From SAR202 cluster bacterium (lineage in GTDB: Bacteria; Chloroflexota; Dehalococcoidia; Lucifugimonadales; Lucifugimonadaceae), in NCBI GenBank assembly GCA_016872495.1, contig VGZT01000003.1, positions 1 to 64,000 of the forward strand: a stretch of 64,000 nt of DNA, in the 5' to 3' direction. Positions within the stretch are counted from its first letter, which is position 1; each line of letters opens with the position of its first letter. The notes beneath the pieces are model-generated. The model was not told the origin of the DNA and searched no databases. It saw only the letters and a program-made list of their open reading frames with translations. Positions 1 to 64,000 of this stretch are shown piece after piece. The position numbers and the translations under genes are program-made.

Positions 1-1
1 T

Positions 2-105
2 GGCAGGACCCTCACCCGGCCTGGCGGCCACCCTCTCCCCAATGGGGCGAGGGGCAGGACCCTCACCCGGCCTGGCGGCCACCCTCTCCCCAATGGGGCG
101 AGGGG
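2..105. repeat. 51-bp tandem duplication with internal hairpin, next to the trxA 3' end
   Basis: Two near-identical copies of a 51-bp GC-rich unit lie head to tail (about 2-53 and 53-105). Each copy contains CCCTCTCCCC and GGGGCGAGGG around AAT, an imperfect stem with one mismatch. Units of this kind (CCCTCACCC/CCTCTCCCC) resemble interspersed palindromic repeats found in many genomes. The element starts directly downstream of the trxA stop, so it may also end or stabilise that transcript. The left end may continue outside the window. Confidence 0.75.
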
Positions 106-117
106 TGCTGGGCGTCG

Positions 118-444
118 TCAGGCGATCGCGGCCTCGAGCCGCTGCTGAAGCATGCTCTTCGGTACCGCTCCAACGACCTGACCCACCGGCTTGCCGCCCT
201 TGAAGATCAGCATCGTAGGAATACTGCGGATCCCGTACTTGCCGGCCGTCTCCGGATTGGCGTCCACGTCCAGCTTGGTGATCTTGACCTTGCCGTCATA
301 GGTAGTAGCCAACTCCTCGACGACCGGGGCGATCATCTTGCACGGACCGCACCACTCGGCCCAGAAGTCCACGAGGACCGGGAGGGTCGACTTGAGGACT
401 TCCTGGTCGAAGTTCTGGTCGGTCACGTTTGTTGGCTTTGGCAT
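118..444 (-). CDS. trxA: Thioredoxin
   Basis: Cytoplasmic disulfide reductase of 108 aa. The active site WCGPC lies in [15 protein letters not shown], and the cis-proline loop [11 protein letters not shown] follows, both diagnostic of classical thioredoxin and at the usual spacing. The reading frame extends upstream, but I chose the ATG giving MPKPTNVTD because GGAG lies about 10 nt before it, and because this start gives the normal family length. The gene is divergent from the pterin dehydratase gene across about 155 bp, so each probably has its own promoter. Confidence in function is very high; the start could be nine residues earlier. Confidence 0.95.
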
Positions 445-599
445 TCTCTGCATACTCCGTTCTTGCGATGCCCCGCGTCCCCGTCGCATCCTGACCTGAA
501 AAGCTAGATTCTAGCAACCAGGCGCCGGATTCTAGCGGGATGACTGGCACAAATATTCGATTCGCGGTTACGTAATTCGTCGCGAGAGGGGAGCAACCT

Positions 600-944
600 A
601 TGACAAGACTGACTGCCGAGAAGTGCGTCGCATGCCGCGCCGACTCCCCCCGCGTGACCGCGGATGAGATACGTGAACTGAAGCCCCAGATTCCGGAATG
701 GAAGGTGGTCCGGCTCGACGACATCGAGCGCCTGGAACGGACCTTCAAGTTCGACAATTTTCAGAAGGCGCTCGACTTCACCAACGCGGTCGGAGCAATG
801 GCAGAGGCGGAGGACCATCATCCGAAGCTGACTACTGAATGGGGCCGCGTAAACGTGATGTGGTGGACGCACAAGATCCGCGGCCTGCACCGGAACGACC
901 TCGTTGCTGCGGCGAAGACCGACCAGATCTACGCGAAGAAGTAG
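600..944 (+). CDS. phhB: 4a-hydroxytetrahydrobiopterin dehydratase (PCD/DCoH family)
   Basis: A 114-aa protein of the pterin-4a-carbinolamine dehydratase family, which dehydrates 4a-hydroxytetrahydrobiopterin to recycle the cofactor of aromatic amino acid hydroxylases. The family signature EDHHPKL followed by WGRVNVMWWTHKIRGL and a late Asp (NDL) is complete, which supports an active enzyme. The N-terminal segment has CVAC, an optional cysteine pair seen in some members. AGGGGAG precedes the ATG by a good distance. No hydroxylase is in the window, so the partner is unknown; in such genomes the family is also linked to molybdopterin or folate metabolism. Confidence 0.9.
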   Translation: MTRLTAEKCVACRADSPRVTADEIRELKPQIPEWKVVRLDDIERLERTFKFDNFQKALDFTNAVGAMAEAEDHHPKLTTEWGRVNVMWWTHKIRGLHRNDLVAAAKTDQIYAKK

Positions 945-949
945 GCCCG

Positions 950-1531
950 TCAGCCCTGGGCGCGGAGAAGCAAGCCGTCCAGGAACCGCCCTACTTCCTC
1001 GCCCGACCGCAGCACGATGATCCTCGGCCGGCCGTTCGACTCGGCGATGACTTGCTGGATTCGCCGCGGGCTTGAACGCCAGGCGCGAACCGTGTACCAG
1101 ACCACCGAATTTGGACTGCACAGGGTCCACCAGACAGGCTCCCGGTTGCCATTCCAGTGAACTTCTCGCCTCACGGCCCGCCTGATCGTCCGGCGCACCA
1201 GCCGCATGAAGACGGTCCTGAACGGCAGCCGAAGCCAGACGATCGTGTCCGCCCGCTGGACTACTACGTCCATCACCTTGGCCGTGTAGTTCCCGTCGCA
1301 GACCCAGCCATCCCGCGCGTCGGCGAGCCGCTTCATCACCGTCGATCTGAACTCCCCGCGCGGCATCTCCGCCCGGTTGGGAAGGTAATAGATGGCATCC
1401 AGCTCGATCACCGGCAGCCTGAGGCGGTCGCCGATCTCGACGGCGGTCTTGCTCTTGCCCGACCCGGACGGCCCGACGACCATGATTCGCCGGCCTGCCG
1501 GGAGCTCAGGCGGCCTACCTGTTGTTTCCAT
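950..1531 (-). CDS. P-loop kinase-like protein (AAA_18/adenylate-kinase-like, FlaR type)
   Basis: A 193-aa P-loop NTPase. Walker A is GPSGSGKSK near residues 20-28, followed by ELDAIYYLPN, where small-molecule or adenylate-kinase-like ATPases place a substrate-binding Asp. Then come a GWVCDGNY segment and an ADTIVWLRLPF strand-helix. This order is typical of proteins annotated as DNA topology modulation protein FlaR or adenylate-kinase-like; their substrate is not firmly known. The middle is Arg-rich (RRTIRRAVRREVHW), as in the lid of such kinases. It ends six bases from the convergent dehydratase gene. Function beyond nucleotide-dependent phosphotransfer is not assigned. Confidence 0.75.
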   Translation of the reverse strand: METTGRPPELPAGRRIMVVGPSGSGKSKTAVEIGDRLRLPVIELDAIYYLPNRAEMPRGEFRSTVMKRLADARDGWVCDGNYTAKVMDVVVQRADTIVWLRLPFRTVFMRLVRRTIRRAVRREVHWNGNREPVWWTLCSPNSVVWYTVRAWRSSPRRIQQVIAESNGRPRIIVLRSGEEVGRFLDGLLLRAQG

Positions 1532-1598
1532 CGGTTGTATTGTTACCGAACCGGTCGCTCAGAGTTGACGGCTGGCCAGCGCCATTGATGGAGCTCCG

Positions 1599-2201
1599 AT
1601 GAATACAACCCAGAGCAAGGATGCGGCGGGAATAACGGTCCTGGATGCAATCCGCCGTCGCAGAAACGTGCGGGAGTTCCAGGACCGGCCTGTGTCGAAG
1701 GCAGCCATCGAAAAGATGCTCGACGCCGCTCGCTGGGCGCCGAACCATCGTCTCACCTTCCCATGGCGATTCTTCGTGCTGGAGAAGGGCGGCAAGGTAC
1801 GGGCGGCGGTGGCCGAGCTAACGCGGCGGTGGACCTACGAAAACAATCCGCAACTCCCGGAAAAGAAGCGGATCGAGACCGCCGGAGCGTCTGCCGAAGA
1901 AGTCAGCAACGTCCCGGCGTTCGTGATCGTCTACTCAGCCTCGGGGCCCAACGAAGAAGTGACGCGTGAGAACTACGCGACCACCTGCATCGCCGTTCAG
2001 AACATGCAGCTGGCGGCCATGACCGAGGGACTCGCGGTCGGCTGGTCAACCGGCAAGCCCACTCGCCACGTGGACCTGCCCCGCACCCTTGGCGCAGACC
2101 CATCGTGGCAGATGGTGGGCGCATTGTTCATCGGCTTTCCTGCGAGCGAACCTCGCCCCCAGCGACCCGAGGCGTCGGAACACACGGTCTGGCTCCCGTA
2201 G
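1599..2201 (+). CDS. Nitroreductase-family FMN oxidoreductase
   Basis: A 200-aa NAD(P)H-dependent flavoprotein of the nitroreductase superfamily. The N-terminal RRRRNVREFQDRPV is the FMN-phosphate-binding Arg/Ser-type motif. AARWAPNHRLTFPWRF is the equivalent of the family 'APS..N.QPW' region, here with H-R in place of N-x-Q. The late segment GLAVGWSTGK is the second flavin loop. Members reduce nitroaromatics, quinones or enones; the physiological substrate cannot be read from sequence. It stands alone, and the pspC-like gene follows 12 bp later in the same direction. Confidence 0.88.
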   Translation: MNTTQSKDAAGITVLDAIRRRRNVREFQDRPVSKAAIEKMLDAARWAPNHRLTFPWRFFVLEKGGKVRAAVAELTRRWTYENNPQLPEKKRIETAGASAEEVSNVPAFVIVYSASGPNEEVTRENYATTCIAVQNMQLAAMTEGLAVGWSTGKPTRHVDLPRTLGADPSWQMVGALFIGFPASEPRPQRPEASEHTVWLP

Positions 2202-2213
2202 CCTGAGGTCGCC

Positions 2214-2683
2214 ATGGCGCCACGCGGGCTGCAGAGAAGTTCGGACGATCGCATGCTCTTCGGCGTCGCGGGCGGGCTGGCCGACTGTTTCGACATCGAC
2301 CCCGTCCTGGTCCGCGTCGGGTTCGTAATCGCGGGTCTCCGTAGCGGAATTGGCGTCATCGCCTACGTCATCCCGGCCATACTCACACCGCGCGCGGGCG
2401 CCAGTCCGGTCGACGCCGGACAAGCGGCGCGCGAAAGCATTGCAGGGGTCCCCGACGAAGCGGTGGAAGTGGGACGATGCCGGCAGGCCAGCGCGCCCCG
2501 CGACCGCCAAGACCGGTCCCTTTTCATGATCGGCACACTGATCGTGATCGTCGGCTACCTCTGGCTATTCGTCACGATCGGAGCCTGCTCTGGATCACCA
2601 GGATCGTTGCGCTCTGGTTCCGCCCGGCCCTGGCGATTGCGATCGTTATCGTGTTGATAGTGGCAGCAACCAGACGGAGGTAA
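2214..2683 (+). pseudogene. PspC-domain membrane protein, interrupted by a frameshift
   Basis: The first frame (from the ATG at 2214) encodes a PspC domain: RSSDDRMLFGVAGGLADCF, DIDPVLVRVGFVIAG and a transmembrane segment ending AYVIPAILTPR. After a charged linker comes a second membrane helix, MIGTLIVIVGYLWLFVTIG. At about 2580 the expected C-terminal helix is in another frame, where ALWFRPALAIAIVIVLIVA followed by basic residues and TAA at 2681-2683 completes the usual PspC architecture. Left unshifted, the frame runs to 2657 with a Ser/Arg-rich tail unlike the family. Either the gene is broken or one base is wrong in the assembly. Confidence 0.75.
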
Positions 2684-2761
2684 CCGGGTAGTCTTCTGGC
2701 CCGGTTGAGACTCTTTAACCAGAAGGACCTTGGAGCACATACGAAGGGATAGCAGAACGAG

Positions 2762-3604
2762 ATGCGCGCGATCGACATGCATGTCCATGTCCCCCGGCAG
2801 CCTGGCAACCCCGACATGGTTGTCGAGGGCCAGATCCGCCGCTACTTCCGCATGAAGGACGTCCCTACCGATCCGGCGGTAATGGCGGCCAGGTATCGGG
2901 AGCTCGATGTCTTTGGAGTCGTCTTTTCGATCGATTCGCAGACCGCGCTCGGCGACGCGGTGGATACCAACGACTATGTCGCGTCGATCGTCAAAGCTCA
3001 TCCCGAGCAGTTCATGGGGTTCGCGACCGTAGATCCCTGGAAGGGCAAGGCCGCGATCTATGAGCTGGAACGGGCGGTAACGGAGCTCGGGCTACGGGGA
3101 CTGAAATTACACCCGATCCAGCAGGCTTTCTTCCCGGACGACCAGAAGTTCTACCCGCTGTACGAAAAGGCTGCGGCGCTCAAGATACCGATCCTGCTTC
3201 ACTCCGGGTTCGCGGCCGCGGGGGCCGGGATGCCGGGTGGCGCCGGGTTGAAACTGAAGCACAGCAAGCCGATCCCGCACATCGACGATATCGCGGCTGA
3301 CTTCCCATCGCTGACCGTGATCATGGCGCACCCGGCGTGGCCTTGGATCGACGAGCAGATCGCGGTCGCCCTGCACAAGCCCAACGTGTATATCGACCTC
3401 TCGGGCTGGGCGCCAAAATACATCCCCGAAGCGCTGATACGCGAGGCCAACGGACGCCTGCGCGACAAGGTCCTCTTCGGCTCGGACTACCCGTACCTGC
3501 CGCCCGACCGGTGGCTCAAGGAGTTCGCCGAGCTAACGATCAAGGAAGAAGTCAGGCCGAAGATCCTGCTCGAGAACGCGAAGCGGGTCCTGGGTATCCC
3601 CTAG
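2762..3604 (+). CDS. Amidohydrolase-family (Amidohydro_2) hydrolase/decarboxylase
   Basis: A 280-aa TIM-barrel metal-dependent hydrolase of the Amidohydro_2 (ACMSD/2-pyrone-dicarboxylate lactonase-like) group. It starts with the metal-binding HVH of MHVHVPRQP. It continues with GLRGLKLHPIQQAF (His on strand 4-5), PILLHSGF (His), MAHPAWPW (His) and LFGSDYPYLPP (catalytic Asp). All expected ligands are visible, so it should be active. Family members hydrolyse or decarboxylate small aromatic or carboxylic acids; the exact substrate is unknown. It fits the window's catabolic theme (enolases, CoA-transferase, SDRs) but is a single-gene unit. Confidence 0.88.
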   Translation: MRAIDMHVHVPRQPGNPDMVVEGQIRRYFRMKDVPTDPAVMAARYRELDVFGVVFSIDSQTALGDAVDTNDYVASIVKAHPEQFMGFATVDPWKGKAAIYELERAVTELGLRGLKLHPIQQAFFPDDQKFYPLYEKAAALKIPILLHSGFAAAGAGMPGGAGLKLKHSKPIPHIDDIAADFPSLTVIMAHPAWPWIDEQIAVALHKPNVYIDLSGWAPKYIPEALIREANGRLRDKVLFGSDYPYLPPDRWLKEFAELTIKEEVRPKILLENAKRVLGIP

Positions 3605-4270
3605 AGGCCCTGCCGAGATGGGGTCGCGGGTACTCGATTCGAGGAGGAAGCTCAGGCAGCAACGCAACCGGCGGGCACCACCGGACTACGCAATTCACCT
3701 CCAAGGCCGCGTCCGACCAGAACCCGGCATGGTCGCCTGATGGCCAGCGCATCGTCTACCGGTACGGCCGAGGCGGCAACCGCGACATCCATGCCATCGA
3801 CGTTCACGGCGCAAACGAGTCGTGGCTGACCGAGCGGCAAATTCCTGGACCAGGTGCCCGACTGGTGCGATCGGCAAGCCGGCGCTCACATGAGCAATCC
3901 GGCATGCTGCTCCCGGAATACGGGTTCCAGCCACCGTCGGGGAGCAGGAAGCGGCGATGGCCCAGGATCCCCGGATGCTGCGCCTGGCGGCATCACGACT
4001 GTGCCACGCGTAGGAACGCACAGGTTCGCGCACCACTGCGTGAGCCCGGAAGGGATGCTGAACGAAACTGGCCGGGCTGCGCTTCTGGCAGGGCCGCTGG
4101 CGCATGTTCCATCAGGCGTATCCGCCGGAAGACCCGCGTCAGCACTGGGCACACGCGGGCGGCTTCACGAGGTTGAAGCAGCCCCAGTGCCCTACGATCC
4201 GGCCATCTGGGGCTCCGGCGTGTTCAAAGCTGATTCGAAACGGAACCCTGGACCCGACCGTTTGATACCG
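3605..4270. other. Non-coding or decayed stretch between amidohydrolase and nuoG-like gene
   Basis: No intact gene is convincing here. It contains a TolB/PD40-like fragment (listed separately) and, at about 4067-4264 on the plus strand, a 66-codon open frame without a clear start. That frame includes LAGLRFWQGRWRMFHQ and AYPPEDPRQHWAHAGG, which look protein-like in composition but which I do not recognise. Frames around both are broken by stops. The simplest reading is remnants of one or more degraded genes. Confidence 0.5.
3685..3850 (+). pseudogene. Relic of a TolB-like (PD40) beta-propeller repeat
   Basis: One reading frame encodes FTSKAASDQNPAWSPDGQRI followed by VYRYGRGGNRDIHAIDVHGA and a final LT. 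This is a nearly complete PD40/WD40-like repeat of the TolB propeller family (pattern: LT...D..PAWSPDG.RI.F...R.G..DI...D.dG....LT). No start codon or signal peptide precedes it, and the frame loses all similarity after about 3840. Propeller proteins have several such repeats, so this single unit is best read as a decayed gene fragment. Confidence 0.6.
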
Positions 4271-7072
4271 CTAGTCCGCCGCGGTTGCAGCCACCGGGGC
4301 CTTCGTGACCACTACCTGCCGCAGTGGCAGCCCGCGCACGCGGGGCGCCGGGTCCGGGTGCTGCGAATGCTCCACGTCGCTTGCCACTGACGCGAACAGG
4401 GTCGTGATCGCGATCATGCCTCGATGCGGGCTGGTGAGGCGGGCAATGCCGGTAAACAGGTCGCTACCGCCATCTGCGCGGGGGCGCGACCGCACATCGA
4501 CAAGATCGCCGGCAGCGATCCCGAGTGCGCGGGCGTCCTCCGGGTGCAGTTCGACGATCTCGTCCCGGCTCAACTGATTCAGCTCGTCGGCCTTTGTGAT
4601 CCTGACGTCCCTGGTCGGGTCCTGCAGGACGCGGCCATGGGCGAGCAGTAACGGGAACTCCCTGTCGGGCTGAGCGTCCATGGCCGTCATCGTCACGGCC
4701 CTGAACTGCGGCTTCGATTCGTTCGCCTCGTTGTACAGGACGGGCGTCCCGGCGTGGTCGCTGGCCCAGACCGGCCACTGCAGGCTCCGGTCGGCAAGCC
4801 GTTCCGGCGTGATGCCCTTGTAGACATCGACGAGTCCGGTGAGCTCGGCGAGGACGGACGACGACGATTCGAACTCGAATCCTGCGGAGCCGGTTGCCTG
4901 GCCAATCGCGGCCAGTGCCTGCCAGCCGGGGCGCTCCTCGCCGGTCAGGGCCATTCCGGGACGCAGCAATTGGACCCTGCGCTCCAGGTTGGTGTAGGTG
5001 CCGCTGATCTCGGTGTAGGTCGCGGCCGGCAGCAGGACGTCGGCCTGGCTCGCGATCTCGGACATGACGTAGTCGGAAACGACCAGGAATTCGAGGTTGC
5101 CCACGGCGGCCTGGACGTCGCCGAGGAGGTCAGATTTCGGTGGTATGCCGTCGGCCATGACGATCGCGGCTTTGATCTGGCCACCGGCCATCGCTTCGAA
5201 CATCACGTTGGTGCCCAAGCCGGTCTCGGAAGGAACTTCGACACCCCAGCTCTCGGCGATTCGCTTGCGGTCCTCGGCGCGATCGATGCGCCGGTGCCCG
5301 GGTAGCAAACTCGGAGTGCAGCCCACGTCGAGCGCACCCTGGGTATTCGCACCGTGGTACAGCGGGAACAAGCCGCCGCCCCGTACGCCGAGGTTGCCGG
5401 TCGCCATGGCGAGATTGGCCGCCGCCTGCACCAGGTTGGCCCGGTCGGCCCTGCCGATGGTGTCCGCGCCGTACACGATCGCCGCCGGCCGCACCGCACC
5501 GTACGCCCTTGCTGCTGCGCGGATGGCATCGGCGGGCACCCCGGTGACTGACGAGATTCGAACGAGGTCGAAGTCCCACAGCTTCTGCTTGAGGTCCCCG
5601 ATTCCCCCTGCGTTGTTGACGCCGGGGTTCTTGTCCTCGAGCGACTCCTCAAACACGACGCGCAGGATCGCCCCGAGCAACGCTACTTCGGTCCCGGGTC
5701 TCGGCCGGAGCCAGTGCGCCGCATAGCGCGTCAACTCGGTCTCCCGGGGATCGATCACGATGAGACTCGCCCCCGCCCGGGTCGCCTTCTTGATCGGGAC
5801 CGCCAGGACGTTCTGCTCCTCGGTCGGGTTTCCCGACACGACGAGGATCGCCTTCGACTTTTCGAGTTCCCAGATCGAGTTGGTCGCAGCCGGGTGGCCA
5901 AGTACGTTCTGGAGCGATTCGGTCAGCTCCGGCACCACGTTCAGCGCGGAATCGACGTTATTGGTCTTGAGCGCAACGCGCGCCAGCTTCTGCGCGACGT
6001 AGTGGTCCTCGTTGGTGCCGCGCGGGGAAGAAATGACGCCCACCTGAGCCGGCTTGTACTTGAGCAGCCCCACCGTGATGCGCTCGAGGGCCTGCTCCCA
6101 GGTCGTGCGCTGCAACTGGCCTTCGACGCGGACCATCGGATAGCGAACCCGGCCAGGATGGTTCGGGTAGTCAGTGGCGAACTTGCCCTTGAAACAGGCC
6201 ATGCCCATGTTCGCGGCGCCGGCGAAGTCGCCTCGCACCCGGATCACCTTGTTGCGCTTGTTGACATCCATGAATACCTGGCAGCCGACCGGGCAGTTCG
6301 GGCACACCGTGTTGACCGACTTCACGGCCTTGTCCCACTTGTAGTCCCGCTCGACCAGGGCCCCGGTGGGACATACATCGATGCACGCCCCACAGAACTC
6401 GCAGCCGGACTCGAGCAACGACGACCCATGCGACGTGCCAACAATCGTCCTGCCCGAGCGTGAGATCAGCGAGAGAGCGGAGTCGACCCTCACTTCTTCG
6501 CAGACCCTGACACAGCGGGCACACACGATGCACAGGTTGTAATCGCGGTCGTAGAAGGGGTCGTCCACGTGTATCGGCAGGTTGCGATTGTGGTACTGGA
6601 GCGGGGTTTCCATCTCCAGCTGTGCGCTGCGGACCGTGTCCTTGAGCTCGCATCGCTCGTTCTTCGGGCATGCCACGCAGCGGTCATTGACGCGCACGTG
6701 TCTCAGGCAGATGTCCTGGGACCCACACAACTCGATCCGGTGGCACGTGAGACACCCGTGCGGGTGCTCGGTCATCAGCAGGTCCAGGATGCCCTTGCGC
6801 AGCTCAGCAATGTGCTTTGGCTGGGTGTTGACGACCATGTCCTTGGAGACCGGGGCGGTGCACGAGGCAAGCGTGGCCTTGCGGGGACCTTGCGGTGAGG
6901 GCGTTTCGACCTCGACCACACACACGCGGCAGGCGCCGTATGGCTTCATCGTCGGGAAGTAGCACAGGTAGGGGATGTAGACGCCGGCGTCTATCGCGGC
7001 CTGGAGTACCGTTTGGCCGGGCTTCGCAGCGACCTCCTGGCCGTCGATCGTGAATGTGATTGGATCCGGCAT
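4271..7072 (-). CDS. NuoG/FdhA-like molybdopterin oxidoreductase, catalytic Cys absent
   Basis: A 933-aa iron-sulfur molybdopterin-family subunit. The N-terminal [2Fe-2S] domain has C37, C48, C51 and C71. The NuoG-type H103-x3-C107-x2-C110-x5-C116 motif and an extra Cys-rich insert follow. A two-[4Fe-4S] ferredoxin module (CIVCARCVRVC and CEFCGACIDVCPTG) comes next, then the bis-MGD fold with its own cluster (CPNCPVGC and MACFKGK). In formate dehydrogenases NNVD is followed by a loop with catalytic Sec/Cys-His; here it reads NNVDSALNVVPEL, with neither residue. It is the last gene of the nuoE-nuoF-nuoG-like operon, 104 bp after nuoF. It probably passes electrons in a diaphorase-type complex, but formate oxidation looks unlikely. 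No membrane subunits of complex I are nearby. Confidence 0.85.
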   Translation of the reverse strand: MPDPITFTIDGQEVAAKPGQTVLQAAIDAGVYIPYLCYFPTMKPYGACRVCVVEVETPSPQGPRKATLASCTAPVSKDMVVNTQPKHIAELRKGILDLLMTEHPHGCLTCHRIELCGSQDICLRHVRVNDRCVACPKNERCELKDTVRSAQLEMETPLQYHNRNLPIHVDDPFYDRDYNLCIVCARCVRVCEEVRVDSALSLISRSGRTIVGTSHGSSLLESGCEFCGACIDVCPTGALVERDYKWDKAVKSVNTVCPNCPVGCQVFMDVNKRNKVIRVRGDFAGAANMGMACFKGKFATDYPNHPGRVRYPMVRVEGQLQRTTWEQALERITVGLLKYKPAQVGVISSPRGTNEDHYVAQKLARVALKTNNVDSALNVVPELTESLQNVLGHPAATNSIWELEKSKAILVVSGNPTEEQNVLAVPIKKATRAGASLIVIDPRETELTRYAAHWLRPRPGTEVALLGAILRVVFEESLEDKNPGVNNAGGIGDLKQKLWDFDLVRISSVTGVPADAIRAAARAYGAVRPAAIVYGADTIGRADRANLVQAAANLAMATGNLGVRGGGLFPLYHGANTQGALDVGCTPSLLPGHRRIDRAEDRKRIAESWGVEVPSETGLGTNVMFEAMAGGQIKAAIVMADGIPPKSDLLGDVQAAVGNLEFLVVSDYVMSEIASQADVLLPAATYTEISGTYTNLERRVQLLRPGMALTGEERPGWQALAAIGQATGSAGFEFESSSSVLAELTGLVDVYKGITPERLADRSLQWPVWASDHAGTPVLYNEANESKPQFRAVTMTAMDAQPDREFPLLLAHGRVLQDPTRDVRITKADELNQLSRDEIVELHPEDARALGIAAGDLVDVRSRPRADGGSDLFTGIARLTSPHRGMIAITTLFASVASDVEHSQHPDPAPRVRGLPLRQVVVTKAPVAATAAD

Positions 7073-7175
7073 CAGTCTTCCTTGTCCAGGGTTGTTGATG
7101 GTCGGGCTGGCGTTGCCCTTCTGGCGGGCTCACGCCACGGTCGGGCAGGTCCGCCGATGCCGGCGTTCCCGGTCG

Positions 7176-8900
7176 TCAAGGCCGCGTCCTGGTAGGAACG
7201 ATCATGGTGCCATCGGCGAACGCACCGACGGGCCCCTTGTGGTCCTTCACCAGTTCGTCGAATTCGGCCGCAAAGTACTTGAATGCCGAGAGGATCGGGT
7301 TGTAGCCAAGCTGACCGTGTCCGCAGAGCGAACCGACTTTCATGCTTTGCCCGATGCGCTCCATCAGTTCCCGGTCGCCTGCCCTGGCCTTGTTCTGGCA
7401 GATGCGATCCAGCACCTCGACCATGTGGGTAGTTCCCAGGCGGCACGGGAAGCACTTTCCGCATGACTCGAACTGGTTGAACGCAACCAGGTTCCGGGTC
7501 AGGTCGACCACGTTGACATCATCGCTGCCTACGATGATGCCACCCGAGCCGAGGATCGCCCCGGTCTTCGACATCGCGTCGAAATCGATCTGCACGTCGA
7601 AGTCGGATTCACCCAGTACACCGCCGAGTGGCCCGCCGGTCTGGAGGACCTTGATGCGCTTGCCGGCCGGCGGGCCTCCAGCGATTTGGTTCAGAACCTC
7701 GCGAATCGTCATGCCCATCGGCAGCTCGTACATGCCGGGGCGTTGAATCTCGCCGGTGATGCACAGGATCGCGGTGCCGGCGCTTCCCGGGGTGCCCACG
7801 CCTTTGAACCAGGCGCCGCCATTGGCGATGATCTGTGGCACGTACGAGAGCGTCTTGACGTTGTTGATGTTGCTCGGCTTCTGCCAGAGGCCCGCCTGCG
7901 CCGGGAACGGCGGGCGGTAGCGCGGCATGGAGCGCTTGCCTTCTATCGCCTCCATGAGCGCCGTTTCCTCGCCGGCGACGTACGAGTCGCCCGTCAGGGC
8001 AACCTCGACGTCGTAGCTGAAGTTCGACCCCAGGATGTTCTTCCCCAGGAGCCCTGCGTCGTAGGCGTCCTGCACGGCCTTGCGGGCCGCCTCGATCGGC
8101 TCCTCGTGCCCCTGCCTGATGAAGATCACGCCGTTCGAGGAGGTCGTGGCGTAGCCGGCGAGGATCAGGCCCTCGAGAAGCGTGTGGGGATCGCTCTCTA
8201 GAACGCCCTTGTCGTTGAATGCTCCGGGATCGCCTTCCTCGCAGTTGCAGAGGATGTACTTGACCGGTGACTTGTTGCCTGCAAGGAAGCTCCACTTCGT
8301 ACCGGTCGGGAATGCGGCACCGCCCCGCCCTCGCAGCCCCGAGTTCTTTACTTCGTCGAGAACCTGCGCCGGCGTCATGCCTGTGAGGGCCTTGTCGAGC
8401 GCCGCGTATCCGCCATTCGCGACGTACTGGAGTAGATCGCGCGGATCGATGTGCCCGCTGTTGCGGGTGGCGATCCGGACCTGCCGCTTCATCGTCGGCA
8501 GATCGTTGAGGTCTGGCACGCCTGCGAGGCCGCTCCCACCCGGCGCCGGCACCTGCGCAAATGCCAGTGAAGCCTCGGGCACCCCGTGGGCGATGTGCGT
8601 CTGGACGATCTCCGCGGCTTTCTCGGGCGTCACATTGGCATAGAAGATCCGGTCCCCGCCGGGGAGCTGCACGTCGACCAGAGGCTCCGCGTAGCAGAGC
8701 CCCAGCATGCCGACGCGCGTCACATTGGCGCGGCGATTGGCCTTCTCAATCGCCTTGTTGAGCGCGAGCGTGACTTCGTGGGCCCCGGCGGCCTCGCCGG
8801 AGACGCCGCCACCTACCCTGATCCACGGCAGCGCGCCGGCGGTGAGTTCGTTCCAGCGTTGCTGAGCCCTGGTCTTGAGCTGTTCGAACGGTGCTGTCAT
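7176..8900 (-). CDS. NuoF-like NADH-binding flavoprotein subunit
   Basis: A 574-aa homologue of NuoF/HydB/HylB. The core holds the NADH/FMN glycine-rich segment SGLRGRGGAAFPTGTKW, the FMN-binding CNCEEGDPGAFNDK, and YVAGEETALMEAIEG. The C-terminal [4Fe-4S] motif ESCGKCFPCRLGT is present with its distal Cys in SLCGHGQ. It lacks the extra C-terminal ferredoxin domain of many bifurcating hydrogenase HydB proteins. Residues 1-110 correspond to the thioredoxin-like [2Fe-2S] domain, but the cysteines are mostly gone: IRVGGGVSG where C-x-G-x-C is expected, and GMLGLCYAEP with one Cys left. So this domain probably binds no cluster. Second gene of the operon, 24 bp after nuoE. Confidence 0.9.
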   Translation of the reverse strand: MTAPFEQLKTRAQQRWNELTAGALPWIRVGGGVSGEAAGAHEVTLALNKAIEKANRRANVTRVGMLGLCYAEPLVDVQLPGGDRIFYANVTPEKAAEIVQTHIAHGVPEASLAFAQVPAPGGSGLAGVPDLNDLPTMKRQVRIATRNSGHIDPRDLLQYVANGGYAALDKALTGMTPAQVLDEVKNSGLRGRGGAAFPTGTKWSFLAGNKSPVKYILCNCEEGDPGAFNDKGVLESDPHTLLEGLILAGYATTSSNGVIFIRQGHEEPIEAARKAVQDAYDAGLLGKNILGSNFSYDVEVALTGDSYVAGEETALMEAIEGKRSMPRYRPPFPAQAGLWQKPSNINNVKTLSYVPQIIANGGAWFKGVGTPGSAGTAILCITGEIQRPGMYELPMGMTIREVLNQIAGGPPAGKRIKVLQTGGPLGGVLGESDFDVQIDFDAMSKTGAILGSGGIIVGSDDVNVVDLTRNLVAFNQFESCGKCFPCRLGTTHMVEVLDRICQNKARAGDRELMERIGQSMKVGSLCGHGQLGYNPILSAFKYFAAEFDELVKDHKGPVGAFADGTMIVPTRTRP

Positions 8901-8924
8901 TGGCCCCTCGTGATGCCTTGCCGC

Positions 8925-9434
8925 CTAGTGGCCCGGGGCCGGCTTTGAACGAGCTTGTTTGACGTGTCTCACCGCCGAATCGGGCGTAATCCGGCCGTGG
9001 TGGACGTGGTCGATGGCGATCACCGGGGCATGAGCGCACGCGCCCAGGCAGGTGTTGTAGCGCAAGGTGAACTTGCCGTCCGAGGTTTCGCCTTCCCGGT
9101 CGAGGCCGAGCTCGGACTGGACCGCCCTGAGGACGTGCTGGGCGCCCTTGATGTGGCAGGAGGGTCCCCAGCAGACCTCCACGGTGTGATCACCCGGCGG
9201 TGTGAAGCGGAAGTTGGTGTAGAAAGACGCCACGCTCCACACGTCGTTGATCGTGGCGCCCTTGATGAAGTGCGCGGTCTCCTCGATCGCGACCTCGGGA
9301 ACGTACTTGATCTCGTGCTGGACCGCCAGGAGCGACGACAGGACGGTAATCGTGCGCTGTTTCTGCGAGCGCAGTGTCCGGCGGATGCGTTCCCGAAGTT
9401 CGGTGTCCGCTGCGGTGGTTACTCCGCTGGTCAA
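8925..9434 (-). CDS. NuoE-like thioredoxin-fold [2Fe-2S] subunit
   Basis: A 169-aa homologue of NuoE/HydC. After an N-terminal helical region (ITVLSSLLAVQHEIKYVPE, ETAHFIKGATINDVWSVASF) the [2Fe-2S] ligands appear intact: CWGPSC (C-x4-C) and CLGAC (C-x3-C), followed by the family AP-x-x-x-ID. The frame is open back to 9539, but I prefer the TTG at 9432-9434, because GGAGG lies seven bases upstream and the protein then has normal length. It is the first gene of a three-gene minus-strand operon with the NuoF- and NuoG-like subunits. Together they can form a soluble NADH-linked diaphorase module. Confidence 0.88.
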   Translation of the reverse strand: MTSGVTTAADTELRERIRRTLRSQKQRTITVLSSLLAVQHEIKYVPEVAIEETAHFIKGATINDVWSVASFYTNFRFTPPGDHTVEVCWGPSCHIKGAQHVLRAVQSELGLDREGETSDGKFTLRYNTCLGACAHAPVIAIDHVHHGRITPDSAVRHVKQARSKPAPGH

Positions 9435-9617
9435 GCAACGGCCTCCAACGCGCTGATTCGCCCCAGGATTTCGACCCCCGCCTTGATTGCGCGTCCGCTT
9501 CATGTGACGCCGAACCGGGGGAGGTTTTTCCGATTGCAAAAAGCGTCACAATACTAGCAGAGCACTCCCCTGCGGAAAAACCCCATCCCAACGGCCGGCG
9601 CGTAACCGCTAAGAAAG

Positions 9618-9648
9618 CTGACTCCAGTCTCAATTCCCGGCCTATACT
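9618..9648 (+). promoter_or_regulatory. Possible promoter upstream of enolase-superfamily gene
   Basis: CTGACT at 9618-9623 and TATACT at 9643-9648 form a possible -35/-10 pair with a 19-bp spacer. Transcription would start near 9655, in the gap between the divergent nuoE-like gene and the enolase-superfamily gene. The -10 is good and the -35 weak, so this is a tentative call. Confidence 0.35.
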
Positions 9649-9721
9649 GGCCGGCGCGTGCGCTACACCCACACCCCAACCGCAGATGCGGACTCGGATA
9701 GATCCAGACAGGGCAAGCACC

Positions 9722-10990
9722 TTGAAGATAACCAGGATCGAGACCATCAATGTTGCCGAGTTCCCGGCTGTGACGTGGGTGCAGGTATACACCGACGCCG
9801 GACATGTCGGGCTCGGCGAGACATGGTTCGGCCCGCGCTCCGTGGTCGGGGCGATCCACGAAATCTTCTCGCCAATACTGATCGGCAAGAACCCCCTCGA
9901 TATCGAGCGCCACTGGCGCGACATGTTCGACATGGCGAATGCCTTCGGGTACGCGGGCGCCGAGACCCGTGCGTTGTCGGCGCTCGACATTGCCCTGTGG
10001 GATATCGCCGGGCAGGAGGCGAAGCAACCCATCTACAACCTGCTGGGAGGCGCCTGCCGCGACCGTATTCGCGTGTACAACACCTGCGCGCAGTATGGCG
10101 CGAACAGGGACATGGAGATGGCATTCTTTGACCCCGGTGGGCTGGCCCGGAGCCTGCTCGACGAAGGAATATCGATCATGAAATGGGCCTTCACAGATCA
10201 CTTTGCGGATCTGTCGCGAGGCGTGTTCCTCTCGGAACAGGACCTGGAGTTGATGCAGGAGCCGATCCGCCAGATCAGGAAGGCCGTCGGCAACCAGATG
10301 GCGATCGCAAACGACGGTCACGGGCGCTGGAACCTGCAGAACGCGATCCGCATCGGCCGCGCCATGGACCAGTACGGGATGTTCTGGCAGGAGGAGCTGA
10401 TCCAGCCCACCAATGTGGAGAATCACCTCGCGCTGGCACGCGAGGTCGAGGCTCCGATCTGCGTGTCCGAGCGGCTCGTGACCAAGTACCAGTTTCGCGA
10501 CTACCTGCGCGCCGGCGCTGCCGAGGTCGTGATGCCTGACCTTATCTGGACCGGGGGGATCACGGAAACGAAGAAGATCGCCGTGATGGCGGAGGCGGAA
10601 CAGGCGCCGGTGGCCCCGCACGACTGTACGGGCCCGGTAAACGTGTTTGCATGCGCTCACATTTGCATGAACGCGCCCAACGTGATGGTGATGGAGACGG
10701 TGAGGGCTTTCTACGGCAAGAGTGGTTATTACGGCCGATTCATCGAGCCAAACATCGTGGTCCGGGACGGCTTTCTGCTGGCGCCTGAAGGCCCTGGGCT
10801 TGGCACCCGGCTCAAGAAGGACGTGCGAGAGAGGTCCGACGCGACGGTTGAGTCGTCAGACTCACCTGGCGGTGACCACTGGGGAGGGCTGCACAGTCCA
10901 TTCGAGGTCGTCGATTCCGGGGGAAAGCGATTGGTGCGCCTGAAGTCGGGCTCGAACCCCGGCCGAAGCCGGCGTGGCAAGAAGGCCTGA
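9722..10990 (+). CDS. Mandelate racemase/muconate lactonizing-type enolase-superfamily enzyme (paralogue 1)
   Basis: A 422-aa member of the MR subgroup of the enolase superfamily, which abstracts a proton alpha to a carboxylate using Mg2+. Expected metal ligands are visible as NDGHGRW (Asp), WQEELIQP (Glu) and VSERL (Glu). The general bases are Lys in SIMKWAF, and Asp/His in MPDLIWTGG and APHDCTGP. The first Lys of the KxK motif is Ile here. The TTG start gives LKITRIETI, aligning with the MKITKIETI start of paralogue 3; an in-frame ATG lies at 9686. The C-terminus has a basic tail ending GRSRRGKKA beyond the barrel. The likely reaction is sugar-acid dehydration or racemisation; substrate unknown. 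Confidence 0.88.
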   Translation: MKITRIETINVAEFPAVTWVQVYTDAGHVGLGETWFGPRSVVGAIHEIFSPILIGKNPLDIERHWRDMFDMANAFGYAGAETRALSALDIALWDIAGQEAKQPIYNLLGGACRDRIRVYNTCAQYGANRDMEMAFFDPGGLARSLLDEGISIMKWAFTDHFADLSRGVFLSEQDLELMQEPIRQIRKAVGNQMAIANDGHGRWNLQNAIRIGRAMDQYGMFWQEELIQPTNVENHLALAREVEAPICVSERLVTKYQFRDYLRAGAAEVVMPDLIWTGGITETKKIAVMAEAEQAPVAPHDCTGPVNVFACAHICMNAPNVMVMETVRAFYGKSGYYGRFIEPNIVVRDGFLLAPEGPGLGTRLKKDVRERSDATVESSDSPGGDHWGGLHSPFEVVDSGGKRLVRLKSGSNPGRSRRGKKA

Positions 10991-11004
10991 TCCGGAGGTC
11001 CGCA

Positions 11005-11367
11005 ATGGGCGCTGCGGCCGTCTCGTTCACCGTCGAAGCTCGCGCGCCCGCATGCCTTAACGGGTTTTGCGAGGCGTGGATGTCCTCGAAGGGGCACGGC
11101 ACGGTGACCGGCGGGGAGGCTGAGGTCGACGCCCGGGTGCGCGGAAAGTTCACCGCGTGGGACGGATACATATCCGGGAAGAACGTCGAGCTGTCGCCCG
11201 GCAAGAAGATCGTCCAGACTTGGCGCACGACCGGATTCACCAGGGCGCAAGCCGACTCGCGGATCGAAATCGCGCTGCGAAAGTCGGGAAAAGGCACCCG
11301 CCTGCCCCTCGTTCACTCCAAAGTCCCTTCCGACCAGGCCGAGGACTACCGGCAGGGCTGGGAGTAG
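11005..11367 (+). CDS. SRPBCC (AHSA1/START-like) domain protein
   Basis: A 120-aa protein with the AHSA1-type pattern GKFTAWDGYISGKNVEL, KKIVQTWRTTGF, a Ser-rich strand, KGTRLPLVHSKVP and a closing DYRQGWE. These helix-grip proteins bind hydrophobic ligands or act as ATPase co-chaperones. It is on the short side: homologues usually continue with an aromatic segment after GWE, and here a TAG follows directly. It lies 14 bp after the enolase-superfamily gene and 41 bp before the aldo/keto reductase, so a three-gene operon is likely. No specific ligand can be assigned. Confidence 0.75.
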   Translation: MGAAAVSFTVEARAPACLNGFCEAWMSSKGHGTVTGGEAEVDARVRGKFTAWDGYISGKNVELSPGKKIVQTWRTTGFTRAQADSRIEIALRKSGKGTRLPLVHSKVPSDQAEDYRQGWE

Positions 11368-11408
11368 CACTTGAGACATTACTTCTCCGACGAGGCCCGG
11401 GCGCGATC

Positions 11409-12395
11409 GTGAGGTCTCTGCCGCAACGTCTGTTCGGCCCGACGGGCGAGGTCAGCGTGCTGTCGCTCGGGGGCGGTGGAATCGGCCAGGTCTGGGGCGC
11501 CACCTCGCGAAAGGAATCGGTGGCCACCGTCGTCGAAGCGCTGGACCATGGAATCACCCTGCTCGACCTGGCACCCGGATACGGGGACGGCGAGGCTGAG
11601 GCGGTCGTGGGCGAGGCGCTCGTGGGCACGGTCCCGAGTGGCATTGCCATCACGACGAAGTACCGGGTTGGGAATCCGAAGCCAGGTGTAGCCCGGGCTG
11701 CCATTGAGCAAAGCCTCGACGCCAGCCTCCGGCGGATGAGGGTCACGCGGGTTGACCTCATGTTCCTCCACAACATGATCATTCCGGACGAGGCCGTGGG
11801 GGATCTGCCGGGAACCCCGGTAAGCCTGTTTCGGGACGAAGTGCGACCGGCGTTCGAATCGTTGGTGGCTGACGGCCGGATCGGGGCCTGGGGCCTGACC
11901 GGGATCGGGGTACCCGAAACCCTGATCTCGGTACTGGCCGAGACGCCCAGGCCGGGCGCCATCCAGGCGATAACGAACCTGCTCGACTCGCCGGGGGGGC
12001 TCAAGCGCAGCCCGGGACCGGCATCGCCCCGAGCGATCATCGCCGCCGCCAACCGCAACGGCGTCGCGGTCATGGGCATACGCGCCCTGCAGGCGGGCGC
12101 GCTCACCGCCTCATTCGATCGAGCGATCGATTCCACATCCGCCGAAGCTACCGATTTTGCCCGGGCCGCGCCTGTCCGCGAACTGGCACGGGAACTGGGA
12201 CTGTCGATGTCGACCCTGGCGCTACGCTACGCGCTTTCGATGCGCGGCGTATCCACCGTGATCCTTGGCGTAAAGAATCGGGCCGAGCTGCGCCAGAGTA
12301 TCGACGCAGCGCATGCCGAGCCTCTGGACGCAGACCTCATCGCGCAGATCGATCGCTTGAGCGTCGTGGCACAGGAATCGGAAGGCGCCCGCTAG
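11409..12395 (+). CDS. Aldo/keto reductase
   Basis: A 328-aa NADPH-dependent oxidoreductase with a TIM barrel. The catalytic tetrad can be read as Asp/Tyr in LLDLAPGYGDGEAE, Lys in AITTKYRVG and His in LMFLHNMII. The cofactor end has GVSTVILGVKNRAELRQSI, the usual strand 8/helix region. Although the frame is open from 11157, the upstream part overlaps the SRPBCC gene in another frame. The GTG at 11409 gives RSLPQRLFGPTGEVSVLSLG, a normal family N-terminus. It ends 4 bp inside the convergent SDR gene. With the preceding genes it probably acts on a sugar-derived carbonyl. Confidence 0.88.
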   Translation: MRSLPQRLFGPTGEVSVLSLGGGGIGQVWGATSRKESVATVVEALDHGITLLDLAPGYGDGEAEAVVGEALVGTVPSGIAITTKYRVGNPKPGVARAAIEQSLDASLRRMRVTRVDLMFLHNMIIPDEAVGDLPGTPVSLFRDEVRPAFESLVADGRIGAWGLTGIGVPETLISVLAETPRPGAIQAITNLLDSPGGLKRSPGPASPRAIIAAANRNGVAVMGIRALQAGALTASFDRAIDSTSAEATDFARAAPVRELARELGLSMSTLALRYALSMRGVSTVILGVKNRAELRQSIDAAHAEPLDADLIAQIDRLSVVAQESEGAR

Positions 12396-13183
12396 ATCCT
12401 GGCCCCCGGCGGCGCACCCTTGGCTCGCGCGGCCGCCAGGTCGGCCGATGTATCCCGGGCGAGCGTGGGACTGATCACGATCTCCTCAATCACCGTGCGG
12501 GCGGGCAGCGTCGCGCAGAGCATGATTGCCTGTGCCACATCCTCCGGCTGCATCATGGTCGAACGTGCCTTTGCGTCAGGGACGAGCGGCCGGTTGCTCA
12601 GGATCGGGGTGTCGACTTCGGCCGGCAGGATCGTCGTCGCTCTGATCCCCTTCTGACGGAGCTCCTGGTGGGTGTGTTGCATGAGATTCCTGACCGCTGC
12701 CTTGGCGGAGGAGTACGGGGCACCGCCCAGCAGGCCGGGGCGGATTGCGGCCATGGACGAGACCGTGATGATCGTCCCCTCGCCGCGCTCGATCATCCCA
12801 GGCAAGACCGCCTGCGTGAGCCGGTAGACGCCAGTTACGTTGACGTCGAAAACGCTGCGCCATTCGTCTTCGGCGACCCACCGCAGGCTCCGCACCTTGC
12901 TCGAGTGACCCGCGTTGTTGACCAGGATGTCGACCTTGCCGAAGGTCTGGATCGTCCAGCTGGCGAGATCGACGGCCTGGTCGCTCTTCTCGACGTCGCC
13001 CGCCCGGGCGGCTGCCCTGCCCTTCGCCGCGGTTATCTCCTTGACGACCTCATCCAGCTTGGCCTTGGTTCGGCCGGAGATCACGACCTGCGCACCCTCG
13101 GCGGCCATCATGTGCGCGGCTGATCGACCGATCCCGCTGCCGCCACCGGTGATGATCGCAACCTTGCCGTCGAGCTTGCCCAT
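12392..13183 (-). CDS. Short-chain dehydrogenase/reductase (SDR)
   Basis: A 263-aa classical SDR. The NAD(P) motif TGGGSGIG is near residue 12. NNAG follows, then catalytic Ser in TVSSMAA and Tyr/Lys in YSSAKAA. GRTKAKLDE after strand 2 has an Arg typical of NADP(H) preference. The middle helix has DVNVTGVYRLTQAVLPGM. The C-terminus differs from many SDRs (TVIEEIVISPTLARDTSADL), which resembles YdfG-like or serine/3-hydroxy acid dehydrogenase relatives. It lies 15 bp downstream of the FAD oxidoreductase gene and may be the last gene of that long operon. Substrate unknown. Confidence 0.9.
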   Translation of the reverse strand: MGKLDGKVAIITGGGSGIGRSAAHMMAAEGAQVVISGRTKAKLDEVVKEITAAKGRAAARAGDVEKSDQAVDLASWTIQTFGKVDILVNNAGHSSKVRSLRWVAEDEWRSVFDVNVTGVYRLTQAVLPGMIERGEGTIITVSSMAAIRPGLLGGAPYSSAKAAVRNLMQHTHQELRQKGIRATTILPAEVDTPILSNRPLVPDAKARSTMMQPEDVAQAIMLCATLPARTVIEEIVISPTLARDTSADLAAARAKGAPPGARI

Positions 13184-13198
13184 CCTGGCCTCCTCCGA

Positions 13199-14524
13199 TT
13201 AACGCGCGGTAGTGTCGCCCGCCGCGCGGATCATCCGGGCAACCTCCCGGCCCATGCGCACACTGTAGTTCGTGCCGCGGTCCTCCGGATAGATCTGCGT
13301 CGTGTTGGCGAGCCACAACCGGTCGATGGGTGTCTGGTGCGAGGGGATGCGTTGTGAGTAACCGGGTCCGATGATCGGCTGCGCGGCCGAGACGGCGTTG
13401 TAGTGAACCCGCTTCACCCATGAACGTTCAAACTTCGGATTGAACTTCGACAGGTGCGGCAAATAGGTATCAACCAGCTCCGTCTGCGACATCTTGAACA
13501 TCGGGTCGGCCCGGTCCAGGTAGTTGGTCAGGTAGACCACATGGCTCCCGCCATAGAGGTCGGGTGGCATCAGGTTGGTGTGCTCGATCACGCCGAGGAA
13601 GGGCACCGAGCGGTCCGCGATGTTCATCCAGTAGGTTCCGGTCAACGGGGACTTGAGTTCGAGTATCACCACGACCGCCGCCAGGTAGTGCACTGCGGCC
13701 AGCTTCTTGCGGTAGTCCTCGGGCAGGTCGACCAGCTTCGGGAATTCGAACGAGGGTACCGTTGAAAGGATTGCGTCGAAGCGCTCCGTCGTGCGCACGC
13801 CGCCCGATTCGATTTCGACCCCCACCGCACGGCCATCTTCGACAACCACGCGCTTCACGGGGCACGAAAGCCGCACGGCGCCCCCGCGCTTCAAGACCTG
13901 GGCGATCAACGTCGTGAAGATCTCGTCGAAGCTGTGCACTGGATAGCCGAGCATCTCCCGGCCGAACAATCCTTTGCGCGACTTGACCCTGGTCTGAATC
14001 TTGCCCCACAGCCAGGGCATGCCGACCTGGTCGTGGAAGCGGCCGAACTTGCCGCGAAGCATCGGCTCCCACCAGACCCGGTAAGACGCTCGAGACGCGT
14101 GGCTTTCCAGCCACTCTCGCGCGGTGACGCCCTCAAGGATCTTCCAGTCCCGGTGCCGCTGCAGCCTGAGCGTTACCAGCCCGAGGTTGACCCGGTCGCG
14201 GAAGGGCATCGCGGAGAACCGCAGGAGGTCCATCGGGGTCACAAACGGGTAGATCTTGCCGCCGGCGTAGGTCCCCACGGTCGAGGGGACCCAGCGGAGT
14301 GAGCCGCCAATCCCCAGCTCGTCCATGAGCTCGATCATGGCGGTGTCGTTGGTGAACAGGTGGTGATAGCCGAGTTCGAGCCTTCCCCCGCCAACTTCGA
14401 TGGTCGCGGCCTGGCCGCCCGCGAACGGTGCTGCCTCGAAGATGACGACCGCGTTGCCCGCCCGGGCGAGGTCGTACCCGGCGGCGAGGCCGGCTGCCCC
14501 GGCGCCGATGATGCCAACCCTCAC
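13199..14524 (-). CDS. FAD-dependent amine oxidase/protoporphyrinogen-oxidase-like oxidoreductase
   Basis: A 441-aa flavoprotein beginning with a Rossmann motif, GIIGAGAAGLAAGYDLA, and the FAD-ribose Glu in VIFEA. The GGQAATIEVGG segment matches amine-oxidase and phytoene-desaturase-like enzymes. A C-terminal FAD loop lies in RLWLANTTQIYPEDRGTNYS. Relatives include hydroxysqualene dehydroxylase, phytoene desaturase and UDP-galactopyranose-mutase-like proteins; none is a clear match. Its start overlaps the stop of the flippase-like gene by 4 bp, so it is translationally coupled. Its position in a glycosylation-like operon suggests it acts on a lipid carrier or sugar, but that is inference. Confidence 0.75.
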   Translation of the reverse strand: MRVGIIGAGAAGLAAGYDLARAGNAVVIFEAAPFAGGQAATIEVGGGRLELGYHHLFTNDTAMIELMDELGIGGSLRWVPSTVGTYAGGKIYPFVTPMDLLRFSAMPFRDRVNLGLVTLRLQRHRDWKILEGVTAREWLESHASRASYRVWWEPMLRGKFGRFHDQVGMPWLWGKIQTRVKSRKGLFGREMLGYPVHSFDEIFTTLIAQVLKRGGAVRLSCPVKRVVVEDGRAVGVEIESGGVRTTERFDAILSTVPSFEFPKLVDLPEDYRKKLAAVHYLAAVVVILELKSPLTGTYWMNIADRSVPFLGVIEHTNLMPPDLYGGSHVVYLTNYLDRADPMFKMSQTELVDTYLPHLSKFNPKFERSWVKRVHYNAVSAAQPIIGPGYSQRIPSHQTPIDRLWLANTTQIYPEDRGTNYSVRMGREVARMIRAAGDTTAR

Positions 14525-15627
14525 GGCGAACGCCCTCCGGGTGGGACGCCGGCGGCTTGCGCACGAGCGCTGGCGGACGCGGAACCGAGCGCTCGATCGA
14601 CCAGTCCGCGGAACGAGAGGCCGTCGGCCAGGATCAACACGCCTCCCAGCACCGTCACGGGGAGCAGAAGCGCCACGTGCACCGTGATCGCGTAGAGGGC
14701 GGCGGTGCCTTCAGGCACGCCGAGAGCGACCAAAGTTGCGGCGCCGAAGAATTCGAACGGACCGATGCCGCCCGATGCCGATGGAACGATGAGCGCCAGG
14801 TTGGCGATCGCGGTGAACAGCATGACGGCCCCGAGCAGCTGCACCGTACCGCTGAAGTAGGAATCGATGCCGAATCCATACGCGATCACCAGGTACATTG
14901 CACCCTCGAGGAGCCACACGGGCAGCGATGCCAGGAAGACCAGCGCCATCGAGCGAGGTGTCCGGACGACGCTGAGGCCGTCGACCAGCTGCGACGCCAT
15001 TCCGGTGGCACGTCGCTTCAATCGGATCGGGGCCGGAAGGATCGCCACGAACCTGGTGATTACGGTAAGGCTAACGTGCCGAGGGAGGGCCGTGATGGAG
15101 AGGACAACCCCTCCGATTACGACGAATGGCGCCAGGGAGATGGCGACCAGGACCGGCCCTCCACCGGGAATATCGACCGCGATGCGGTCGACGAGCCCCG
15201 GCGTCGGAAGCACGATCCAGGCCACGGCGACGAACAGGAGGAGCGCCAGCACGTCGGCAGCCCGCTCGACCACGACGGTCCCGAACGCGGCGGACGAGCT
15301 GACTCCCTCGCGCAGCGCAAGGTAGGACGCCCGTACGAGCTCGCCGAGCCGGATCGGCAGGATGTTGTTGGCCATGTAGCCGGCCACCACGACCGGATAC
15401 AGCGCCCGCTTCGGCCGCCCGATCAGCGTCCTGAGCAGGAACTGCCAGCGTCGCGCCCTGAACCAGACAGCCGCGAAGTAGAAGGCCAGCGAAGGCACGA
15501 CATAGGCCAGGTTGGCGTCGGAAAAGACCCTGCCTATGTTCTGCCGGGGCAGGAACAGGTAGGAGAAAGCGCCGAGAAAGACGGCGCTCGCCAGCAGGCC
15601 GATCCAGACCGCTCGCCTGCCCTTCAA
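14521..15627 (-). CDS. UPF0104/LPG-synthase-TM family flippase-like membrane protein
   Basis: A 368-aa polytopic membrane protein of the lysylphosphatidylglycerol-synthase transmembrane/UPF0104 family (YbhN, AglD C-terminus). The family motifs ILPIRLGELVRASYLA and PSASGGIGPFEFFGAA are clear, with about eight hydrophobic helices. Members lack the LPG-synthase catalytic domain and are thought to move lipid-linked molecules or act in polyprenyl-phosphate glycosylation. It follows the Agl23-like gene by 36 bp and overlaps the FAD oxidoreductase by 4 bp. The tail after the last helix is Ala/Ser-rich and probably cytoplasmic. Confidence 0.85.
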   Translation of the reverse strand: MKGRRAVWIGLLASAVFLGAFSYLFLPRQNIGRVFSDANLAYVVPSLAFYFAAVWFRARRWQFLLRTLIGRPKRALYPVVVAGYMANNILPIRLGELVRASYLALREGVSSSAAFGTVVVERAADVLALLLFVAVAWIVLPTPGLVDRIAVDIPGGGPVLVAISLAPFVVIGGVVLSITALPRHVSLTVITRFVAILPAPIRLKRRATGMASQLVDGLSVVRTPRSMALVFLASLPVWLLEGAMYLVIAYGFGIDSYFSGTVQLLGAVMLFTAIANLALIVPSASGGIGPFEFFGAATLVALGVPEGTAALYAITVHVALLLPVTVLGGVLILADGLSFRGLVDRALGSASASARAQAAGVPPGGRSP

Positions 15628-15663
15628 ACGGGAGCCGTCCAGGTCGAGCTTGCGAGTTCGACC

Positions 15664-17904
15664 TTACTGGCCCGCCTGGAGCGGAATGGTTCGTTCAAAG
15701 TAGACGTAGGAGTCAACCCCTCCCAGGTCATGGGAAAGCTTCCTGAACAGGAAGTAGTCGACGGCGCCGTGCCATCGATCCGGATCGATAACCGTGCCGA
15801 AGAACTCGCTCGGCGTCAGGTCCCGGTACTGCTCCGGGAACCACCACCTGTGGACCAGCTTCCGGCCGTCGGTGTAAAGGGTACCCAGGATCGGGTCCAC
15901 ATTGACCTTGGCGCGGTAGTTCGCGATGACCACGCGGCTGTCAGGCGCGGTGGTTGGCCTGTTCGCCGAATAGTCAGGGTAGCCGGTGTTCTTGTATTTA
16001 CGCAGGTACCAGGCCCACGGCCAGGTATAGCCATCGGCGGCGTCGACGGTGATCTTCATCTTCTCGCGTTCGCCGGTCAGCACGCCGACCCGGTTGATCT
16101 CTTCCATCAGGTCGGGGATGTCCGGCGAGGTCTGCGTGTAGACGAGCATCTCCCTTGGCACGTCTCCGTGTGCGTACGCGGCGACCACGCCCGCCCTCAC
16201 GGTCAGAACCCCCATCAGGACCGTAGCGACAACCAGGGCGGTCGACCACACCGCGCGTGCGCTGGTTCGCCGTGCCAGCCAGTAGAACAGGGCGAGCAGC
16301 ACAGCGATCACCAAGCACATCGCCCAGATCAGGGAGAAGGAGCCCAGCTGGTTGGACGCGTCCCATCGGAAGAACAGCACGCGCCACACCATTAGTAGCG
16401 CCAGGGGCAGACCGAGGAACACGTATATGCCGCCCCGTGTCATCGTGGCCCGCCAGTTGACGCGGGTGACGACGTCGCCGAGCGCCTTGCCGGCAAGAAC
16501 GATCATGGGCAGCGCAACGTGCACGACCAGCCAGGGCATCTTTTCCGAAGCGATCGTGTAGGCGATGAACGTCAGTACTGCCCACAGGATCAGGAACCTC
16601 GTGAAGATATCGCCCTTGATGGCATAGAAGAACGCCGCTCCGACCGCGATCGTGAACGGGAGGAACTCGTAGATCGGCACGATGACGAAGTAGTAGTACC
16701 AGGGCTGGCTACCGCGGGCCACGTCCTGCTGGGCGATCCAGTAGCCGAGCGCCTGCCACGTGCCGGATCCAACGCCGATCATGTTCGTGAAGAAGGTCGT
16801 GTGCAGCGTGATGTAGATCGCCCAGAACACGAGCAGGATCTTCAGCCATGGCCCGCGCCGCCAGGCGAGGCCGATCCCGATCGAGGCGATCAGCAGCGAG
16901 ACCACGATCGCGATCGCGATGGCATATCCCGCGCCTCTGGGCGCGCCGACCGCGCCTCCCGGGAAACCGTCGGGCGCGGTCAGCTTGATATCGGCTGGCA
17001 GGTAGCTCTGGAAGACGCCGGCGGCCGCGCCGATCAGCGGAAGGGTCAGCAGACCCAGAACCAGCGCAACCGATCCGGCCGGGCCCCACTCACGCAGTGA
17101 GCGCTGCCCCCAGATCCAGCGCCCGATGTCGGCCCTCGCAATCAGCACGAGTCCCAGGCCGACGATCGCCACGATCATGAATTCGTTCTCTTTCGTGGCG
17201 AAACCCAGGGCCACCACCCCGGACAGGAGATAGAGCCAGCGATTGCGAGGGTCGTCGATATAGCGCCAGATCAGGCCGACCAACGCCAGCGTCCAGAATC
17301 CCATATAGATGTCTTCGCGGGCGAAACGGCTGTAGTACAGCAGCGCTGGCGAGATCGTGATGAGGCCGGCCGTGATCAGGGCGCCGACATTGCCGAGGCG
17401 CCTGCGCAACAGCAGCGGCAGAAGGATCATGGCGGACCCGAACAGGACGGGGAGGAGGCGCGCCGTGAACTCGGAGTCGCCCAGCAGCCAGAAGATCCCG
17501 GCCATCCCGTGGAACTGGAACGGGCCGTGCATCAGCGGGTTGTGCTGAAATCCTTTGCCGGTATAGAGCTCCCAGGAGAAGTAGGCGTGAAGGCTCTCGT
17601 CGTGGTGGATGGCGCGGCTGCCGAGGTCCCAGAGGCGCATGAAGAACCCGGCGGCGAGCAGCGCCAGGTAGCCACCGATCTCGTAGCGTCTCGGCATCCC
17701 CAGCCACCAGCCACCCCCCGACCCCGCGGGTGATACGCCGGGCGTGGGAGCCGGCGTGCCCGTCGTCAGATCCGACAGTACGTCGGCCGGCGCGGGCGCC
17801 TGGCTGTGGGCGGGGCCGTAGGAGCCATGCGACGGCACGGGGTCTTCGACCCAGCGCCCCTTGACCCACCTTCCGGGGCCTTGGGCCGTGTGATCTGCTG
17901 ACAC
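15664..17904 (-). CDS. TIGR03663-family (Agl23-like) GT-C membrane glycosyltransferase
   Basis: A 746-aa multi-spanning protein. An N-terminal cytosolic Pro-rich segment of about 70 residues precedes the first helix. The first external loop holds SRAIHHDESLHAYFSW, the acidic loop characteristic of GT-C/PMT-like enzymes that use lipid-phosphate sugar donors. HNPLMHGPFQFH and YYSRFAREDIYMGFW are further TIGR03663 landmarks. The C-terminal ~130 residues form a soluble extracytoplasmic domain. TIGR03663 is known to co-occur with TIGR03662, which is the gene directly upstream here (40 bp gap). The role is probably transfer of a sugar to a lipid or surface protein; donor and acceptor are unknown. 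Confidence 0.88.
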   Translation of the reverse strand: MSADHTAQGPGRWVKGRWVEDPVPSHGSYGPAHSQAPAPADVLSDLTTGTPAPTPGVSPAGSGGGWWLGMPRRYEIGGYLALLAAGFFMRLWDLGSRAIHHDESLHAYFSWELYTGKGFQHNPLMHGPFQFHGMAGIFWLLGDSEFTARLLPVLFGSAMILLPLLLRRRLGNVGALITAGLITISPALLYYSRFAREDIYMGFWTLALVGLIWRYIDDPRNRWLYLLSGVVALGFATKENEFMIVAIVGLGLVLIARADIGRWIWGQRSLREWGPAGSVALVLGLLTLPLIGAAAGVFQSYLPADIKLTAPDGFPGGAVGAPRGAGYAIAIAIVVSLLIASIGIGLAWRRGPWLKILLVFWAIYITLHTTFFTNMIGVGSGTWQALGYWIAQQDVARGSQPWYYYFVIVPIYEFLPFTIAVGAAFFYAIKGDIFTRFLILWAVLTFIAYTIASEKMPWLVVHVALPMIVLAGKALGDVVTRVNWRATMTRGGIYVFLGLPLALLMVWRVLFFRWDASNQLGSFSLIWAMCLVIAVLLALFYWLARRTSARAVWSTALVVATVLMGVLTVRAGVVAAYAHGDVPREMLVYTQTSPDIPDLMEEINRVGVLTGEREKMKITVDAADGYTWPWAWYLRKYKNTGYPDYSANRPTTAPDSRVVIANYRAKVNVDPILGTLYTDGRKLVHRWWFPEQYRDLTPSEFFGTVIDPDRWHGAVDYFLFRKLSHDLGGVDSYVYFERTIPLQAGQ

Positions 17905-17944
17905 GTCTCCGGACTGCGGGGGAAGGACTGGCAGGTCTTTGCCG

Positions 17945-20335
17945 CTACTCAGATGAGGACTCCCGAACGTCGTATATCACGACAACGCCGGACTCGAACG
18001 TCCGGCGACCCAGAGAATCGAATTTTTCCGTCTTGAGGGACGGATATTTGTTTCGCTCACGCTCTCCCAGGAAGACGTATCGAACATCGTACTTGTCGAG
18101 CAGCCTGCGCGCTGCCTCTACTTCCTCCGTCACGTAGATCAGCTCAACATCGGCTTCCCGGGTGCCGAAGTCGAACCCGGCGCCTCGCCACTGGCGTTCA
18201 TGGCCAGGCCAGTTAAAGACCGTCGGGATTCCCGTGGAAGAGGAAATGCGGCCGAATTCAGTGTACCCACTGCCCACGGCTTCGACGAGTACGGCGCCAG
18301 CGGGAGCGTTTTGCGACAGCCACTCGATAGCGGCCCTTTCGTCAGCGCCGACGTGAGCGAGGCCGTCGAGCGTCGGACCCGGGCCCCCGGCCGCCTTCGT
18401 CGCCGCGGAGGCGAACGGATAGTAGAGGGCGATGGCCACCAGCCCCCCAGCCAGGACGCCGGCGACCGTGCTCACGGATGATCGCCAGCCCGACCAGGAA
18501 CTTCGGCGGGAAAGCCAGTAGTGAATGGCCACACCGCCGATCACCGAGAGCAGGATCCAGGCCTGGTAGTAGGTCTTGAACACGGTGTTCATGCGGTTCC
18601 CGAACAGGTCGTGCACGAAGATCAGTTCGACGCCGTACAGCAGGTACAGCACTATCGAAAGCAGCACCATCGCAAACAGCCGGCCGTCCGATGCCCCATG
18701 GCGCGCCATGTAAAGCGCGCCGAGGGTCGCGGCAAACGCCCCTAGCGCCAGCGGCGAAATCGAAAGGGCTCGACCGCCGAGGTCGGAGATGCTCGCGCCT
18801 GCATTGACTTCGAGGTGAATGCCTGCCCAGACGAGAAATGGAACGACGAGGGAGACCCCGAGCAGCCACAGGGCCGAGATGGCCACCGGGTAGCGCTGCG
18901 GGTCCCGCACGTTTCCGGACAGGGACGTCCAGGCCCACTCCGCGTACATCCGCGCCGTGCCGGCGACCGACACGATCGCGAAAGGCGCCAGGATCGTAAT
19001 GAAAAGTCCCCAGACGGTCAGGAAATGCACCGGCCGTGTCGGGAAACGCGTCGCACCAATCGGGGCATCGGCGGGAACCTGGCTGGAAAAGGTGCCGAAA
19101 TAGAAGGGAGCGTACGCGACCAGCGCCAGCAGCACGACCGGCGCGGCCGGCAGCAGGGCCGTGATTGCCGACACGAGCAGGTTGCTTGTCCGCTGCCGGT
19201 AGGTCTTGATCACGACCAGCGCGACGAGGACGATCGTGATGATCGCGATGTCCCAGGCATTGATGAACCCGAGCGCGCCGATGACAAGGGCAAGCAGCAA
19301 TGCGAATGGCAGCTGGCGTTTCCACCATGCGATGCCCCACGGCACGGGAGACAGGAAGAGCGCGGCTGCCAGCCCGAGCCCGGTCAGCACGAAAGGGATA
19401 CCCATCACGTGAGGGTGGAGGTCGCCCAGCAGGAAGCTGAAGAACGGGAACTCTTCGATCGTGTAATCGACGCTGGTTCCGCCCTGGACCGTGTTGATCA
19501 CACGGGTGGCGGTCCACCACCACCAGAAGCGCTCTGGGCGCCAGGCTTCGCCCGCCTGGTCGGGCCGGATGCCATCGATCGCGAGCCAGTCGAAGAAGCC
19601 CCTGCCCCCGACGTGGTACAAGGAGGCAAGTTCCCACAGTCCGATGAGGTTCCCCGCGACCGTAAGCAGGACCACGGATGCCAGGCCGGACGAGATCGCG
19701 GCGCGCCGGGAGCCGCCGCTCGCTCCGACCAGCCCGGCGACCAGGCTGAAGATGGCTCCGGCCGACAGGGCGGCGACGGTCGCCAGTGCCAGGTTGAAAC
19801 CTATGCTGGTCGGCACGCCACTGATCAGGCCCAGGCCGGCGAAGATCCAGTAGCCAAAGTAGTAGTACGCAACCGGGTGGCCGGCTAGCCAGGGATCGGC
19901 TGGTGGCGCATTCGACGCCAGGGTCGAAGCGTTCAGGAACATGAAGTCCATCGGCTTCTCGGTGCCGCTGATTGCCGGATCGAAAGCCCGGTATGTGACC
20001 CATCCGGCGAAAAACAGCAAGAAGACCGCTTCGCCGACGACAACGGTGACCCACTCGCGCCGTATCCAGGCACGTAGTTCGTGCCGCCGCGCGTAAAGGG
20101 CGGTGCCGCCAGCGAGCAGGACGACCCCGGCGACCACTGCGTAGCCTAAGCGCGAATTAGGCACCAGGCCGGCGTAGCTGAGCATCCAGACGCCATAGGA
20201 GACGACGATCAGTCCGAGGGGTCGTGCGAACCCCCAGCCTCGATCACGCAGCGCCGGGAACGCGAAGAAAGCGATTCCGAAGCCGGCCAGGCCGATGGCT
20301 TCAACGGCGAACAGCCATGCAAGCGCGTCGTTCAT
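17945..20335 (-). CDS. TIGR03662/DUF2298 (Chlor_Arch_YYY) membrane protein
   Basis: A 796-aa polytopic membrane protein of a family described from Chloroflexi and Archaea. The signature stretch GTEKPMDFMFLNAS, PPADPWLAGHPVAYYYFGYW (with the YYY that names the domain) and IGFNLALATVAALSAGA is intact. A later HPHVMGIPFVLTGLG and NAWDIAIITIVL fit the same family. About 15 hydrophobic helices precede an extracytoplasmic C-terminal domain of some 130 residues. It is presumed to be a glycosyltransferase-like or lipid-linked sugar-handling protein. It starts 33 bp after ftsY and ends 40 bp before its usual companion, the TIGR03663 protein. Confidence 0.9.
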   Translation of the reverse strand: MNDALAWLFAVEAIGLAGFGIAFFAFPALRDRGWGFARPLGLIVVSYGVWMLSYAGLVPNSRLGYAVVAGVVLLAGGTALYARRHELRAWIRREWVTVVVGEAVFLLFFAGWVTYRAFDPAISGTEKPMDFMFLNASTLASNAPPADPWLAGHPVAYYYFGYWIFAGLGLISGVPTSIGFNLALATVAALSAGAIFSLVAGLVGASGGSRRAAISSGLASVVLLTVAGNLIGLWELASLYHVGGRGFFDWLAIDGIRPDQAGEAWRPERFWWWWTATRVINTVQGGTSVDYTIEEFPFFSFLLGDLHPHVMGIPFVLTGLGLAAALFLSPVPWGIAWWKRQLPFALLLALVIGALGFINAWDIAIITIVLVALVVIKTYRQRTSNLLVSAITALLPAAPVVLLALVAYAPFYFGTFSSQVPADAPIGATRFPTRPVHFLTVWGLFITILAPFAIVSVAGTARMYAEWAWTSLSGNVRDPQRYPVAISALWLLGVSLVVPFLVWAGIHLEVNAGASISDLGGRALSISPLALGAFAATLGALYMARHGASDGRLFAMVLLSIVLYLLYGVELIFVHDLFGNRMNTVFKTYYQAWILLSVIGGVAIHYWLSRRSSWSGWRSSVSTVAGVLAGGLVAIALYYPFASAATKAAGGPGPTLDGLAHVGADERAAIEWLSQNAPAGAVLVEAVGSGYTEFGRISSSTGIPTVFNWPGHERQWRGAGFDFGTREADVELIYVTEEVEAARRLLDKYDVRYVFLGERERNKYPSLKTEKFDSLGRRTFESGVVVIYDVRESSSE

Positions 20336-20368
20336 GCTAGTTGGCCAGATCGCCCGACAAGGCGTGGA

Positions 20369-21307
20369 TTAGCCGGTTGGCTCGGGGACGAGGGCATCTG
20401 CGAACGCAGCGGGGTCGAATTCCGACATGTCCTCCATCTTCTCGCCGGTCCCGATGAACCAGACCGGCAGGCCGAGCTCTCCGGCGATGGCGACGACGAT
20501 ACCGCCCCTGGCGGTGCCGTCGAGCTTGGTGAGGAACACACCGTCGCATCCGATCGCCTCGCTGAACGCCTTTGCCTGCACGAGCCCGTTCTGACCGGTC
20601 GTGCCGTCGATCACCAGAAGGACACAGCGTTGATACTCGGGGCCAAGCTGGCGCTCAACCGCTCCGCTGACCTTCTTCAGCTCCTGCATGAGATTGTGCC
20701 GCGTGTGCAGCCGCCCTGCGGTATCAATGAGCACGAGATCGGTGCCCCGCTTGCGGGCCGCCGCCACGGCGTCGAACGCGACCGCGCCGGGGTCGGCCAT
20801 GGCCGAGTGTGCGATCACTTCTACGTTCAGGCGCTGGCCCCAGGCCTTGATTTGCTCGATCGCGCCCGCTCGGAATGTGTCGGCGGCCGCGAGGAGCACG
20901 GTCTGACCATCCGATTGAGCGGCGTGCGCGAGCTTGGCGATACTGGTGGTCTTCCCGACGCCGTTCACGCCAATGACCAGCATCACCGATTTGCCGGACT
21001 CGGGCGGGCCCCCGCGTCCGGCACGCTTCAGCGCGCCGGCGATCTCCGCCCTGATCAGCCCGCGAACTTCCGACGGCGTCTTCACCCCTCGATGCTTCGC
21101 CTGTTCACGGACCTCCCCGATGAGCTTTCCGGTCGTGGCGACTCCAATGTCCCCCAGGATCAGCGCTTCTTCCAGCGCCTCCCAGAACTGGTCGTCGAGC
21201 TCAGTCCGGCTGAAGACCGCGCCCAGTAATCGGCCAAAGGTCCCGCTGGTCTTGCCAGCCGCCTCCCTGGTCTTCTCGGTCTTCCTGCCACGAAACAGGT
21301 TGAACAA
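20369..21307 (-). CDS. ftsY: Signal recognition particle receptor FtsY
   Basis: A 312-aa SRP GTPase that docks SRP-ribosome complexes at the membrane. It begins with a short basic N-terminus (MFNLFRGRKTEKTR) instead of the long acidic A domain of E. coli, followed by the four-helix N domain. The G domain has GVNGVGKTTSIAKLA (G1), AADTFRAGAIEQ, DTAGRLHT (G3), TKLDGTARGG (G4) and the FtsY-specific end GTGEKMEDMSEFDP. It lies 62 bp downstream of rnc, the common rnc-(smc)-ftsY neighbourhood, but smc is absent. The SRP RNA for the same pathway is also in this window. Confidence 0.97.
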   Translation of the reverse strand: MFNLFRGRKTEKTREAAGKTSGTFGRLLGAVFSRTELDDQFWEALEEALILGDIGVATTGKLIGEVREQAKHRGVKTPSEVRGLIRAEIAGALKRAGRGGPPESGKSVMLVIGVNGVGKTTSIAKLAHAAQSDGQTVLLAAADTFRAGAIEQIKAWGQRLNVEVIAHSAMADPGAVAFDAVAAARKRGTDLVLIDTAGRLHTRHNLMQELKKVSGAVERQLGPEYQRCVLLVIDGTTGQNGLVQAKAFSEAIGCDGVFLTKLDGTARGGIVVAIAGELGLPVWFIGTGEKMEDMSEFDPAAFADALVPEPTG

Positions 21308-21369
21308 GCCACGCTCCCTGGTCGCCGGCTCTCTTGCCCTGCCGGCCTGCGTTCCGACGGATTGCTGCG

Positions 21370-22119
21370 CTAGCTGCCTGCGGCCAGGCGTCCGTGCGAG
21401 CTCGGCACGCGGCTTGCCAGAGCTTCGCAGGCGCGGCTGGCCGCCTCTCTCTCCGCGTCGACCTTACGGGCCCCGGATCCGACGCCTGACGCCTGGCCAG
21501 CAACCATGGCTTCCACGGTGAATCTGCGAAGGTGGTCGGGGCCATCGCTGCTCAAAATCCGGTAGACAGGCGCGCCCAGTCCATTGGCCTGGGCAAGCTC
21601 CTGCAGCCGCGACTTGGGGTCTTTGGGGGACTCGGTTTCCATCGCCAGCGCTATTTCCGGCTCGAGCGCGGCCACCACGAAGTCTCGTGCCGCCTGGTAC
21701 CCGCGATCCAGGAAGACCGCACCCACCAGCGCCTCAAACGCGTCGCCCAGGTTGGAAACGCGCCCCGCCCCTCCGCTGGCGCGCTCCCCTTTCCCAAGGA
21801 CCAGGAAATCTCCAATGCCCAGACGCGCGGCTGCCCGGGCCAGGGTTTCAGAGCGGACGATCAGCGAGCGGACTGCGGTGAGCTCGCCCTCGGTGGCGCC
21901 TCCGAGTCCCCCGAATAGCACGTGGCCGACCGCCAGGTCGACCACGGCGTCGCCCAGGAACTCTGAGCGTTCGTTGGACTCCAGTCCCGATTCCGGGTTC
22001 TCGTTGACATACGACGCGTGTATCAAGGCGAGGCTCAGATATGAGCGGTCCAGGAATCGAAAGCCGAGCCGTCGCTCGAGTTCATCGAGGTCGGATGCCG
22101 GTAAGGGTGACGTGCTCAA
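21370..22119 (-). CDS. rnc: Ribonuclease III
   Basis: A 249-aa dsRNA endonuclease that processes rRNA and structured mRNAs. The catalytic signature NERSEFLGDAVVDLAV holds the acidic Mg ligands (family NERLEFLGDAVL). The second acidic pair is in DAFEALVGAVFLDRG. A C-terminal dsRBD starts at DPKSRLQELAQANG and ends REAASRACEAL, with GSGARKVDAERE as its RNA-binding loop. The frame extends to 22257, but that part overlaps the promoter region of the divergent CCA gene. TTG at 22119 gives LSTSPLPASDLDELERRLG and the usual length. First gene of a long minus-strand operon. Confidence 0.95.
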   Translation of the reverse strand: MSTSPLPASDLDELERRLGFRFLDRSYLSLALIHASYVNENPESGLESNERSEFLGDAVVDLAVGHVLFGGLGGATEGELTAVRSLIVRSETLARAAARLGIGDFLVLGKGERASGGAGRVSNLGDAFEALVGAVFLDRGYQAARDFVVAALEPEIALAMETESPKDPKSRLQELAQANGLGAPVYRILSSDGPDHLRRFTVEAMVAGQASGVGSGARKVDAEREAASRACEALASRVPSSHGRLAAGS

Positions 22120-22262
22120 TCGAATGTGCCCGGGATCCCACTGGTCGCGCGTTCCGACGCCTCGCGTCCGGAACAGAAGGCACGTGTCCGGCCAGGGTCG
22201 GCTTTGGCCAAGTCTAGCAGGAGGTGGTTGGTACAATCCGGCCAGCCCCATCGCCATATCGA

Positions 22263-23543
22263 ATGCCTAATGTCGCTGCGCTCATGGAGCGCACCCTCAA
22301 GTCGCCGTTTCTCGACTTCGTCAAAGAAGTGGGGAGCGAAGCCGCGGCAAAGCTCGCGCATTCCGTGCAGGGCGTCTATCTCGTGGGCGGCCAGGTACGC
22401 GATCTCCTCCTCGAACGGCACGTTTACGACATCGACCTGATGGTCGCAGGCGACGCCAGGAAGCTCGCCGCACACCTCGCGCAGCACCGAGGCGGCCAGG
22501 TACTCGCCGCGACTGTATTCGGGACGGTGAAGCTGGAGGTTCCCGGCCTGTCGGCCGACATTGCCATGGCAAGGCGGGAGAGTTACGAACGGCCGGGCGC
22601 GCTTCCCAGGGTGGAAAAAGGGGACCCGAAGGAGGACCTGGCCCGCCGCGACTACACAATCAACGCGATGGCGATCGACCTCTGGCCGGGCCGGTTCGGC
22701 ACGCTCTTCGACTTCTACGGAGGCATGCGCGACATCACGCTCAAGCGGCTGCGCGTGCTGCATGAGCAGAGCTTTGCGGACGATCCGACGCGCATTCTGC
22801 GGGGGTTGCGCTACGAGGCAAGGCTCGGTTTCCAGTTCGAAACCCGCACCGCGGGATTGCTGACCCGGGACATGCACCACCTGGAGGCCGTGAGCGGCCC
22901 GCGCATCAGGTCCGAAGTGATGCGCATTTTGCGAGAGCCAACGCGGGCGGCGGCGCTAAGCCGGGCCGAGGACCTCGGCGTCCTGGCAGCGATCCACCCT
23001 GCCCTGCGCGTGCCGAAGCGGGTGGCCGAAGCGATGGCTGCGTCGGCGGAGGGCACCGAGGACCTCCCCTATTTCGTGGCGTTGATGGGGGCCGCCCTGA
23101 CCGAAGAAGAGGCCCGGGCCGTTGCTGCGAGGCTCGATCCCCCACGAGAGTGGACCGAGCTTCTACTGGCGGGGCCGTCGTACCGGGCCATCAGCAGACT
23201 GCTAGAAAAACCCGACTTGAAACCCAGCGAAATCGTCGAAGTCCTTTCCCCGTTCCCGACCGACGCCCTGCGCGCACAACTCGCAGTGGCGCCGCCGACG
23301 CTCCAGCGCGAGCGCCTTAACCTCTACCTCAGCGAGCTCCGGGCGGTCCGCCAGGCGTGCACTGGCGACGACCTCATCGCCGCAGGTGTCCCCGCGGGAC
23401 CGCTGGTCGGAGAACTGCTCGACGAGCTCAGACGCGCCCGGCTCGACGGCCTGTTGCACTCGAAGATTGAAGAGGAGGCGATGGTCAAGCGCCGGCTTCC
23501 CATCCTGCTCGCTCGCCAGGGCGGTGAAGCGGGCCGCAGTTAG
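22263..23543 (+). CDS. CCA-adding enzyme/poly(A) polymerase family nucleotidyltransferase
   Basis: A 426-aa class II tRNA nucleotidyltransferase/poly(A) polymerase. The head domain has GVYLVGGQVRDLLLERHVYDIDLMV, with the GG and DxD that bind the metal and the primer end. The neck domain has the family motifs RRDYTINAMAIDL, LHEQSFADDPTRILRGLRY and FQFETRTAGL. Whether it adds CCA to tRNA or tails RNA cannot be decided from motifs alone. It is divergent from rnc across about 140 bp, with TACAAT at 22234-22239 as a possible -10. The ATG at 22263 was chosen; another lies at 22284. Confidence 0.9.
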   Translation: MPNVAALMERTLKSPFLDFVKEVGSEAAAKLAHSVQGVYLVGGQVRDLLLERHVYDIDLMVAGDARKLAAHLAQHRGGQVLAATVFGTVKLEVPGLSADIAMARRESYERPGALPRVEKGDPKEDLARRDYTINAMAIDLWPGRFGTLFDFYGGMRDITLKRLRVLHEQSFADDPTRILRGLRYEARLGFQFETRTAGLLTRDMHHLEAVSGPRIRSEVMRILREPTRAAALSRAEDLGVLAAIHPALRVPKRVAEAMAASAEGTEDLPYFVALMGAALTEEEARAVAARLDPPREWTELLLAGPSYRAISRLLEKPDLKPSEIVEVLSPFPTDALRAQLAVAPPTLQRERLNLYLSELRAVRQACTGDDLIAAGVPAGPLVGELLDELRRARLDGLLHSKIEEEAMVKRRLPILLARQGGEAGRS

Positions 23544-23561
23544 CCTCAGGCGCTCCGCCTG

Positions 23562-24446
23562 TCAGGCCCTGGTGGGGAGACGGGCGGAGAGTCTCTGGCG
23601 ATGGAACAGGTACTGCTGAACGTAGGCGCCGTCCGTTCCGAATCGTTCTCTGGCCCATGACGCCACCTTTTCGGGAGAGAGCCGCTCAGGCGCGCCGTAC
23701 CACTCGATGAGCGCCCGCCTCACCCACCGGTCGATCGGGAACGCCTCACGCTTGTCGAACGCGAACGCCAGGGCGCAATCGGCGACCTTTTCACCTATGC
23801 CATCCAGCGAAATCAGGCGGTCGCGCGCCTCCTCGTAAGGCAGGGCGTACAGGGATTCCAGGTCCAGGCGGCCCTCAGAGACGGCTTCCGCGGCGGCAGC
23901 GACGTAGCGAGCCCGGAAGCCCAGGCCCAGCCCGCGGAGCGCCAACTCACCGGCCGAGGCCAGTCGAACCGCGTTCGGAAAGGCATGGTCCCGTGCACCC
24001 GGTCCGACCTTGTCTCCGTAGGTGGTGGCGAGCGAGCCGACGTTCAGCTTGATGCGCGGGATGTTCGAGCAGGAGGAACAGATGAATGCCACAAGGCACT
24101 CCCAGGGGTCCTGCCGGAGGATTCGGATGCCGGGCCAGGCGGATAGCGCAGGGCCGAGGCCGCGATCCTTGGCAAACCGGGAGGCGAAGCCCTTGAGGTC
24201 GTAGTCGAGGGCAAGGTATCGCTCGATGGCCGCGACATCGTTCGGCCGGATCGGTGAACCATCGACTGAATCAACGACGATTGCGTCGACCGCGCTCTTG
24301 ATCAGGTAGGCACGCCGTCCGATGACTCCCCGAAAGCCGCCCGCCTCGCCCCACCACCGAAAGGACTGCCCGCCATCGAGCGTCGACGGGAGGTCGACCG
24401 AAGCCGCGATCGTGGCTGTCAGGTGGTGCGTCCCGTCGTGATCCAC
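23562..24446 (-). CDS. 8-oxoguanine DNA glycosylase/AlkA-like HhH-GPD protein (OGG family)
   Basis: A 294-aa base-excision repair enzyme. The N-terminal OGG domain has LPSTLDGGQSFRWW, then ILRQDPWECLVAFICSSCSNIPRIK, which matches OGG1-type enzymes. The HhH-GPD core is LDGIGEKVADCALAFAFDKR followed by FPIDRWVRR: Lys of the hairpin (GEKVAD) and the essential Asp (PID) are both present. The likely reaction is removal of 8-oxoG with beta-lyase activity. The GTG start at 24446 overlaps the dinG stop by 28 bp; an in-frame ATG lies at 24476. It is coupled to dinG, so the two repair genes are probably made together. Confidence 0.88.
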   Translation of the reverse strand: MDHDGTHHLTATIAASVDLPSTLDGGQSFRWWGEAGGFRGVIGRRAYLIKSAVDAIVVDSVDGSPIRPNDVAAIERYLALDYDLKGFASRFAKDRGLGPALSAWPGIRILRQDPWECLVAFICSSCSNIPRIKLNVGSLATTYGDKVGPGARDHAFPNAVRLASAGELALRGLGLGFRARYVAAAAEAVSEGRLDLESLYALPYEEARDRLISLDGIGEKVADCALAFAFDKREAFPIDRWVRRALIEWYGAPERLSPEKVASWARERFGTDGAYVQQYLFHRQRLSARLPTRA

Positions 24447-27262
24447 GCCTTGACGGTGCCTCCGAGGCTTCGCCATGGCACCTGGGTTATGGTGCAGCCC
24501 GGTAGCGCCCGCGTGAACCGGACGCCGTACGCCTTTGAGGTCAGTCTCCGGTCCAGGATGATGCATGCTCCCCTGTCCGTCTTGTTTCTTATGAGCCGCC
24601 CGAACCCCTGGCGAAGCCGCTGTACCGCCTCAGGGATTGTGTACTCACCAAAGGGGTCCTCGTGCAGTTCGGAGCGTGCGGCAAAGATCGGATCCGTCGG
24701 CACCGGAAATGGCAGCCGCGCGACGACCAGTGTCTTGATCGGTACCCCATCCAAATCTACCCCTTCCCAGAGGCTGGCCGCACCGAGGGCCACGGTGGCC
24801 GGCGCTTCCGCCAGCGCTCGCATGATGCGGGATGGCGGCCCATCCGGCCCCTGGCCTACGACCCTGATCCCGGCCGCTCGCAGTGGTTCGCGCAGCACGT
24901 CCCTTACCGCCTGCAGCGACGAATTTGACGTGAACAGGACCAGCATGCGCTCGCGCGTCGCCATGGCGATCGATCCGATCGCGTCTGCGACCGCCCGGTT
25001 ATAGCCGGGTGCGTTCGGCTCCGGGATGTCGCTCGGCACGGCTAGCAGAGCGGCCTTCGAGAAGTCGAATGGCGACCCCAGGGCCATCTCTTTGCCACCC
25101 TCGATGCCCAGGGTCTGTCGAAGCCGCTTGAATGTCCCGTCTGAGGCCAGCGTGCCCGAAGTGAGGATGACGCTACGTTCCTTTTCGAACAGGAACTGCT
25201 TTAAAAGCGGCGCGACGTCGAGTGGCGCGGCGTTGATGTTCGTGGTGCCGTCGTTCGATCGGAAAGCGAGCCAGTAGATCATGTTCTGCGCGGGCTCCGC
25301 GACCGTCTGGCGGAGCCAGCCTCGCGTCTCCTCGATGGCCTCGATCGCGGCGGCGACGTTCAGCTGGACCGCCTGGATGGCCTCGTCATTCTCCGGTGTA
25401 GTCCTGGCGACCGCCTGCGAGAGGTCGCGGAGGCCCTGCGCCACGCGGCTGGCGGTGAGGTCGTGGTTCTCCCAGGCGACCTCCAGGTTCGACCACCCGG
25501 GTTGCGCACGGGTCTGTGCGGTGACTCGCAGCTCCCAGGCCAGGTCCGCGGACCCCAACAGGGCGGTCACGGTCTTGCCCAGGACCGAGTAGAAGTCGCT
25601 CGCCGACCTCTTCGCCCGCTCGGCATCCGCCAGGAGCGCCGAGGTGTGCGGTGCCAGCAGGTTCAACGCCGCCGGGCTCGTCTGCGAGAGCTGGGCGGTC
25701 CGCGCGACGTCAGCCACGAGCCCGTTTTCGCCTTCCAGCGCTGAGAACTGGGACTCATGCTGCCCCTGGAGGATCGAAAAGCCCAGGTGCCGGGTGGCGA
25801 CGGTTTCGAGGTGGTGTGCCTCGTCGATCACGAGGGCGCTGTGCTCGGGGATGATGCCGCCACCCATGGCGAGGTCCGAGAGCAGGAGCGCGTGATTCAC
25901 GATGATGATGTCGGCCGCCTGGGCTTCGGTGCGTGCGCGGCGAAGGAAGCAGGGGCCCTCGGGGGCCGGGCACCCCGCAGCGCCCTGGGACGAGTACCTC
26001 GAGAAGAGAGCGTGGTCTCGCCGGTCCATCCCGAGCTCGCCGCGATCGCCAGTCGAGCTCGTCTGCAACCACACCATGCACTTGCCGAGAAACCGCGCCG
26101 TGTCGACGTCGTTCGACCCCTGCATCTGTGAGTGGGCCCAGCGGCGGAAGCAGAGGTAGTTGGAGCGACCCTTAAGCTGCGCCACGCGCAGCTTGTCGGG
26201 TTCGATCCCGAGCGTGGAAAGCACCGCCCTCACGGCGGGAATGTCCTTGTCGATAAGCTGTTGCTGCAGGTTGATCGTGTTGGTCGAGATCACGACCGCG
26301 CCCTTGCCGGCCAGGGCATGGAGCGCTGCCGGCACGAGGTAGGCCAGCGACTTGCCGACCCCGGTCCCGGCCTCGACTATCAGGTGCTCTCCCCGCTCGA
26401 TCGCGCCTGCGGCCGCCTCGGCCATCGCTACCTGCTGAGGACGCAACTCGTAGCCAGGCATCAGCCGGGCGAGCGGCCCATCTCGCTCGAACATGGACTG
26501 GACAGGACCGATGCCCGCAGGGGCGACCCAGTCCAGCCCGCGCGCCCATTTCTGCGGACGGATGCGGGATGCCAGCGCCCGCTCGTCGACCCCTAGCGGT
26601 CCGATCAGGCTGCGCCGTTCGTCGGAAGTTCGGTCCTGAAGCACGCGGCTTGCCAGGTCGGATACGCCCCACCCCTGGTCGCGGCCAAGCCGGACGAGCT
26701 GGGCGAGCACCCCGCTGTCGAGCTCTGCCAGCTCTTCGAGCAGTGAGGCGAACACCACCTGGGTGGCGAGTGCGTCAGAAAGCGCCCGATGCGGGCTGTC
26801 GTGGTCGGCCTTGAAACGGCTCGAAAGCGCCGCCAGCCCGTACTCGGGGCCACGCGGGACCACGACGCTGGCGAGATCGAAGGTGTCGTACACCCGGGCA
26901 CGTAGCCGGACCCCGTGGGACTTGAGGAAACCGAGGTCGAAGCTGACCCGGTGCCCCACCAGCGGGAAGTCGCCAATGAATCGCTCGATGTCCGGGGCCA
27001 CGGTCGAGAACTGCGGCGCAGCGTCGACGTCCGACTGAGAGATGTTCGTGAGGGCTACGATCGTCGAGTCGAGCTTCAGATTCGGATTAACGAGGGTGGA
27101 ATACGAGGCGATCCGTTCGCGGCCGCGGAAGCGGACCGCCCCCACCTCAATGATCTTGTCGCGTTCGGAATCGAGCCCCGAGGTCTCGAGGTCGATCGCC
27201 ACCATGACCTCGTCCTTGAGAGATGCTCGCCCGAGTGAAGCGTCTAGTGCGAACTGGGTCAA
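24419..27262 (-). CDS. dinG: DinG-family helicase with N-terminal DnaQ-type exonuclease domain
   Basis: A 947-aa two-domain repair protein. Residues ~1-190 are a DEDDh 3'-5' exonuclease: AIDLETSGLDSERDKIIEVGA, GHRVSFDLGFLKSHG and HRALSDALAT. The rest is an XPD/DinG superfamily 2 helicase with Walker A EAGTGVGKSLAYLVPA and Walker B ALVIDEAHHLE. Candidate Fe-S cysteines lie between them (NYLCF, GKCM, GCPAPEGPC). The C-terminal motifs are AASLWEGVDLDG and RQGFGRLIRNKTDRG. The exonuclease-DinG fusion is common in Firmicutes and Chloroflexi and probably acts on flaps, R-loops or damaged DNA. It follows the ketopantoate-reductase-like gene by 66 bp. Confidence 0.93.
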   Translation of the reverse strand: MTQFALDASLGRASLKDEVMVAIDLETSGLDSERDKIIEVGAVRFRGRERIASYSTLVNPNLKLDSTIVALTNISQSDVDAAPQFSTVAPDIERFIGDFPLVGHRVSFDLGFLKSHGVRLRARVYDTFDLASVVVPRGPEYGLAALSSRFKADHDSPHRALSDALATQVVFASLLEELAELDSGVLAQLVRLGRDQGWGVSDLASRVLQDRTSDERRSLIGPLGVDERALASRIRPQKWARGLDWVAPAGIGPVQSMFERDGPLARLMPGYELRPQQVAMAEAAAGAIERGEHLIVEAGTGVGKSLAYLVPAALHALAGKGAVVISTNTINLQQQLIDKDIPAVRAVLSTLGIEPDKLRVAQLKGRSNYLCFRRWAHSQMQGSNDVDTARFLGKCMVWLQTSSTGDRGELGMDRRDHALFSRYSSQGAAGCPAPEGPCFLRRARTEAQAADIIIVNHALLLSDLAMGGGIIPEHSALVIDEAHHLETVATRHLGFSILQGQHESQFSALEGENGLVADVARTAQLSQTSPAALNLLAPHTSALLADAERAKRSASDFYSVLGKTVTALLGSADLAWELRVTAQTRAQPGWSNLEVAWENHDLTASRVAQGLRDLSQAVARTTPENDEAIQAVQLNVAAAIEAIEETRGWLRQTVAEPAQNMIYWLAFRSNDGTTNINAAPLDVAPLLKQFLFEKERSVILTSGTLASDGTFKRLRQTLGIEGGKEMALGSPFDFSKAALLAVPSDIPEPNAPGYNRAVADAIGSIAMATRERMLVLFTSNSSLQAVRDVLREPLRAAGIRVVGQGPDGPPSRIMRALAEAPATVALGAASLWEGVDLDGVPIKTLVVARLPFPVPTDPIFAARSELHEDPFGEYTIPEAVQRLRQGFGRLIRNKTDRGACIILDRRLTSKAYGVRFTRALPGCTITQVPWRSLGGTVKAWITTGRTT

Positions 27263-27328
27263 AGTACTCCGCGGCTTCCGGATGCCGGCAATGCTGTCCT
27301 CGCCGGCGCTAGTTCGTAGGCCGCCCGT

Positions 27329-28390
27329 CTACAGCCCGGCGCGGCGCAGGACAAGGTCGATATTCCCGGCGTCCGGCCGGGCATCGCGATGGTCGACCTG
27401 CCGCATCAACGCCAGGACTGCGGCAGAAACCGGTGTGGGGACCCCGGCCCGGCGCCCCTCTGCGACAACGTGACCATTCATGAAGTCGATCTCAGTGCGT
27501 CGACCCTTTACGACGTCCTGCGCCATCGACGCCCGCCAGTTGCGGCCGCCGCCGCTGGCCGGGGTCAGTAACGCGTCAAGCTCTTCGTAGATGTCGCCGC
27601 GGTCCGCGGAGGCCCACTTCTCGGCGCTGACGCCGCCGAATTTGGGCACCCTGTACCCCAGCTTCAGGCCGACCCTGGCAGATTCGGCTGCCAGCTGGAT
27701 CGTGACCGCCCGGCCCCGGGGGCTGGCCAGGACCTCGCGGCCCCCCAGGTTCGACATCGCCTGGACCGGGTTGCCCATTGAATTCTGGCAGAGCTTCGCC
27801 CAGCGTTCTCCCCATATGTTGTCGGTCGGCTGAGATGCATCGATCACAGAGAGCATTTCCGCCAGTTGTTCCACCCTGGGCGTGATTCGTCCGTCATGCT
27901 CGCCGGCGCGGAATACGTTGTAGCCAATCGAAGCGCCCTTCTCGGCGCCGCGCTCGACCTTGCCCGGCTCCCAGGCGGCGACCGATATCCGCGACATCAC
28001 CAGTGCCACGGCTCGCTCAGGACCGACGATCGCGGCGATTGCGGGGTCGTTCCAGCAATTCTGCGCCGATACGACGTAGCCTTCCGGCTTCACGAAGCGG
28101 ACGGCAAACCTCGTGCTCCACTCCGTGTCGTAGGACTTCATCGTGATGAACGCGATGTCGAAGTCGCGGCCAAGCCCCTGCGCTTCGTGGAGGTGATAGA
28201 CGGCGGGGCGGGCGACAAACGGGTCGTGCGGCCCCGCAACCGCGATCCCCCTGGCGCGAATTGCCTCGACCTGCTCCGGCCAGATATCGATCAGGGTCAC
28301 GTCGTATCCGGAATGCGCCAGAAAGCCACCGATGTAGGCGCCGATTGCCCCGGCACCCATGAACAGCAGCTTTGGGCGCGGGGTCGTCAT
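27329..28390 (-). CDS. Ketopantoate-reductase-like (ApbA/PanE family) dehydrogenase
   Basis: A 353-aa NADP-dependent 2-dehydropantoate-2-reductase superfamily member. It starts RPKLLFMGAGAIGAYIGGFL, a Rossmann motif (GAGAIG), then LIDIWPEQVEAIRARG. Catalytic-type Lys and Asn lie in ERWAKLCQNSMGNPVQAMSN (family K-x3-N), and a late Glu-type site is in DFMNGHVVAEGRRAGVPTPV. The ATG at 28390 overlaps the MOSC stop by 4 bp. Its place downstream of two enolase-superfamily genes and a MOSC gene suggests a catabolic keto-acid reductase rather than pantothenate synthesis. That is inferred from context only; no other pan genes are present. Confidence 0.83.
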   Translation of the reverse strand: MTTPRPKLLFMGAGAIGAYIGGFLAHSGYDVTLIDIWPEQVEAIRARGIAVAGPHDPFVARPAVYHLHEAQGLGRDFDIAFITMKSYDTEWSTRFAVRFVKPEGYVVSAQNCWNDPAIAAIVGPERAVALVMSRISVAAWEPGKVERGAEKGASIGYNVFRAGEHDGRITPRVEQLAEMLSVIDASQPTDNIWGERWAKLCQNSMGNPVQAMSNLGGREVLASPRGRAVTIQLAAESARVGLKLGYRVPKFGGVSAEKWASADRGDIYEELDALLTPASGGGRNWRASMAQDVVKGRRTEIDFMNGHVVAEGRRAGVPTPVSAAVLALMRQVDHRDARPDAGNIDLVLRRAGL

Positions 28391-28902
28391 TGGGCGGCGA
28401 CGGCCTTCTTGACCACCTCGACCCGGTCGCCGGGCTTGGCGAATCCGACATACAGCACGCGCCCGACTATCCCGCGCTTGCCAGCCAGGTGCTTCACGAT
28501 GCCACTGTGGTGGACGGTCAGCGTGCTGCACGGCGCGTTCTGCGCGGTGACGACTACGGACACGGTCGGCCCGAGCTTGATCAGGTCGCCCGGCGCGAGA
28601 TCAGACAGGTCGCCAAGGCCTTCGACCAAAAAGTTCTCGCCGAGCGAGCCCGGCGCCAGTTCGACCTGCAGCGTCTCCCCGACGCTGTCGGTGACCTCCT
28701 TCGCGACGATGCTGATCGCCCGGTCGTTCGGCTTCGGTTCACCACTCTTCCTGTGCTTGTCGATGGACCCGGAGTGGTAGTCGCCCATGACACCGTCGAG
28801 ATAGACCTCGATTTCCTTTTGTGGGTGCTTGGGAACGCCGCCCTTGTCGCTCCGGCACACGGCAACGATCTTCCCCACTCGCTTGTTGTTCTTGAGCGTC
28901 AC
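28387..28902 (-). CDS. MOSC-domain protein
   Basis: A 171-aa MOSC (molybdenum cofactor sulfurase C-terminal) protein. It begins GKIVAVCRSDKGGVPK, typical of stand-alone MOSC proteins. DGVMGDYHSGSIDKH follows the family 'GL.GD.H' pattern, and ELAPGSLGENFLVEGL and LIKLGPTVSVVVTAQNAPC end with the conserved Cys thought to bind Moco sulfur or N-hydroxylated substrates. GTG at 28902 overlaps the stop of the upstream enolase gene, and its own stop overlaps the next ATG, so three genes are translationally coupled. It probably transfers sulfur or supports a molybdenum oxidoreductase or reductive detoxification; the partner is not in the window. Confidence 0.85.
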   Translation of the reverse strand: MTLKNNKRVGKIVAVCRSDKGGVPKHPQKEIEVYLDGVMGDYHSGSIDKHRKSGEPKPNDRAISIVAKEVTDSVGETLQVELAPGSLGENFLVEGLGDLSDLAPGDLIKLGPTVSVVVTAQNAPCSTLTVHHSGIVKHLAGKRGIVGRVLYVGFAKPGDRVEVVKKAVAAQ

Positions 28903-30143
28903 GCCCGGCCTCCCCGCCTTCTCTTCCTGTCTGCTTCGATCTCCGCCCGGATTTCGGGCGGCGGATATGTGTACCTCTTCATCGACCACAACCATGGCTC
29001 TCGTGGCTCGTCGCTCACCCTGATCACCGCGTCGGGCCGGCCTCGGACCTCAGGTCGAAGCCTCGTCCCTATACCTGGCCGATCTGGCGCATGCAGGAAC
29101 CCATCCCGGATGTCGATATTGGGCTCGACAATCCTGCCGTACCAGCCCCTGGTCATCGCCCGGTTCGACTCCATAATCATCACACCGGGAACCGCCATGC
29201 AAATCTGCGCACACGCAAACATGTTCACCGGCCCGGTGCAGTCGTGTGGAGCGATCGGGACCTGGTGCGCGGAAGCCAGCGTACCCACCTTGAACGTCTC
29301 AGAGATGCCCCCGGTCCACACCAGGTCTGGCATCACGATCCGTGCCGAGCCGTTTTCGATGAAGCGACGGAACTGGTACCTGGTCAGGAGCCGTTCGGCA
29401 ACGCAGACCGGGGTGCGGGTCGCGTCCTGCAGCTGGCGGTGCGACTCTTCGTTCAGCGGTGAGAGCAACTCCTCGTGCCACATGATCTCGTAAGGCTCGA
29501 AAGCCTGCACGATTCGGATGGCGCTGGGAAGATTCCACTTGGCGTGGGCGTCGGTCGCGATCTGGATCTCCATCCCTACCGCGTCGCGAATCGCCCGGAC
29601 CGGTTTCAACGCCCACTCGAGATCGGCTGGCTCCAGCATCTGCCCGCGCGACTCCAGTGCGAGGTAGTCGGTGGGTGACATCTTGAGCGCGGTCACCCCC
29701 TCGTCGAGCAAGCTGCGCGCCAGCCCTGCGGGATCGCGGTAAACGTCGTATCCGTCGGTTATCTGCCCGTAAACCCCGCAGGTGTTGTAGACGCGGATCT
29801 GCATGCGGACAGGGCCGCCGAGCAGCTCGTAGACAGGCTTCTGCGCGATCTGCCCCTTGATATCCCAGAGCGCGGTATCGAGCGCGGAGATCGCACGAAG
29901 CTCGGCGCCCCCGTAGCCCGCGTGGTCCGACAGCTTGAACATCTCGGTCCAGTGCGCTTCGACCTCCTGGGGGTCCTGGCCGATGAGCAGCGGCCCGAAG
30001 TGGTCGTGAATGAGCGCCTCGACCCCCGACGCCGCATACCACGTCTCCCCCAGGCCGACGACTCTCCCGTCGGTATGCACCTGGACCCAGATCAGGTCCG
30101 GAAACTCCCCGACCCTGACCGTCTCGATCCGGTTGATCTTCAA
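28899..30143 (-). CDS. Mandelate racemase/muconate lactonizing-type enolase-superfamily enzyme (paralogue 2)
   Basis: A 414-aa MR-subgroup enzyme closely related to the gene upstream of it. Ligands and bases appear as TALKMSP (catalytic Lys; first Lys of KxK is Ala), ATDAHAKWN (Asp), WHEELLSP (Glu), VAERLLTR (Glu), MPDLVWTGG (Asp) and APHDCTGP (His). The TTG at 30143 gives LKINRIETVRVGEF, matching the start of the paralogues, with GGGAAG about six bases upstream. It is 41 bp downstream of paralogue 3 and overlaps the MOSC GTG by 4 bp. The C-terminus is a basic tail, ADRKRRRGGRA. The expected chemistry is acid-sugar dehydration or epimerisation, substrate unknown. Confidence 0.88.
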   Translation of the reverse strand: MKINRIETVRVGEFPDLIWVQVHTDGRVVGLGETWYAASGVEALIHDHFGPLLIGQDPQEVEAHWTEMFKLSDHAGYGGAELRAISALDTALWDIKGQIAQKPVYELLGGPVRMQIRVYNTCGVYGQITDGYDVYRDPAGLARSLLDEGVTALKMSPTDYLALESRGQMLEPADLEWALKPVRAIRDAVGMEIQIATDAHAKWNLPSAIRIVQAFEPYEIMWHEELLSPLNEESHRQLQDATRTPVCVAERLLTRYQFRRFIENGSARIVMPDLVWTGGISETFKVGTLASAHQVPIAPHDCTGPVNMFACAQICMAVPGVMIMESNRAMTRGWYGRIVEPNIDIRDGFLHAPDRPGIGTRLRPEVRGRPDAVIRVSDEPREPWLWSMKRYTYPPPEIRAEIEADRKRRRGGRA

Positions 30144-30184
30144 GTCATTCTTCCCGGCGCGCGCTGCAAGCCAGTCCCGGACGC

Positions 30185-31474
30185 CTACTTCCTGCGGCGG
30201 GCTCGTGCCGATCCCGCTGCCTTGCGACGTACAGGCTCGTAGGCCGAAGTCTTTGGCAGCACCGTTCCATTGAGCCGCCGCAGGTGCTCCTGGTCGAGCT
30301 CCTTCTGCATCTCCTTCGATCGCTGTGGGGAGTCGCCCCACGCGTCGATCAGGCTCTCGCCCGGTGTGTCGCTGACTTGCACGATAGCGTCGGGGCGTTC
30401 CCGCACCTCGGGCCGAAGCCGTGTGCCGATTCCCGGGCGTTGCGGCGCGTGCAGGAAGCCGTCGCGGATGTCCAGGTTGGGATCGACGAACTGCCCGTAC
30501 CAGCCACGGTAGAACGGCCTGACGTGCTCCATGATCATCGCGTTGGGCGCACACATGCAGATCTGGGCGCAGGCGAAGATGTTCACCGGGCCGGTTGCGT
30601 CGTGGGGTGCGACCGGGACCTGGTGCGCCGACGCGAGCACCGCGATCTTGTAGGTCTCGGAGATCCCGCCCGTCCAGATCAGATCGGGCATCACGACCCT
30701 GGCCGACCCACCTTCGATGAACAGCCGGTGCTGCCAGCGTGTGAGCAATCGCTCCGAGATGCAGACCGGTGTCCTGGTCGATTCCTGAAGCTGGCGCAGC
30801 GACTCCCAGTTGAGCAGCGGCATCAGGTCTTCCTGCCACATGATCTCGAAGGGCTCCATGGCCTGCGCGATCCTGATCGCGACCGGCAGATTCCACTTCC
30901 CGTGGCCGTCGTTGGCGATCTGGATATCCATGCCGACGGCGGCCCGGACGTCCCGGATCGGCTTCAGCGCCCGGTCGATGTCCTTCGGCGACAGAAACTG
31001 GCCGTCTGATGCGAGCGCCAGCGGGATGGTCGGCCCCATCTTCATCGCCGTGATGCCCTCGCCGAGCAGTTCCTTTGCCAGTTCGCCGCACCCTTCGTAC
31101 GGGGCCCCGGTCGCGTAGACGCGGACCTTCTTGCGCACTGCGCCGCCGAGCATCTCGTAAATCGGCAGCCCGGCGTCCTGGCCTTTGATGTCCCAGAGCG
31201 CCATATCGATGGCCGAGATCGCCCGCATCTCGGCGCCGCCATAGCCCGCGTGGTCGGACAACCGGAACATGTCGGACCAGTGGCGTTCGACAGCGCGTGG
31301 ATCCCGGCCGATCAGCAGCGGGCCGAAGAGGTCGTGTATCGCCGCCTGGACGGTGCTGGCGGCATACCAGGTCTCACCGAGCCCAACGACGCCCTTCTTG
31401 TCGGTGTAGATCTGGACCCAGATTATTCCCGGGTACTCGTTCACCCGGATCGTTTCGATCTTAGTGATCTTCAT
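30185..31474 (-). CDS. Mandelate racemase/muconate lactonizing-type enolase-superfamily enzyme (paralogue 3)
   Basis: A 429-aa MR-subgroup enzyme starting MKITKIETIRVNEYPG at a clear ATG. Active-site segments are TAMKMGP (Lys), ANDGHGKWN (Asp), WQEDLMP (Glu), ISERLLTR (Glu), MPDLIWTGG (Asp), APHDATGP (His) and a late MEHV (Glu). It is in tandem with paralogue 2, and similarity extends over the whole length, so a local duplication is likely. Beyond the barrel there are about 45 extra residues ending in VRRKAAGSARARRRK. A -10-like TATAAT on this strand is about 60 bp upstream. First gene of the six-gene minus-strand unit running through MOSC, PanE-like, dinG and OGG. Confidence 0.9.
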   Translation of the reverse strand: MKITKIETIRVNEYPGIIWVQIYTDKKGVVGLGETWYAASTVQAAIHDLFGPLLIGRDPRAVERHWSDMFRLSDHAGYGGAEMRAISAIDMALWDIKGQDAGLPIYEMLGGAVRKKVRVYATGAPYEGCGELAKELLGEGITAMKMGPTIPLALASDGQFLSPKDIDRALKPIRDVRAAVGMDIQIANDGHGKWNLPVAIRIAQAMEPFEIMWQEDLMPLLNWESLRQLQESTRTPVCISERLLTRWQHRLFIEGGSARVVMPDLIWTGGISETYKIAVLASAHQVPVAPHDATGPVNIFACAQICMCAPNAMIMEHVRPFYRGWYGQFVDPNLDIRDGFLHAPQRPGIGTRLRPEVRERPDAIVQVSDTPGESLIDAWGDSPQRSKEMQKELDQEHLRRLNGTVLPKTSAYEPVRRKAAGSARARRRK

Positions 31475-31533
31475 GCTTGTTCCTTGCCTGCCTGGCCAAC
31501 CGCGTCAATCGCGCACGTCGAAGGCGAACGGCG

Positions 31534-31539
31534 ATTATA
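31534..31539 (-). promoter_or_regulatory. -10-like TATAAT upstream of the paralogue 3 operon
   Basis: A perfect TATAAT lies on the minus strand about 60 bp before the ATG of the enolase-superfamily gene and divergent from the alcohol dehydrogenase gene. No convincing -35 is seen at 16-19 bp, so the promoter assignment rests on the -10 alone. Confidence 0.4.
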
Positions 31540-31641
31540 CGTAGCGAGAACAGGTAACACTTGCCTCGCATGTACAATCAGCGGCCGACAAAAGGCGTGC
31601 AGTCCGCGACAAAACCCGGGGCACTGTGGAGACACTATCTG

Positions 31642-32712
31642 ATGAAAGCCGTCCAGCTGGTGGCGCCCAAGACGTTTGAGTGGGTCGAGACCGAGCAACC
31701 CAGCCCGGCGCAAGGCGAATGCCTGATCAAGATCGAACAGGTCTCCATCTGCGGCAGCGACATCTACCTCGAGTGGGGGCCGGACCTGGGCGAGGAACAT
31801 TACCCGCTCCCGCCGGGCGCGCCCAACCACGAATGCGCGGGCGTGATCGCGGAGTCACGCGCTCCGGGATTGAAAGCGGGCCAGCGGGTCATCGTGATCC
31901 CCCGCAAGACCGCCGGCATGGTGGAGTACACGGTCCAGAGCCCCGACCGGATCATCCCGGTGCCGGACTGGGGCGGGCTCGACGAATGGGTGATGTGCCA
32001 GCACTCAGGTACCGTGCTGTACTCGGCCAAGGCGTGGGGTAATCCGATTGGCAAGCGCATCGCGGTCCTCGGGCAGGGCGGCATTGGCCTTACCTTCACG
32101 ATGATTGCCGAAAAGCAAGGAGCGCTCCAGGTCATTGGCCTCGACCTTGAGGACTACCGACTGCGAAAGTCCCTGGAGCTGGGGGCTACCCACACGATCA
32201 ATCCGGGCCGCGAGAACGCCGCCGAGGCGCTGGCCGAGATCACGGGTGGCGAAGGCGTCGACTTTTTCGTGGATGCTTCGGGCAATCCGGATGGCTTCGA
32301 TACCTGCGTCCAGCTGGTCAAGAAGATGGGCACGGTCATCAGCTTCAGCCTGATCACCGCCGACTTGGCGAAGTTCAACCACCGCACCTGGATGTCGAAA
32401 CAGGTGCGCGTGATCCCGACCGTGGTTGCGGCCGGGCCGACGCCAGTCCAGGAGATCCGTGAGATTGTCGCTTTGCGGGACCGCGGCTGGATCGATCCGG
32501 GCAAGCTCAAGACACACAACAGTTCGTGGTCGAACGTTTCCGAGGCTTACCAGATGTACGCCGATCGGACGGACGGCGTGATCAAAGTGGTAATGGCCGT
32601 GGACGCCAGCACTGCCGGGAAGCCGCGTCGAGCCGGGGCACCCGCGACGGCCACGCCATCCCGCAAGGGCAAGGCAACTGCGGCCAGGCGTCCCATCGCC
32701 GCCCGACGCTGA
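31642..32712 (+). CDS. Zinc-dependent alcohol dehydrogenase-family protein
   Basis: A 356-aa medium-chain dehydrogenase. The catalytic zinc Cys is in QVSICGSDIYLEWG and the His-Glu pair in APNHECAGVIAESR. The structural-zinc lobe with four Cys is missing. The NAD-binding segment is VLGQGGIGLTFTMIAE, followed by an acidic IGLDLED that suggests NAD preference. After the normal fold end (DGVIKVVMAVD) there is a 30-residue low-complexity basic tail ending KGKATAARRPIAARR. The ATG at 31642 gives a standard MKAVQLVAPKTFEW N-terminus. It is divergent from the enolase operon across 167 bp and probably oxidises a related sugar alcohol or hydroxy-acid. Confidence 0.88.
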   Translation: MKAVQLVAPKTFEWVETEQPSPAQGECLIKIEQVSICGSDIYLEWGPDLGEEHYPLPPGAPNHECAGVIAESRAPGLKAGQRVIVIPRKTAGMVEYTVQSPDRIIPVPDWGGLDEWVMCQHSGTVLYSAKAWGNPIGKRIAVLGQGGIGLTFTMIAEKQGALQVIGLDLEDYRLRKSLELGATHTINPGRENAAEALAEITGGEGVDFFVDASGNPDGFDTCVQLVKKMGTVISFSLITADLAKFNHRTWMSKQVRVIPTVVAAGPTPVQEIREIVALRDRGWIDPGKLKTHNSSWSNVSEAYQMYADRTDGVIKVVMAVDASTAGKPRRAGAPATATPSRKGKATAARRPIAARR

Positions 32713-32783
32713 TTCGAACCGCCGTCCAAGATGGCCATGCAATAATCTAGGGACCCTAAAACCCCCTCTGGAGGACTCGTTCA

Positions 32784-33257
32784 ATGGCTGTGAAAGTTGG
32801 AGACAAGGCGCCGGAATTCAAGCTGCCCGACATCGACAAGGCGCTCAAGGGGCCGGCAGATTTCCGAGGCAAGAATGTAATCCTGACCTTCTTCCCGGCG
32901 GTCTATACCGGCGTGTGCGACAAGGAGATGTGCACGTTTCAGGCCTCGCTTGCGGAGTTGAACGGCGTGAACGCTCAGGTCATCGCGGTAAGCGTCGACG
33001 GATTTGCTGCGAACAAGAAGTTCGCCACCGAGTACAAGCTTGGCTTCCCGGTCCTCAGCGACTACAAGAAGGAAGTCATCAAGAAGTACGGCGTCGAGTG
33101 GCCGAACTTCGCGGGCATCGAGGGGTTCACGGTAGCGACCCGCTCCGTGTTCATCCTGGACAAGACCGGCGCGGTGAAATACGCCTGGATAACCGACGGA
33201 CAGGGCAAGGAGCCCAACTACGACGAGGTCAAGAAGGTCGCGGCCGCTCTGAAGTAG
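32784..33257 (+). CDS. Peroxiredoxin (AhpC/TSA, Tpx/BCP-like)
   Basis: A 157-aa thiol peroxidase. The active site is PAVYTGVCDKEMCTF, with the peroxidatic Cys after YTG and a second Cys five residues on. VGDKAPEFKLPDID is the standard N-terminus, and TRSVFILDKTGAVKYAW the strand carrying the conserved Arg. The second Cys could serve as the resolving residue, reduced by thioredoxin (trxA is in this window). GGAGG lies 10 bp before the ATG. It is transcribed singly and ends in a strong factor-independent terminator about 60 bp downstream. Confidence 0.93.
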   Translation: MAVKVGDKAPEFKLPDIDKALKGPADFRGKNVILTFFPAVYTGVCDKEMCTFQASLAELNGVNAQVIAVSVDGFAANKKFATEYKLGFPVLSDYKKEVIKKYGVEWPNFAGIEGFTVATRSVFILDKTGAVKYAWITDGQGKEPNYDEVKKVAAALK

Positions 33258-33314
33258 CCGTGGTCCAATCGGGGTCGGATTGAGCGCTCGTCGCTCGAGA
33301 TCCTAAGGTAATTG

Positions 33315-33348
33315 AGGAGGGGCGCTTGTGAGCGCCCCTCCTTCGTTT
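33315..33348 (+). terminator. Rho-independent terminator after the peroxiredoxin gene
   Basis: A perfect 12-bp stem (33315-33326 and 33331-33342, core GGGGCG/CGCCCC) closes a TGTG tetraloop and is followed by TTCGTTTCT. It serves the plus-strand peroxiredoxin transcript. The minus-strand side lacks a T tract. Confidence 0.88.
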
Positions 33349-33352
33349 CTGG

Positions 33353-33766
33353 CTAGGCGGCAGCTGCCGTTATCGGGATCTGGACCCCGAAGATCACCAG
33401 GAAGACGCCGAACTCAAACAGGGCGTGCCGCCACAGTTTTGGCGCCAGCAGGAAGACCCAGGGAACGGCGAGTATCACGATGGCCACCACGCCGATCACG
33501 TAGACGAGGCTGGGTATCCCCACCAGGTCGGTGGGTGCGACCTCCCGGGCAATCGAAAACAGGACCGCGGCGGCAACACCGAGGGCGGTCCAGAACAGAA
33601 AGGTCGCGGCGGCGCCGGCTATCAGAAGCCACCCTGACAGGCCCTGGTCCTCACCGGTCCGGGGCCAGCCCGCGAACCCGGGACGAAAGACCAGGACGAT
33701 CGCCAGGTGGGGCAGGAAGATCATGGCCATCATTACGCCGGCGAACAGACCGGCAAGGATGGTCAC
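33353..33766 (-). CDS. Small integral membrane protein, unknown function
   Basis: A 137-aa protein with about four hydrophobic helices: LAGLFAGVMMAMIFLPHLAI, LLIAGAAATFLFWTALGVAA, VYVIGVVAIVILAVPWVFLL and LFEFGVFLVIFGVQIPI. The longer open frame includes an Arg/Pro-rich upstream part lying inside ispE, so I chose the GTG at 33766. That start overlaps the ispE stop as GTGA. No family is recognised. The coupling to ispE may be incidental, as the protein has no visible catalytic motif. It is the last gene of the ffs-ksgA-ispE group. Confidence 0.6.
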   Translation of the reverse strand: MTILAGLFAGVMMAMIFLPHLAIVLVFRPGFAGWPRTGEDQGLSGWLLIAGAAATFLFWTALGVAAAVLFSIAREVAPTDLVGIPSLVYVIGVVAIVILAVPWVFLLAPKLWRHALFEFGVFLVIFGVQIPITAAAA

Positions 33767-34647
33767 CCGGGCAGCGCCCGCGCCGGGTCCGGCCACCACG
33801 CCCGGCACAGAAAGGCCCGCATCCCGCGAGACTTGAGCAGGAGCTGCCAGGCCAGCCCTATCTCGCGTGACGGAGCGATCGCAATCAGGCTCGGTCCCGC
33901 GCCGCTCAAGACGACTTCCCGGGCGCCGACCGACTTGAACGCCGACCGGCACGCGGCCAGTCCCGGAAAAGCTCGGTCGGCAATGGAATCGAAGGCGTTG
34001 AACATGAACTGCGGCGGCATGTCGCTCCCCGCACGGATCCTTCCTGCCAGCTTGTGTGACAGGACGCCCCTCGAGTAGTCCTCCGGGCTTATCAGCCGGA
34101 ACATCTGGCCGGTCTTCCCGTCCAACTGTATCTCAGGGGCCAGTACCACTATCCAGTCCATGTGGGCGCGCGGGAGCGGCACCACGTTCTCGCCTCTGCC
34201 CTGGACCAGGGCGGTCCCCTCGTAGAGGAAGAACGGGACATCGGACCCAAGGTCGAGCGCGATCCGCATCAGCGCATCACCGGAGAGCGCGAGGTTCCAG
34301 GCACGCATGAGCCCGCGCAGCGCGGCGGCGGCGTCGCTGGACCCGCCTCCCAGCCCCGCCGCAGTCGGGATCCGCTTCTCCAGGGTGATCCGTATTCCGT
34401 GCTTCGCTTCGGTCGCCGCCTGCACAGCACACATTGCCTTCCAGACCAGGTTCGCCTCGCCTTCCAGTTCGGGTACGTTGCAAGCGAGCTCGAGCCCGGC
34501 CGCGGGGGCGAAGGTCAGTCGATCGTGCAGGTCAACCGTCTGCATGATCGAGACCAGGTTGTGGTAGCCATCCGGGCGGCGTCCGAGAACCTCCAGTGTG
34601 AGGTTCACCTTGGCGTGCGCCTGAATCTGGAATTCCGGCCCTGTCAT
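33763..34647 (-). CDS. ispE: 4-diphosphocytidyl-2-C-methyl-D-erythritol kinase
   Basis: A 294-aa GHMP kinase of the MEP isoprenoid pathway. It phosphorylates CDP-methylerythritol on the 2-hydroxyl. The substrate-binding start AHAKVNLTLEVLGRRPDGYH (family AK.NL.L.V...R.DGYH) and the ATP-binding PTAAGLGGGSSDAAAALRG are both complete. GSDVPFFLYEGTALVQGRGE follows, and the third GHMP motif is VVLSGAGPSLIA. The ATG at 34647 overlaps the ksgA stop as ATGA, so the two are coupled. The ksgA-ispE order is common in bacteria. The pathway supplies the polyprenyl lipids that the glycosylation genes elsewhere in the window would need. Confidence 0.95.
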   Translation of the reverse strand: MTGPEFQIQAHAKVNLTLEVLGRRPDGYHNLVSIMQTVDLHDRLTFAPAAGLELACNVPELEGEANLVWKAMCAVQAATEAKHGIRITLEKRIPTAAGLGGGSSDAAAALRGLMRAWNLALSGDALMRIALDLGSDVPFFLYEGTALVQGRGENVVPLPRAHMDWIVVLAPEIQLDGKTGQMFRLISPEDYSRGVLSHKLAGRIRAGSDMPPQFMFNAFDSIADRAFPGLAACRSAFKSVGAREVVLSGAGPSLIAIAPSREIGLAWQLLLKSRGMRAFLCRAWWPDPARALPG

Positions 34648-35492
34648 CGCCGTCCGTCGTGGATCGCAGGGGCCTTGCGGACCTGTTCGAGCCCCGGCCT
34701 GCCGGACTCCTTCCAGGCCTGGTAGAGGCTCCCCCACTCCTCGAGCGAAAGAGTGGCGGGCCGACGTGCAGGGTCAAGCTGCGACCGCGTCAGGAACTCC
34801 GACACCGTCGCGTTGTCCAGCCGCAGGCCGAGGGCCAGGGAGTTGGCGAGCGTCTTCCGCGGGGCGGCAAAGCCCGCCCGGGCCAGCGAGAAGAAGGCTG
34901 CGGGGGAATCGACATCGATGGGCGGGCGCGTTCTGCGTGCCATCCGCACGACTGCCGAGTGGACGTTCGGAGGCGGCGAGAAAGCGCGCGGCGGAACCTG
35001 GATCACGGACCGGGCCTCGGCATAGAACTGGACGCCGATCGACAGCAGGCTCATTTCGCCGGGGGGCGCAGTCATCCCGCGCGCAACTTCCCGCTGGACC
35101 ATCACTACCATGAGGTCGGGTGGCCGATCGGTCTCGAGGAAGTGACGTACGATCGGCGACGCGGCATAGTACGGAAGGTTTCCGACCAGCTTGTAAGGGA
35201 CCTTCCCGATCCCCGGCACGGAGTCGATGCTGAACGCGCGTGCATCGGCCGTTGCTACGGTGACTTGCGGGTGCTCCGAGAAGCGCTCCCGCAGGCCGGC
35301 CGCCAGTGATTCGTCGATCTCGACCAGGATCATCCGCGCCCCCGACTCCATGAGGCGCGCGGTCAGGGCCCCTCGGCCGGGGCCGATCTCGACCACGACG
35401 TCTCCCGGCGTGAGGTCGAGCGCGTCGACGATCCGGCGCGCGATCGTCGGATCCTTCAGGAAGTGCTGTCCCAGTGCCTTCCTAGGTGAAAT
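34644..35492 (-). CDS. ksgA: 16S rRNA (adenine1518/1519-N6)-dimethyltransferase KsgA, non-NTG start likely
   Basis: A 282-aa SAM-dependent rRNA dimethyltransferase (RsmA) acting late in 30S assembly. Motifs: RKALGQHFLKDPTIARRIVD (N-terminal family hallmark), VVVEIGPGRGALTARL (SAM motif I), VGNLPYYAASPIV (catalytic N-L-P-Y) and MVQREVARG. The first ATG/GTG in frame is the GTG at 35396, which would remove LGQHFL and 32 residues. Upstream to the in-frame TGA there is no ATG, GTG or TTG. ATT at 35492 gives ISPRKALGQHFL, exactly where homologues start; CTG at 35474 is the alternative. The start abuts the 3' end of the SRP RNA. An AUU start is rare and suggests weak or regulated translation, unless it is a sequence error. 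Confidence 0.9.
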   Translation of the reverse strand: MSPRKALGQHFLKDPTIARRIVDALDLTPGDVVVEIGPGRGALTARLMESGARMILVEIDESLAAGLRERFSEHPQVTVATADARAFSIDSVPGIGKVPYKLVGNLPYYAASPIVRHFLETDRPPDLMVVMVQREVARGMTAPPGEMSLLSIGVQFYAEARSVIQVPPRAFSPPPNVHSAVVRMARRTRPPIDVDSPAAFFSLARAGFAAPRKTLANSLALGLRLDNATVSEFLTRSQLDPARRPATLSLEEWGSLYQAWKESGRPGLEQVRKAPAIHDGRR

Positions 35493-35761
35493 GGTCGTGC
35501 ACCCCCGCTTCGTCCCGCAGCCCGGGGTTTGCGCATTTCGAGCGGCTCAAGCCAGGCGAACCCACGGCGCCCGAGGTATCTCGTTTACCGCTGCTTCCTT
35601 CCGGACCTGACGGGTTTCACAAGACCCCGCCGCGCAGGACCCGGCTATCGACGCCGCCCGACGCGGCAGTGACCCAAGACGTCGGGCCTGACGGGGGAGT
35701 TCAACCCCGCTAAAGCGGATTGCGGGTACAGGGCACCGCTAGCTCCCCGTCTAGCACGACC
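35493..35761 (-). ncRNA. ffs: Signal recognition particle RNA, large bacterial (Alu-containing) type
   Basis: On the minus strand the S-domain signature GTCAGGTCCGGAAGGAAG is followed by CAGCGGTAA, the Ffh-binding loop. The 5' half has GTGCTAGACGGGGAGCTAGC, GGTGCCCTGTACCCGCAATC and CGCTTTAGC, which match the Alu domain of the Bacillus-type scRNA almost base for base. The 5' GTCGTGC pairs with the terminal GCACGAC, fixing both ends and a length of about 268 nt. This is the long, Alu-bearing SRP RNA found in Gram-positive and some other bacteria rather than the short 4.5S form. It sits directly upstream of ksgA on the same strand. Confidence 0.95.
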
Positions 35762-35769
35762 TTCTCAAT

Positions 35770-35791
35770 TGTGCGGCATTAAGTCCGCACA
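35770..35791. promoter_or_regulatory. Inverted repeat just upstream of the SRP RNA 5' end
   Basis: TGTGCGG (35770-35776) and CCGCACA (35785-35791) are perfect 7-bp arms around an 8-bp centre. The repeat ends about nine bases before the SRP RNA 5' end, in the divergent gap to galU. It could be an operator or a small hairpin; nothing distinguishes these. Confidence 0.35.
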
Positions 35792-35868
35792 GGAAAGCAT
35801 GATGAGTAAAGGCAGCAGGCGCGAAGTACGGGCCGCCGGCCCGGGGCACTTGGATTAAACTTCAATCT

Positions 35869-36762
35869 ATGGCAAACCGGGCCAAGAAGATCACGAAAGC
35901 AGTCATACCAACGGCCGGCCTTGGGACGAGGTTCCTGCCCGTGACGCGCACCGTGCCCAAGGCCTTGCTCCCTGTTCTCGGCAAGCCGCTGATCCACCGC
36001 GCGGTTGAAGAAGCAGCCGCGGCAGGGATCGAGGAAGTGATCGTAGTAGTGAACCCGGGCAGCGAATCGGTTGCAGGGTACTTTGAGCCACAACCCGAGC
36101 TCGAGCGGATGCTCGAATTGCAGGGGAAGTTGGCCGAGCTAAGGGACCAGCGCGCGATCAACCGAATCGCGCGCGTCCATGCCGTTCCGCAACACGAGGC
36201 ACGCGGCCTGGGCGACGCTGTCCTGATGGCGCAAAGGTTCGTCCGGGACGAACCGTTCGCGGTCCTGCTGCCTGACGACCTGATCTGGGCCAGGCGCCCT
36301 GCGATTGGCCAGCTGATCGACATCTGGTCAAGACACGGTGGAAGCGTTATTGCGGCCAAGCAGGTGCCCGAGGAGGCGGTCGAGAAGCTTGGGATCATTG
36401 CTGGCGAGCAGCTGAACGGCCGGACCTGGTCGGTCTCGGGCCTCGTGGAGAAACCGAAGCTGTCGGAGGCCCCGAGCACCCTGGCGATCATCGGCCGGTA
36501 CATCTTGAGCCCCGCGGTATTCGAATATCTGAAACAGGGCAGGAAGGGGGCGGGTGGCGAGATTCAGCTGACCGATGCCATCGCCTCCCGGCTCGGGCAC
36601 GAACCGATACACGCCTGTGTGTTTGCCGGCGCACACGTCGACGCAGGTACCCCTGCGGGGATGCTGGCCGGGGCGTTGCTGCAGGCCAAGAAGAGCGGCG
36701 AGTACGACGCGGCCATCCAGATGCTACGCGCCGCCGAACACGGCGCGAACGCCGACCGGTGA
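35869..36762 (+). CDS. galU: UTP-glucose-1-phosphate uridylyltransferase
   Basis: A 297-aa nucleotidyltransferase making UDP-glucose. The nucleotide motif AVIPTAGLGTRFLPVTRTVPKALLPV is present in two adjoining pieces (GLGTRFLP and KALLPVLGKP). LLPDDLIWA holds the metal-binding Asp, and VEKPKLSEAPS with IIGRYILSP are GalU-specific. No Shine-Dalgarno sequence is seen. TAAACT ends seven bases before the ATG, so the mRNA may be leaderless. UDP-glucose would feed the glycosyltransferases at 15.7-20.3 kb, though the genes are not adjacent. Confidence 0.94.
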   Translation: MANRAKKITKAVIPTAGLGTRFLPVTRTVPKALLPVLGKPLIHRAVEEAAAAGIEEVIVVVNPGSESVAGYFEPQPELERMLELQGKLAELRDQRAINRIARVHAVPQHEARGLGDAVLMAQRFVRDEPFAVLLPDDLIWARRPAIGQLIDIWSRHGGSVIAAKQVPEEAVEKLGIIAGEQLNGRTWSVSGLVEKPKLSEAPSTLAIIGRYILSPAVFEYLKQGRKGAGGEIQLTDAIASRLGHEPIHACVFAGAHVDAGTPAGMLAGALLQAKKSGEYDAAIQMLRAAEHGANADR

Positions 36763-36829
36763 TCCTGGAGCGATACAATGATGTCCAAACGCTCACCCAG
36801 CCACCGGTGGTCGATGCCAAACGTGAAAC

Positions 36830-37216
36830 GTGACTAGGGCCAGTCTGTTCAGCACGCTGGCGTTCATCGCGCTTGCAGGCGTGTTCGCCCCTCTTGTGGC
36901 CCCGTTGGTCGACCACCATTCGGCCGAGCGCATGCCATACCACGGGCATTTACAGACCCTCCCGGCGCCCCACGACCATGGCCTCGCGATCAGCCACCAC
37001 CATCAGGGCGCTACGAGTGCAATCCCAACGGTGACGGTCCTGCCTGACCGGGACGGGCAGCAGCTGCAGCCGGCGAGCCACGGCGGCGGTGACTTGCTCG
37101 TACGTTTCATATCCCAGTTGGGAGGGGAGGCTGCGTCAAGCCGTTTCCCGTTGGCAGAACCGCGCATTCCCTCCGATCCCCTGGAGAGGCCACCAAAGGT
37201 GCCTCCCCGCGCCTGA
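36830..37216 (+). CDS. Histidine-rich exported protein, unknown family
   Basis: A 128-aa protein from a GTG start with an N-terminal hydrophobic segment (LFSTLAFIALAGVFAPLVAP) that looks like a signal peptide or anchor. The following region is very rich in histidine: DHHSAERMPYHGH, PAPHDHGLAISHHHQ. This suggests metal binding outside the membrane. The rest is Pro/Arg-rich and without recognised domains. It is the first of four genes leading to the CopC-CopD-cytochrome c fusion, so copper is the likely metal by context. No direct evidence separates copper from zinc or nickel. Confidence 0.6.
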   Translation: MTRASLFSTLAFIALAGVFAPLVAPLVDHHSAERMPYHGHLQTLPAPHDHGLAISHHHQGATSAIPTVTVLPDRDGQQLQPASHGGGDLLVRFISQLGGEAASSRFPLAEPRIPSDPLERPPKVPPRA

Positions 37217-37294
37217 TCTTCACTCATTCGAACGAAGATTCGGCCGTCGGCTACGGCGGCCGTAAAACCAGGCGCGCCAGGATACGGAGAAGAC

Positions 37295-37981
37295 ATGCAC
37301 ATCCGAATTCGGCTTTTGACCCTTCTGTCTGTCGTCATTACCGGTCTGGTTCTGGCATCGGCGACGGTGGCCAGTGCCCACGAGCACCGCGAGTTCCACG
37401 GCATGGAATTGACCGTAGGCTTCGGCTCGGAGCCGGCCTACGAGGCGTTTCAGAACGCGGCTGAGATCCGTGTGATGCGCAACGCCGAGAAAGCCCACGG
37501 CGAAGCTGCCAAGGGTGAGCACGGCCACGGCGAGCAGACGCCGGTCCTTGGACTGGAAAAAACGATTCAGGTTGAAGTGACTCACGTGGGAACCGGCATC
37601 GCCACGACTCTGCCAGTGCGGAGGGTGTTCGGACAGCCCGGGCTGTACCGGGCACACCTCGTGCCGACGGCCTCAGGCCAGTACCGATTCAGGTTCTTCG
37701 GGACTATCGAAGGCAAACCGATCAACGAGACGTTCGAGTCGGGTCCCGGCCGTTTCAACGACATCGAGCCCCAGGCCTCGATTCAGTTCCCGGTGAAGGT
37801 ATCGACCGAGCGCGAGCTCGAGGGCGTCGTCCGGTCGGCGGCCTCCAACGCCGATGAAGCCGGCGCCAGCGCCGCCTCGGCGCTGGACCGGGCCACGATG
37901 GCGCTCGCCGTGGGGGTCGTGGGGATTGCGCTTGGCACCACAGGCCTGGTGCTCGCGTTCTCGAAGAGAAAGAAGGCGTAA
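37295..37981 (+). CDS. Exported His-rich protein with C-terminal membrane anchor (copper-module partner)
   Basis: A 228-aa protein. The signal peptide ends in ATVASA and is followed directly by HEHREFHGMELTVGFG, so the mature protein would start with a His-x-His segment, and HGHGEQ adds more. The middle is a beta-rich domain (LEKTIQVEVTHVGTG, PGLYRAHLVPTASGQYRFRF, INETFESGPGRFNDIE). A C-terminal helix, MALAVGVVGIALGTTGLVLA, precedes the basic SKRKKA. I know no named family, but similar domains occur beside copper genes in Actinobacteria and Chloroflexi. Its TAA overlaps the next ATG by one base. Confidence 0.7.
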   Translation: MHIRIRLLTLLSVVITGLVLASATVASAHEHREFHGMELTVGFGSEPAYEAFQNAAEIRVMRNAEKAHGEAAKGEHGHGEQTPVLGLEKTIQVEVTHVGTGIATTLPVRRVFGQPGLYRAHLVPTASGQYRFRFFGTIEGKPINETFESGPGRFNDIEPQASIQFPVKVSTERELEGVVRSAASNADEAGASAASALDRATMALAVGVVGIALGTTGLVLAFSKRKKA

Positions 37982-38151
37982 TGCCGGTCCTCCTGCACAC
38001 GATCGGCGGCGGTGGCCCATGGGATGAGGTGATCGTCCTCAGCCTGATCGGTGGCCTCATGCTGGTGCTGGTCTTGCTCGGGTACAGGAGCTCGCGCCGC
38101 CGCCGGCCCGGTGGAAAAAGCCGGGCCGGCCGGCGGCGCCCGCGCGACTGA
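37981..38151 (+). CDS. 56-aa single-span membrane protein
   Basis: Starting with the ATG in TAATG, directly coupled to the previous gene, this frame encodes MPVLLHTIGGGGPWDEVIVL, then SLIGGLMLVLVLLGYR, then a very basic end (SSRRRRPGGK, SRAGRRRPRD) before TGA. This is one membrane helix with a positively charged cytoplasmic tail. It ends five bases before the CopC-CopD fusion gene. The tight spacing on both sides supports it as real. It may be a small accessory subunit; no family recognised. Confidence 0.6.
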   Translation: MPVLLHTIGGGGPWDEVIVLSLIGGLMLVLVLLGYRSSRRRRPGGKSRAGRRRPRD

Positions 38152-38156
38152 TCACA

Positions 38157-40715
38157 ATGCGCCTTCTGTTGCTAGCCGCGGCCCTGGTCGTCTTGGTGTC
38201 GACGGCGGTCGCCACTGCGCGCCAGGCAAGCGCCCACGCCAACCTCGAAGTTGCAAGCCCGTCGGCGAGTTCGCTGCTGGCTCAGGCGCCGCCCAGGGTG
38301 ATCCTCCAGTTCTCCGAGCCGGTCGAGCCGTCGCTGACCTCGATCCACGTCCTGGACGGTTCCGGCGAGCGGGTCGATCTGGACGACACTGCGACGGCGG
38401 CCGACGACCCAACTGTCGTAAGCGTCAGCCTTCGTCCCCTCGCCGATGGCACATACACCGTGGCGTGGCGGAACGTGTCGACCGTCGATGGCCACGCCTT
38501 ACGGGGAACGTACATCTTCTCGGTCGGGTTCCAGTCTGTGGCCGCACCCGTAACCCAGCAGTCCGGCGCCGCAACGTTGGCCTGGGAACCGTTCTTCCGC
38601 TGGCTCGCATTGCTGGGTGGCACCGGTCTGGTTGGCGGCCTCGTCTTCCGGCTGATGAACCCCGATTTCATCGGCCGTCTCGGGACGCCACCGGCCGACT
38701 CGAACCTGTCCGGAAGGGTCGTTTTTCGAAGCGATCTGGCGATCGTGATCTCCGCCTCCGCATTCGCCACTGGCACATTCCTGCACGGAGCGATCTCTGC
38801 GTCCCTTGCCCTTGGCGTCCCGCTCGGGGAGATCTCAGGAAGCGAGCTTGGGCGCCTCGCCACTACGACCATGTTCGGGAGGCTCTGGGCGCTCAGGCTG
38901 GCGCTTTCCATAGTCGCGGTCGGTCTCGCGTCGCTCCCGTACGTGATGGAGGGCCTCAGGGCGCGCCCCAGGTCAGACCTGCTGCAAGTAGCCGGAGTAG
39001 TCGTCGCCGGGGCAGCGCTGGCGACGCTGAGCCTGACCAGTCATGGCGCGGCGACGCGGCAAGTGGAGCGGTTCGCGACCTTGTCAGATCTCCTGCACCT
39101 GCTGGCAGCAGCGGCCTGGATCGGCGGCCTGCTCCAGATCTCAGTGATAGCACCCGTCTTCTCCAGCCCCGGCGCGGGCAGGCGGCAGACCGGCGCTCTG
39201 GCGACGGCGATCGGACGGTTCTCGACCCTCGCGCTCGTGATGGCGGGCGTGGTCGCGGCGTCCGGCGTTTTCGCGGCATATGTACAGGTCGTAACGCCAC
39301 GGGCGCTCGACACTCCCTACGGGTACGCGTTGATCGGCAAGCTGCTGCTGGTCGTCCCGCTGCTCGGCTTTGCTGCCGCGAATCGTTTCTGGGTGATCCC
39401 GCGCCTGGCCGACGGCCGGTCAGCCTCATGGCTGCGGCGCTTCGCATTGTGGGAGGCGTGCGCGGCGGCCGGCGTCCTGCTGGCCGTCGGTTTCATGACC
39501 GCCCTGGAACCCGCCCGGCAGGTCGAATCCAGGGAGCTCGCCAGCCGTCCCTCGAACATCGAGGTCGCGGATCAGGCAGAAGGCACGGTCGCAGAGGTTT
39601 CGATCCAGCCCGGGACGGTCGGCAACAACGACCTGGTCGTCACGCTCAAGGACCGTTCCGGGCGGCCGATCGAGAACGCGACCGCGGTCGGCGGGCGATT
39701 GCGATACCTCGCCGACGACCTCGGGGAGCCCGTGTACCAGGGGCTGAATCACGGAAATGGAATCTGGTTGATCCACAACGTTCCGGCCGGCATCGCAGGA
39801 AGGTGGCAATTCGAACTGCTCGTCCAGCGCCCGAACGCGTTCGACGCCAACTTCGCGTGGGGCATCGACGTTCGCGCCGACGGCCCGCCGACCTCTCTCG
39901 TAGCCCCGTCGCCTGCCACGGCAGGCATCCTGTTCGGGGCGCAGATCGGCGCGATCGGGCTGGTGCTCGCAGCCGTCGCGTCGCCCCTCGGCGGCTTCTT
40001 CACGACCGCCGGTAGGATCACGATGGGAGGCGGGGTCGTCTGCGTCGCGGCCGGGACGCTAGTGCTGCTGCAGTCGATCCGGGTGGCCGGCCCCGCTCCC
40101 GATGCCGTAAATCCGATCCCGCCGACGCAGGCCTCGATCGATCGAGGTCGAACCTTGTACCTGGCCAACTGCGCTACGTGTCATGGGGAGCGCGGCCTCG
40201 GCGATGGTGAGGCCGCCCTGCAACTCGCGGTACGGCCAGCCGACCTCAGGGTTCACGTACCGCTGCACCCGGATGCTGAGCTCCACCAGTTCGTCAGGAA
40301 CGGCGTCCGCACCATGCCGTCCTTCGGGGGCAGCCTCGAAGAGAACGAGATCTGGGACATCGTTAACTACCTCAGAGCGCTCACCAGCGGGCGTGAGCTC
40401 CCGGCCACGTCCGGGCTGGCCACCGCGACGCCGCAAGCTGCGATTGTGGCCAGCGCGACGGCAGCGCCGACGCCTGCGGCGACCGCCAGCGCGGTCCGGG
40501 CCGTGCCGAGTGCGGCGGCATCTACGCCTGAAGCGGCCGCCACCGGCACCGCATTGCCAACGCCCTTGCCGGCACCGACGCTGACGCCCACGCCGCCACC
40601 ATCACCAGCGCCGCCGCCGACGTCCACCCCATCGCCGTTGCCAACTGCAACGCCTGCTCCCGCGGGCGATCGGTGGAAGGCCACCATCGAGAATTCAGGG
40701 CGGTCTGCATCCTGA
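38157..40715 (+). CDS. CopC-CopD-cytochrome c fusion protein
   Basis: An 852-aa multidomain copper protein. Signal peptide 1-26 ends ASA, so the mature chain would begin with His27. With Asp111 and His113 (DGHALRGTY) this forms the CopC Cu(II) site. A CopD-type membrane domain covers about 142-450 (FFRWLALLGGTGLVGG; LLHLLAAAAWIGGLLQ). Residues ~465-580 form a beta domain resembling the periplasmic YtkA/FixH type, followed by two more helices. A class I cytochrome c follows, with CATCH at 672-676 and probable axial Met720 (VRTMPSF). The last ~100 residues are a Pro/Thr/Ala-rich tail. CopC-CopD fusions are known; an added heme c domain is unusual and suggests that copper handling is coupled to redox chemistry, perhaps for cytochrome oxidase assembly. 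Confidence 0.88.
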   Translation: MRLLLLAAALVVLVSTAVATARQASAHANLEVASPSASSLLAQAPPRVILQFSEPVEPSLTSIHVLDGSGERVDLDDTATAADDPTVVSVSLRPLADGTYTVAWRNVSTVDGHALRGTYIFSVGFQSVAAPVTQQSGAATLAWEPFFRWLALLGGTGLVGGLVFRLMNPDFIGRLGTPPADSNLSGRVVFRSDLAIVISASAFATGTFLHGAISASLALGVPLGEISGSELGRLATTTMFGRLWALRLALSIVAVGLASLPYVMEGLRARPRSDLLQVAGVVVAGAALATLSLTSHGAATRQVERFATLSDLLHLLAAAAWIGGLLQISVIAPVFSSPGAGRRQTGALATAIGRFSTLALVMAGVVAASGVFAAYVQVVTPRALDTPYGYALIGKLLLVVPLLGFAAANRFWVIPRLADGRSASWLRRFALWEACAAAGVLLAVGFMTALEPARQVESRELASRPSNIEVADQAEGTVAEVSIQPGTVGNNDLVVTLKDRSGRPIENATAVGGRLRYLADDLGEPVYQGLNHGNGIWLIHNVPAGIAGRWQFELLVQRPNAFDANFAWGIDVRADGPPTSLVAPSPATAGILFGAQIGAIGLVLAAVASPLGGFFTTAGRITMGGGVVCVAAGTLVLLQSIRVAGPAPDAVNPIPPTQASIDRGRTLYLANCATCHGERGLGDGEAALQLAVRPADLRVHVPLHPDAELHQFVRNGVRTMPSFGGSLEENEIWDIVNYLRALTSGRELPATSGLATATPQAAIVASATAAPTPAATASAVRAVPSAAASTPEAAATGTALPTPLPAPTLTPTPPPSPAPPPTSTPSPLPTATPAPAGDRWKATIENSGRSAS

Positions 40716-40777
40716 GAATCGGATGCCCGCAGACGGAACTCGCCTTCGTATCTAACCCGACGGAAGTTCGGCCTAAG

Positions 40778-42628
40778 TTAGCGATTCCCGCGATCGAGCT
40801 TCAGGACCGCCATGAACGCTTCCTGCGGGACGTCGACCGAGCCGACCTTCTTCATCCGCTTCTTGCCTTCGGCCTGCTTCTCCAGCAGCTTCCGCTTGCG
40901 TGAGACGTCGCCGCCATAGCATTTCGCCAGCACGTTCTTGCGCATCGCCCTGATCGTCTCGCGGGCAACGATACGGCTCCCTATGGTCGCCTGCAGCGGC
41001 ACTTCGAACATCTGGCGCGGGATCAGGTCCTTCAGCTTGGAGACCAGCTCCCTGCCCTGCCAGTACGCGTCGTCCCGGTGGCAGATCAGCGAGAGGGCGT
41101 CGAGCGGGTCGCCATTGACGAGGATTTCAAGTTTCACGAGCGCGGCTTCGCGCGGCTCAGCAAGCTGGTAGTCCATCGACGCATAGCCCTGGGTCCCGGA
41201 CTTCAACTGGTCATGGAAGTCGACCAGGATCTCGGACATCGGGAGTCGATACTCCAGGAGCACCCGGCCGCCCTCTGCCACCCCGCCTGACGTCGTGCTG
41301 CCAGAGGTCGCCGCCTGCAGGTACTCCATCTTCACGAACTCGCCGCGTCGCGAGGTAACCAGCTCCATCACCGCGCCGATGAACTTACCCGGGGTGATGA
41401 CGGTCAGGTCTACCCACGGTTCGAAGATCCTGGCGATCTCGCCCGGGTCCGGCATCTTCGCAGGGTTGTCGACTTCGACGTCCTTCCCGTTCGTCAACGT
41501 AACCCGGTAGCGCACGCTTGGCGCGGTTGTGATCAGGTTCAGGCCGTACTCTCGCTCGAGCCGCTCCTGGACGATGTCCAGGTGCAGCAGCCCGAGGAAA
41601 CCGCAACGGAAACCGAACCCCAGGGCAGCGGACGTCTCGGGCTCATAGGTCAGTGCTGCGTCGTTGAGCTGGAGCTTGCCCAGGGCGTCCCGCAGGGACG
41701 CATAATCGTCGCCCTCGGCGGGATACAGCCCGGTGTAGACCATTGGCTTGAGCGGGCGGTACGGTCGTAGTGATTCCTTCGCCGGATCCTTGTGCAGGGT
41801 TATGGTGTCGCCGACCCGGCACTCCCGCACCGACTTCATCCCGGTCGCCAGGTAGCCCACCGATCCGCTCCCGAGCCCTGGCAATGAGACGGGCTTGGGG
41901 CTGAAGTAGCCAACCTCCAAGACTTCGGCATCCGCGCCACCGCTCATCATCCGAATCCGGTCGTTCGTCTTGACCTGGCCGTCAACGACCCGCACGTACG
42001 CGATCACGCCCTTATAGGAGTCGTACTTGGAATCAAAGATGAGGGCCCGGAGCGGCGAGGCCGGGTTGCCCCGGGGGGGCGGGATCCGCTTGACGATCGC
42101 CTCGAGGATCTGCTCGACGCCTTGGCCGGTCTTGGCCGAGCCGAAGATCACCTCGTCATCCCGAAAGCCGAACGCCGAGGTCAGTTCGTCGGCTACCCGC
42201 TTGGGCTCGGCAGCGATCATGTCGATCTTGTTGACGATCGGTATCAGGATCAGGTCGTGCTCGAGCGCCATGTAGACGTTGGCCAGCGTCTGGGCCTGCA
42301 CGCCCTGGGTAGCATCCACCACCAGGAGGGCGCCTTCGCACGCGGCGAGGCTGCGCGACACCTCGTATGAGAAGTCGACGTGCCCGGGCGTATCGATCAG
42401 GTTGAATTCGTACTGCTGGCCGTCAACGGCCGTGTATGGAAGGCGGACCGCCTGTGCCTTGATCGTGATGCCGCGCTCCCGCTCAAGGTCCATCGAGTCG
42501 AGAACCTGCTCGGTCATCTGGCGGGCTGGTACCGCTCCGGTCACCTCGAGAAGACGGTCGGCGAGCGTCGATTTACCGTGGTCGATGTGGGCGATGATGC
42601 AGAAGTTACGTATTCGTATCGAGTCCAT
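40778..42628 (-). CDS. lepA: Elongation factor 4 (LepA), ribosomal back-translocase
   Basis: A 616-aa translational GTPase. G motifs: [16 protein letters not shown] (G1), [11 protein letters not shown] (G2), [14 protein letters not shown] (G3), [11 protein letters not shown] (G4). [18 protein letters not shown] and the LepA-specific C-terminal domain ([40 protein letters not shown]) confirm LepA over EF-G. Length matches the family. It stands between the copper fusion gene, which converges on it, and the TlpA genes, which diverge from it. Confidence 0.97.
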
Positions 42629-42760
42629 ATGTGATCATCGTAGCAGTACCCGGAAAGCCATCCAGATCCGCCGGACCTACCGCAAGATGCGGGCCGAGCA
42701 CCGGGTGCTCGGCGCGACGCATCCGACCCTTGCCGAGTGTCAACCGCCTGGAGATCAACC

Positions 42761-43372
42761 ATGCCACGACATTTCTCTGGTACCCGCATGGCCGCCGCGG
42801 CCTGGTCTGGCCTCCTGCTCATCCTCGTAGCCTGCAATGGAGCCAGTTCCGTAGCGCCGGCTGCCAGCCCGACCGCCCCGGGCGGCGCGGTCGGGGCCGG
42901 CGATGCCGCGATCGCAGCGCAGCTACCCCTCGATATCGAAATCACCACTTACCGCAGAGGTGACGTGATCGGCGGCGACCGGGTCCGGCTGTCGAGTGTC
43001 CTGGCCCGGGGCAAGCCGGTGGCCGTCAACTTCTTCGCCGGGCTTTGCCCTCCCTGCCGGGCCGAAATGCCTCATCTCCAGGAGGTGTACGACACCCACT
43101 CCGATAAGTTCATCCTCGTCGGGGTCGATATCGGACCGTTCACGGGCCTGGGCACCAACGCCGACGGGCGGGAGTTGATCGGTGAACTCAACGTGACCTT
43201 CCCGACCGGTTCGACGCAGGACCGCGACCTCGTCCGGCAGTTCCGGGTCCTCGGTATGCCGAGTACGGTCTTTATCAAGCCCGACGGCTCGGTCCACCGG
43301 AAGTGGGACGGCGCCCTGACGCGCGAAAAGTTGGAAGAGCTCGTGCTCCAGCTCGTCGACGCCTCGAAGTAA
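42761..43372 (+). CDS. TlpA-like thioredoxin-fold lipoprotein
   Basis: A 203-aa exported thiol-disulfide protein. The signal sequence WSGLLLILVAC ends in a lipobox Cys, so it is probably anchored on the outer face of the membrane. The thioredoxin domain has FFAGLCPPCRAEMPHLQE (redox pair CPPC) and the cis-Pro segment LGMPSTVFIKPDGS. The ATG at 42761 has GGAG eight bases upstream; an upstream GTG at 42737 is less likely. It pairs with a second TlpA-like gene 43 bp downstream. The likely role is reduction of cysteines in cytochrome c or copper sites outside the cell. Confidence 0.88.
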   Translation: MPRHFSGTRMAAAAWSGLLLILVACNGASSVAPAASPTAPGGAVGAGDAAIAAQLPLDIEITTYRRGDVIGGDRVRLSSVLARGKPVAVNFFAGLCPPCRAEMPHLQEVYDTHSDKFILVGVDIGPFTGLGTNADGRELIGELNVTFPTGSTQDRDLVRQFRVLGMPSTVFIKPDGSVHRKWDGALTREKLEELVLQLVDASK

Positions 43373-43415
43373 GCGCCCGGCCCGGGGCGGACCGCCGGAT
43401 CACGGGGCCGGTAAA

Positions 43416-44111
43416 ATGTCCTCTTACCCGGCAACGATCCCTCGCAAGGTTAATTTGACTGAAATCAAGCCATCCTCGACCGAAGCCGGGGACAACACCC
43501 CGGAAGACCCTTCGACCGAAAGCGAAATCGAGAGCCCCGGGGGCCGGCGCACCCTGGTCCTGATCGCGGTGGCCGTCCCTATCGTGCTGGTCGCCGCGCT
43601 CCTCGTCTGGGCCACGATCCGCGCAGGAGGGCGCGCCGGTGGCGCGTTCGTCAACGATCGCCTCGGCGAGGTCCGCATCGACGCGAAGCAGGCGCCGCCT
43701 ATCGAGCTTGCAAGCCTTGACGGCGTGGAGCTCTCACTGGCCGGCTATCGCGGCAAGGTTGTGATGATCGACTTCTGGGCATCCTGGTGCCCGCCCTGCG
43801 CCCGCGAAACGCCGGTGCTCACCGAGGTCTACAGCCGCTATCGCGACCAGCCGGTCGAGTTCATCGGCATCAGCATCTGGGACCGCGGGCAGGACGCAAT
43901 CAAGTTCGTCAGGGACTTCGACATCCGCTACCCGGTCGCCATCGACCACCAGGGGAAGACCGCGATCGACTACGGCGTCACCGGGATCCCCGAGAAGTTC
44001 TTTGTCGACGCCGAGGGTCGCCTCGTCAAGCGATTTGTCGGACCCATGGACGAGAAGACGCTGTCGGCGATCCTGGACAGCCTCCTGTCGCGGTCGACCG
44101 CCGCCCGCTAG
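43416..44111 (+). CDS. Membrane-anchored TlpA/ResA/CcmG-like thiol-disulfide oxidoreductase
   Basis: A 231-aa protein. About 45 acidic, disordered N-terminal residues precede one transmembrane helix (TLVLIAVAVPIVLVAALLVW), and a thioredoxin domain faces outward. The active site is DFWASWCPPCARETP (CPPC) and the cis-Pro loop GVTGIPEKFFVDAEGR, which matches ResA/CcmG proteins that reduce apocytochrome c before heme attachment. It follows the lipoprotein TlpA gene. With the heme-c-containing copper fusion nearby, a role in cytochrome c or copper-site maturation is plausible, but no Ccm/Ccs heme-handling genes are in the window. Confidence 0.9.
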   Translation: MSSYPATIPRKVNLTEIKPSSTEAGDNTPEDPSTESEIESPGGRRTLVLIAVAVPIVLVAALLVWATIRAGGRAGGAFVNDRLGEVRIDAKQAPPIELASLDGVELSLAGYRGKVVMIDFWASWCPPCARETPVLTEVYSRYRDQPVEFIGISIWDRGQDAIKFVRDFDIRYPVAIDHQGKTAIDYGVTGIPEKFFVDAEGRLVKRFVGPMDEKTLSAILDSLLSRSTAAR

Positions 44112-44269
44112 CTAGCGGTCCATCGCCTGATTAATTCCGTGCGTGGCCCTAAGGTTCCTCGGCAGCCGAGCATATGCGTCAGGACAAACGGTGCCAGGAT
44201 CAGGATTCCGGCCACGAATCGGCCCAGAACCAAGTCGACCAGGCCGGGCAGCGGCGGCCGCGGCGTCAT
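44108..44269 (-). CDS. Possible 53-aa membrane peptide
   Basis: A minus-strand frame begins MTPRPPLPGLVDLVLGRF and continues VAGILILAPFVLTHMLG, a single membrane helix, ending RRWTAS. It lies beyond the terminator of the CoA-synthetase gene and overlaps the 3' end of the TlpA-like gene by 4 bp. No good Shine-Dalgarno sequence is seen. Composition is protein-like, but there is no family match, so it may be spurious or a remnant. Confidence 0.25.
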   Translation of the reverse strand: MTPRPPLPGLVDLVLGRFVAGILILAPFVLTHMLGCRGTLGPRTELIRRWTAS

Positions 44270-44321
44270 GCTCACGGGTCCTGTCGGATCGTCCGAACCT
44301 CATCACTTCGTTCCTCGTGTG

Positions 44322-44355
44322 AAAAAACGCAGGGGCGGTCACAACCGCCCCTGCG
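44322..44355 (-). terminator. Rho-independent terminator after the acyl/acetyl-CoA synthetase gene
   Basis: On the minus strand a perfect 12-bp stem (44344-44355 with 44328-44339) closes a TGTG loop and is followed by six T residues. It lies about 58 bp after the synthetase stop. Its loop and core (GGGGCGG-TTGTGA-CCGCCCC) are almost the same as in the peroxiredoxin terminator. Confidence 0.95.
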
Positions 44356-44412
44356 CTGGCCACTGATGGCAGCCGGGTGCATCCCGGCAAGCATCGCTTC
44401 CCCGTGACGGCC

Positions 44413-46170
44413 CTAGTCTTCTTCCAGCGTCGATGTGTCCCCTTCCGGCAGCCCCAGCTCCCTGGCCTTGAGCAGGCGCCGCATGATCTTGCCCGACCTT
44501 GTCTTGGGTAGCGATGGCACGAAGTCGATCTCGCGCGGGGCGACCGCCGACGAGAGCTTCTGCCGGGCGAAACGCATGAGCTCTGCGCGCAGCTCTGGCG
44601 TGGGCTCGTGACCGGGCTTCAACGAAACGAATGCCTTGACGACCTCCATCGCGATGGGGTCCGGCTTGCCGATCACCCCTGCCTCAGCTACCGCCGGGTG
44701 TTCGATCAGGGCGCTTTCCACCTCGAACGGTCCAACGAGGTGGCCGGCGGTGTTGATCACGTCGTCGGCGCGCCCTTCGAACCAGAAGTAGCCGTCCTTG
44801 TCCATCGCGGCGCGGTCGCCGGTGATGTACCAGCCCTTCTTGAAGCGGGAGTTGTACATGTCCGCGTTGCGCCAGTAGTTATGGAACTGCGACGGCCAGC
44901 CGGGCCGTACTGCCAGCAGGCCGCGTATATCCGGCCCTACCGGGTTGTACTTGTCGTCGAGGATCCCCATCTCGATCCCGGGCAACGGCCGCCCCATCGA
45001 GCCCGGGCGGATCTCCATCGACTGGTAGTTGGCGCACATGATGGCCCCGGTTTCGGTCTGCCACCAGTTGTCGTGAATGCCCATTCCGAAGACCCGCTTG
45101 CCCCAGATCACGCCTTCGGGATTAAGTGGCTCACCGACGCTCGCGATGAATCGCAGTGATGAGAAATTGATGCCTTTCATCGGCTCGTCGCCCGCCCGCA
45201 TGAGCATTCGGATCGCAGTCGGCGCCGTGTACCAGATGTTGACCTGGTGCTTCTCGATCAGCTGGTACCACTTCCGGGCGCTCAGGCCACCCTCGTAGAT
45301 CAGCTGGGTGACGCCGTTGGTCCACGGGGCCAGCATCCCGTAGGAGGTTCCGGTCACCCAGCCCGGATCGGCCGTGCACCAGTAAATGTCGCCCGGGTGC
45401 ATGTCCAGGGCCCACTTGCCGGTCAAGTACTGCTGGACCACCGCCTGGTGCCGGTGAACGGCCCCCTTTGGCTTGCCGGTGGTGCCTGACGTGTAGTGCA
45501 TGATCGAGTAGTCGTACTGGCTGGTATTCACGATCTTGAAATCCGCGGCGGCGGCCGACATCAGCTTCTCGTAGCTGAGGTCGTTCCCTTCCAGCGGCTT
45601 GGGATCGCGGTTGCCCTTGTTGATGATGACGATGTGCTGCAGGTCCGGGCAATCCGGCAGGATCCGCGTGATTTTCCGCTTCAGATCGGGCGACGTGATG
45701 AGGATGGTTGCGCCGGAGTCGACCAGCCGGTCGCGCACCGGGTCCGGACCGAAAGCCGAGAAGAGCGGCCCGACGATCCCACCAGCCTTCAGGACACCAA
45801 AGAACGCGAAGTAGAGCTCAGGGACCCGGTCCAGGAAGATGAAGACGCGATCGCCCTTCTTCAGGCCGAGCTTGGTTACGACGTTGGCGAAACGGTCGCT
45901 GCGCTCCTTGAGCTGCGTGTAGGTGTACTGCTCCTGCTCGCCGTTCTTGCCTTCCCAGATCATGGCCACGCGGGAGCCATTGCCGTGCGCGACGTGCCGG
46001 TCGATCGCCTCGTAGGCCTTGTTCAGCCCGCCGCCCGGGAGCCAGTCGAGCTCGCGATAGACATCCCACCACGAGAACGACTTGCGGGCCCGTTCGTAGT
46101 CGGCCAGGCCGGGCTTCACCTTCAGTTTGCTGACCGCGGATTTCTCGATGGGGTCGTATTGCAAAGCCAC
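44413..46170 (-). CDS. Acetyl-CoA synthetase-like AMP-forming acyl-CoA ligase
   Basis: A 585-aa ANL-superfamily ligase. Adenylation motifs: IMHYTSGTTGKPKGAVH (P-loop), GIHDNWWQTETGAIMC (A5-type, with the W-W-Q-T-E-T of acetyl-CoA synthetases), GWYITGDRAAMDKDGYFWF (A7) and GRADDVINTAGHLVGPFEVE (A8). The final catalytic Lys is in LPKTRSGKIMRRLLK. It is shorter than E. coli Acs (about 650 aa) and closest to the Bacillus AcsA type; acetate or propionate are the most likely substrates. It is divergent from the class III CoA-transferase gene, so organic-acid activation could be shared. Confidence 0.92.
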   Translation of the reverse strand: MALQYDPIEKSAVSKLKVKPGLADYERARKSFSWWDVYRELDWLPGGGLNKAYEAIDRHVAHGNGSRVAMIWEGKNGEQEQYTYTQLKERSDRFANVVTKLGLKKGDRVFIFLDRVPELYFAFFGVLKAGGIVGPLFSAFGPDPVRDRLVDSGATILITSPDLKRKITRILPDCPDLQHIVIINKGNRDPKPLEGNDLSYEKLMSAAAADFKIVNTSQYDYSIMHYTSGTTGKPKGAVHRHQAVVQQYLTGKWALDMHPGDIYWCTADPGWVTGTSYGMLAPWTNGVTQLIYEGGLSARKWYQLIEKHQVNIWYTAPTAIRMLMRAGDEPMKGINFSSLRFIASVGEPLNPEGVIWGKRVFGMGIHDNWWQTETGAIMCANYQSMEIRPGSMGRPLPGIEMGILDDKYNPVGPDIRGLLAVRPGWPSQFHNYWRNADMYNSRFKKGWYITGDRAAMDKDGYFWFEGRADDVINTAGHLVGPFEVESALIEHPAVAEAGVIGKPDPIAMEVVKAFVSLKPGHEPTPELRAELMRFARQKLSSAVAPREIDFVPSLPKTRSGKIMRRLLKARELGLPEGDTSTLEED

Positions 46171-46262
46171 CCTCCGGAAGCGGTAGAGTCGTTATTCCCG
46201 GCCGGCTGACGGCCCGGGCCGCGCTCTGGCGAGGGCTAGCAATATATAGGAGGTGAAGCGTC

Positions 46263-47405
46263 GTGTTCCAGCAAAAGGGGACGTCACCCCCGCTGGCCGG
46301 CGTTCGAGTCCTCGACCTCGGCAGGTACCACGCCGCGCCGCGCTGTGCAGCCGAGCTCGGCCGCCTGGGCGCCGAGGTGATCAAGGTCGAGCCGATCGGC
46401 GGCGAGGAAAGCCGGTTGGTTGGCCCCCAGCACGGCGGCGTGAGCATCGCCTGGGCGTTGCAGAACTCTGCAAAGCGCAGCGTAGCGATCGACCTCCGCA
46501 GCGAAGCGGGCCGCGGACTGCTAAGACGTCTCGCCCCGCTTTCCGACGTGGTGGTCCAGAACTTCCGCCCGGGCGTCATCGAAGAAATGGGGCTTGCATA
46601 CGAATTCCTGCATGCCGCCAACCGGCGGCTCATCCTGGTGAACATCTCCGGGTTCGGAGGGTCCGATCGGCGCCCCGCCTTCGATCCGGTGCTCCAGGCG
46701 ACTTCGGGACTGATGTCACTGAACGGGGACCCGGCCGGAGAGCCCTTCCTGATCCCATTCCCGGTGGTCGATCGCCTGGCCGCCATGAACGCAACCGTTG
46801 CCACGCTGGCCGCGCTGCTGGAAACCGGCCGGTCCGGTGAGGGACGGGAGATCGAAGTCACCCTGGCCGACGCAGCGCTGTCGACGGTCGAGACGCCGCT
46901 GGCTGCCTACCTGATAACCGGCGAGACGCCCGAACGGGCCGGCAACGCGACCGGGCTAGGGAACGCCTTTGCGTGTCGCGATGGCCAGGTTTACATTGGC
47001 GACTACGGCTCCGACCGCGTATTTGGCAGGCTGGCCCGGCACCTGGGCCGGCCCGGCTGGCCGAGCGAGCCGCGCTTCTCCACCCGCTCTGCTCGAATCG
47101 AGAACAGCGGTCTCATCGAGGCGGCGCTGGTCAACTGGTGCGAGTCGCTTGACGTCGCCGTTGCCGTCGCCTCGCTGGAAGCCGCCGAAATCCCGTGCGG
47201 GCGGGTGAACGACATCCCGCGTGCTGCCTCTAAAGGCGCGGCCGGCTGGGACCCGCGGGCCGCCCTGGCGAACCACGAGGGGCTCAGGGCGCACACCCGG
47301 CAGGCGCCTCGCCCGGGTGAGCACACCGATGAGGTCCTGACCGCGCTGCTCGGGTGCTCGGCATCCGAGATTTCGGAAATGCGACAGGCGGGGACCATAG
47401 CCTGA
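46263..47405 (+). CDS. Class III (CaiB/BaiF) CoA-transferase
   Basis: A 380-aa family III CoA-transferase that moves CoA between carboxylic acids. PLAGVRVLDLGRYHAAPRCA and AEVIKVEPIGGEESR form the N-terminal CoA-binding fold. The catalytic Asp lies in PAFDPVLQATSGLMSLNGD. FPVVDRLAAMNATVATLAAL and GEGREIEVTLADAAL follow in the usual order. A strong AGGAGGTG lies eight bases before the GTG start. The gene is shorter than typical formyl- or carnitine-type enzymes but has all core parts. Substrate unknown. Confidence 0.9.
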   Translation: MFQQKGTSPPLAGVRVLDLGRYHAAPRCAAELGRLGAEVIKVEPIGGEESRLVGPQHGGVSIAWALQNSAKRSVAIDLRSEAGRGLLRRLAPLSDVVVQNFRPGVIEEMGLAYEFLHAANRRLILVNISGFGGSDRRPAFDPVLQATSGLMSLNGDPAGEPFLIPFPVVDRLAAMNATVATLAALLETGRSGEGREIEVTLADAALSTVETPLAAYLITGETPERAGNATGLGNAFACRDGQVYIGDYGSDRVFGRLARHLGRPGWPSEPRFSTRSARIENSGLIEAALVNWCESLDVAVAVASLEAAEIPCGRVNDIPRAASKGAAGWDPRAALANHEGLRAHTRQAPRPGEHTDEVLTALLGCSASEISEMRQAGTIA

Positions 47406-47588
47406 TGGTGAAATCTCCACAACGTGACTCGCCTGTGAGTAAAGAGCGGAGAACCGATTGCCAGCCGACCCTAGGATTTAGCGGGGTCCATCCTCTACCT
47501 TGAACGTGCGTGGAGTTCACCGGCACGGTACGCTATATGCGTTGATTCGCCCGGGCGGCTTTGCCCCGTTCAATCGAGGTGTACTCCC

Positions 47589-48065
47589 GTGAAGGTCATT
47601 TTTCTGCAGGACGTGCTGCCCATCGGGCACGCTGGTGACGTGAAGGAAGTCAAGGACGGCTACGGCCGCAACTACCTCCTTCCGCGCAAGCTGGCCGCAC
47701 TGGCGACCAGCGACGCGCTCGCCAGGGTCTCATCGTTGCGGGCCTCGGCCCAGGATCGCCGGGACCGTGAGAAGACGGACTGGTCATCGGTAGCGGCGGC
47801 GCTGGAAGGCAAGCCGGTCGTCATCAAGATGCGGGCCGGGCCCACAGGCAAGCTGTACGGCTCGGTCACCACATCGGCGATCGCCGAGCGTCTCTCGGAA
47901 GCGGCGGGGCGGCCGGTCGATCGCCGGGGCATTCGCATCCCGGAGCCGGTCCGGCAAGTCGGGCAGAGCAAAGTGCACGTCAGGCTTCACGAGGGAATCG
48001 AGCTGGACCTCAATCTGGTTGTGGAACCTGAGACGCCGGAAGGTGCGACCACCCCCGGCGGGTAG
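47589..48065 (+). CDS. rplI: Large ribosomal subunit protein bL9
   Basis: A 158-aa ribosomal protein. The N-terminal signature MKVIFLQDVLPIGHAGDVKE and VKDGYGRNYLLPRKLA is textbook bL9, followed by the long connecting helix and the C-terminal RNA-binding domain (KLYGSVTTSAIAERL, VHVRLHEGIELDLNLVVEPE). The GTG start is in the conserved place. It leads the replication operon (dnaB starts 30 bp on), the rplI-dnaB order being widely conserved. The usual rpsF-ssb-rpsR upstream genes are not here. The 183 bp upstream hold no gene; its promoter is presumably there. Confidence 0.97.
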   Translation: MKVIFLQDVLPIGHAGDVKEVKDGYGRNYLLPRKLAALATSDALARVSSLRASAQDRRDREKTDWSSVAAALEGKPVVIKMRAGPTGKLYGSVTTSAIAERLSEAAGRPVDRRGIRIPEPVRQVGQSKVHVRLHEGIELDLNLVVEPETPEGATTPGG

Positions 48066-48095
48066 CAGGCCTCGACGGCCTGGGCGAAGGGGAAC

Positions 48096-49478
48096 TTGCT
48101 CGCGGAACGTCTGCCACCCCACGACATACAGGCCGAAGACGCTGCAATAGGATCGCTGCTGATCGACGGCAACGCGATCACCCGGGTCCTTGGCTTTCTC
48201 GAACCCGATCACTTCTACCGCGAGCGGAACCGCTGGGTCTATGAGGCGTGCCGTGCGCTGTTTGATCGCGATGACGCGATCAACCAGGTCACGGTCTCGC
48301 ACGAGCTGGAGAGCAAGGGTCGCCTGGCCGAGGTCGGCGGCAGCGGCTACCTCAGCTACCTGGTCTCGACGACTCCCACGTCCGTTCATGTAGAGCACTA
48401 CGCGCGCATCATCCAGCGCACCGCCGTCATGCGGCGCCTGATCTCGACCGCCAACGAGATCGCCACCATCGGCTACGGCGACAGCGCGGATGTCGACGCG
48501 GCAATCAGCCATGCGGAAGACCTGCTCTTCAAGGTGCGTACCGGTCACACCGGGCGCGACTTCACCCCGTTGCGCAGCGCGCTCGACAGCTACCTTGAAG
48601 ACACGACTTCCGTGCCGGAGGCCGGCGACCGGTCGCGCGCCCCGGTGCTCACCGGGTTCAAGGACCTCGACGCCCTGCTGGGCGGCATGCACCGTTCCGA
48701 CATGATCGTGCTGGCGGCGCGACCGAGCATCGGAAAGAGCACGCTCGCCCTGAACGTGTGCCGCAACGCTGCCGCGGAAGGGGCGAAGGTCGGCATCTTC
48801 AGCCTCGAAATGGGGCGGGAGCAAATCGCGATGCGTTTGCTTTCCGCGGAGGCGCGCGTCGACACCAATCGACTGCGCAGGCGCCTGACCGATCAGCACG
48901 AGGACGCACGGATCCTCGACTCGATCGGTGTGCTGTCCGACTTCCCGATCTATGTCGACGACACACCGGTGCAGACGCCGGCGGAGATGCGCGCAAAGGC
49001 GCGCAGGCTCCAGATGGAGCACGGCCTCGACATGCTGCTGGTCGACTACATGCAGCTCATCTACGGCAGCAACCGACGGGGCGATCCCAACCGGGTGCAG
49101 GAGATGAGCGAGATCTCCCGGTCTCTCAAGGCGATGGCGCGCGACCTCAACATCCCGGTCCTGGCGGTATCCCAGCTCAGCCGCGCCATCGAGCAACGTC
49201 CGTCACATCGCCCGGTGCTGTCCGACCTGCGAGAAAGCGGGAGCATCGAGCAGGATGCCGACATCGTGATGTTCATCCATCGCGAGGACAAGTACACATC
49301 ACCGGACGAATGGGCGCGCGAGCGTCCCGGCGAAGATTTCCCGCGCAACCTGGCCGAGATCATCGTCGCCAAGCACCGGCACGGGCCGACCGACAACGTG
49401 AGACTCGTGGTCCGGGAAGCGGTCGCCAGGTTCGACGACGCCGCGCGGATCGGCGTACGCACCAGCGAGCACGTCTAG
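48096..49478 (+). CDS. dnaB: Replicative DNA helicase DnaB
   Basis: A 460-aa hexameric replicative helicase. The N-terminal domain has PPHDIQAEDAAIGSLLIDG. The RecA-like core has LAARPSIGKSTLALNVCRNA (Walker A), FSLEMGREQIAMRLLSAEA, MLLVDYMQLIYG (Walker B) and SQLSRAIEQRPSHRPVLSDL with the Arg finger region. It lacks any intein. The TTG start is preceded by AAGGGGAAC. It is followed after 3 bp by a DnaD-domain gene and then the loader ATPase, a primosome arrangement like that of Firmicutes. Confidence 0.97.
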   Translation: MLAERLPPHDIQAEDAAIGSLLIDGNAITRVLGFLEPDHFYRERNRWVYEACRALFDRDDAINQVTVSHELESKGRLAEVGGSGYLSYLVSTTPTSVHVEHYARIIQRTAVMRRLISTANEIATIGYGDSADVDAAISHAEDLLFKVRTGHTGRDFTPLRSALDSYLEDTTSVPEAGDRSRAPVLTGFKDLDALLGGMHRSDMIVLAARPSIGKSTLALNVCRNAAAEGAKVGIFSLEMGREQIAMRLLSAEARVDTNRLRRRLTDQHEDARILDSIGVLSDFPIYVDDTPVQTPAEMRAKARRLQMEHGLDMLLVDYMQLIYGSNRRGDPNRVQEMSEISRSLKAMARDLNIPVLAVSQLSRAIEQRPSHRPVLSDLRESGSIEQDADIVMFIHREDKYTSPDEWARERPGEDFPRNLAEIIVAKHRHGPTDNVRLVVREAVARFDDAARIGVRTSEHV

Positions 49479-49481
49479 GCC

Positions 49482-50180
49482 GTGGGCGACGGCTTCCCTT
49501 CGGGCGTGGGCTTCACGCCGGTGCCCTCGCCGTTGCTGGGGAACCTCCTTGCGGAGATTTCTGACCCGGCAGAACTGCGGGTCACGCTTCGTTTCATCTG
49601 GCTGGTGAACCAGAAGAAGGGAATTCCGCGTCCGGTCCGCCTCGACGAGCTGGCAGCCGATCGCGTCATCGCCGCCGCGCTCGGGGCCCGCGGCGATGCG
49701 CTCGAGTCGAAGGTTGCGGGGGCCCTGCAGGCCGCAGTGGACCGCGGGACGCTGTTGGAACTGGAGGGTGAGGAGATCCCTGCCTTCGTGTTGAACACGG
49801 AGCCAGAGCGACGGGCGGTTGCACGGTTGAAGCGGAACCGGGTGGGCGATCGAGCGCGGGGCGAGGTACGTGCAGAGCCAGCGCCGGTGGTGCCGGAGAA
49901 GCCCAACATCTTCGTCCTCTATGAGCAGAACATCGGGCCCCTGACGCCGATCGTCGGGCAGATTCTGAACGACGCACGGCTCTCGTTCCCTGAAGAATGG
50001 ATCAAGGAAGCGATCCAGATCGCGGTGGCGAACAACGCCCGGAACTGGAAATACGTGTCGGCGATCCTGGATCGCTGGGCGAGTGAAGGCAGGTCACGTG
50101 AACAACCTGGACGAGATCTTCAAGAAGATCGCCTCGAGCCGTACCGAAGGGCCTACGGCCGGTACATCAAGCGAGGCTGA
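49482..50180 (+). CDS. DnaD-domain replication initiation protein
   Basis: A 232-aa protein. The N-terminal ~100 residues are a winged-helix-like part (LRFIWLVNQKKGIPRPVRLD). The C-terminal DnaD/DnaB_2 domain is NIFVLYEQNIGPLTPIVGQI, WIKEAIQIAVANNARNWKYV and SAILDRWASEG, ending in the diagnostic Y-x-x-x-I-L-x-x-W. DnaD proteins remodel DNA at origins and recruit the helicase loader. The gene begins 3 bp after dnaB and overlaps the next start, so the three are translationally coupled. Confidence 0.88.
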   Translation: MGDGFPSGVGFTPVPSPLLGNLLAEISDPAELRVTLRFIWLVNQKKGIPRPVRLDELAADRVIAAALGARGDALESKVAGALQAAVDRGTLLELEGEEIPAFVLNTEPERRAVARLKRNRVGDRARGEVRAEPAPVVPEKPNIFVLYEQNIGPLTPIVGQILNDARLSFPEEWIKEAIQIAVANNARNWKYVSAILDRWASEGRSREQPGRDLQEDRLEPYRRAYGRYIKRG

Positions 50181-51510
50181 CTCCTCCCCGGTCGAGCGGG
50201 ACTGCGAGATCTGCGGAGGCCTGCGCTGGCTCGCGGTCGATGCACCCGTCGGCTCTGATAGCTTCGGGAAGGTACGCGCTTGCGAGTGCCAGGCGTCGGC
50301 CTGGGGCGCCGCCCAGGGCGAACTCCTGCGACGTTACAGCCAGCTCGGGCCGCTCTCTCGGCTCACCTTTTCGAACCTTCAACCCGAGGGGCGATCGGGC
50401 TTCGCTGAGCCCGCTACCTTTCGAAAGACGCTGCAGGCGGCAAAAGCCTTTGCCAACGACCCTCACGGCTGGCTCGTGATCCTCGGCCCCAGCGGATGCG
50501 GGAAGACTCACCTCGCTGCGGCAGTCGCCAACGCCCTGCTCCAGGCGGGAAAGCCGGCGCTGTATTCCTCGGCACTGGACCTGATGGACCACCTCCGTTC
50601 TACCTACGACGCGTACTCGCCGATCGCCTACGACGGCCTGCTGCAGCGGATCACGGACGCGCCGGTGCTCATCATCGACGACGTTGGCGTCCAGACGTCT
50701 TCGCCCTGGGCCATGGAGAAGCTCGACCAGATCTTGAGCCGGCGCTATAACGCCCGACGCCCCACCGTGATTACTTCATCCGAGACCGAATCAGAGTTCC
50801 CGGAGCGCCTCCGGACGCGCCTGCTTGACCCGGTGCTCGCGACGGTGTGCCGGGTCGCTCCCGCGCGGGTCGCGACCGAATGGGATAGCGGCGGTATCCA
50901 GCCCGCCCTGCTCGAACAGCTCACTTTCGAGAGGTTCGATGTCGGGCCCGGCAAGTCGGCCACCGAGGCTGGCGCTTCTCTGCGGGCTGCGCTCCGCGCC
51001 TGCAGGGAGTTCGCCCGGACGCCCGACGGCTGGCTGCTGCTGACCGGGCCAACCGGGACCGGGAAGACCCACCTGGCGATCGCGATCGCCGGGCAGCGAC
51101 TGCGGGACGGCGCATCGGTTGTGTTCACGTTCGTGCCCGACTTGCTGGATCACCTGCGAATGGCGTTTGCGCCAGAGAGCCGTGTGAGCTACGACACGCT
51201 ATTCGAGCAAGTGAAGTCGACCGAGTTGCTGATACTGGACGATCTAGGATCGGAGAGCGCTACTCCCTGGGCGGAAGAAAAGCTGTACCAGTTAATCGTT
51301 CACAGACATAATATGCGGCTTCCGACCGTGATCACGAGTCGGCTGACCCTGGACCCGGCTGAAGAGGATTCGGGAGCGCGGGCGTCCCGCCGTTCGTCGA
51401 CGCGCCGGACGTCGTTCACCGACGCGATCGGGTCCCGCCTGAAGGACCAGCGGGTCGTGACGATCCTGCCCCTCATTGCACCTGACTATCGTGACGAGGC
51501 GAAGAGATGA
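50098..51510 (+). CDS. DnaC/DnaI-like helicase loader with two tandem AAA+ ATPase modules
   Basis: A 470-aa protein. Residues 36-64 form a probable zinc site (CEIC...CEC), as in DnaI. The first AAA+ module has Walker A GPSGCGKT (130-137) and Walker B LIIDD (191-195). The second has GPTGTGKT (317-324) and LLILDD (377-382). The halves align along their length: LMDHLRSTY/LLDHLRMAF, SSPWAMEKLDQI/ATPWAEEKLYQL, RRPTVITSS/MRLPTVITSR. Both also share a preceding LTF-type linker and a late Arg (TRLLD/SRLKD). Typical loaders have one module and 200-330 aa. GTG at 50098 was chosen (another at 50083). It overlaps dnaD and the following hydrolase gene. It probably loads DnaB; the duplication suggests a dimer fused in one chain. 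Confidence 0.9.
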   Translation: MNNLDEIFKKIASSRTEGPTAGTSSEADSSPVERDCEICGGLRWLAVDAPVGSDSFGKVRACECQASAWGAAQGELLRRYSQLGPLSRLTFSNLQPEGRSGFAEPATFRKTLQAAKAFANDPHGWLVILGPSGCGKTHLAAAVANALLQAGKPALYSSALDLMDHLRSTYDAYSPIAYDGLLQRITDAPVLIIDDVGVQTSSPWAMEKLDQILSRRYNARRPTVITSSETESEFPERLRTRLLDPVLATVCRVAPARVATEWDSGGIQPALLEQLTFERFDVGPGKSATEAGASLRAALRACREFARTPDGWLLLTGPTGTGKTHLAIAIAGQRLRDGASVVFTFVPDLLDHLRMAFAPESRVSYDTLFEQVKSTELLILDDLGSESATPWAEEKLYQLIVHRHNMRLPTVITSRLTLDPAEEDSGARASRRSSTRRTSFTDAIGSRLKDQRVVTILPLIAPDYRDEAKR

Positions 51511-52478
51511 CCCGCGGCAGCGTTCAGCGCGAGATCGTGCGCAAGAAGTTCAAGAAGGGCCCGGCGGTCGAAATCCCCGTCGCCACGATCACCGGGGTCA
51601 AGGACGGGCCGACGTTTGTATTCATGGCCGGGATGCACGCCGGCGAATACGCCGGCATCAAGGCCGCCCAGAAGCTGATCCAGAGCACCACCCCCGGGAT
51701 GCTCAAGGGCCGGCTGATCGTGATCCCGGTTATCTCGACCCGTGCGTTCATGATGCGGAACATGCAGCTGTCCCCGGTCGACCAGCGGGAGGTTCACTAC
51801 TACGTTCCGGGCAGCCCCGATTCCAGCTACACCGAGTTCCAGGTCGACGTATTGTGGTCGATCATCAAGGACGCGACTTTTCTGATCGATACCCACGCTG
51901 GCGAGTTCGCACAGGCGCTCATGCCCTGGGTGCCGGTGCCGATGGTCGGCACCAGGCGGACGCAGGACGCGTCGGTAGCAATCGCCGAGGGTTACGGCGT
52001 CGAGTACATCGAGTTGCGCCGGGCGCGCGAGCGGATACCGGGCCTTGCGATCTACCTGGCCGAGCGAGGGATCGCGAACGTCTGGGCAGAGATCGGGAAG
52101 AACGGCCTGCCCACGCCCGAGGACATCGCGTTGCACTACGACGGTGCGGTTGCCGCGTTGCAGACCGCGGGCATGCTCTCGGGCGCCCCTCCGCGTCCGA
52201 AGCACAAGTACATCGGAAACCGGAGGGTCGCCATCAACGCCGCGCAGTCGGGGGTCTGGTACCCCGCGATCAAGGAAGGCGACATCGTCGAAAGAGGCCA
52301 GTACCTGGGCGAACTGAGGAACTACTTCGGCGACGTCCTTGACACCTACCGTGCGCCGTTCCGGGGGATCGTCCTCTACTACTGGTCGAGCTCGGCGATC
52401 AATCACCGCCGGCGTCCGCACGGCTACGACTGGCACTCGGGCCTGGTCAGCATCGCGAGCCTCGCCGAGGACGACTGA
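51507..52478 (+). CDS. Succinylglutamate desuccinylase/aspartoacylase-family zinc hydrolase
   Basis: A 323-aa M14-like zinc amidohydrolase. The zinc ligands are visible as FMAGMHAGEYAGIKAAQ (H-x2-E) and LIDTHAGEF (His). IPVISTRAFMMRNMQLSP carries the conserved Arg-Asn pair of the AstE/AspA family. GIANVWAEIGKNGLPTPEDI provides the catalytic Glu region, and the C-terminal beta domain starts at NAAQSGVWYPAIKEGDIVE. It is coupled to the helicase-loader gene by an ATGA overlap, though its work (hydrolysis of N-acyl amino acids or a related amide) is unrelated to replication. Substrate unknown. Confidence 0.88.
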   Translation: MTRGSVQREIVRKKFKKGPAVEIPVATITGVKDGPTFVFMAGMHAGEYAGIKAAQKLIQSTTPGMLKGRLIVIPVISTRAFMMRNMQLSPVDQREVHYYVPGSPDSSYTEFQVDVLWSIIKDATFLIDTHAGEFAQALMPWVPVPMVGTRRTQDASVAIAEGYGVEYIELRRARERIPGLAIYLAERGIANVWAEIGKNGLPTPEDIALHYDGAVAALQTAGMLSGAPPRPKHKYIGNRRVAINAAQSGVWYPAIKEGDIVERGQYLGELRNYFGDVLDTYRAPFRGIVLYYWSSSAINHRRRPHGYDWHSGLVSIASLAEDD

Positions 52479-52839
52479 CCGACGCCCCGACGGCCCCCTC
52501 TTCGACGCACGCGGCACCAGCCGGCCGCGGTTGCTCGCCTCCGTTCCCAAGGCGCCGAGGCCCGTACCGGCCACCAGCACGCGTTCGCCCCGGTCAGGAT
52601 TTCGCCTGGCAAATGCTCTCACGCCTTTCGTACATCCCATAACTCTCTACGCCTGTTTTCGTCGTCAACTGCAGGGGTCTGGTACTCCAAGGACCTTTGA
52701 CAGACGTGGCCCGTAGATACGCCTTAGCTTCAAGTCATCGGGCCTATCATGATCCGTAAAACAGCGCGATCAATTGCAGACTTTCCGCGGTGCAGTTCGC
52801 GTGTTGTACCGATTACCGTCGGTATTTGGCTGCATCCTA

Positions 52840-52870
52840 TTGACAACCGTAGTACCTCTCAGGCTAGGAT
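52840..52870 (+). promoter_or_regulatory. Sigma-70-type promoter for the first substrate-binding protein gene
   Basis: A perfect TTGACA at 52840-52845 and TAGGAT at 52865-52870 are separated by 19 bp, about 100 bp before the ATG. The spacing is slightly long, but the -35 is consensus and lies in a relatively AT-rich stretch. Confidence 0.6.
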
Positions 52871-52921
52871 TCGCCATTCGCCATGAACGCGCGAACTCTC
52901 AGACGACGCCGCGTCGATCGC

Positions 52922-52958
52922 GGGCATTGCGGAAGGAGACGGGCATTGCGGAAGGAGA
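52922..52958 (+). repeat. 19-bp tandem duplication carrying a Shine-Dalgarno sequence
   Basis: GGGCATTGCGGAAGGAGA occurs at 52922-52939 and again at 52941-52958 (period 19). The second AAGGAG is about nine bases before the ATG of the substrate-binding protein and is the working ribosome-binding site. The first is a spare copy further upstream. Confidence 0.75.
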
Positions 52959-52966
52959 TAGGTTCC

Positions 52967-54949
52967 ATGCGCATGAAGCGGGCCGGACTATTCCGTTTGT
53001 GGCCAGCGTTGCTGCTGGGAGCTGTGATCGCGGCGCTTCTGGCCTGTGGGACGGAGACCGTGATCCAGACCGTCGTGGTCGAAAAGCCGGTCGCGCAGAC
53101 GGTTGTCGTCGAAAAGCCGGTCGAGAAAATCGTTGAAAAAACGGTCGTGGTTGAGAAACAGGTTGAGAAACAGGTCGAAAAGATCGTTCAGCAGACGGTC
53201 GTCGTTCAGCAGACCGTGGTGGCTCTAGCGACCGCGACGGCCGCGCCGGTGCCAACGGCAACCACGGTCGTCCCGCCGCCGGCCGGTGAGATTGTTCTGG
53301 TAAATGGCACCATCAACGTGGGCATCGGTACGCCGCGGTTCTGTACCGCAGGCTGCGCCGAGAACGTCTACCAGACCAGCGTCATGGAGACCCTGTTCCG
53401 TCCGAACTACAAGGACACGCTCGGCGAAAAAGAAGAGGAGCCGATCCTTGCCACTGGCTGGAAGCTCGACCCGAACCTGAAGTACCTCGACTTCACCCTG
53501 CGGAAGGGTATCCAGTTCCACAAGGGCTGGGGCGAGATGACGGCGGCGGACGTGGCGTTCTCGATCAACGACGCCAACTCGGTTACGACGCCGACCAGCA
53601 TCCACGGTCAGGCGGGAGACTTCGCACCGCTGATCAAGGAAATGCTGGTCCAGGACCCCTACAACATCCGGCTCGTCTATTTGAACTACGACAGCCGTGG
53701 CATCCGCCACCGCTTCAGCCTGTTCTGGCAGACGGCAGGAATCACCTCGAAGCGGCTATTCGAAGAGAAGGGCGCAGATGGAATGCGTCCGTTCATCATC
53801 GGAACCGGACCCTACCAGGTCGTCAGCTGGGTGCAGAGCGACAAGGTCGTTCTCGAAGCGTTGCCGAGGCACTGGCGGAAGACCGCTGGCGTCGCCAAGG
53901 TCACTTACATCCAGGTAGTCGAGCCAGCCACTCGCAGGGCGATGCTGGAGACCGGCCAGGTTGCGGCTATTCCGCCGGCCCTCAAGGACATCAAGGCCCT
54001 CGAGGCCAAGGGCTACAAGCAGCTCTGCTGCAGCGGCAGTGTCGTCCAGCGAAACATCGGGATGACGGGCAACTACTGGGAGAAGGAACGGTACTACGAC
54101 AAGAAGCCGTTGACCCGCACGCTCAACCTGTCGGCGCCGTGGGTGTCCAAGTCGATCGAAGATGACCCGGCTGGCTACCTCAAGGCGCAGACGGTCCGGC
54201 AGGCGCTGGCGCACGCAATCGACCGTCAGGGAATGGTCGCGAGCATCATGACCGGCCTTGGCGGCCCCAACTACTTCGCCTACCAGCCGGCGACGGACCA
54301 CCCCGCGTTCAAGAAGGGCAAGTACGTCTGGGACGAAAAAACCGGAAAGGGCAGCGGAGGCTGGGAGATCCCCTACGACCCGAAACGCGCCAAGGAGTTG
54401 CTGGCGAAGGCGGGCTACCCGAACGGTTTCACGATACCCAGCGTCTGGATAGACGTCCCGGGTAGCGTGGCGAACGAACTTGGCCAGGCGTTGGCGAACG
54501 GATGGGCGCAGGACCTGAACGTCAAGATCACGACGCTCAACTCAAACATCTATTCCACGTATCGACCGGGCCTCGTGGCCCGCACGACTTCTGAACCGTT
54601 CCTCAGTTGCGGTGACGACTCAAACCTCGGCGTCCCGTTTGACTGGGCACGTGGACTGGTCATGAGTTCGTGGAGCGACGGCGGCTACGGCGTCGGAATG
54701 GAAGTGCCGTTCGCAGCGAAGAACTACGCCCAGGTCGCTCTGATGACCGACAAGGCGCAACGAGTTGCAGCGCAGGTGGAATTCGTCCAGACGAGTATGG
54801 ACGCGGCGTTGTGCATAGGGATGGTAATGGAGCCCAACATCCAGTTGTACGACCCGAAGGTGATCGCGGTCTGGGAACAGCTGCCCAGTATCGAGGGCGG
54901 CATGGCGATCATGAACAACCTGGAGTCCATCGTCCTGGTCAAGAAGTAA
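52967..54949 (+). CDS. ABC transporter substrate-binding lipoprotein, peptide/opine family (SBP 1)
   Basis: A 660-aa SBP_bac_5 family lipoprotein. The signal sequence LLLGAVIAALLAC ends in a lipobox Cys. A ~60-residue valine/lysine repeat linker follows (TVVVEKPVAQ, TVVVEKPVEKIVEK, TVVVEKQVEK), then a Thr/Ala/Pro stretch, before the binding domain. Family landmarks: LDFTLRKGIQFHKGWGEMTA, DVAFSIND, GTGPYQVVSW, RQALAHAIDRQGMV and PYDPKRAKELLAKAGYPNGF. This type of linker is common in Chloroflexi lipoproteins. It is the first gene of the set with two permeases; a strong hairpin follows its stop. The ligand may be an oligosaccharide or peptide; the downstream xylulokinase favours sugar. Confidence 0.9.
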   Translation: MRMKRAGLFRLWPALLLGAVIAALLACGTETVIQTVVVEKPVAQTVVVEKPVEKIVEKTVVVEKQVEKQVEKIVQQTVVVQQTVVALATATAAPVPTATTVVPPPAGEIVLVNGTINVGIGTPRFCTAGCAENVYQTSVMETLFRPNYKDTLGEKEEEPILATGWKLDPNLKYLDFTLRKGIQFHKGWGEMTAADVAFSINDANSVTTPTSIHGQAGDFAPLIKEMLVQDPYNIRLVYLNYDSRGIRHRFSLFWQTAGITSKRLFEEKGADGMRPFIIGTGPYQVVSWVQSDKVVLEALPRHWRKTAGVAKVTYIQVVEPATRRAMLETGQVAAIPPALKDIKALEAKGYKQLCCSGSVVQRNIGMTGNYWEKERYYDKKPLTRTLNLSAPWVSKSIEDDPAGYLKAQTVRQALAHAIDRQGMVASIMTGLGGPNYFAYQPATDHPAFKKGKYVWDEKTGKGSGGWEIPYDPKRAKELLAKAGYPNGFTIPSVWIDVPGSVANELGQALANGWAQDLNVKITTLNSNIYSTYRPGLVARTTSEPFLSCGDDSNLGVPFDWARGLVMSSWSDGGYGVGMEVPFAAKNYAQVALMTDKAQRVAAQVEFVQTSMDAALCIGMVMEPNIQLYDPKVIAVWEQLPSIEGGMAIMNNLESIVLVKK

Positions 54950-54966
54950 CTCCACTGGTTTCTCGT

Positions 54967-54993
54967 CCGGCGGGGGGCCCGGCTCCCCGCCGG
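54967..54993 (+). other. Intercistronic hairpin after SBP 1
   Basis: CCGGCGGGG (54967-54975) and CCCCGCCGG (54985-54993) form a perfect 9-bp stem that can extend inward by up to three pairs. No T tract follows. It is therefore more likely an mRNA-stabilising or partial-termination element between SBP and permease genes than a full terminator. Confidence 0.6.
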
Positions 54994-55122
54994 CGAATAA
55001 CGAGCGGAGGCCAGGCCGTGGTGGACTCGAGCGTCGCCGGAACCTTGCGAGAGGTTCAAGCAGCTTCGAGTGCCTTGCCCGCAGCTTTGTATCTCCCCTG
55101 AGACGCCGAGGTGGTATGGCCG

Positions 55123-56049
55123 ATGAGGTCCTTCGTAATAAGGCGGATCATCTTCAGTGTACTGACGATGCTGGGCGCCACGATCATCGTGTTCTCGCTA
55201 TCACGCGCCGCAGGCGACCCCATGGAGCTATTCGCGCAGCAGGCCGGCTACGGCATGTCCGACGAGGCATACAAGGCCCTGTTCTTGCAGCTCGGGTTGG
55301 ACAAGCCGCTCCCCGTGCAGTACTTCGTCTGGCTCGGCAGAGTTGCCAAGGGCGACCTCGGGCGCGGCTTGACGTCCCAGGAGGACGTCACAAAGATCAT
55401 CACTGACAAGATTGGAAACACCCTCCAGCTGGGCGGTGTTTCGTGGGCCCTTGCGACCCTCATCGGCATCCCGCTCGGTGTTCTGTCGGCGGTCAAGCGC
55501 GGGACTGTCTGGGACTACGCCGGGAGGGCGATCGCCGTGTTCGGCCAGGGTGCGCCGCCGTTCTGGATCGGCATCATGGCGATCCTGGTCTTTGCGGTGC
55601 GGTTCGACCTCTTGCCTGCCGGAGGCAAGGCGGGATGGCAGTCCTTCATACTGCCTGCGTCTACCTTGGGCCTGGCGGCTTCGGCGGGCTACCTCCGACT
55701 GATGCGGTCGTCGATGCTGGAAGTCCTCGACTCCGAGTTCGTGAAGATGGCGCGTGCCAAGGGTGCCGGATCCTCCAGAGTTATCTGGAAGCACGCTTTC
55801 AAGAACGCGCTCATCCCCGCGCTGACCCTGTCCGCTCTGATCTTCGCCGGCTTCATCTCCGGCACGGTAGTCGTAGAAACGGTATTCGTATGGCCGGGGC
55901 TCGGCACGATGTCGGTTGACGCAGTTGGCAAGAACGACTTCCCGATCATCACCGGCGCCGTCCTCATGTTTGCCCTCTTTTACACCATTGTTAACTTTGC
56001 CGCCGACATCTCTTACGCGCTGATCGACCCCCGCATTCGCTACACGTAA
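55123..56049 (+). CDS. ABC transporter permease, DppB/OppB type (set 1)
   Basis: A 308-aa inner-membrane permease. It starts RSFVIRRIIFSVLTMLGATI, the standard DppB N-terminus, and has six helices. The EAA loop is EFVKMARAKGAGSSRVIWKH followed by AFKNALIPALT, where the ATPase docks. VETVFVWPGLGTMSVDAV is a DppB-specific segment. I chose the ATG at 55123, with AGGTGG eight bases upstream, over the GTG at 55111. Works with the following DppC-type permease, 9 bp on. Confidence 0.92.
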   Translation: MRSFVIRRIIFSVLTMLGATIIVFSLSRAAGDPMELFAQQAGYGMSDEAYKALFLQLGLDKPLPVQYFVWLGRVAKGDLGRGLTSQEDVTKIITDKIGNTLQLGGVSWALATLIGIPLGVLSAVKRGTVWDYAGRAIAVFGQGAPPFWIGIMAILVFAVRFDLLPAGGKAGWQSFILPASTLGLAASAGYLRLMRSSMLEVLDSEFVKMARAKGAGSSRVIWKHAFKNALIPALTLSALIFAGFISGTVVVETVFVWPGLGTMSVDAVGKNDFPIITGAVLMFALFYTIVNFAADISYALIDPRIRYT

Positions 56050-56058
56050 GGAGTCCAA

Positions 56059-56976
56059 TTGGCGACACAAGTAGCCGAGTCGTTCAAACAGGTCGCGTCC
56101 GCCCGCAGGCGTCGCGGTTTCTTCTCGTCCGCCTGGCGCCTGATCGTGACCTATCCGGTCTTGCCCGGATTCCTCCTCCTGTCACTCGTAATGCTCGCAG
56201 TGACCGCCGACCTTACGCCGTTCGATCCTACTCGGCAGTCGTTGCGGGACCGTGCGGTGCCTCCAGGCACCTTCTCCTTGCACCCGGAGCTGGCAGGGGA
56301 GCGTTTCCTGCTGGGCTCCGACCAGTTTGGACGGGACGTGTTGACCCGGATCATGCATGGCGCCCGGCTGTCGCTGACCATCGTCGCCATCGTAAGCGTG
56401 ATCGGGATCACCGTCGGCACGTCGTACGGCCTTGCGGCCGGGTACTTCGGCGGGCTGGTCGACGAAGTGATGCTGCGCGTCGTGGACATGTTCTACGCCA
56501 TCCCCTTCCTGCTGCTCGCGCTGGTCACCGTGATCGTGCTGGGCAAAAGCATGGCGGTGGTAGTCGGGCTGCTGGCGTTACAGAGCTGGCCACCCTTCGT
56601 ACGGGTGGTCCGGGCGGAGGTGCTCACGCTCAAGGAACGCGACTACGTAATGTCAGCGCGCGTGTGCGGGGCCACGGGGCTCCGCATCATGTGGCGCCAC
56701 CTGCTGCCCGGCGTGATCAACAGCGTTATCGTGATCGCGACCCTGCGCGTCGGGCAGATCGTGCTGACCGAAGCGATCCTCAGCTTCCTCGGCGCCGGAA
56801 TCAGCCCGCCCCGCCCTGCCTGGGGTCTCATGACTTCTGAGGGTCGCAACTACCTGAGCGACGCATGGTGGATCGCATTCTTCCCGGGCCTGGCGATCTT
56901 CGCCCTGGTCGTATCGCTCAATTTCATCGGGGACTGGTTCCGAGACCGATACGACCCCAGGCTCCGCCAGCTGTAG
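56059..56976 (+). CDS. ABC transporter permease, DppC/OppC type (set 1)
   Basis: A 305-aa permease with an N-terminal cytoplasmic part and six helices. Landmarks: LLGSDQFGRDVLTRIMHGAR (OppC core), the EAA loop VLTLKERDYVMSARVCGATG with WRHLLPGVINS, and ILSFLGAGISPPRPAWGLM. The TTG start is preceded by AGGAG. It forms the heterodimeric channel with the DppB-type partner. No ATPase gene follows; instead a second substrate-binding protein gene starts 200 bp on, after a stretch with no visible gene. Confidence 0.92.
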   Translation: MATQVAESFKQVASARRRRGFFSSAWRLIVTYPVLPGFLLLSLVMLAVTADLTPFDPTRQSLRDRAVPPGTFSLHPELAGERFLLGSDQFGRDVLTRIMHGARLSLTIVAIVSVIGITVGTSYGLAAGYFGGLVDEVMLRVVDMFYAIPFLLLALVTVIVLGKSMAVVVGLLALQSWPPFVRVVRAEVLTLKERDYVMSARVCGATGLRIMWRHLLPGVINSVIVIATLRVGQIVLTEAILSFLGAGISPPRPAWGLMTSEGRNYLSDAWWIAFFPGLAIFALVVSLNFIGDWFRDRYDPRLRQL

Positions 56977-57176
56977 CAGGCGGGAGTTTCCCGTCGTGCG
57001 GGCCCTCCGGCACTGGGGCCCCGGTTTCCCGCGCGTCCCGGTACACGGAAGACCGCGTTTGCACGAAACCGACCCGCACCAGCCCTCCGTTCTTGACTTT
57101 GAAAGTCCGGTGCGTAAAGTTGCGCTATCCGTGCATGGGGAATGGTCCGGGGTTCTCGCCGGTAAGGAGTGGTCCT

Positions 57177-59078
57177 GTGTCATCAGCGACGTTCTTCCCT
57201 AGGTTGCGTTGGCTCGTTCTACCTGGCGCGCTCGCGTTCCTCGCCGTGCTCGCCACCTCATGCGGGGGCAGCGAGGCGCCCACGGCTGTACCTCCCACGG
57301 CCCGGCCGATCGCGACCGCCACACAGGTGGCGCCGCAGGCCACGACGCCTCCAGCCACGCAGCCAACCGCCCAGCCAACCGCCCAGCCGACTAAATCTCC
57401 CGCCACGCCGACCCCTGCGGCCGCGTTACCGACGGCCACCACGCTTTCGATACCGACCCCGGTCCAGGGCGTTTCGGCGCCCAACCCCAAGTCTGCCGCC
57501 GGCACCGTGACGGTTGCGGTGGCCGACGTAGCGCCCGGCCTCGGCATCGGACGGGCCGGTGGCGGTGAGGGAGAGGTCTTCTGGGGCGTGGGCGAGACGT
57601 TATTTACGACACGGAAGGGACCTGTCTTTGGCGAGCCCTGGCTGGCCAAGCAGTGGACCGTCGCACCCGACCTCAGCAAGGTCACAATCAAGCTTCAACA
57701 GGGCGTCCAGTTCCACAAGGGCTGGGGCGAAATGACGGCCTCCGACGTCGTGTGGTCGATCAACGACGCCAGCGCCCGCACCAATCCAAAGTCGATTCAC
57801 CCCCAGGCGGGCGACCTCGCCCCGGTCTTCCTGGAGTGGAATGTCGTCGACAAGTTCACGGTTGACGCCCCGTTCGTCGGATTTGACCCGCGGTGGCATT
57901 CGAATGCCATCAGCGACGGCTGGCAGCCAACCGGCGTCTTCTCCAAGAAGGTGTTCGACGACAAGGGTGAGGCATGGATGCGGGACAACCCGCAGATCAT
58001 GACCGGGCCATTTGAAGTCAAGTCATGGGTGGCCGACAAGCAGGCCACGCTCGAAGCTGTCAAGAACCACTGGCGCAAGTCACCGGAGGTTCAGACCCTC
58101 CAGTACATCGAGATCCCGGACTCCGCCATTCGACGCGCCGGGATCCTCGCCGGCGAATTCGACATCGCGGTGCCGGAGCTCAAGGACATTCGCGAGCTGG
58201 CTGCCAAGGGCTTCAAGACCGGCGGCACGTCCAACGGCTCTGAGTTGAACATAGCATTCGCCGGAAACCTCTGGGAGACCAAGCATGCCCGAACCGGCGC
58301 GGAGCTGACCAGGGTCGGCCTGGACAAGTCGAAGCCGTGGATCGGAGATCCTGCCGATCCAGCGTCGATGGAGCGCGCCCGCAAGATTCGCTGGGCGCTG
58401 GCCATGGGCTACGACCGGAAGGAACTGGCCGAAGTCCTGACCGCCGGCCTTGGTTGGGCGACCGACATCTCGTTCTTCAACCCGAGCATGCCGCAGTTCC
58501 AGGCCAAGTGGAAGGTGCCCTACGACCCGAAGGCCGCCAAGGCGTTGATCGCTGAGGCCGGGTACCCGAGCGGCTTCGAGATCGAGATCTTCGGGCAGAG
58601 CGACACGCAGATTCGCAAGGAAACTGCTGAGGCGGTCGCCGGTTACTGGGCCGACAAGCTGGGGCTGAAGGTCACGGTTCAGGCATTCCTGTACCGGGTC
58701 TTCCGTCCTTCGATCGTCAACCGTGAGACCAAGATCCCGTTCGTTAACTCGTGCGACGATGGGCGCTTCCCACGGCCATGGGACTGGCCGGTGGCGACGA
58801 CCATGACGAGCATCACGCGCGGCGGGTTCAGCTGCGGTCTGGAAGCCCCCGAGATCGCGCAGGCCTGGCTCAAGGCCTCGGCCGAACCCGACCTGCAGAA
58901 GCGCATCGAGATCAACAACGGCGTGGCCGACTTCATGCACCACTGGATGCTGGCGCCCGGCACGTTCACGATCCCGGTATTGCTCGTCTACAACCCGAAG
59001 AAGATCGACTCCTGGGAGATCAGGCCAAGCCTGAGCGGCCCGATCAACTCACCCGAGATGATCGTCCTCAAGAAGTAG
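57177..59078 (+). CDS. ABC transporter substrate-binding lipoprotein, peptide/opine family (SBP 2)
   Basis: A 633-aa SBP_bac_5 lipoprotein. The GTG at 57177 has AAGGAG eight bases upstream and gives a signal peptide ending AVLATSC (lipobox). The linker is Pro/Thr/Ala/Gln-rich (TQPTAQPTAQPTKSPATP) rather than the VVVEK type of SBP 1. The binding domain shares FHKGWGEMTASDVVWSINDA and PYDPKAAKALIAEAGYPSGF with SBP 1, so the two are paralogues, but overall they differ clearly. It probably takes a different but related ligand. The open frame further upstream (to 56865) overlaps the DppC gene and is not coding. Confidence 0.9.
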   Translation: MSSATFFPRLRWLVLPGALAFLAVLATSCGGSEAPTAVPPTARPIATATQVAPQATTPPATQPTAQPTAQPTKSPATPTPAAALPTATTLSIPTPVQGVSAPNPKSAAGTVTVAVADVAPGLGIGRAGGGEGEVFWGVGETLFTTRKGPVFGEPWLAKQWTVAPDLSKVTIKLQQGVQFHKGWGEMTASDVVWSINDASARTNPKSIHPQAGDLAPVFLEWNVVDKFTVDAPFVGFDPRWHSNAISDGWQPTGVFSKKVFDDKGEAWMRDNPQIMTGPFEVKSWVADKQATLEAVKNHWRKSPEVQTLQYIEIPDSAIRRAGILAGEFDIAVPELKDIRELAAKGFKTGGTSNGSELNIAFAGNLWETKHARTGAELTRVGLDKSKPWIGDPADPASMERARKIRWALAMGYDRKELAEVLTAGLGWATDISFFNPSMPQFQAKWKVPYDPKAAKALIAEAGYPSGFEIEIFGQSDTQIRKETAEAVAGYWADKLGLKVTVQAFLYRVFRPSIVNRETKIPFVNSCDDGRFPRPWDWPVATTMTSITRGGFSCGLEAPEIAQAWLKASAEPDLQKRIEINNGVADFMHHWMLAPGTFTIPVLLVYNPKKIDSWEIRPSLSGPINSPEMIVLKK

Positions 59079-59084
59079 GAGACC

Positions 59085-59120
59085 AGCGGCCCGGGGCCCC
59101 GTATGGTGCCCCGGGCCGCT
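59085..59120 (+). other. Intercistronic hairpin after SBP 2
   Basis: AGCGGCCCGGGGC (59085-59097) and GCCCCGGGCCGCT (59108-59120) are a perfect 13-bp inverted repeat around a 10-base loop, six bases after the SBP stop. No T tract follows. As with the hairpin after SBP 1, it could stabilise the SBP mRNA or cut permease expression. Confidence 0.7.
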
Positions 59121-59158
59121 GAACGTCCGGAGGCAACCCGTCCTCCGGGAAGGTGATC

Positions 59159-60097
59159 GTGCGTCGGTTCCTGTTACGCCGATTCATATCCGCCGTTCTG
59201 TCCTTGATCGGCGCAACCTTCATTGTGTTCGTCATCTCGATCGGCGCCGACGACCCATTGCTGTTGTATGCCAAGCCCGGCGGCTACGGCGTCTCACCCG
59301 AGCAGGTGCAGGCGCTCAAGGAAAAGCTCGGCCTGGACAAGCCAATCGTCGTCCAGTACACGCTGTGGTTCGCCCGCGCTGCCAAGGGTGACCTCGGGAA
59401 AAGCATCTTCGACGAGCGCGATGTCTCGAAGAAGATCGCAGAGCGTATCGGAGCAACGCTAAAGCTCGGCGTGGCCTCCTGGATCTTCGCAACACTCCTC
59501 GGTGTTCCGCTCGGCGTGCTTGCTGCCGTCAAGCGCGGCTCGGGGTGGGACTACCTTGGCCGTTTCGTCGCCCTGTTCGGCCAGGCAATCCCGAACTTCT
59601 GGCTGGGCATCGTGCTCGTGCTGATCTTCACGGTCCGCCTTGACTGGCTGCCGAGCTCTACCGCTGGCGAAGGGTTCATCAGCATCAAACATATGATCAT
59701 GCCCGTCGTCGTCCTGGGCACATCGACGGCCGCCGGCTACCTCAGGATCACCAGGTCCGCAATGCTCGAGGTCCTTGACGCCGAGTTCATCAAGCTCGCC
59801 CGCTCGAAGGGCGTTGGCAACTCGCTGATCGTCTGGAAACACGCCTTCAGGAACGCGCTGATCCCGCCACTGACCGTTTCCGCGATCCTCCTCACCGGTT
59901 TCATCACCGGCTCAGTCGTTACGGAGACGGTGTTCGCCTGGCCGGGCCTCGGCCGGCTGGCGGTCGACTCGGTCGCCGCCAACGACTTCCCGCTCGTTAC
60001 CGGCATAACCCTGATCTTCGTCGCAGCGTGGGTATTGATGAACTTCGCGGCCGACCTGATGTACGCGATCGTCGATCCCAGGATCAGGCTGAGTTAG
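59159..60097 (+). CDS. ABC transporter permease, DppB/OppB type (set 2)
   Basis: A 312-aa DppB-type permease closely parallel to the set 1 protein: RRFLLRRFISAVLSLIGATF, LAAVKRGSGWDYLGRFVALF, the EAA loop EFIKLARSKGVGNSLIVWKH with AFRNALIPPLT, and VTETVFAWPGLGRLAVDSV. GTG at 59159 was chosen because AAGGTGAT lies directly upstream; GTG at 59153 is also in frame. It ends one base before the next ATG. Confidence 0.92.
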   Translation: MRRFLLRRFISAVLSLIGATFIVFVISIGADDPLLLYAKPGGYGVSPEQVQALKEKLGLDKPIVVQYTLWFARAAKGDLGKSIFDERDVSKKIAERIGATLKLGVASWIFATLLGVPLGVLAAVKRGSGWDYLGRFVALFGQAIPNFWLGIVLVLIFTVRLDWLPSSTAGEGFISIKHMIMPVVVLGTSTAAGYLRITRSAMLEVLDAEFIKLARSKGVGNSLIVWKHAFRNALIPPLTVSAILLTGFITGSVVTETVFAWPGLGRLAVDSVAANDFPLVTGITLIFVAAWVLMNFAADLMYAIVDPRIRLS

Positions 60098-61024
60098 ATG
60101 GCGCAGAAGACCCGCGATGAGTCAGCCGACTTCATCCGTGGACCGGGATTCTTCGCCCGACTCCGAATATCGGTGCTGTGGCGATACCCCGTCCTCCCGG
60201 TCCTGATCCTGCTCGCCCTCCTCATCACGGGGATCTTCTCCCCGCTCATTGAACCCAAAGACCCGTTCACGCAGTCGCTACGCGCCAGGAACGCCGCCCC
60301 GGCATGGAACTCTCAGTGGTACGAAGAGCACCCGCGCGTCGAACTCCGCTATCTCCTCGGCGCCGACCATGTCGGCCGCGATGTGCTGAGCCGGATCATG
60401 CGGGGGGCGCAGATCTCCCTGATGGTCGTGGTGGTAGCGCTCGGCGCTGGTACGGTGATCGGCACGTCCCTCGGATTGCTGGCCGGATACTTCCGGGGGC
60501 CGATCGATGAGGCCATCATGCGCATCTGGGACATGTGGGCAGCGATCCCGTTCCTGCTGATCGCGCTGGTCATCGCCACCGTCATCGGCAACTCCATCCC
60601 GATCGTCATGGGCCTGCTGGCGATGGTGTCGTGGAGCGCCTTCGTGCCCAACGTTCGGGCGGAGGTGCTTTCGCTGAAGGAGCGCGACTACATATCCAAC
60701 GCCCGGATAGCGGGCGCGTCGTCCCGGCGCATCATCTTTCGCCACATCCTCCCCAATGTTCTGAATACGGTCGTAGTGATCGCGACCCTCCGCATCGGCG
60801 GCCTGATCCTTGCGGAGGCGTCGCTCGGGTTCCTGGGGGTCGGCATCCCGAAGCCGACGCCGACCTGGGGGAACATGATCAACGACGGTCGCGAGTACCT
60901 GTCGAGCGCGTGGTGGATTTCGTTCTTCCCCGGTCTCGCCATCTTCCTGGTCGTCATGTCGCTTAACTTTTTCGGGGACTGGTTGCGCGACCGCTGGGAC
61001 CCCCGTCTCAGGCAGGCCGGATGA
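60098..61024 (+). CDS. ABC transporter permease, DppC/OppC type (set 2)
   Basis: A 308-aa DppC-type permease. Landmarks: YLLGADHVGRDVLSRIMRGA, the EAA loop VLSLKERDYISNARIAGASS with FRHILPNVLNT, and SLGFLGVGIPKPTPTWGNM. Its ATG abuts the stop of the DppB partner. It completes the second transporter set. Again no ATPase gene is next to it; xylulokinase follows after 35 bp on the same strand, so transport and sugar kinase genes are probably co-transcribed. Confidence 0.92.
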   Translation: MAQKTRDESADFIRGPGFFARLRISVLWRYPVLPVLILLALLITGIFSPLIEPKDPFTQSLRARNAAPAWNSQWYEEHPRVELRYLLGADHVGRDVLSRIMRGAQISLMVVVVALGAGTVIGTSLGLLAGYFRGPIDEAIMRIWDMWAAIPFLLIALVIATVIGNSIPIVMGLLAMVSWSAFVPNVRAEVLSLKERDYISNARIAGASSRRIIFRHILPNVLNTVVVIATLRIGGLILAEASLGFLGVGIPKPTPTWGNMINDGREYLSSAWWISFFPGLAIFLVVMSLNFFGDWLRDRWDPRLRQAG

Positions 61025-61059
61025 GCGCTGAACGCGTCCGCCATGTGGCATAGCTAGGC

Positions 61060-62562
61060 TTGGGAAGCTTCCTTGGCATAGACGTCGGCACGACCGCAGT
61101 CAAGGCCGTGCTAGTCGCCGAAAACGGACGAGTCCTCGCCGATTCCGATGCTCCGCTCAAAGTCGATGTCCCTCGGCCGGGATGGTCGGAGCAGAATCCG
61201 TCGGAATGGTGGGACGCGGTCGTCGCGGCCGTGCGTGGTGCTCTGAAACAGGCTCGGGGCAGGCCCGGCGTGACGTCGATCGGGCTCTCGGGCCAGATGC
61301 ACAGCCTGGTCGCCCTCGATGGGGAAGGGTCCGTCATCCGTCCGGCGATCCTCTGGAACGACGTCCGGACAACCGCACAGTGCAGGTATATCCAGGAACG
61401 CGTCGGGCAAGCTGGCCTTCGGCGGCTCGTCGGCAACCCTGCCCTGGAGGGTTTCACCGCCACCAAGCTCCTGTGGCTGCGGGAGCACGAGCGCGCGAAT
61501 TTCCGCCGGTTGCGAACCGCGTTGCTGCCCAAGGACTACATCCGCTTTCGCCTCACCGGTTCGCTCGCCTGTGAGCCGTCAGACGCCGCAGCGACATTGC
61601 TCTTCGACATTCGGCGCTCCCAGTGGTCGGCCGAGATGCTCGCCGCGCTCGATATCGAACCCGCGATCCTGCCCCGCATCGTGGGTTCCGGGGACGTTGC
61701 CGGGGAGCTATCCGCAGAGGCGGCGGCTTCATGCGGCCTGCCCGCGGGAGTCCCGGTGGTCGGGGGCGCCGCCGACAACGCGGCCGGCGCGATTGGCGCT
61801 GGCGCGGTCGCTCCGGGCAATGTTGTGGCCAGCATCGGAACGTCCGGCACCGTGGTCGCTCCAACCCCCCGTCCGTTGGTTGACCCCAGGATGCGAATTC
61901 ACGCCATGAACCACGCAGTACCCGACTCGTGGTATCTGATGGGAGTCGTCCTCTCCGCCGGCGCCGCCCTCGGCTGGTTACGACGATCCCTGAGCGCCCG
62001 CGGGGCTGCCCTGCCGGAGTACTCCGACCTTCTGGCGGAGGCGGAGCGCGCGCCCGCCGGGTCGTCCGGCCTCACCTTTCTGCCGTACCTGACCGGCGAA
62101 CGGACGCCACATGCCGACGCCGATGCCAGGGGCGTCTTCTACGGGCTGCATGCCGGCCACGAGCGCGGGCATCTGGTGCGCGCCGTGGTTGAGGGGGTCA
62201 CGTTTGCGTTGCGCGACTCACTTGAACTGATCCGTGGGCTGGGAGCCTCGCCGGTGCTTGCCACGGCCGTGGGTGGCGGCGCCCGCAGCACCTTCTGGCG
62301 GCAGATGCAGGCCGATGTCTACCGACTGCCGGTAGTGACGGTCGGACCGGGCACGGGGGCCGCCTACGGGGCGGCGATGCTGGCCGCCGTCGGCGTGCGG
62401 GAGTTCGAATCGGTTGGCGACGCCTCTAGAGAATGGCAGCGCCAGATCACCATCCAGGAACCTGAGATGAACCGTGCCGAACAGTACGAAACCGCGTACC
62501 GTCGGTATCGGAACCTTTACCCGCGGCTGCGCGGGTTCTTCAGGGAAACTGCCAGGGCCTAG
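61060..62562 (+). CDS. xylB: Xylulokinase (FGGY family carbohydrate kinase)
   Basis: A 500-aa FGGY kinase. The phosphate loop is FLGIDVGTTAVKAVLVAENG. GLSGQMHSLVALD and RPAILWNDVRTTAQC match XylB-type kinases rather than glycerol kinases. VVGGAADNAAGAIGAG carries the catalytic Asp, and ATAVGGGARSTFWRQMQADV is the adenine-binding signature. TTG start. The stop overlaps the convergent polyol dehydrogenase gene by 4 bp. It would phosphorylate D-xylulose made by the neighbouring dehydrogenase, linking it to the pentose phosphate pathway. Substrate certainty is moderate, as FGGY members vary. Confidence 0.88.
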   Translation: MGSFLGIDVGTTAVKAVLVAENGRVLADSDAPLKVDVPRPGWSEQNPSEWWDAVVAAVRGALKQARGRPGVTSIGLSGQMHSLVALDGEGSVIRPAILWNDVRTTAQCRYIQERVGQAGLRRLVGNPALEGFTATKLLWLREHERANFRRLRTALLPKDYIRFRLTGSLACEPSDAAATLLFDIRRSQWSAEMLAALDIEPAILPRIVGSGDVAGELSAEAAASCGLPAGVPVVGGAADNAAGAIGAGAVAPGNVVASIGTSGTVVAPTPRPLVDPRMRIHAMNHAVPDSWYLMGVVLSAGAALGWLRRSLSARGAALPEYSDLLAEAERAPAGSSGLTFLPYLTGERTPHADADARGVFYGLHAGHERGHLVRAVVEGVTFALRDSLELIRGLGASPVLATAVGGGARSTFWRQMQADVYRLPVVTVGPGTGAAYGAAMLAAVGVREFESVGDASREWQRQITIQEPEMNRAEQYETAYRRYRNLYPRLRGFFRETARA

Positions 62563-63584
62563 AACTCGATCAGGATCTTCCCGGTGTCCGGCCTTGGACT
62601 GCGGGCAAACTCGAATGCTGCGATCGCGTCCGCGAACTTGAAGCGGTCCGTCACGATCGATTTCGCTGAGACCAGGCCCGAACCCACCAGGTCGATGGCC
62701 GTGGGATAGGCGTGGGCGTACCGGAAAACCGTCCGGATGTCGAGTTCCTTGACCATCGCTGCGACGGCGTCCAGCGGAGTCGGTTGCGGTCCCATTCCGA
62801 CCAGGACGATCCGCCCTCCGGGCGCCGCGGCGCGTACAAGCACGTCGGCCCCCGCCGAGCTCCCGGAGCATTCGATCCCGACGTCCGCGCCGGCCCGTGC
62901 TGTTTCCGCGACTGCCTCCGCAAGGCTGGCGCTACGAACGTCGACGACCGCGTCTGCGCCCAGGGCAGTGGCACGTGCAAGCCGTTCCGGCACTACGTCG
63001 GCCACTACGACCACACGCGCACCGTAGGCCCTGGCGGATAGTAAAGCCATGATGCCGATGGTGCCTGCGCCGTTGATTGCTACCACGTCTCCGGGGCGGA
63101 GGTCCCCGCGGTTGCATGCGTGTACGCCGACCGCCAGCGGCTCGATCAGGGCGCCTTCGTCGAAGCCCATCGATTCAGGCAGTCGGTAACAGAACTCCGC
63201 AGGGTGTACCACGTACTCGACCAGCGAGCCGTCGACGGGGGGTGTCGCCCAGAATCGAATGCCGGGGCACAGGTTGTAGCGCCCGCGCCGACAGTGCCCG
63301 CACCGGCCACAGGGGACGCCGGGCTCCATGGCCACCCTGTCCCCCGGGGACAGGGCCACGCCGTCCCCGACCGCTTCGACCACTCCCGACGTCTCGTGTC
63401 CCAGTATCAGTGGCGCCCGGACCACGAAGTCGCCGATCCGGCCTTCCTCGAAGTAGTGGACGTCGGACCCGCAGATGCCAACCGCCGCCACCTTCACGAG
63501 CGCCTCTCCGGCGGCAGGCGGGCCTGGCTTCCTGCGACTCTCGAATGCAAGGGTGTGGCGCTTCTGGAGCACGAGGGCCTTCAT
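62559..63584 (-). CDS. Zinc-dependent polyol (sorbitol/xylitol-type) dehydrogenase
   Basis: A 341-aa medium-chain dehydrogenase. The catalytic zinc site is VGICGSDVHYFEEG and LILGHETSGVV (Cys, His-Glu), and the structural zinc lobe is intact (CGRCGHCRRGRYNLC). GFDEGALIEPLAVGVHA is typical of sorbitol and xylitol dehydrogenases. The Rossmann segment is INGAGTIGIMALL, with an Asp in VVVADVVPERL for NAD preference. It converges on xylB by a 4-bp overlap and follows the SDR stop directly (TGA then ATG). Oxidising xylitol to xylulose would fit the kinase next to it. Confidence 0.9.
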   Translation of the reverse strand: MKALVLQKRHTLAFESRRKPGPPAAGEALVKVAAVGICGSDVHYFEEGRIGDFVVRAPLILGHETSGVVEAVGDGVALSPGDRVAMEPGVPCGRCGHCRRGRYNLCPGIRFWATPPVDGSLVEYVVHPAEFCYRLPESMGFDEGALIEPLAVGVHACNRGDLRPGDVVAINGAGTIGIMALLSARAYGARVVVVADVVPERLARATALGADAVVDVRSASLAEAVAETARAGADVGIECSGSSAGADVLVRAAAPGGRIVLVGMGPQPTPLDAVAAMVKELDIRTVFRYAHAYPTAIDLVGSGLVSAKSIVTDRFKFADAIAAFEFARSPRPDTGKILIEF

Positions 63585-64000
63585 TCAGCGCGCTCGGAAC
63601 CCGCCGTCGACCGACAGCACCTCGCCAGTGATGAAATCCGAAAGCGGTGACGCCAGGAACAGGACGGCGTCGGCCACCTCCGAGGGTTTGCCGAAGCGGC
63701 CCAGGGCGATCCTCGCACGCATCGCCTCGGAGCGCGGGCCTGGCGGCCACACCTGTTCCGCCATGTCGGTCAGGATCACGGTTGGGGCGATGCAGTTGGC
63801 CTGGATGTTGTCCCTGCCGAACTCGACCGCCATCGTCTGCGTCAGGAGGTGCAATGCCGACTTTGAGGCCGAATAAGACGCATGTTCCTCGAGCGCGCCG
63901 AGACCGGCCTGGGACGAGATGTTGATGATCTTGCCGGAGCGCCTTTCGATCATGCCCGGCGTGAAGGCCTGCACGAGCAGCAGCGGCGCAAGGAGGTTGA
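63585..64000 (-). CDS. Short-chain dehydrogenase/reductase (partial; N-terminus beyond window)
   Basis: The C-terminal ~138 residues of a classical SDR; the NAD-binding N-terminus lies past base 64000. Visible motifs: NISSQAGLGALEEHASYSAS with catalytic Ser and the YxxxK start (YSASK), the CIAPTVILTDM segment after strand 6, RFGKPSEVADAVLFLAS and the ending GEVLSVDGGFRAR, all standard. Its TGA touches the ATG of the polyol dehydrogenase, so the two form an operon on the minus strand. Likely a sugar or polyol oxidoreductase in the same pathway. Confidence 0.88.
   Translation of the reverse strand, partial: NLLAPLLLVQAFTPGMIERRSGKIINISSQAGLGALEEHASYSASKSALHLLTQTMAVEFGRDNIQANCIAPTVILTDMAEQVWPPGPRSEAMRARIALGRFGKPSEVADAVLFLASPLSDFITGEVLSVDGGFRAR

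Follow-up and report, generated by a model that had tools for sequence, protein, structure and literature searches.

Does a copper importer that carries its own heme change the oxidation state of copper during uptake? The question is raised by a gene in a window of 64,000 nucleotides (the whole stretch of SAR202 cluster bacterium DNA that was analyzed), whose product of 852 aa joins copper domains to a cytochrome c. Whether and where Cu(II) gets reduced during import by the YcnJ/CopCD family is stated to be open (PMC12362106, PMC13344008).

Domain architecture of the 852-aa protein

The fusion gene (38157..40715, + strand) was a complete, open reading frame encoding a signal peptide, CopC, CopD, a YtkA-like domain, two TM helices, cytochrome c and a Thr/Pro-rich tail, in that order. 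The tail (about aa 746-852) was largely peculiar to the window protein. Pfam matched CopC at aa 27-123 (38235..38525, +; E 7e-20, above the curated cut-off) and CopD at aa 351-446 (E 6e-18; 65.5 bits versus a cut-off of 32.1), the latter within a membrane domain spanning aa 144-449 (38586..39503, +) with 8 TM helices in the model. Copper is the probable substrate, judging by the homology of these two domains. The Cu(II) histidine-brace ligands of CopC (H27, D111 and H113) were conserved in 100% of 71 proteins, as was H296 of CopD, and H314 was conserved in 99%. The first-pass annotation had noted an additional beta-domain at about aa 468-573 (39558..39875, +); its strands were seen in the AF2 model, and it was identified as YtkA-like through aligned relatives. 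Pfam YtkA matched the corresponding domain in 4 of 18 relatives, with L126 and L125 (33.0 and 29.4 bits) above the cut-off of 25.9 bits and the window's own copy below detection. Two further helices at aa 586-644 (39912..40088, +; residues 586-608 and 617-644 in the AF2 model, also indicated by hydropathy) would bring the chain back outside before the class I cytochrome c domain at aa 651-743 (40107..40385, +). Cytochrome_CBB3 (660-739, E 2e-15) and Cytochrom_C (662-742, E 2e-8) both matched this domain above their curated cut-offs. The class I hallmarks, CXXCH and a distal Met, were present as the heme-attachment motif CATCH at aa 672-676 (40170..40184, +; 100% conserved in the 71 homologues) and the axial ligand M720 (40314..40316, +; 99%), which aligned to the axial Met103 of CytC552. 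The proposed union of CopC, CopD, an extra beta-domain and heme c in a single protein was therefore borne out by Pfam and by conservation, and the residues originally singled out (H27, D111, H113, C672-x-x-C675-H676 and M720) were correctly placed and 99-100% conserved.

The AF2 model of the fusion (pLDDT 90.3, pTM 0.79) contained 8 + 2 TM helices, with CopC, YtkA and the heme domain predicted on one side of the membrane, the outer one. Since this conserved copper protein bears a covalently bound heme c that faces outward like its copper domains, copper handling is very likely tied to electron transfer, which supports the initial suggestion. The linker at 129-139 between CopC and CopD was modelled with low confidence and may give CopC a swing arm; a swing-arm CopC on a flexible linker has also been described for YcnJ (PMC12362106). 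In domain make-up, the 852-aa protein is YcnJ, the copper importer of B. subtilis, with a heme domain added. It shares with YcnJ (PMC12362106, PMC13344008) the domains CopC-CopD-YtkA in the same order, a histidine-brace CopC (which matched the YcnJ CopC domain, 9c14, in a PDB search and with a Foldseek TM of 0.94), a conserved CopD His (H295 in YcnJ), the flexible CopC-CopD linker and a membrane-anchored operon partner with a mature N-terminal His (YcnI beside YcnJ, p228 beside the fusion). By contrast, the two TM helices and the C-terminal cytochrome c are additions, the partner is not a DUF1775 protein, and p128 and p56 are additional genes.

Partner genes and distribution of the fusion

Three tightly spaced genes had been reported ahead of the fusion, and both the reading frames and the conserved order of their homologues in relatives agreed with this. 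The first (36830..37216, +) encodes p128, an exported or membrane-anchored His-rich protein of 128 aa with a GTG start and 10 His. Its family motif, DHH(Y/F/S)-A-E-x2-P-x-H-x-H, immediately follows the N-terminal hydrophobic segment, and the C-terminus is proline-rich. Searches of Pfam, NCBIfam and PHROG with p128 gave no match, and NCBIfam and PHROGs returned none for the partner genes; p128 homologues hold the same position in relatives, and in L025/L155 one also adjoins a mini-gene for cytochrome c that stands alone. The second gene (37295..37981, +) encodes p228, with a signal peptide, an Ig-like beta-sandwich and a C-terminal TM helix over 228 aa. In family alignments its mature N-terminal His29 (AxA|H) was invariant, and E46, E50 and H97 were conserved in 100, 98 and 92%, respectively. 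The AF2 model of p228 (pLDDT 88.6) gave FetP/P19/FtrA as top Foldseek matches (E 6e-5, TMt about 0.50-0.56), with DUF4426, CrdA and filamin also matched. No P19-type family at E up to 1 and no DUF1775 (YcnI) was found by Pfam in p228 or its relatives. At the place where the window p228 has a His-rich loop, relatives had an insert of about 120-150 aa resembling a cupredoxin (Pfam Cupredoxin_1 in 7 of 19, with a best E of 0.0013). The third gene (37981..38151, +) overlaps the p228 stop with its start and ends 5 nt before the fusion; it encodes p56, 56 aa with a single TM helix preceded by LLHG-x(2-5)-(Y/W)-DE and followed by a basic tail, and many loci have a homologue in the interval that separates p228 from the fusion. 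The partner genes form conserved families in their own right, which the first-pass annotation had missed. Two thioredoxin-like genes at 42737-44111 were rejected as operon members because lepA intervenes on the opposite strand. No YcnK-like regulator adjoining the fusion was recognized. A defence role for the locus was rejected, as PADLOC gave no match.

All four domains were found in a single ORF at 71 of 81 loci (the window and 80 others), so the domain order sought in other genomes was recovered. The fusion family is spread widely through Chloroflexota, and its carriers include the SAR202 group and one species whose genome is complete; a plasmid search returned no full-length relative. At two loci (L108 and L109) the protein appeared as two overlapping ORFs, as a chance join of two genes by assembly or gene calling might leave behind. 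However, 71 independent loci, several of them on complete chromosomes (e.g., Candidatus Lucifugimonas marina), make such an artefact a negligible prospect, and it was rejected. The comparison of loci likewise excluded the case that the initial proposal had feared, a cytochrome encoded separately in all relatives and joined artefactually in the window.

CopC-CopD-YtkA and p228 occurred without the cytochrome at five loci, indicating that the core function does not require the heme in every case, a point against the main reading given below. In a tree of 76 proteins (a quick method, with long branches and no root) the cytochrome-less label needed two changes, in agreement with a fused ancestor that lost the cytochrome in some descendants. 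These versions would suit a transporter independent of its heme, the latter gating the importer as a sensor of redox state or copper, or being a mere membrane-tethered electron carrier without direct copper chemistry. A two-TM cytochrome half without CopCD in L025 and a lipoprotein cytochrome beside the fusion in L062 point the same way. However, the L025 half adjoins a His-rich p128 and has a His-rich stretch of its own, which points to metal, and a His pair described below is specific to the fused cytochromes among the Chloroflexota cytochromes compared, leaving a sensor or plain carrier quite unlikely.

Among 60 relatives, p228 and the fusion co-occurred perfectly (20/20 carriers versus 0/40 others), and p228 was present even where unlinked from the fusion, in G030. 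Median genome size differed in the presence/absence comparison (2.6 versus 1.6 Mb), so streamlining confounds it. The co-occurrence with copper enzymes suggested at the outset could be examined but identified no target: COX1, present in 59 of the 60, was uninformative, and NosZ was found in 4 of 60, all carriers (Fisher p 0.01, ignoring kinship and genome size), and not in the window genome. A link to a specific copper enzyme was therefore not supported.

The His pair and the direction of electron flow

The nearest solved structures to the fused cytochrome, also top by Foldseek, were those of CytC552 from Thioalkalivibrio paradoxus (9vr0/7o9u, E about 3e-22). Between CXXCH and the axial Met lies an HVPLH motif (40254..40268, +) with H700 and H704, conserved in 99 and 100% of the 71 fused homologues; 67 of the 71 had the exact HxPxH pattern, and the pair was found in 0 of 20 other Chloroflexota cytochromes compared. 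It had escaped the first-pass annotation. In the alignment, CytC552 shares both the HxPxH pair and the axial Met. H700 aligned to its His83, the modelled or proposed gate for electrons from a copper enzyme (PMC9456337), making the motif a candidate copper-contact or electron-entry site. CytC552 receives electrons from that enzyme (PMC9456337), which we counted for our main reading, but it is a soluble separate protein that serves thiocyanate dehydrogenase, not copper import. In the T. paradoxus CopC-flavocytochrome c crystal complex (5n1t), CopC lies beside a heme; these proteins are soluble and separate, and release of Cu(I) has been proposed there (PMC7529816).

Our main reading, to which we assign a probability of about 50%, is a YcnJ-type importer in which heme and copper would exchange electrons at the hand-off, probably with reduction of Cu(II). 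Outside the cell, p128 and p228 and then the CopC histidine brace would capture Cu(II), and CopD would carry copper across the membrane. Copper would near the heme as it passes from CopC to CopD, with His700/His704 as contact or relay, and one electron would pass between them, the heme in turn trading electrons with the respiratory chain by way of an ordinary soluble carrier. Most likely the electron would go from heme to Cu(II), so that the brace, selective for Cu(II), would release Cu(I) to CopD. The probable part of this account is a YcnJ-type importer whose heme is functionally coupled to it. It is a tentative proposal that the covalent heme and the dedicated H700/H704 site change the oxidation state of copper during passage, drawing on the respiratory chain, and a slightly more tentative one that the fusion reduces Cu(II) during import; the exchange between heme and copper, and its direction, are what we infer. 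No CcoG-type cupric reductase (FixG_C) was found in the window genome, and none above cut-off in the 60 relatives. That CopD imports copper is itself deduced from genetic work on B. subtilis and E. coli, which counts against the main reading.

The energetics of Cu(II) reduction by the heme appear awkward. The heme of CytC552 titrates at about +250 mV (PMC9456337) and Cu(II) in the CopC brace resists reduction even by ascorbate (PMC7529816), so reduction would require either coupling to the uptake of Cu(I) by CopD or prior transfer of copper to another site. Reverse flow would be easier: the heme, if CytC552-like in potential and like CytC552 an electron acceptor, would oxidize Cu(I) or another reduced substrate, and CopC, p228 and p128 could then bind Cu(II) for transfer or storage. 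With the respiratory chain in place of oxygen as acceptor, the system would resemble a cuprous oxidase or the oxidase-coupled permeases Fet3-Ftr1 and FtrABCD. The possibly P19/FtrA-like fold of p228 and the cupredoxin-like insert of its relatives recall the FtrABCD parts list, and oxidation has been proposed to drive FtrABCD transport (PMC11966278). Related cytochromes also occur in copper-resistance clusters (C. metallidurans pMOL30) and, in Leisingera, next to a multicopper oxidase. However, the CopC-CopD core of B. subtilis acts in uptake under copper starvation (PMC13344008), where external copper is Cu(II) and needs no oxidation. Further, neither an efflux pump nor a multicopper oxidase was recognized in the window operon, and the His pair is missing from cytochromes of the pMOL30 type. 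We consider reverse flow somewhat unlikely.

Cytochrome c naturally partners the CuA subunit of cytochrome oxidase, and the YtkA and heme domains could bring the importer to CuA and aid its metalation. Some oxidases are well known to contain a fused cytochrome c domain (cbb3 subunit III, caa3). In CuA assembly, the role of the YcnJ YtkA domain overlaps that of CtaK (PMC13344008), and the window genome has COX1 with SCO1/SenC undetected, so CuA loading there needs another factor. However, COX1 was found in 59 of 60 relatives and the fusion in only about 20, showing that the oxidase does not need the fusion. The YtkA-like domain had no conserved His, Met or Cys in the alignment of relatives, and docking alone leaves the conserved H700/H704 unexplained, so that oxidase loading seems unlikely.

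Relation to known redox-linked metal systems

Redox-coupled copper import, as in our main reading, has partial parallels elsewhere. In FtrABCD/P19-FTR1 iron uptake a metal permease works together with a redox partner, a cupredoxin and a protein of the P19 type, and in a Rhodanobacter cytochrome c-FTR1 fusion (L134) a cytochrome c is joined to the permease. These systems have FTR1 where the fusion has CopD, and no CopC; p228 may resemble the P19 families in fold only, with no sequence match. CcoG and CrpH, putative copper reductases of heme-copper oxidase assembly (PMC13038864), have the same proposed copper-redox job but are unrelated to the fusion, being a FixG-type Fe-S protein and a PepSY_TM heme protein. 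In C. metallidurans pMOL30, CopC, CopD and a related cytochrome c lie in one copper cluster, but as separate genes in a resistance setting.

What is new is a known YcnJ-type importer carrying its own heme electron carrier and new partner proteins. We found no description of a CopC-CopD-YtkA-cytochrome fusion in the literature searched, and papers on CopC architectures may hold an earlier mention. If the main reading is true, the cytochrome would be the first redox partner recognized for the YcnJ/CopCD family, and the fusion would represent a new way of coupling metal transport to redox chemistry. Together, the fusion, its heme-less versions and the importer-less heme half make the question of Cu(II) reduction directly testable, and the fusion lends itself well to asking how bacteria alter the charge of copper during uptake.

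Architecture and distribution of the fused gene

The 852-aa open reading frame at 38157-40715 carried CopC (aa 27-123), CopD (aa 351-446) and cytochrome c (aa 660-742) domains, all above their Pfam cut-offs. The residues listed for this protein in the first-pass annotation were right, and its additional β-domain proved YtkA-like; the Pfam YtkA cut-off was passed in relatives, and the window's own copy fell below it. Two extra transmembrane (TM) helices joined this domain to the cytochrome. H27, D111, H113, H296, C672, C675, H676 and H704 were invariant among 71 homologues, and H314, H700 and M720 were 99% conserved; no conserved His, Met or Cys was found in the family's YtkA domain by conservation analysis. 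The AlphaFold model (66 sequences, pLDDT 90.3, pTM 0.79) ran from CopC through a low-confidence linker (129-139), eight TM helices, the β-domain and two TM helices to the cytochrome, and the helix count places all three soluble domains on the predicted outer side. Foldseek matched the model to the CopC domain of the B. subtilis copper importer YcnJ (9c14, TM 0.94) and to the T. paradoxus cytochrome CytC552.

CopC, CopD, YtkA and cytochrome c shared a single reading frame in 71 of 81 loci (window included), so that the domain order was found elsewhere, as the first-pass annotation had proposed to check. The others were truncated at contig ends (three), split (two) or without the cytochrome (five). 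An assembly artefact was rejected because of this recurrence, which extends to complete chromosomes such as that of Candidatus Lucifugimonas marina (L076, CP046147.1), a SAR202 cluster member by taxonomy. Of the best 80 loci in a scan of GTDB species genomes, Chloroflexota supplied 79, and the remaining one bore a Spirochaetales label. Among 60 relatives, 18 had the fused gene and 2 more a split form; fused and cytochrome-less forms were both seen in 121 genomes drawn phylum-wide. TPR repeats lengthened one fusion beyond the cytochrome (L097:7866-10892), and a second, lipoprotein-like copy of the cytochrome lay immediately 3' of another (L062:10217-10939). YcnJ-type importers, CytC552 and permease-cytochrome fusions (FTR1) are already known separately; a search of the accessible literature turned up no paper that describes the fusion or the operon around it.

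Import and heme modules and their partner genes

The three genes reported upstream (p128, p228 and p56, 36830-38151) were genuine, close-packed and on the fusion's strand. Five loci (L095, L096, L113, L114 and L127) retained p228 with CopC-CopD-YtkA, and no cytochrome, p128 or p56 was detected there; on a quick tree, this form required two changes. Conversely, genome G055 had p128 followed by a 241-aa gene (His-rich stretch, two TM helices, cytochrome c) and lacked CopCD. Because both arrangements exist, the system divides into an import module (p228 and CopCD-YtkA) and a heme module (p128 and TM2-cytochrome), mostly fused or adjacent within Chloroflexota. The stand-alone 241-aa protein, with its His-rich stretch, two TM helices and the fusion's cytochrome type, was recorded 3' of a p128 homologue without CopCD at L155:8673-9398 and L025:1267-1992.

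p228 lay upstream of the fusion in about 70 of the 81 loci, and its strong matches fell in exactly the 20 fusion-carrying genomes of the 60 (Fisher p 2e-16, kinship ignored), among them G030, where it is unlinked to the fusion. An invariant His follows its AxA site at the mature N-terminus, with E46 (100%), E50 (98%) and H97 (92%) conserved, a candidate second histidine-brace-like site as in YcnI, the operon partner that swaps Cu(II) with YcnJ (PMC12362106). The nearest folds to the p228 model were P19/FetP/FtrA, with moderate scores and no sequence support. In many p228 relatives, chiefly in the SAR202 group, an insert of about 120-150 aa showed cupredoxin-like features. The two halves of this insert seem to be in swapped order, as in circular permutation, with the C-terminal one (FHAHP, GSI) ahead of the N-terminal one (P..V.I..GT.V.F.N), for instance in L076:6715-7761. 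p128 had a conserved DHH..E..P.H.H cluster after a hydrophobic segment, and p56 had LLHG..(Y/W)DE ahead of its helix.

At four loci (L053:7065, L060:7346, L065:1120, L091:7264), a lipoprotein peroxiredoxin-like gene was located between p228 and the fusion. It had an in-frame TGA at one shared site (VFYRGFF-TGA-G(V/I)CR) after which the homologous frame resumed, and probably encodes a selenoprotein (UxxC). Five genomes of the group, the window genome among them, had tRNA-Sec matches scoring 66-70 bits.

Proposed heme-copper electron exchange

Between heme attachment and axial Met, 67 of the 71 fused cytochromes had the exact pattern His-x-Pro-x-His, and the His pair itself (H700/H704) was 99-100% conserved. 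HxxxH was found at that position in 0 of 20 of the best-matching other Chloroflexota cytochromes, and the pair was also missing from related plasmid cytochromes of copper and metal clusters. CytC552 (potential ~250 mV; PMC9456337) shares it, with His83 and Met103 aligned to H700 and M720. In CytC552, electrons from a copper enzyme, thiocyanate dehydrogenase, are modelled to enter at His83 (PMC9456337), so the motif looks linked to electron exchange with copper. The cop cluster of C. metallidurans pMOL30 includes a related cytochrome c (L137:8620-9444) near copK and copM; the N-terminal half of this cytochrome resembles that of a Rhodanobacter cytochrome-FTR1 permease.

In YcnJ, the CopC brace and a CopD His are required for copper-limited growth and the YtkA domain assists caa3 oxidase (PMC13344008); according to the authors, YcnJ has no known reductase, and reduction en route is an open question (PMC12362106, PMC13344008). 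CopC-bound Cu(II) is too tight for ascorbate reduction, and T. paradoxus CopC crystallised next to heme, with Cu(I) release proposed (PMC7529816). On these grounds we favour a reading in which the fusion's heme and copper would exchange electrons at hand-off.

CcoG was not found above its cut-off in the 60 relatives, nor SCO1 in the window genome, and these vacancies are an argument for heme-copper exchange; the absence of SCO1 would fit oxidase loading equally well. The suggested co-occurrence check was run, and neither enzyme identified the target since COX1 was almost universal in relatives and NosZ rare. Two exported or anchored thioredoxin-fold (TlpA-like) CxxC proteins were encoded past the opposite-strand lepA (42737-43372 and 43416-44111), and both genes lay 3' of the fusion in L038; they are possible Sco/TlpA-type copper reductants in this SCO1-less genome.

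The main rival as to direction is oxidation of copper by the heme, since this is energetically easier. Reduction is the likelier direction of the favoured exchange: Cu(II) would be reduced at hand-off, pulled by CopD uptake of Cu(I).
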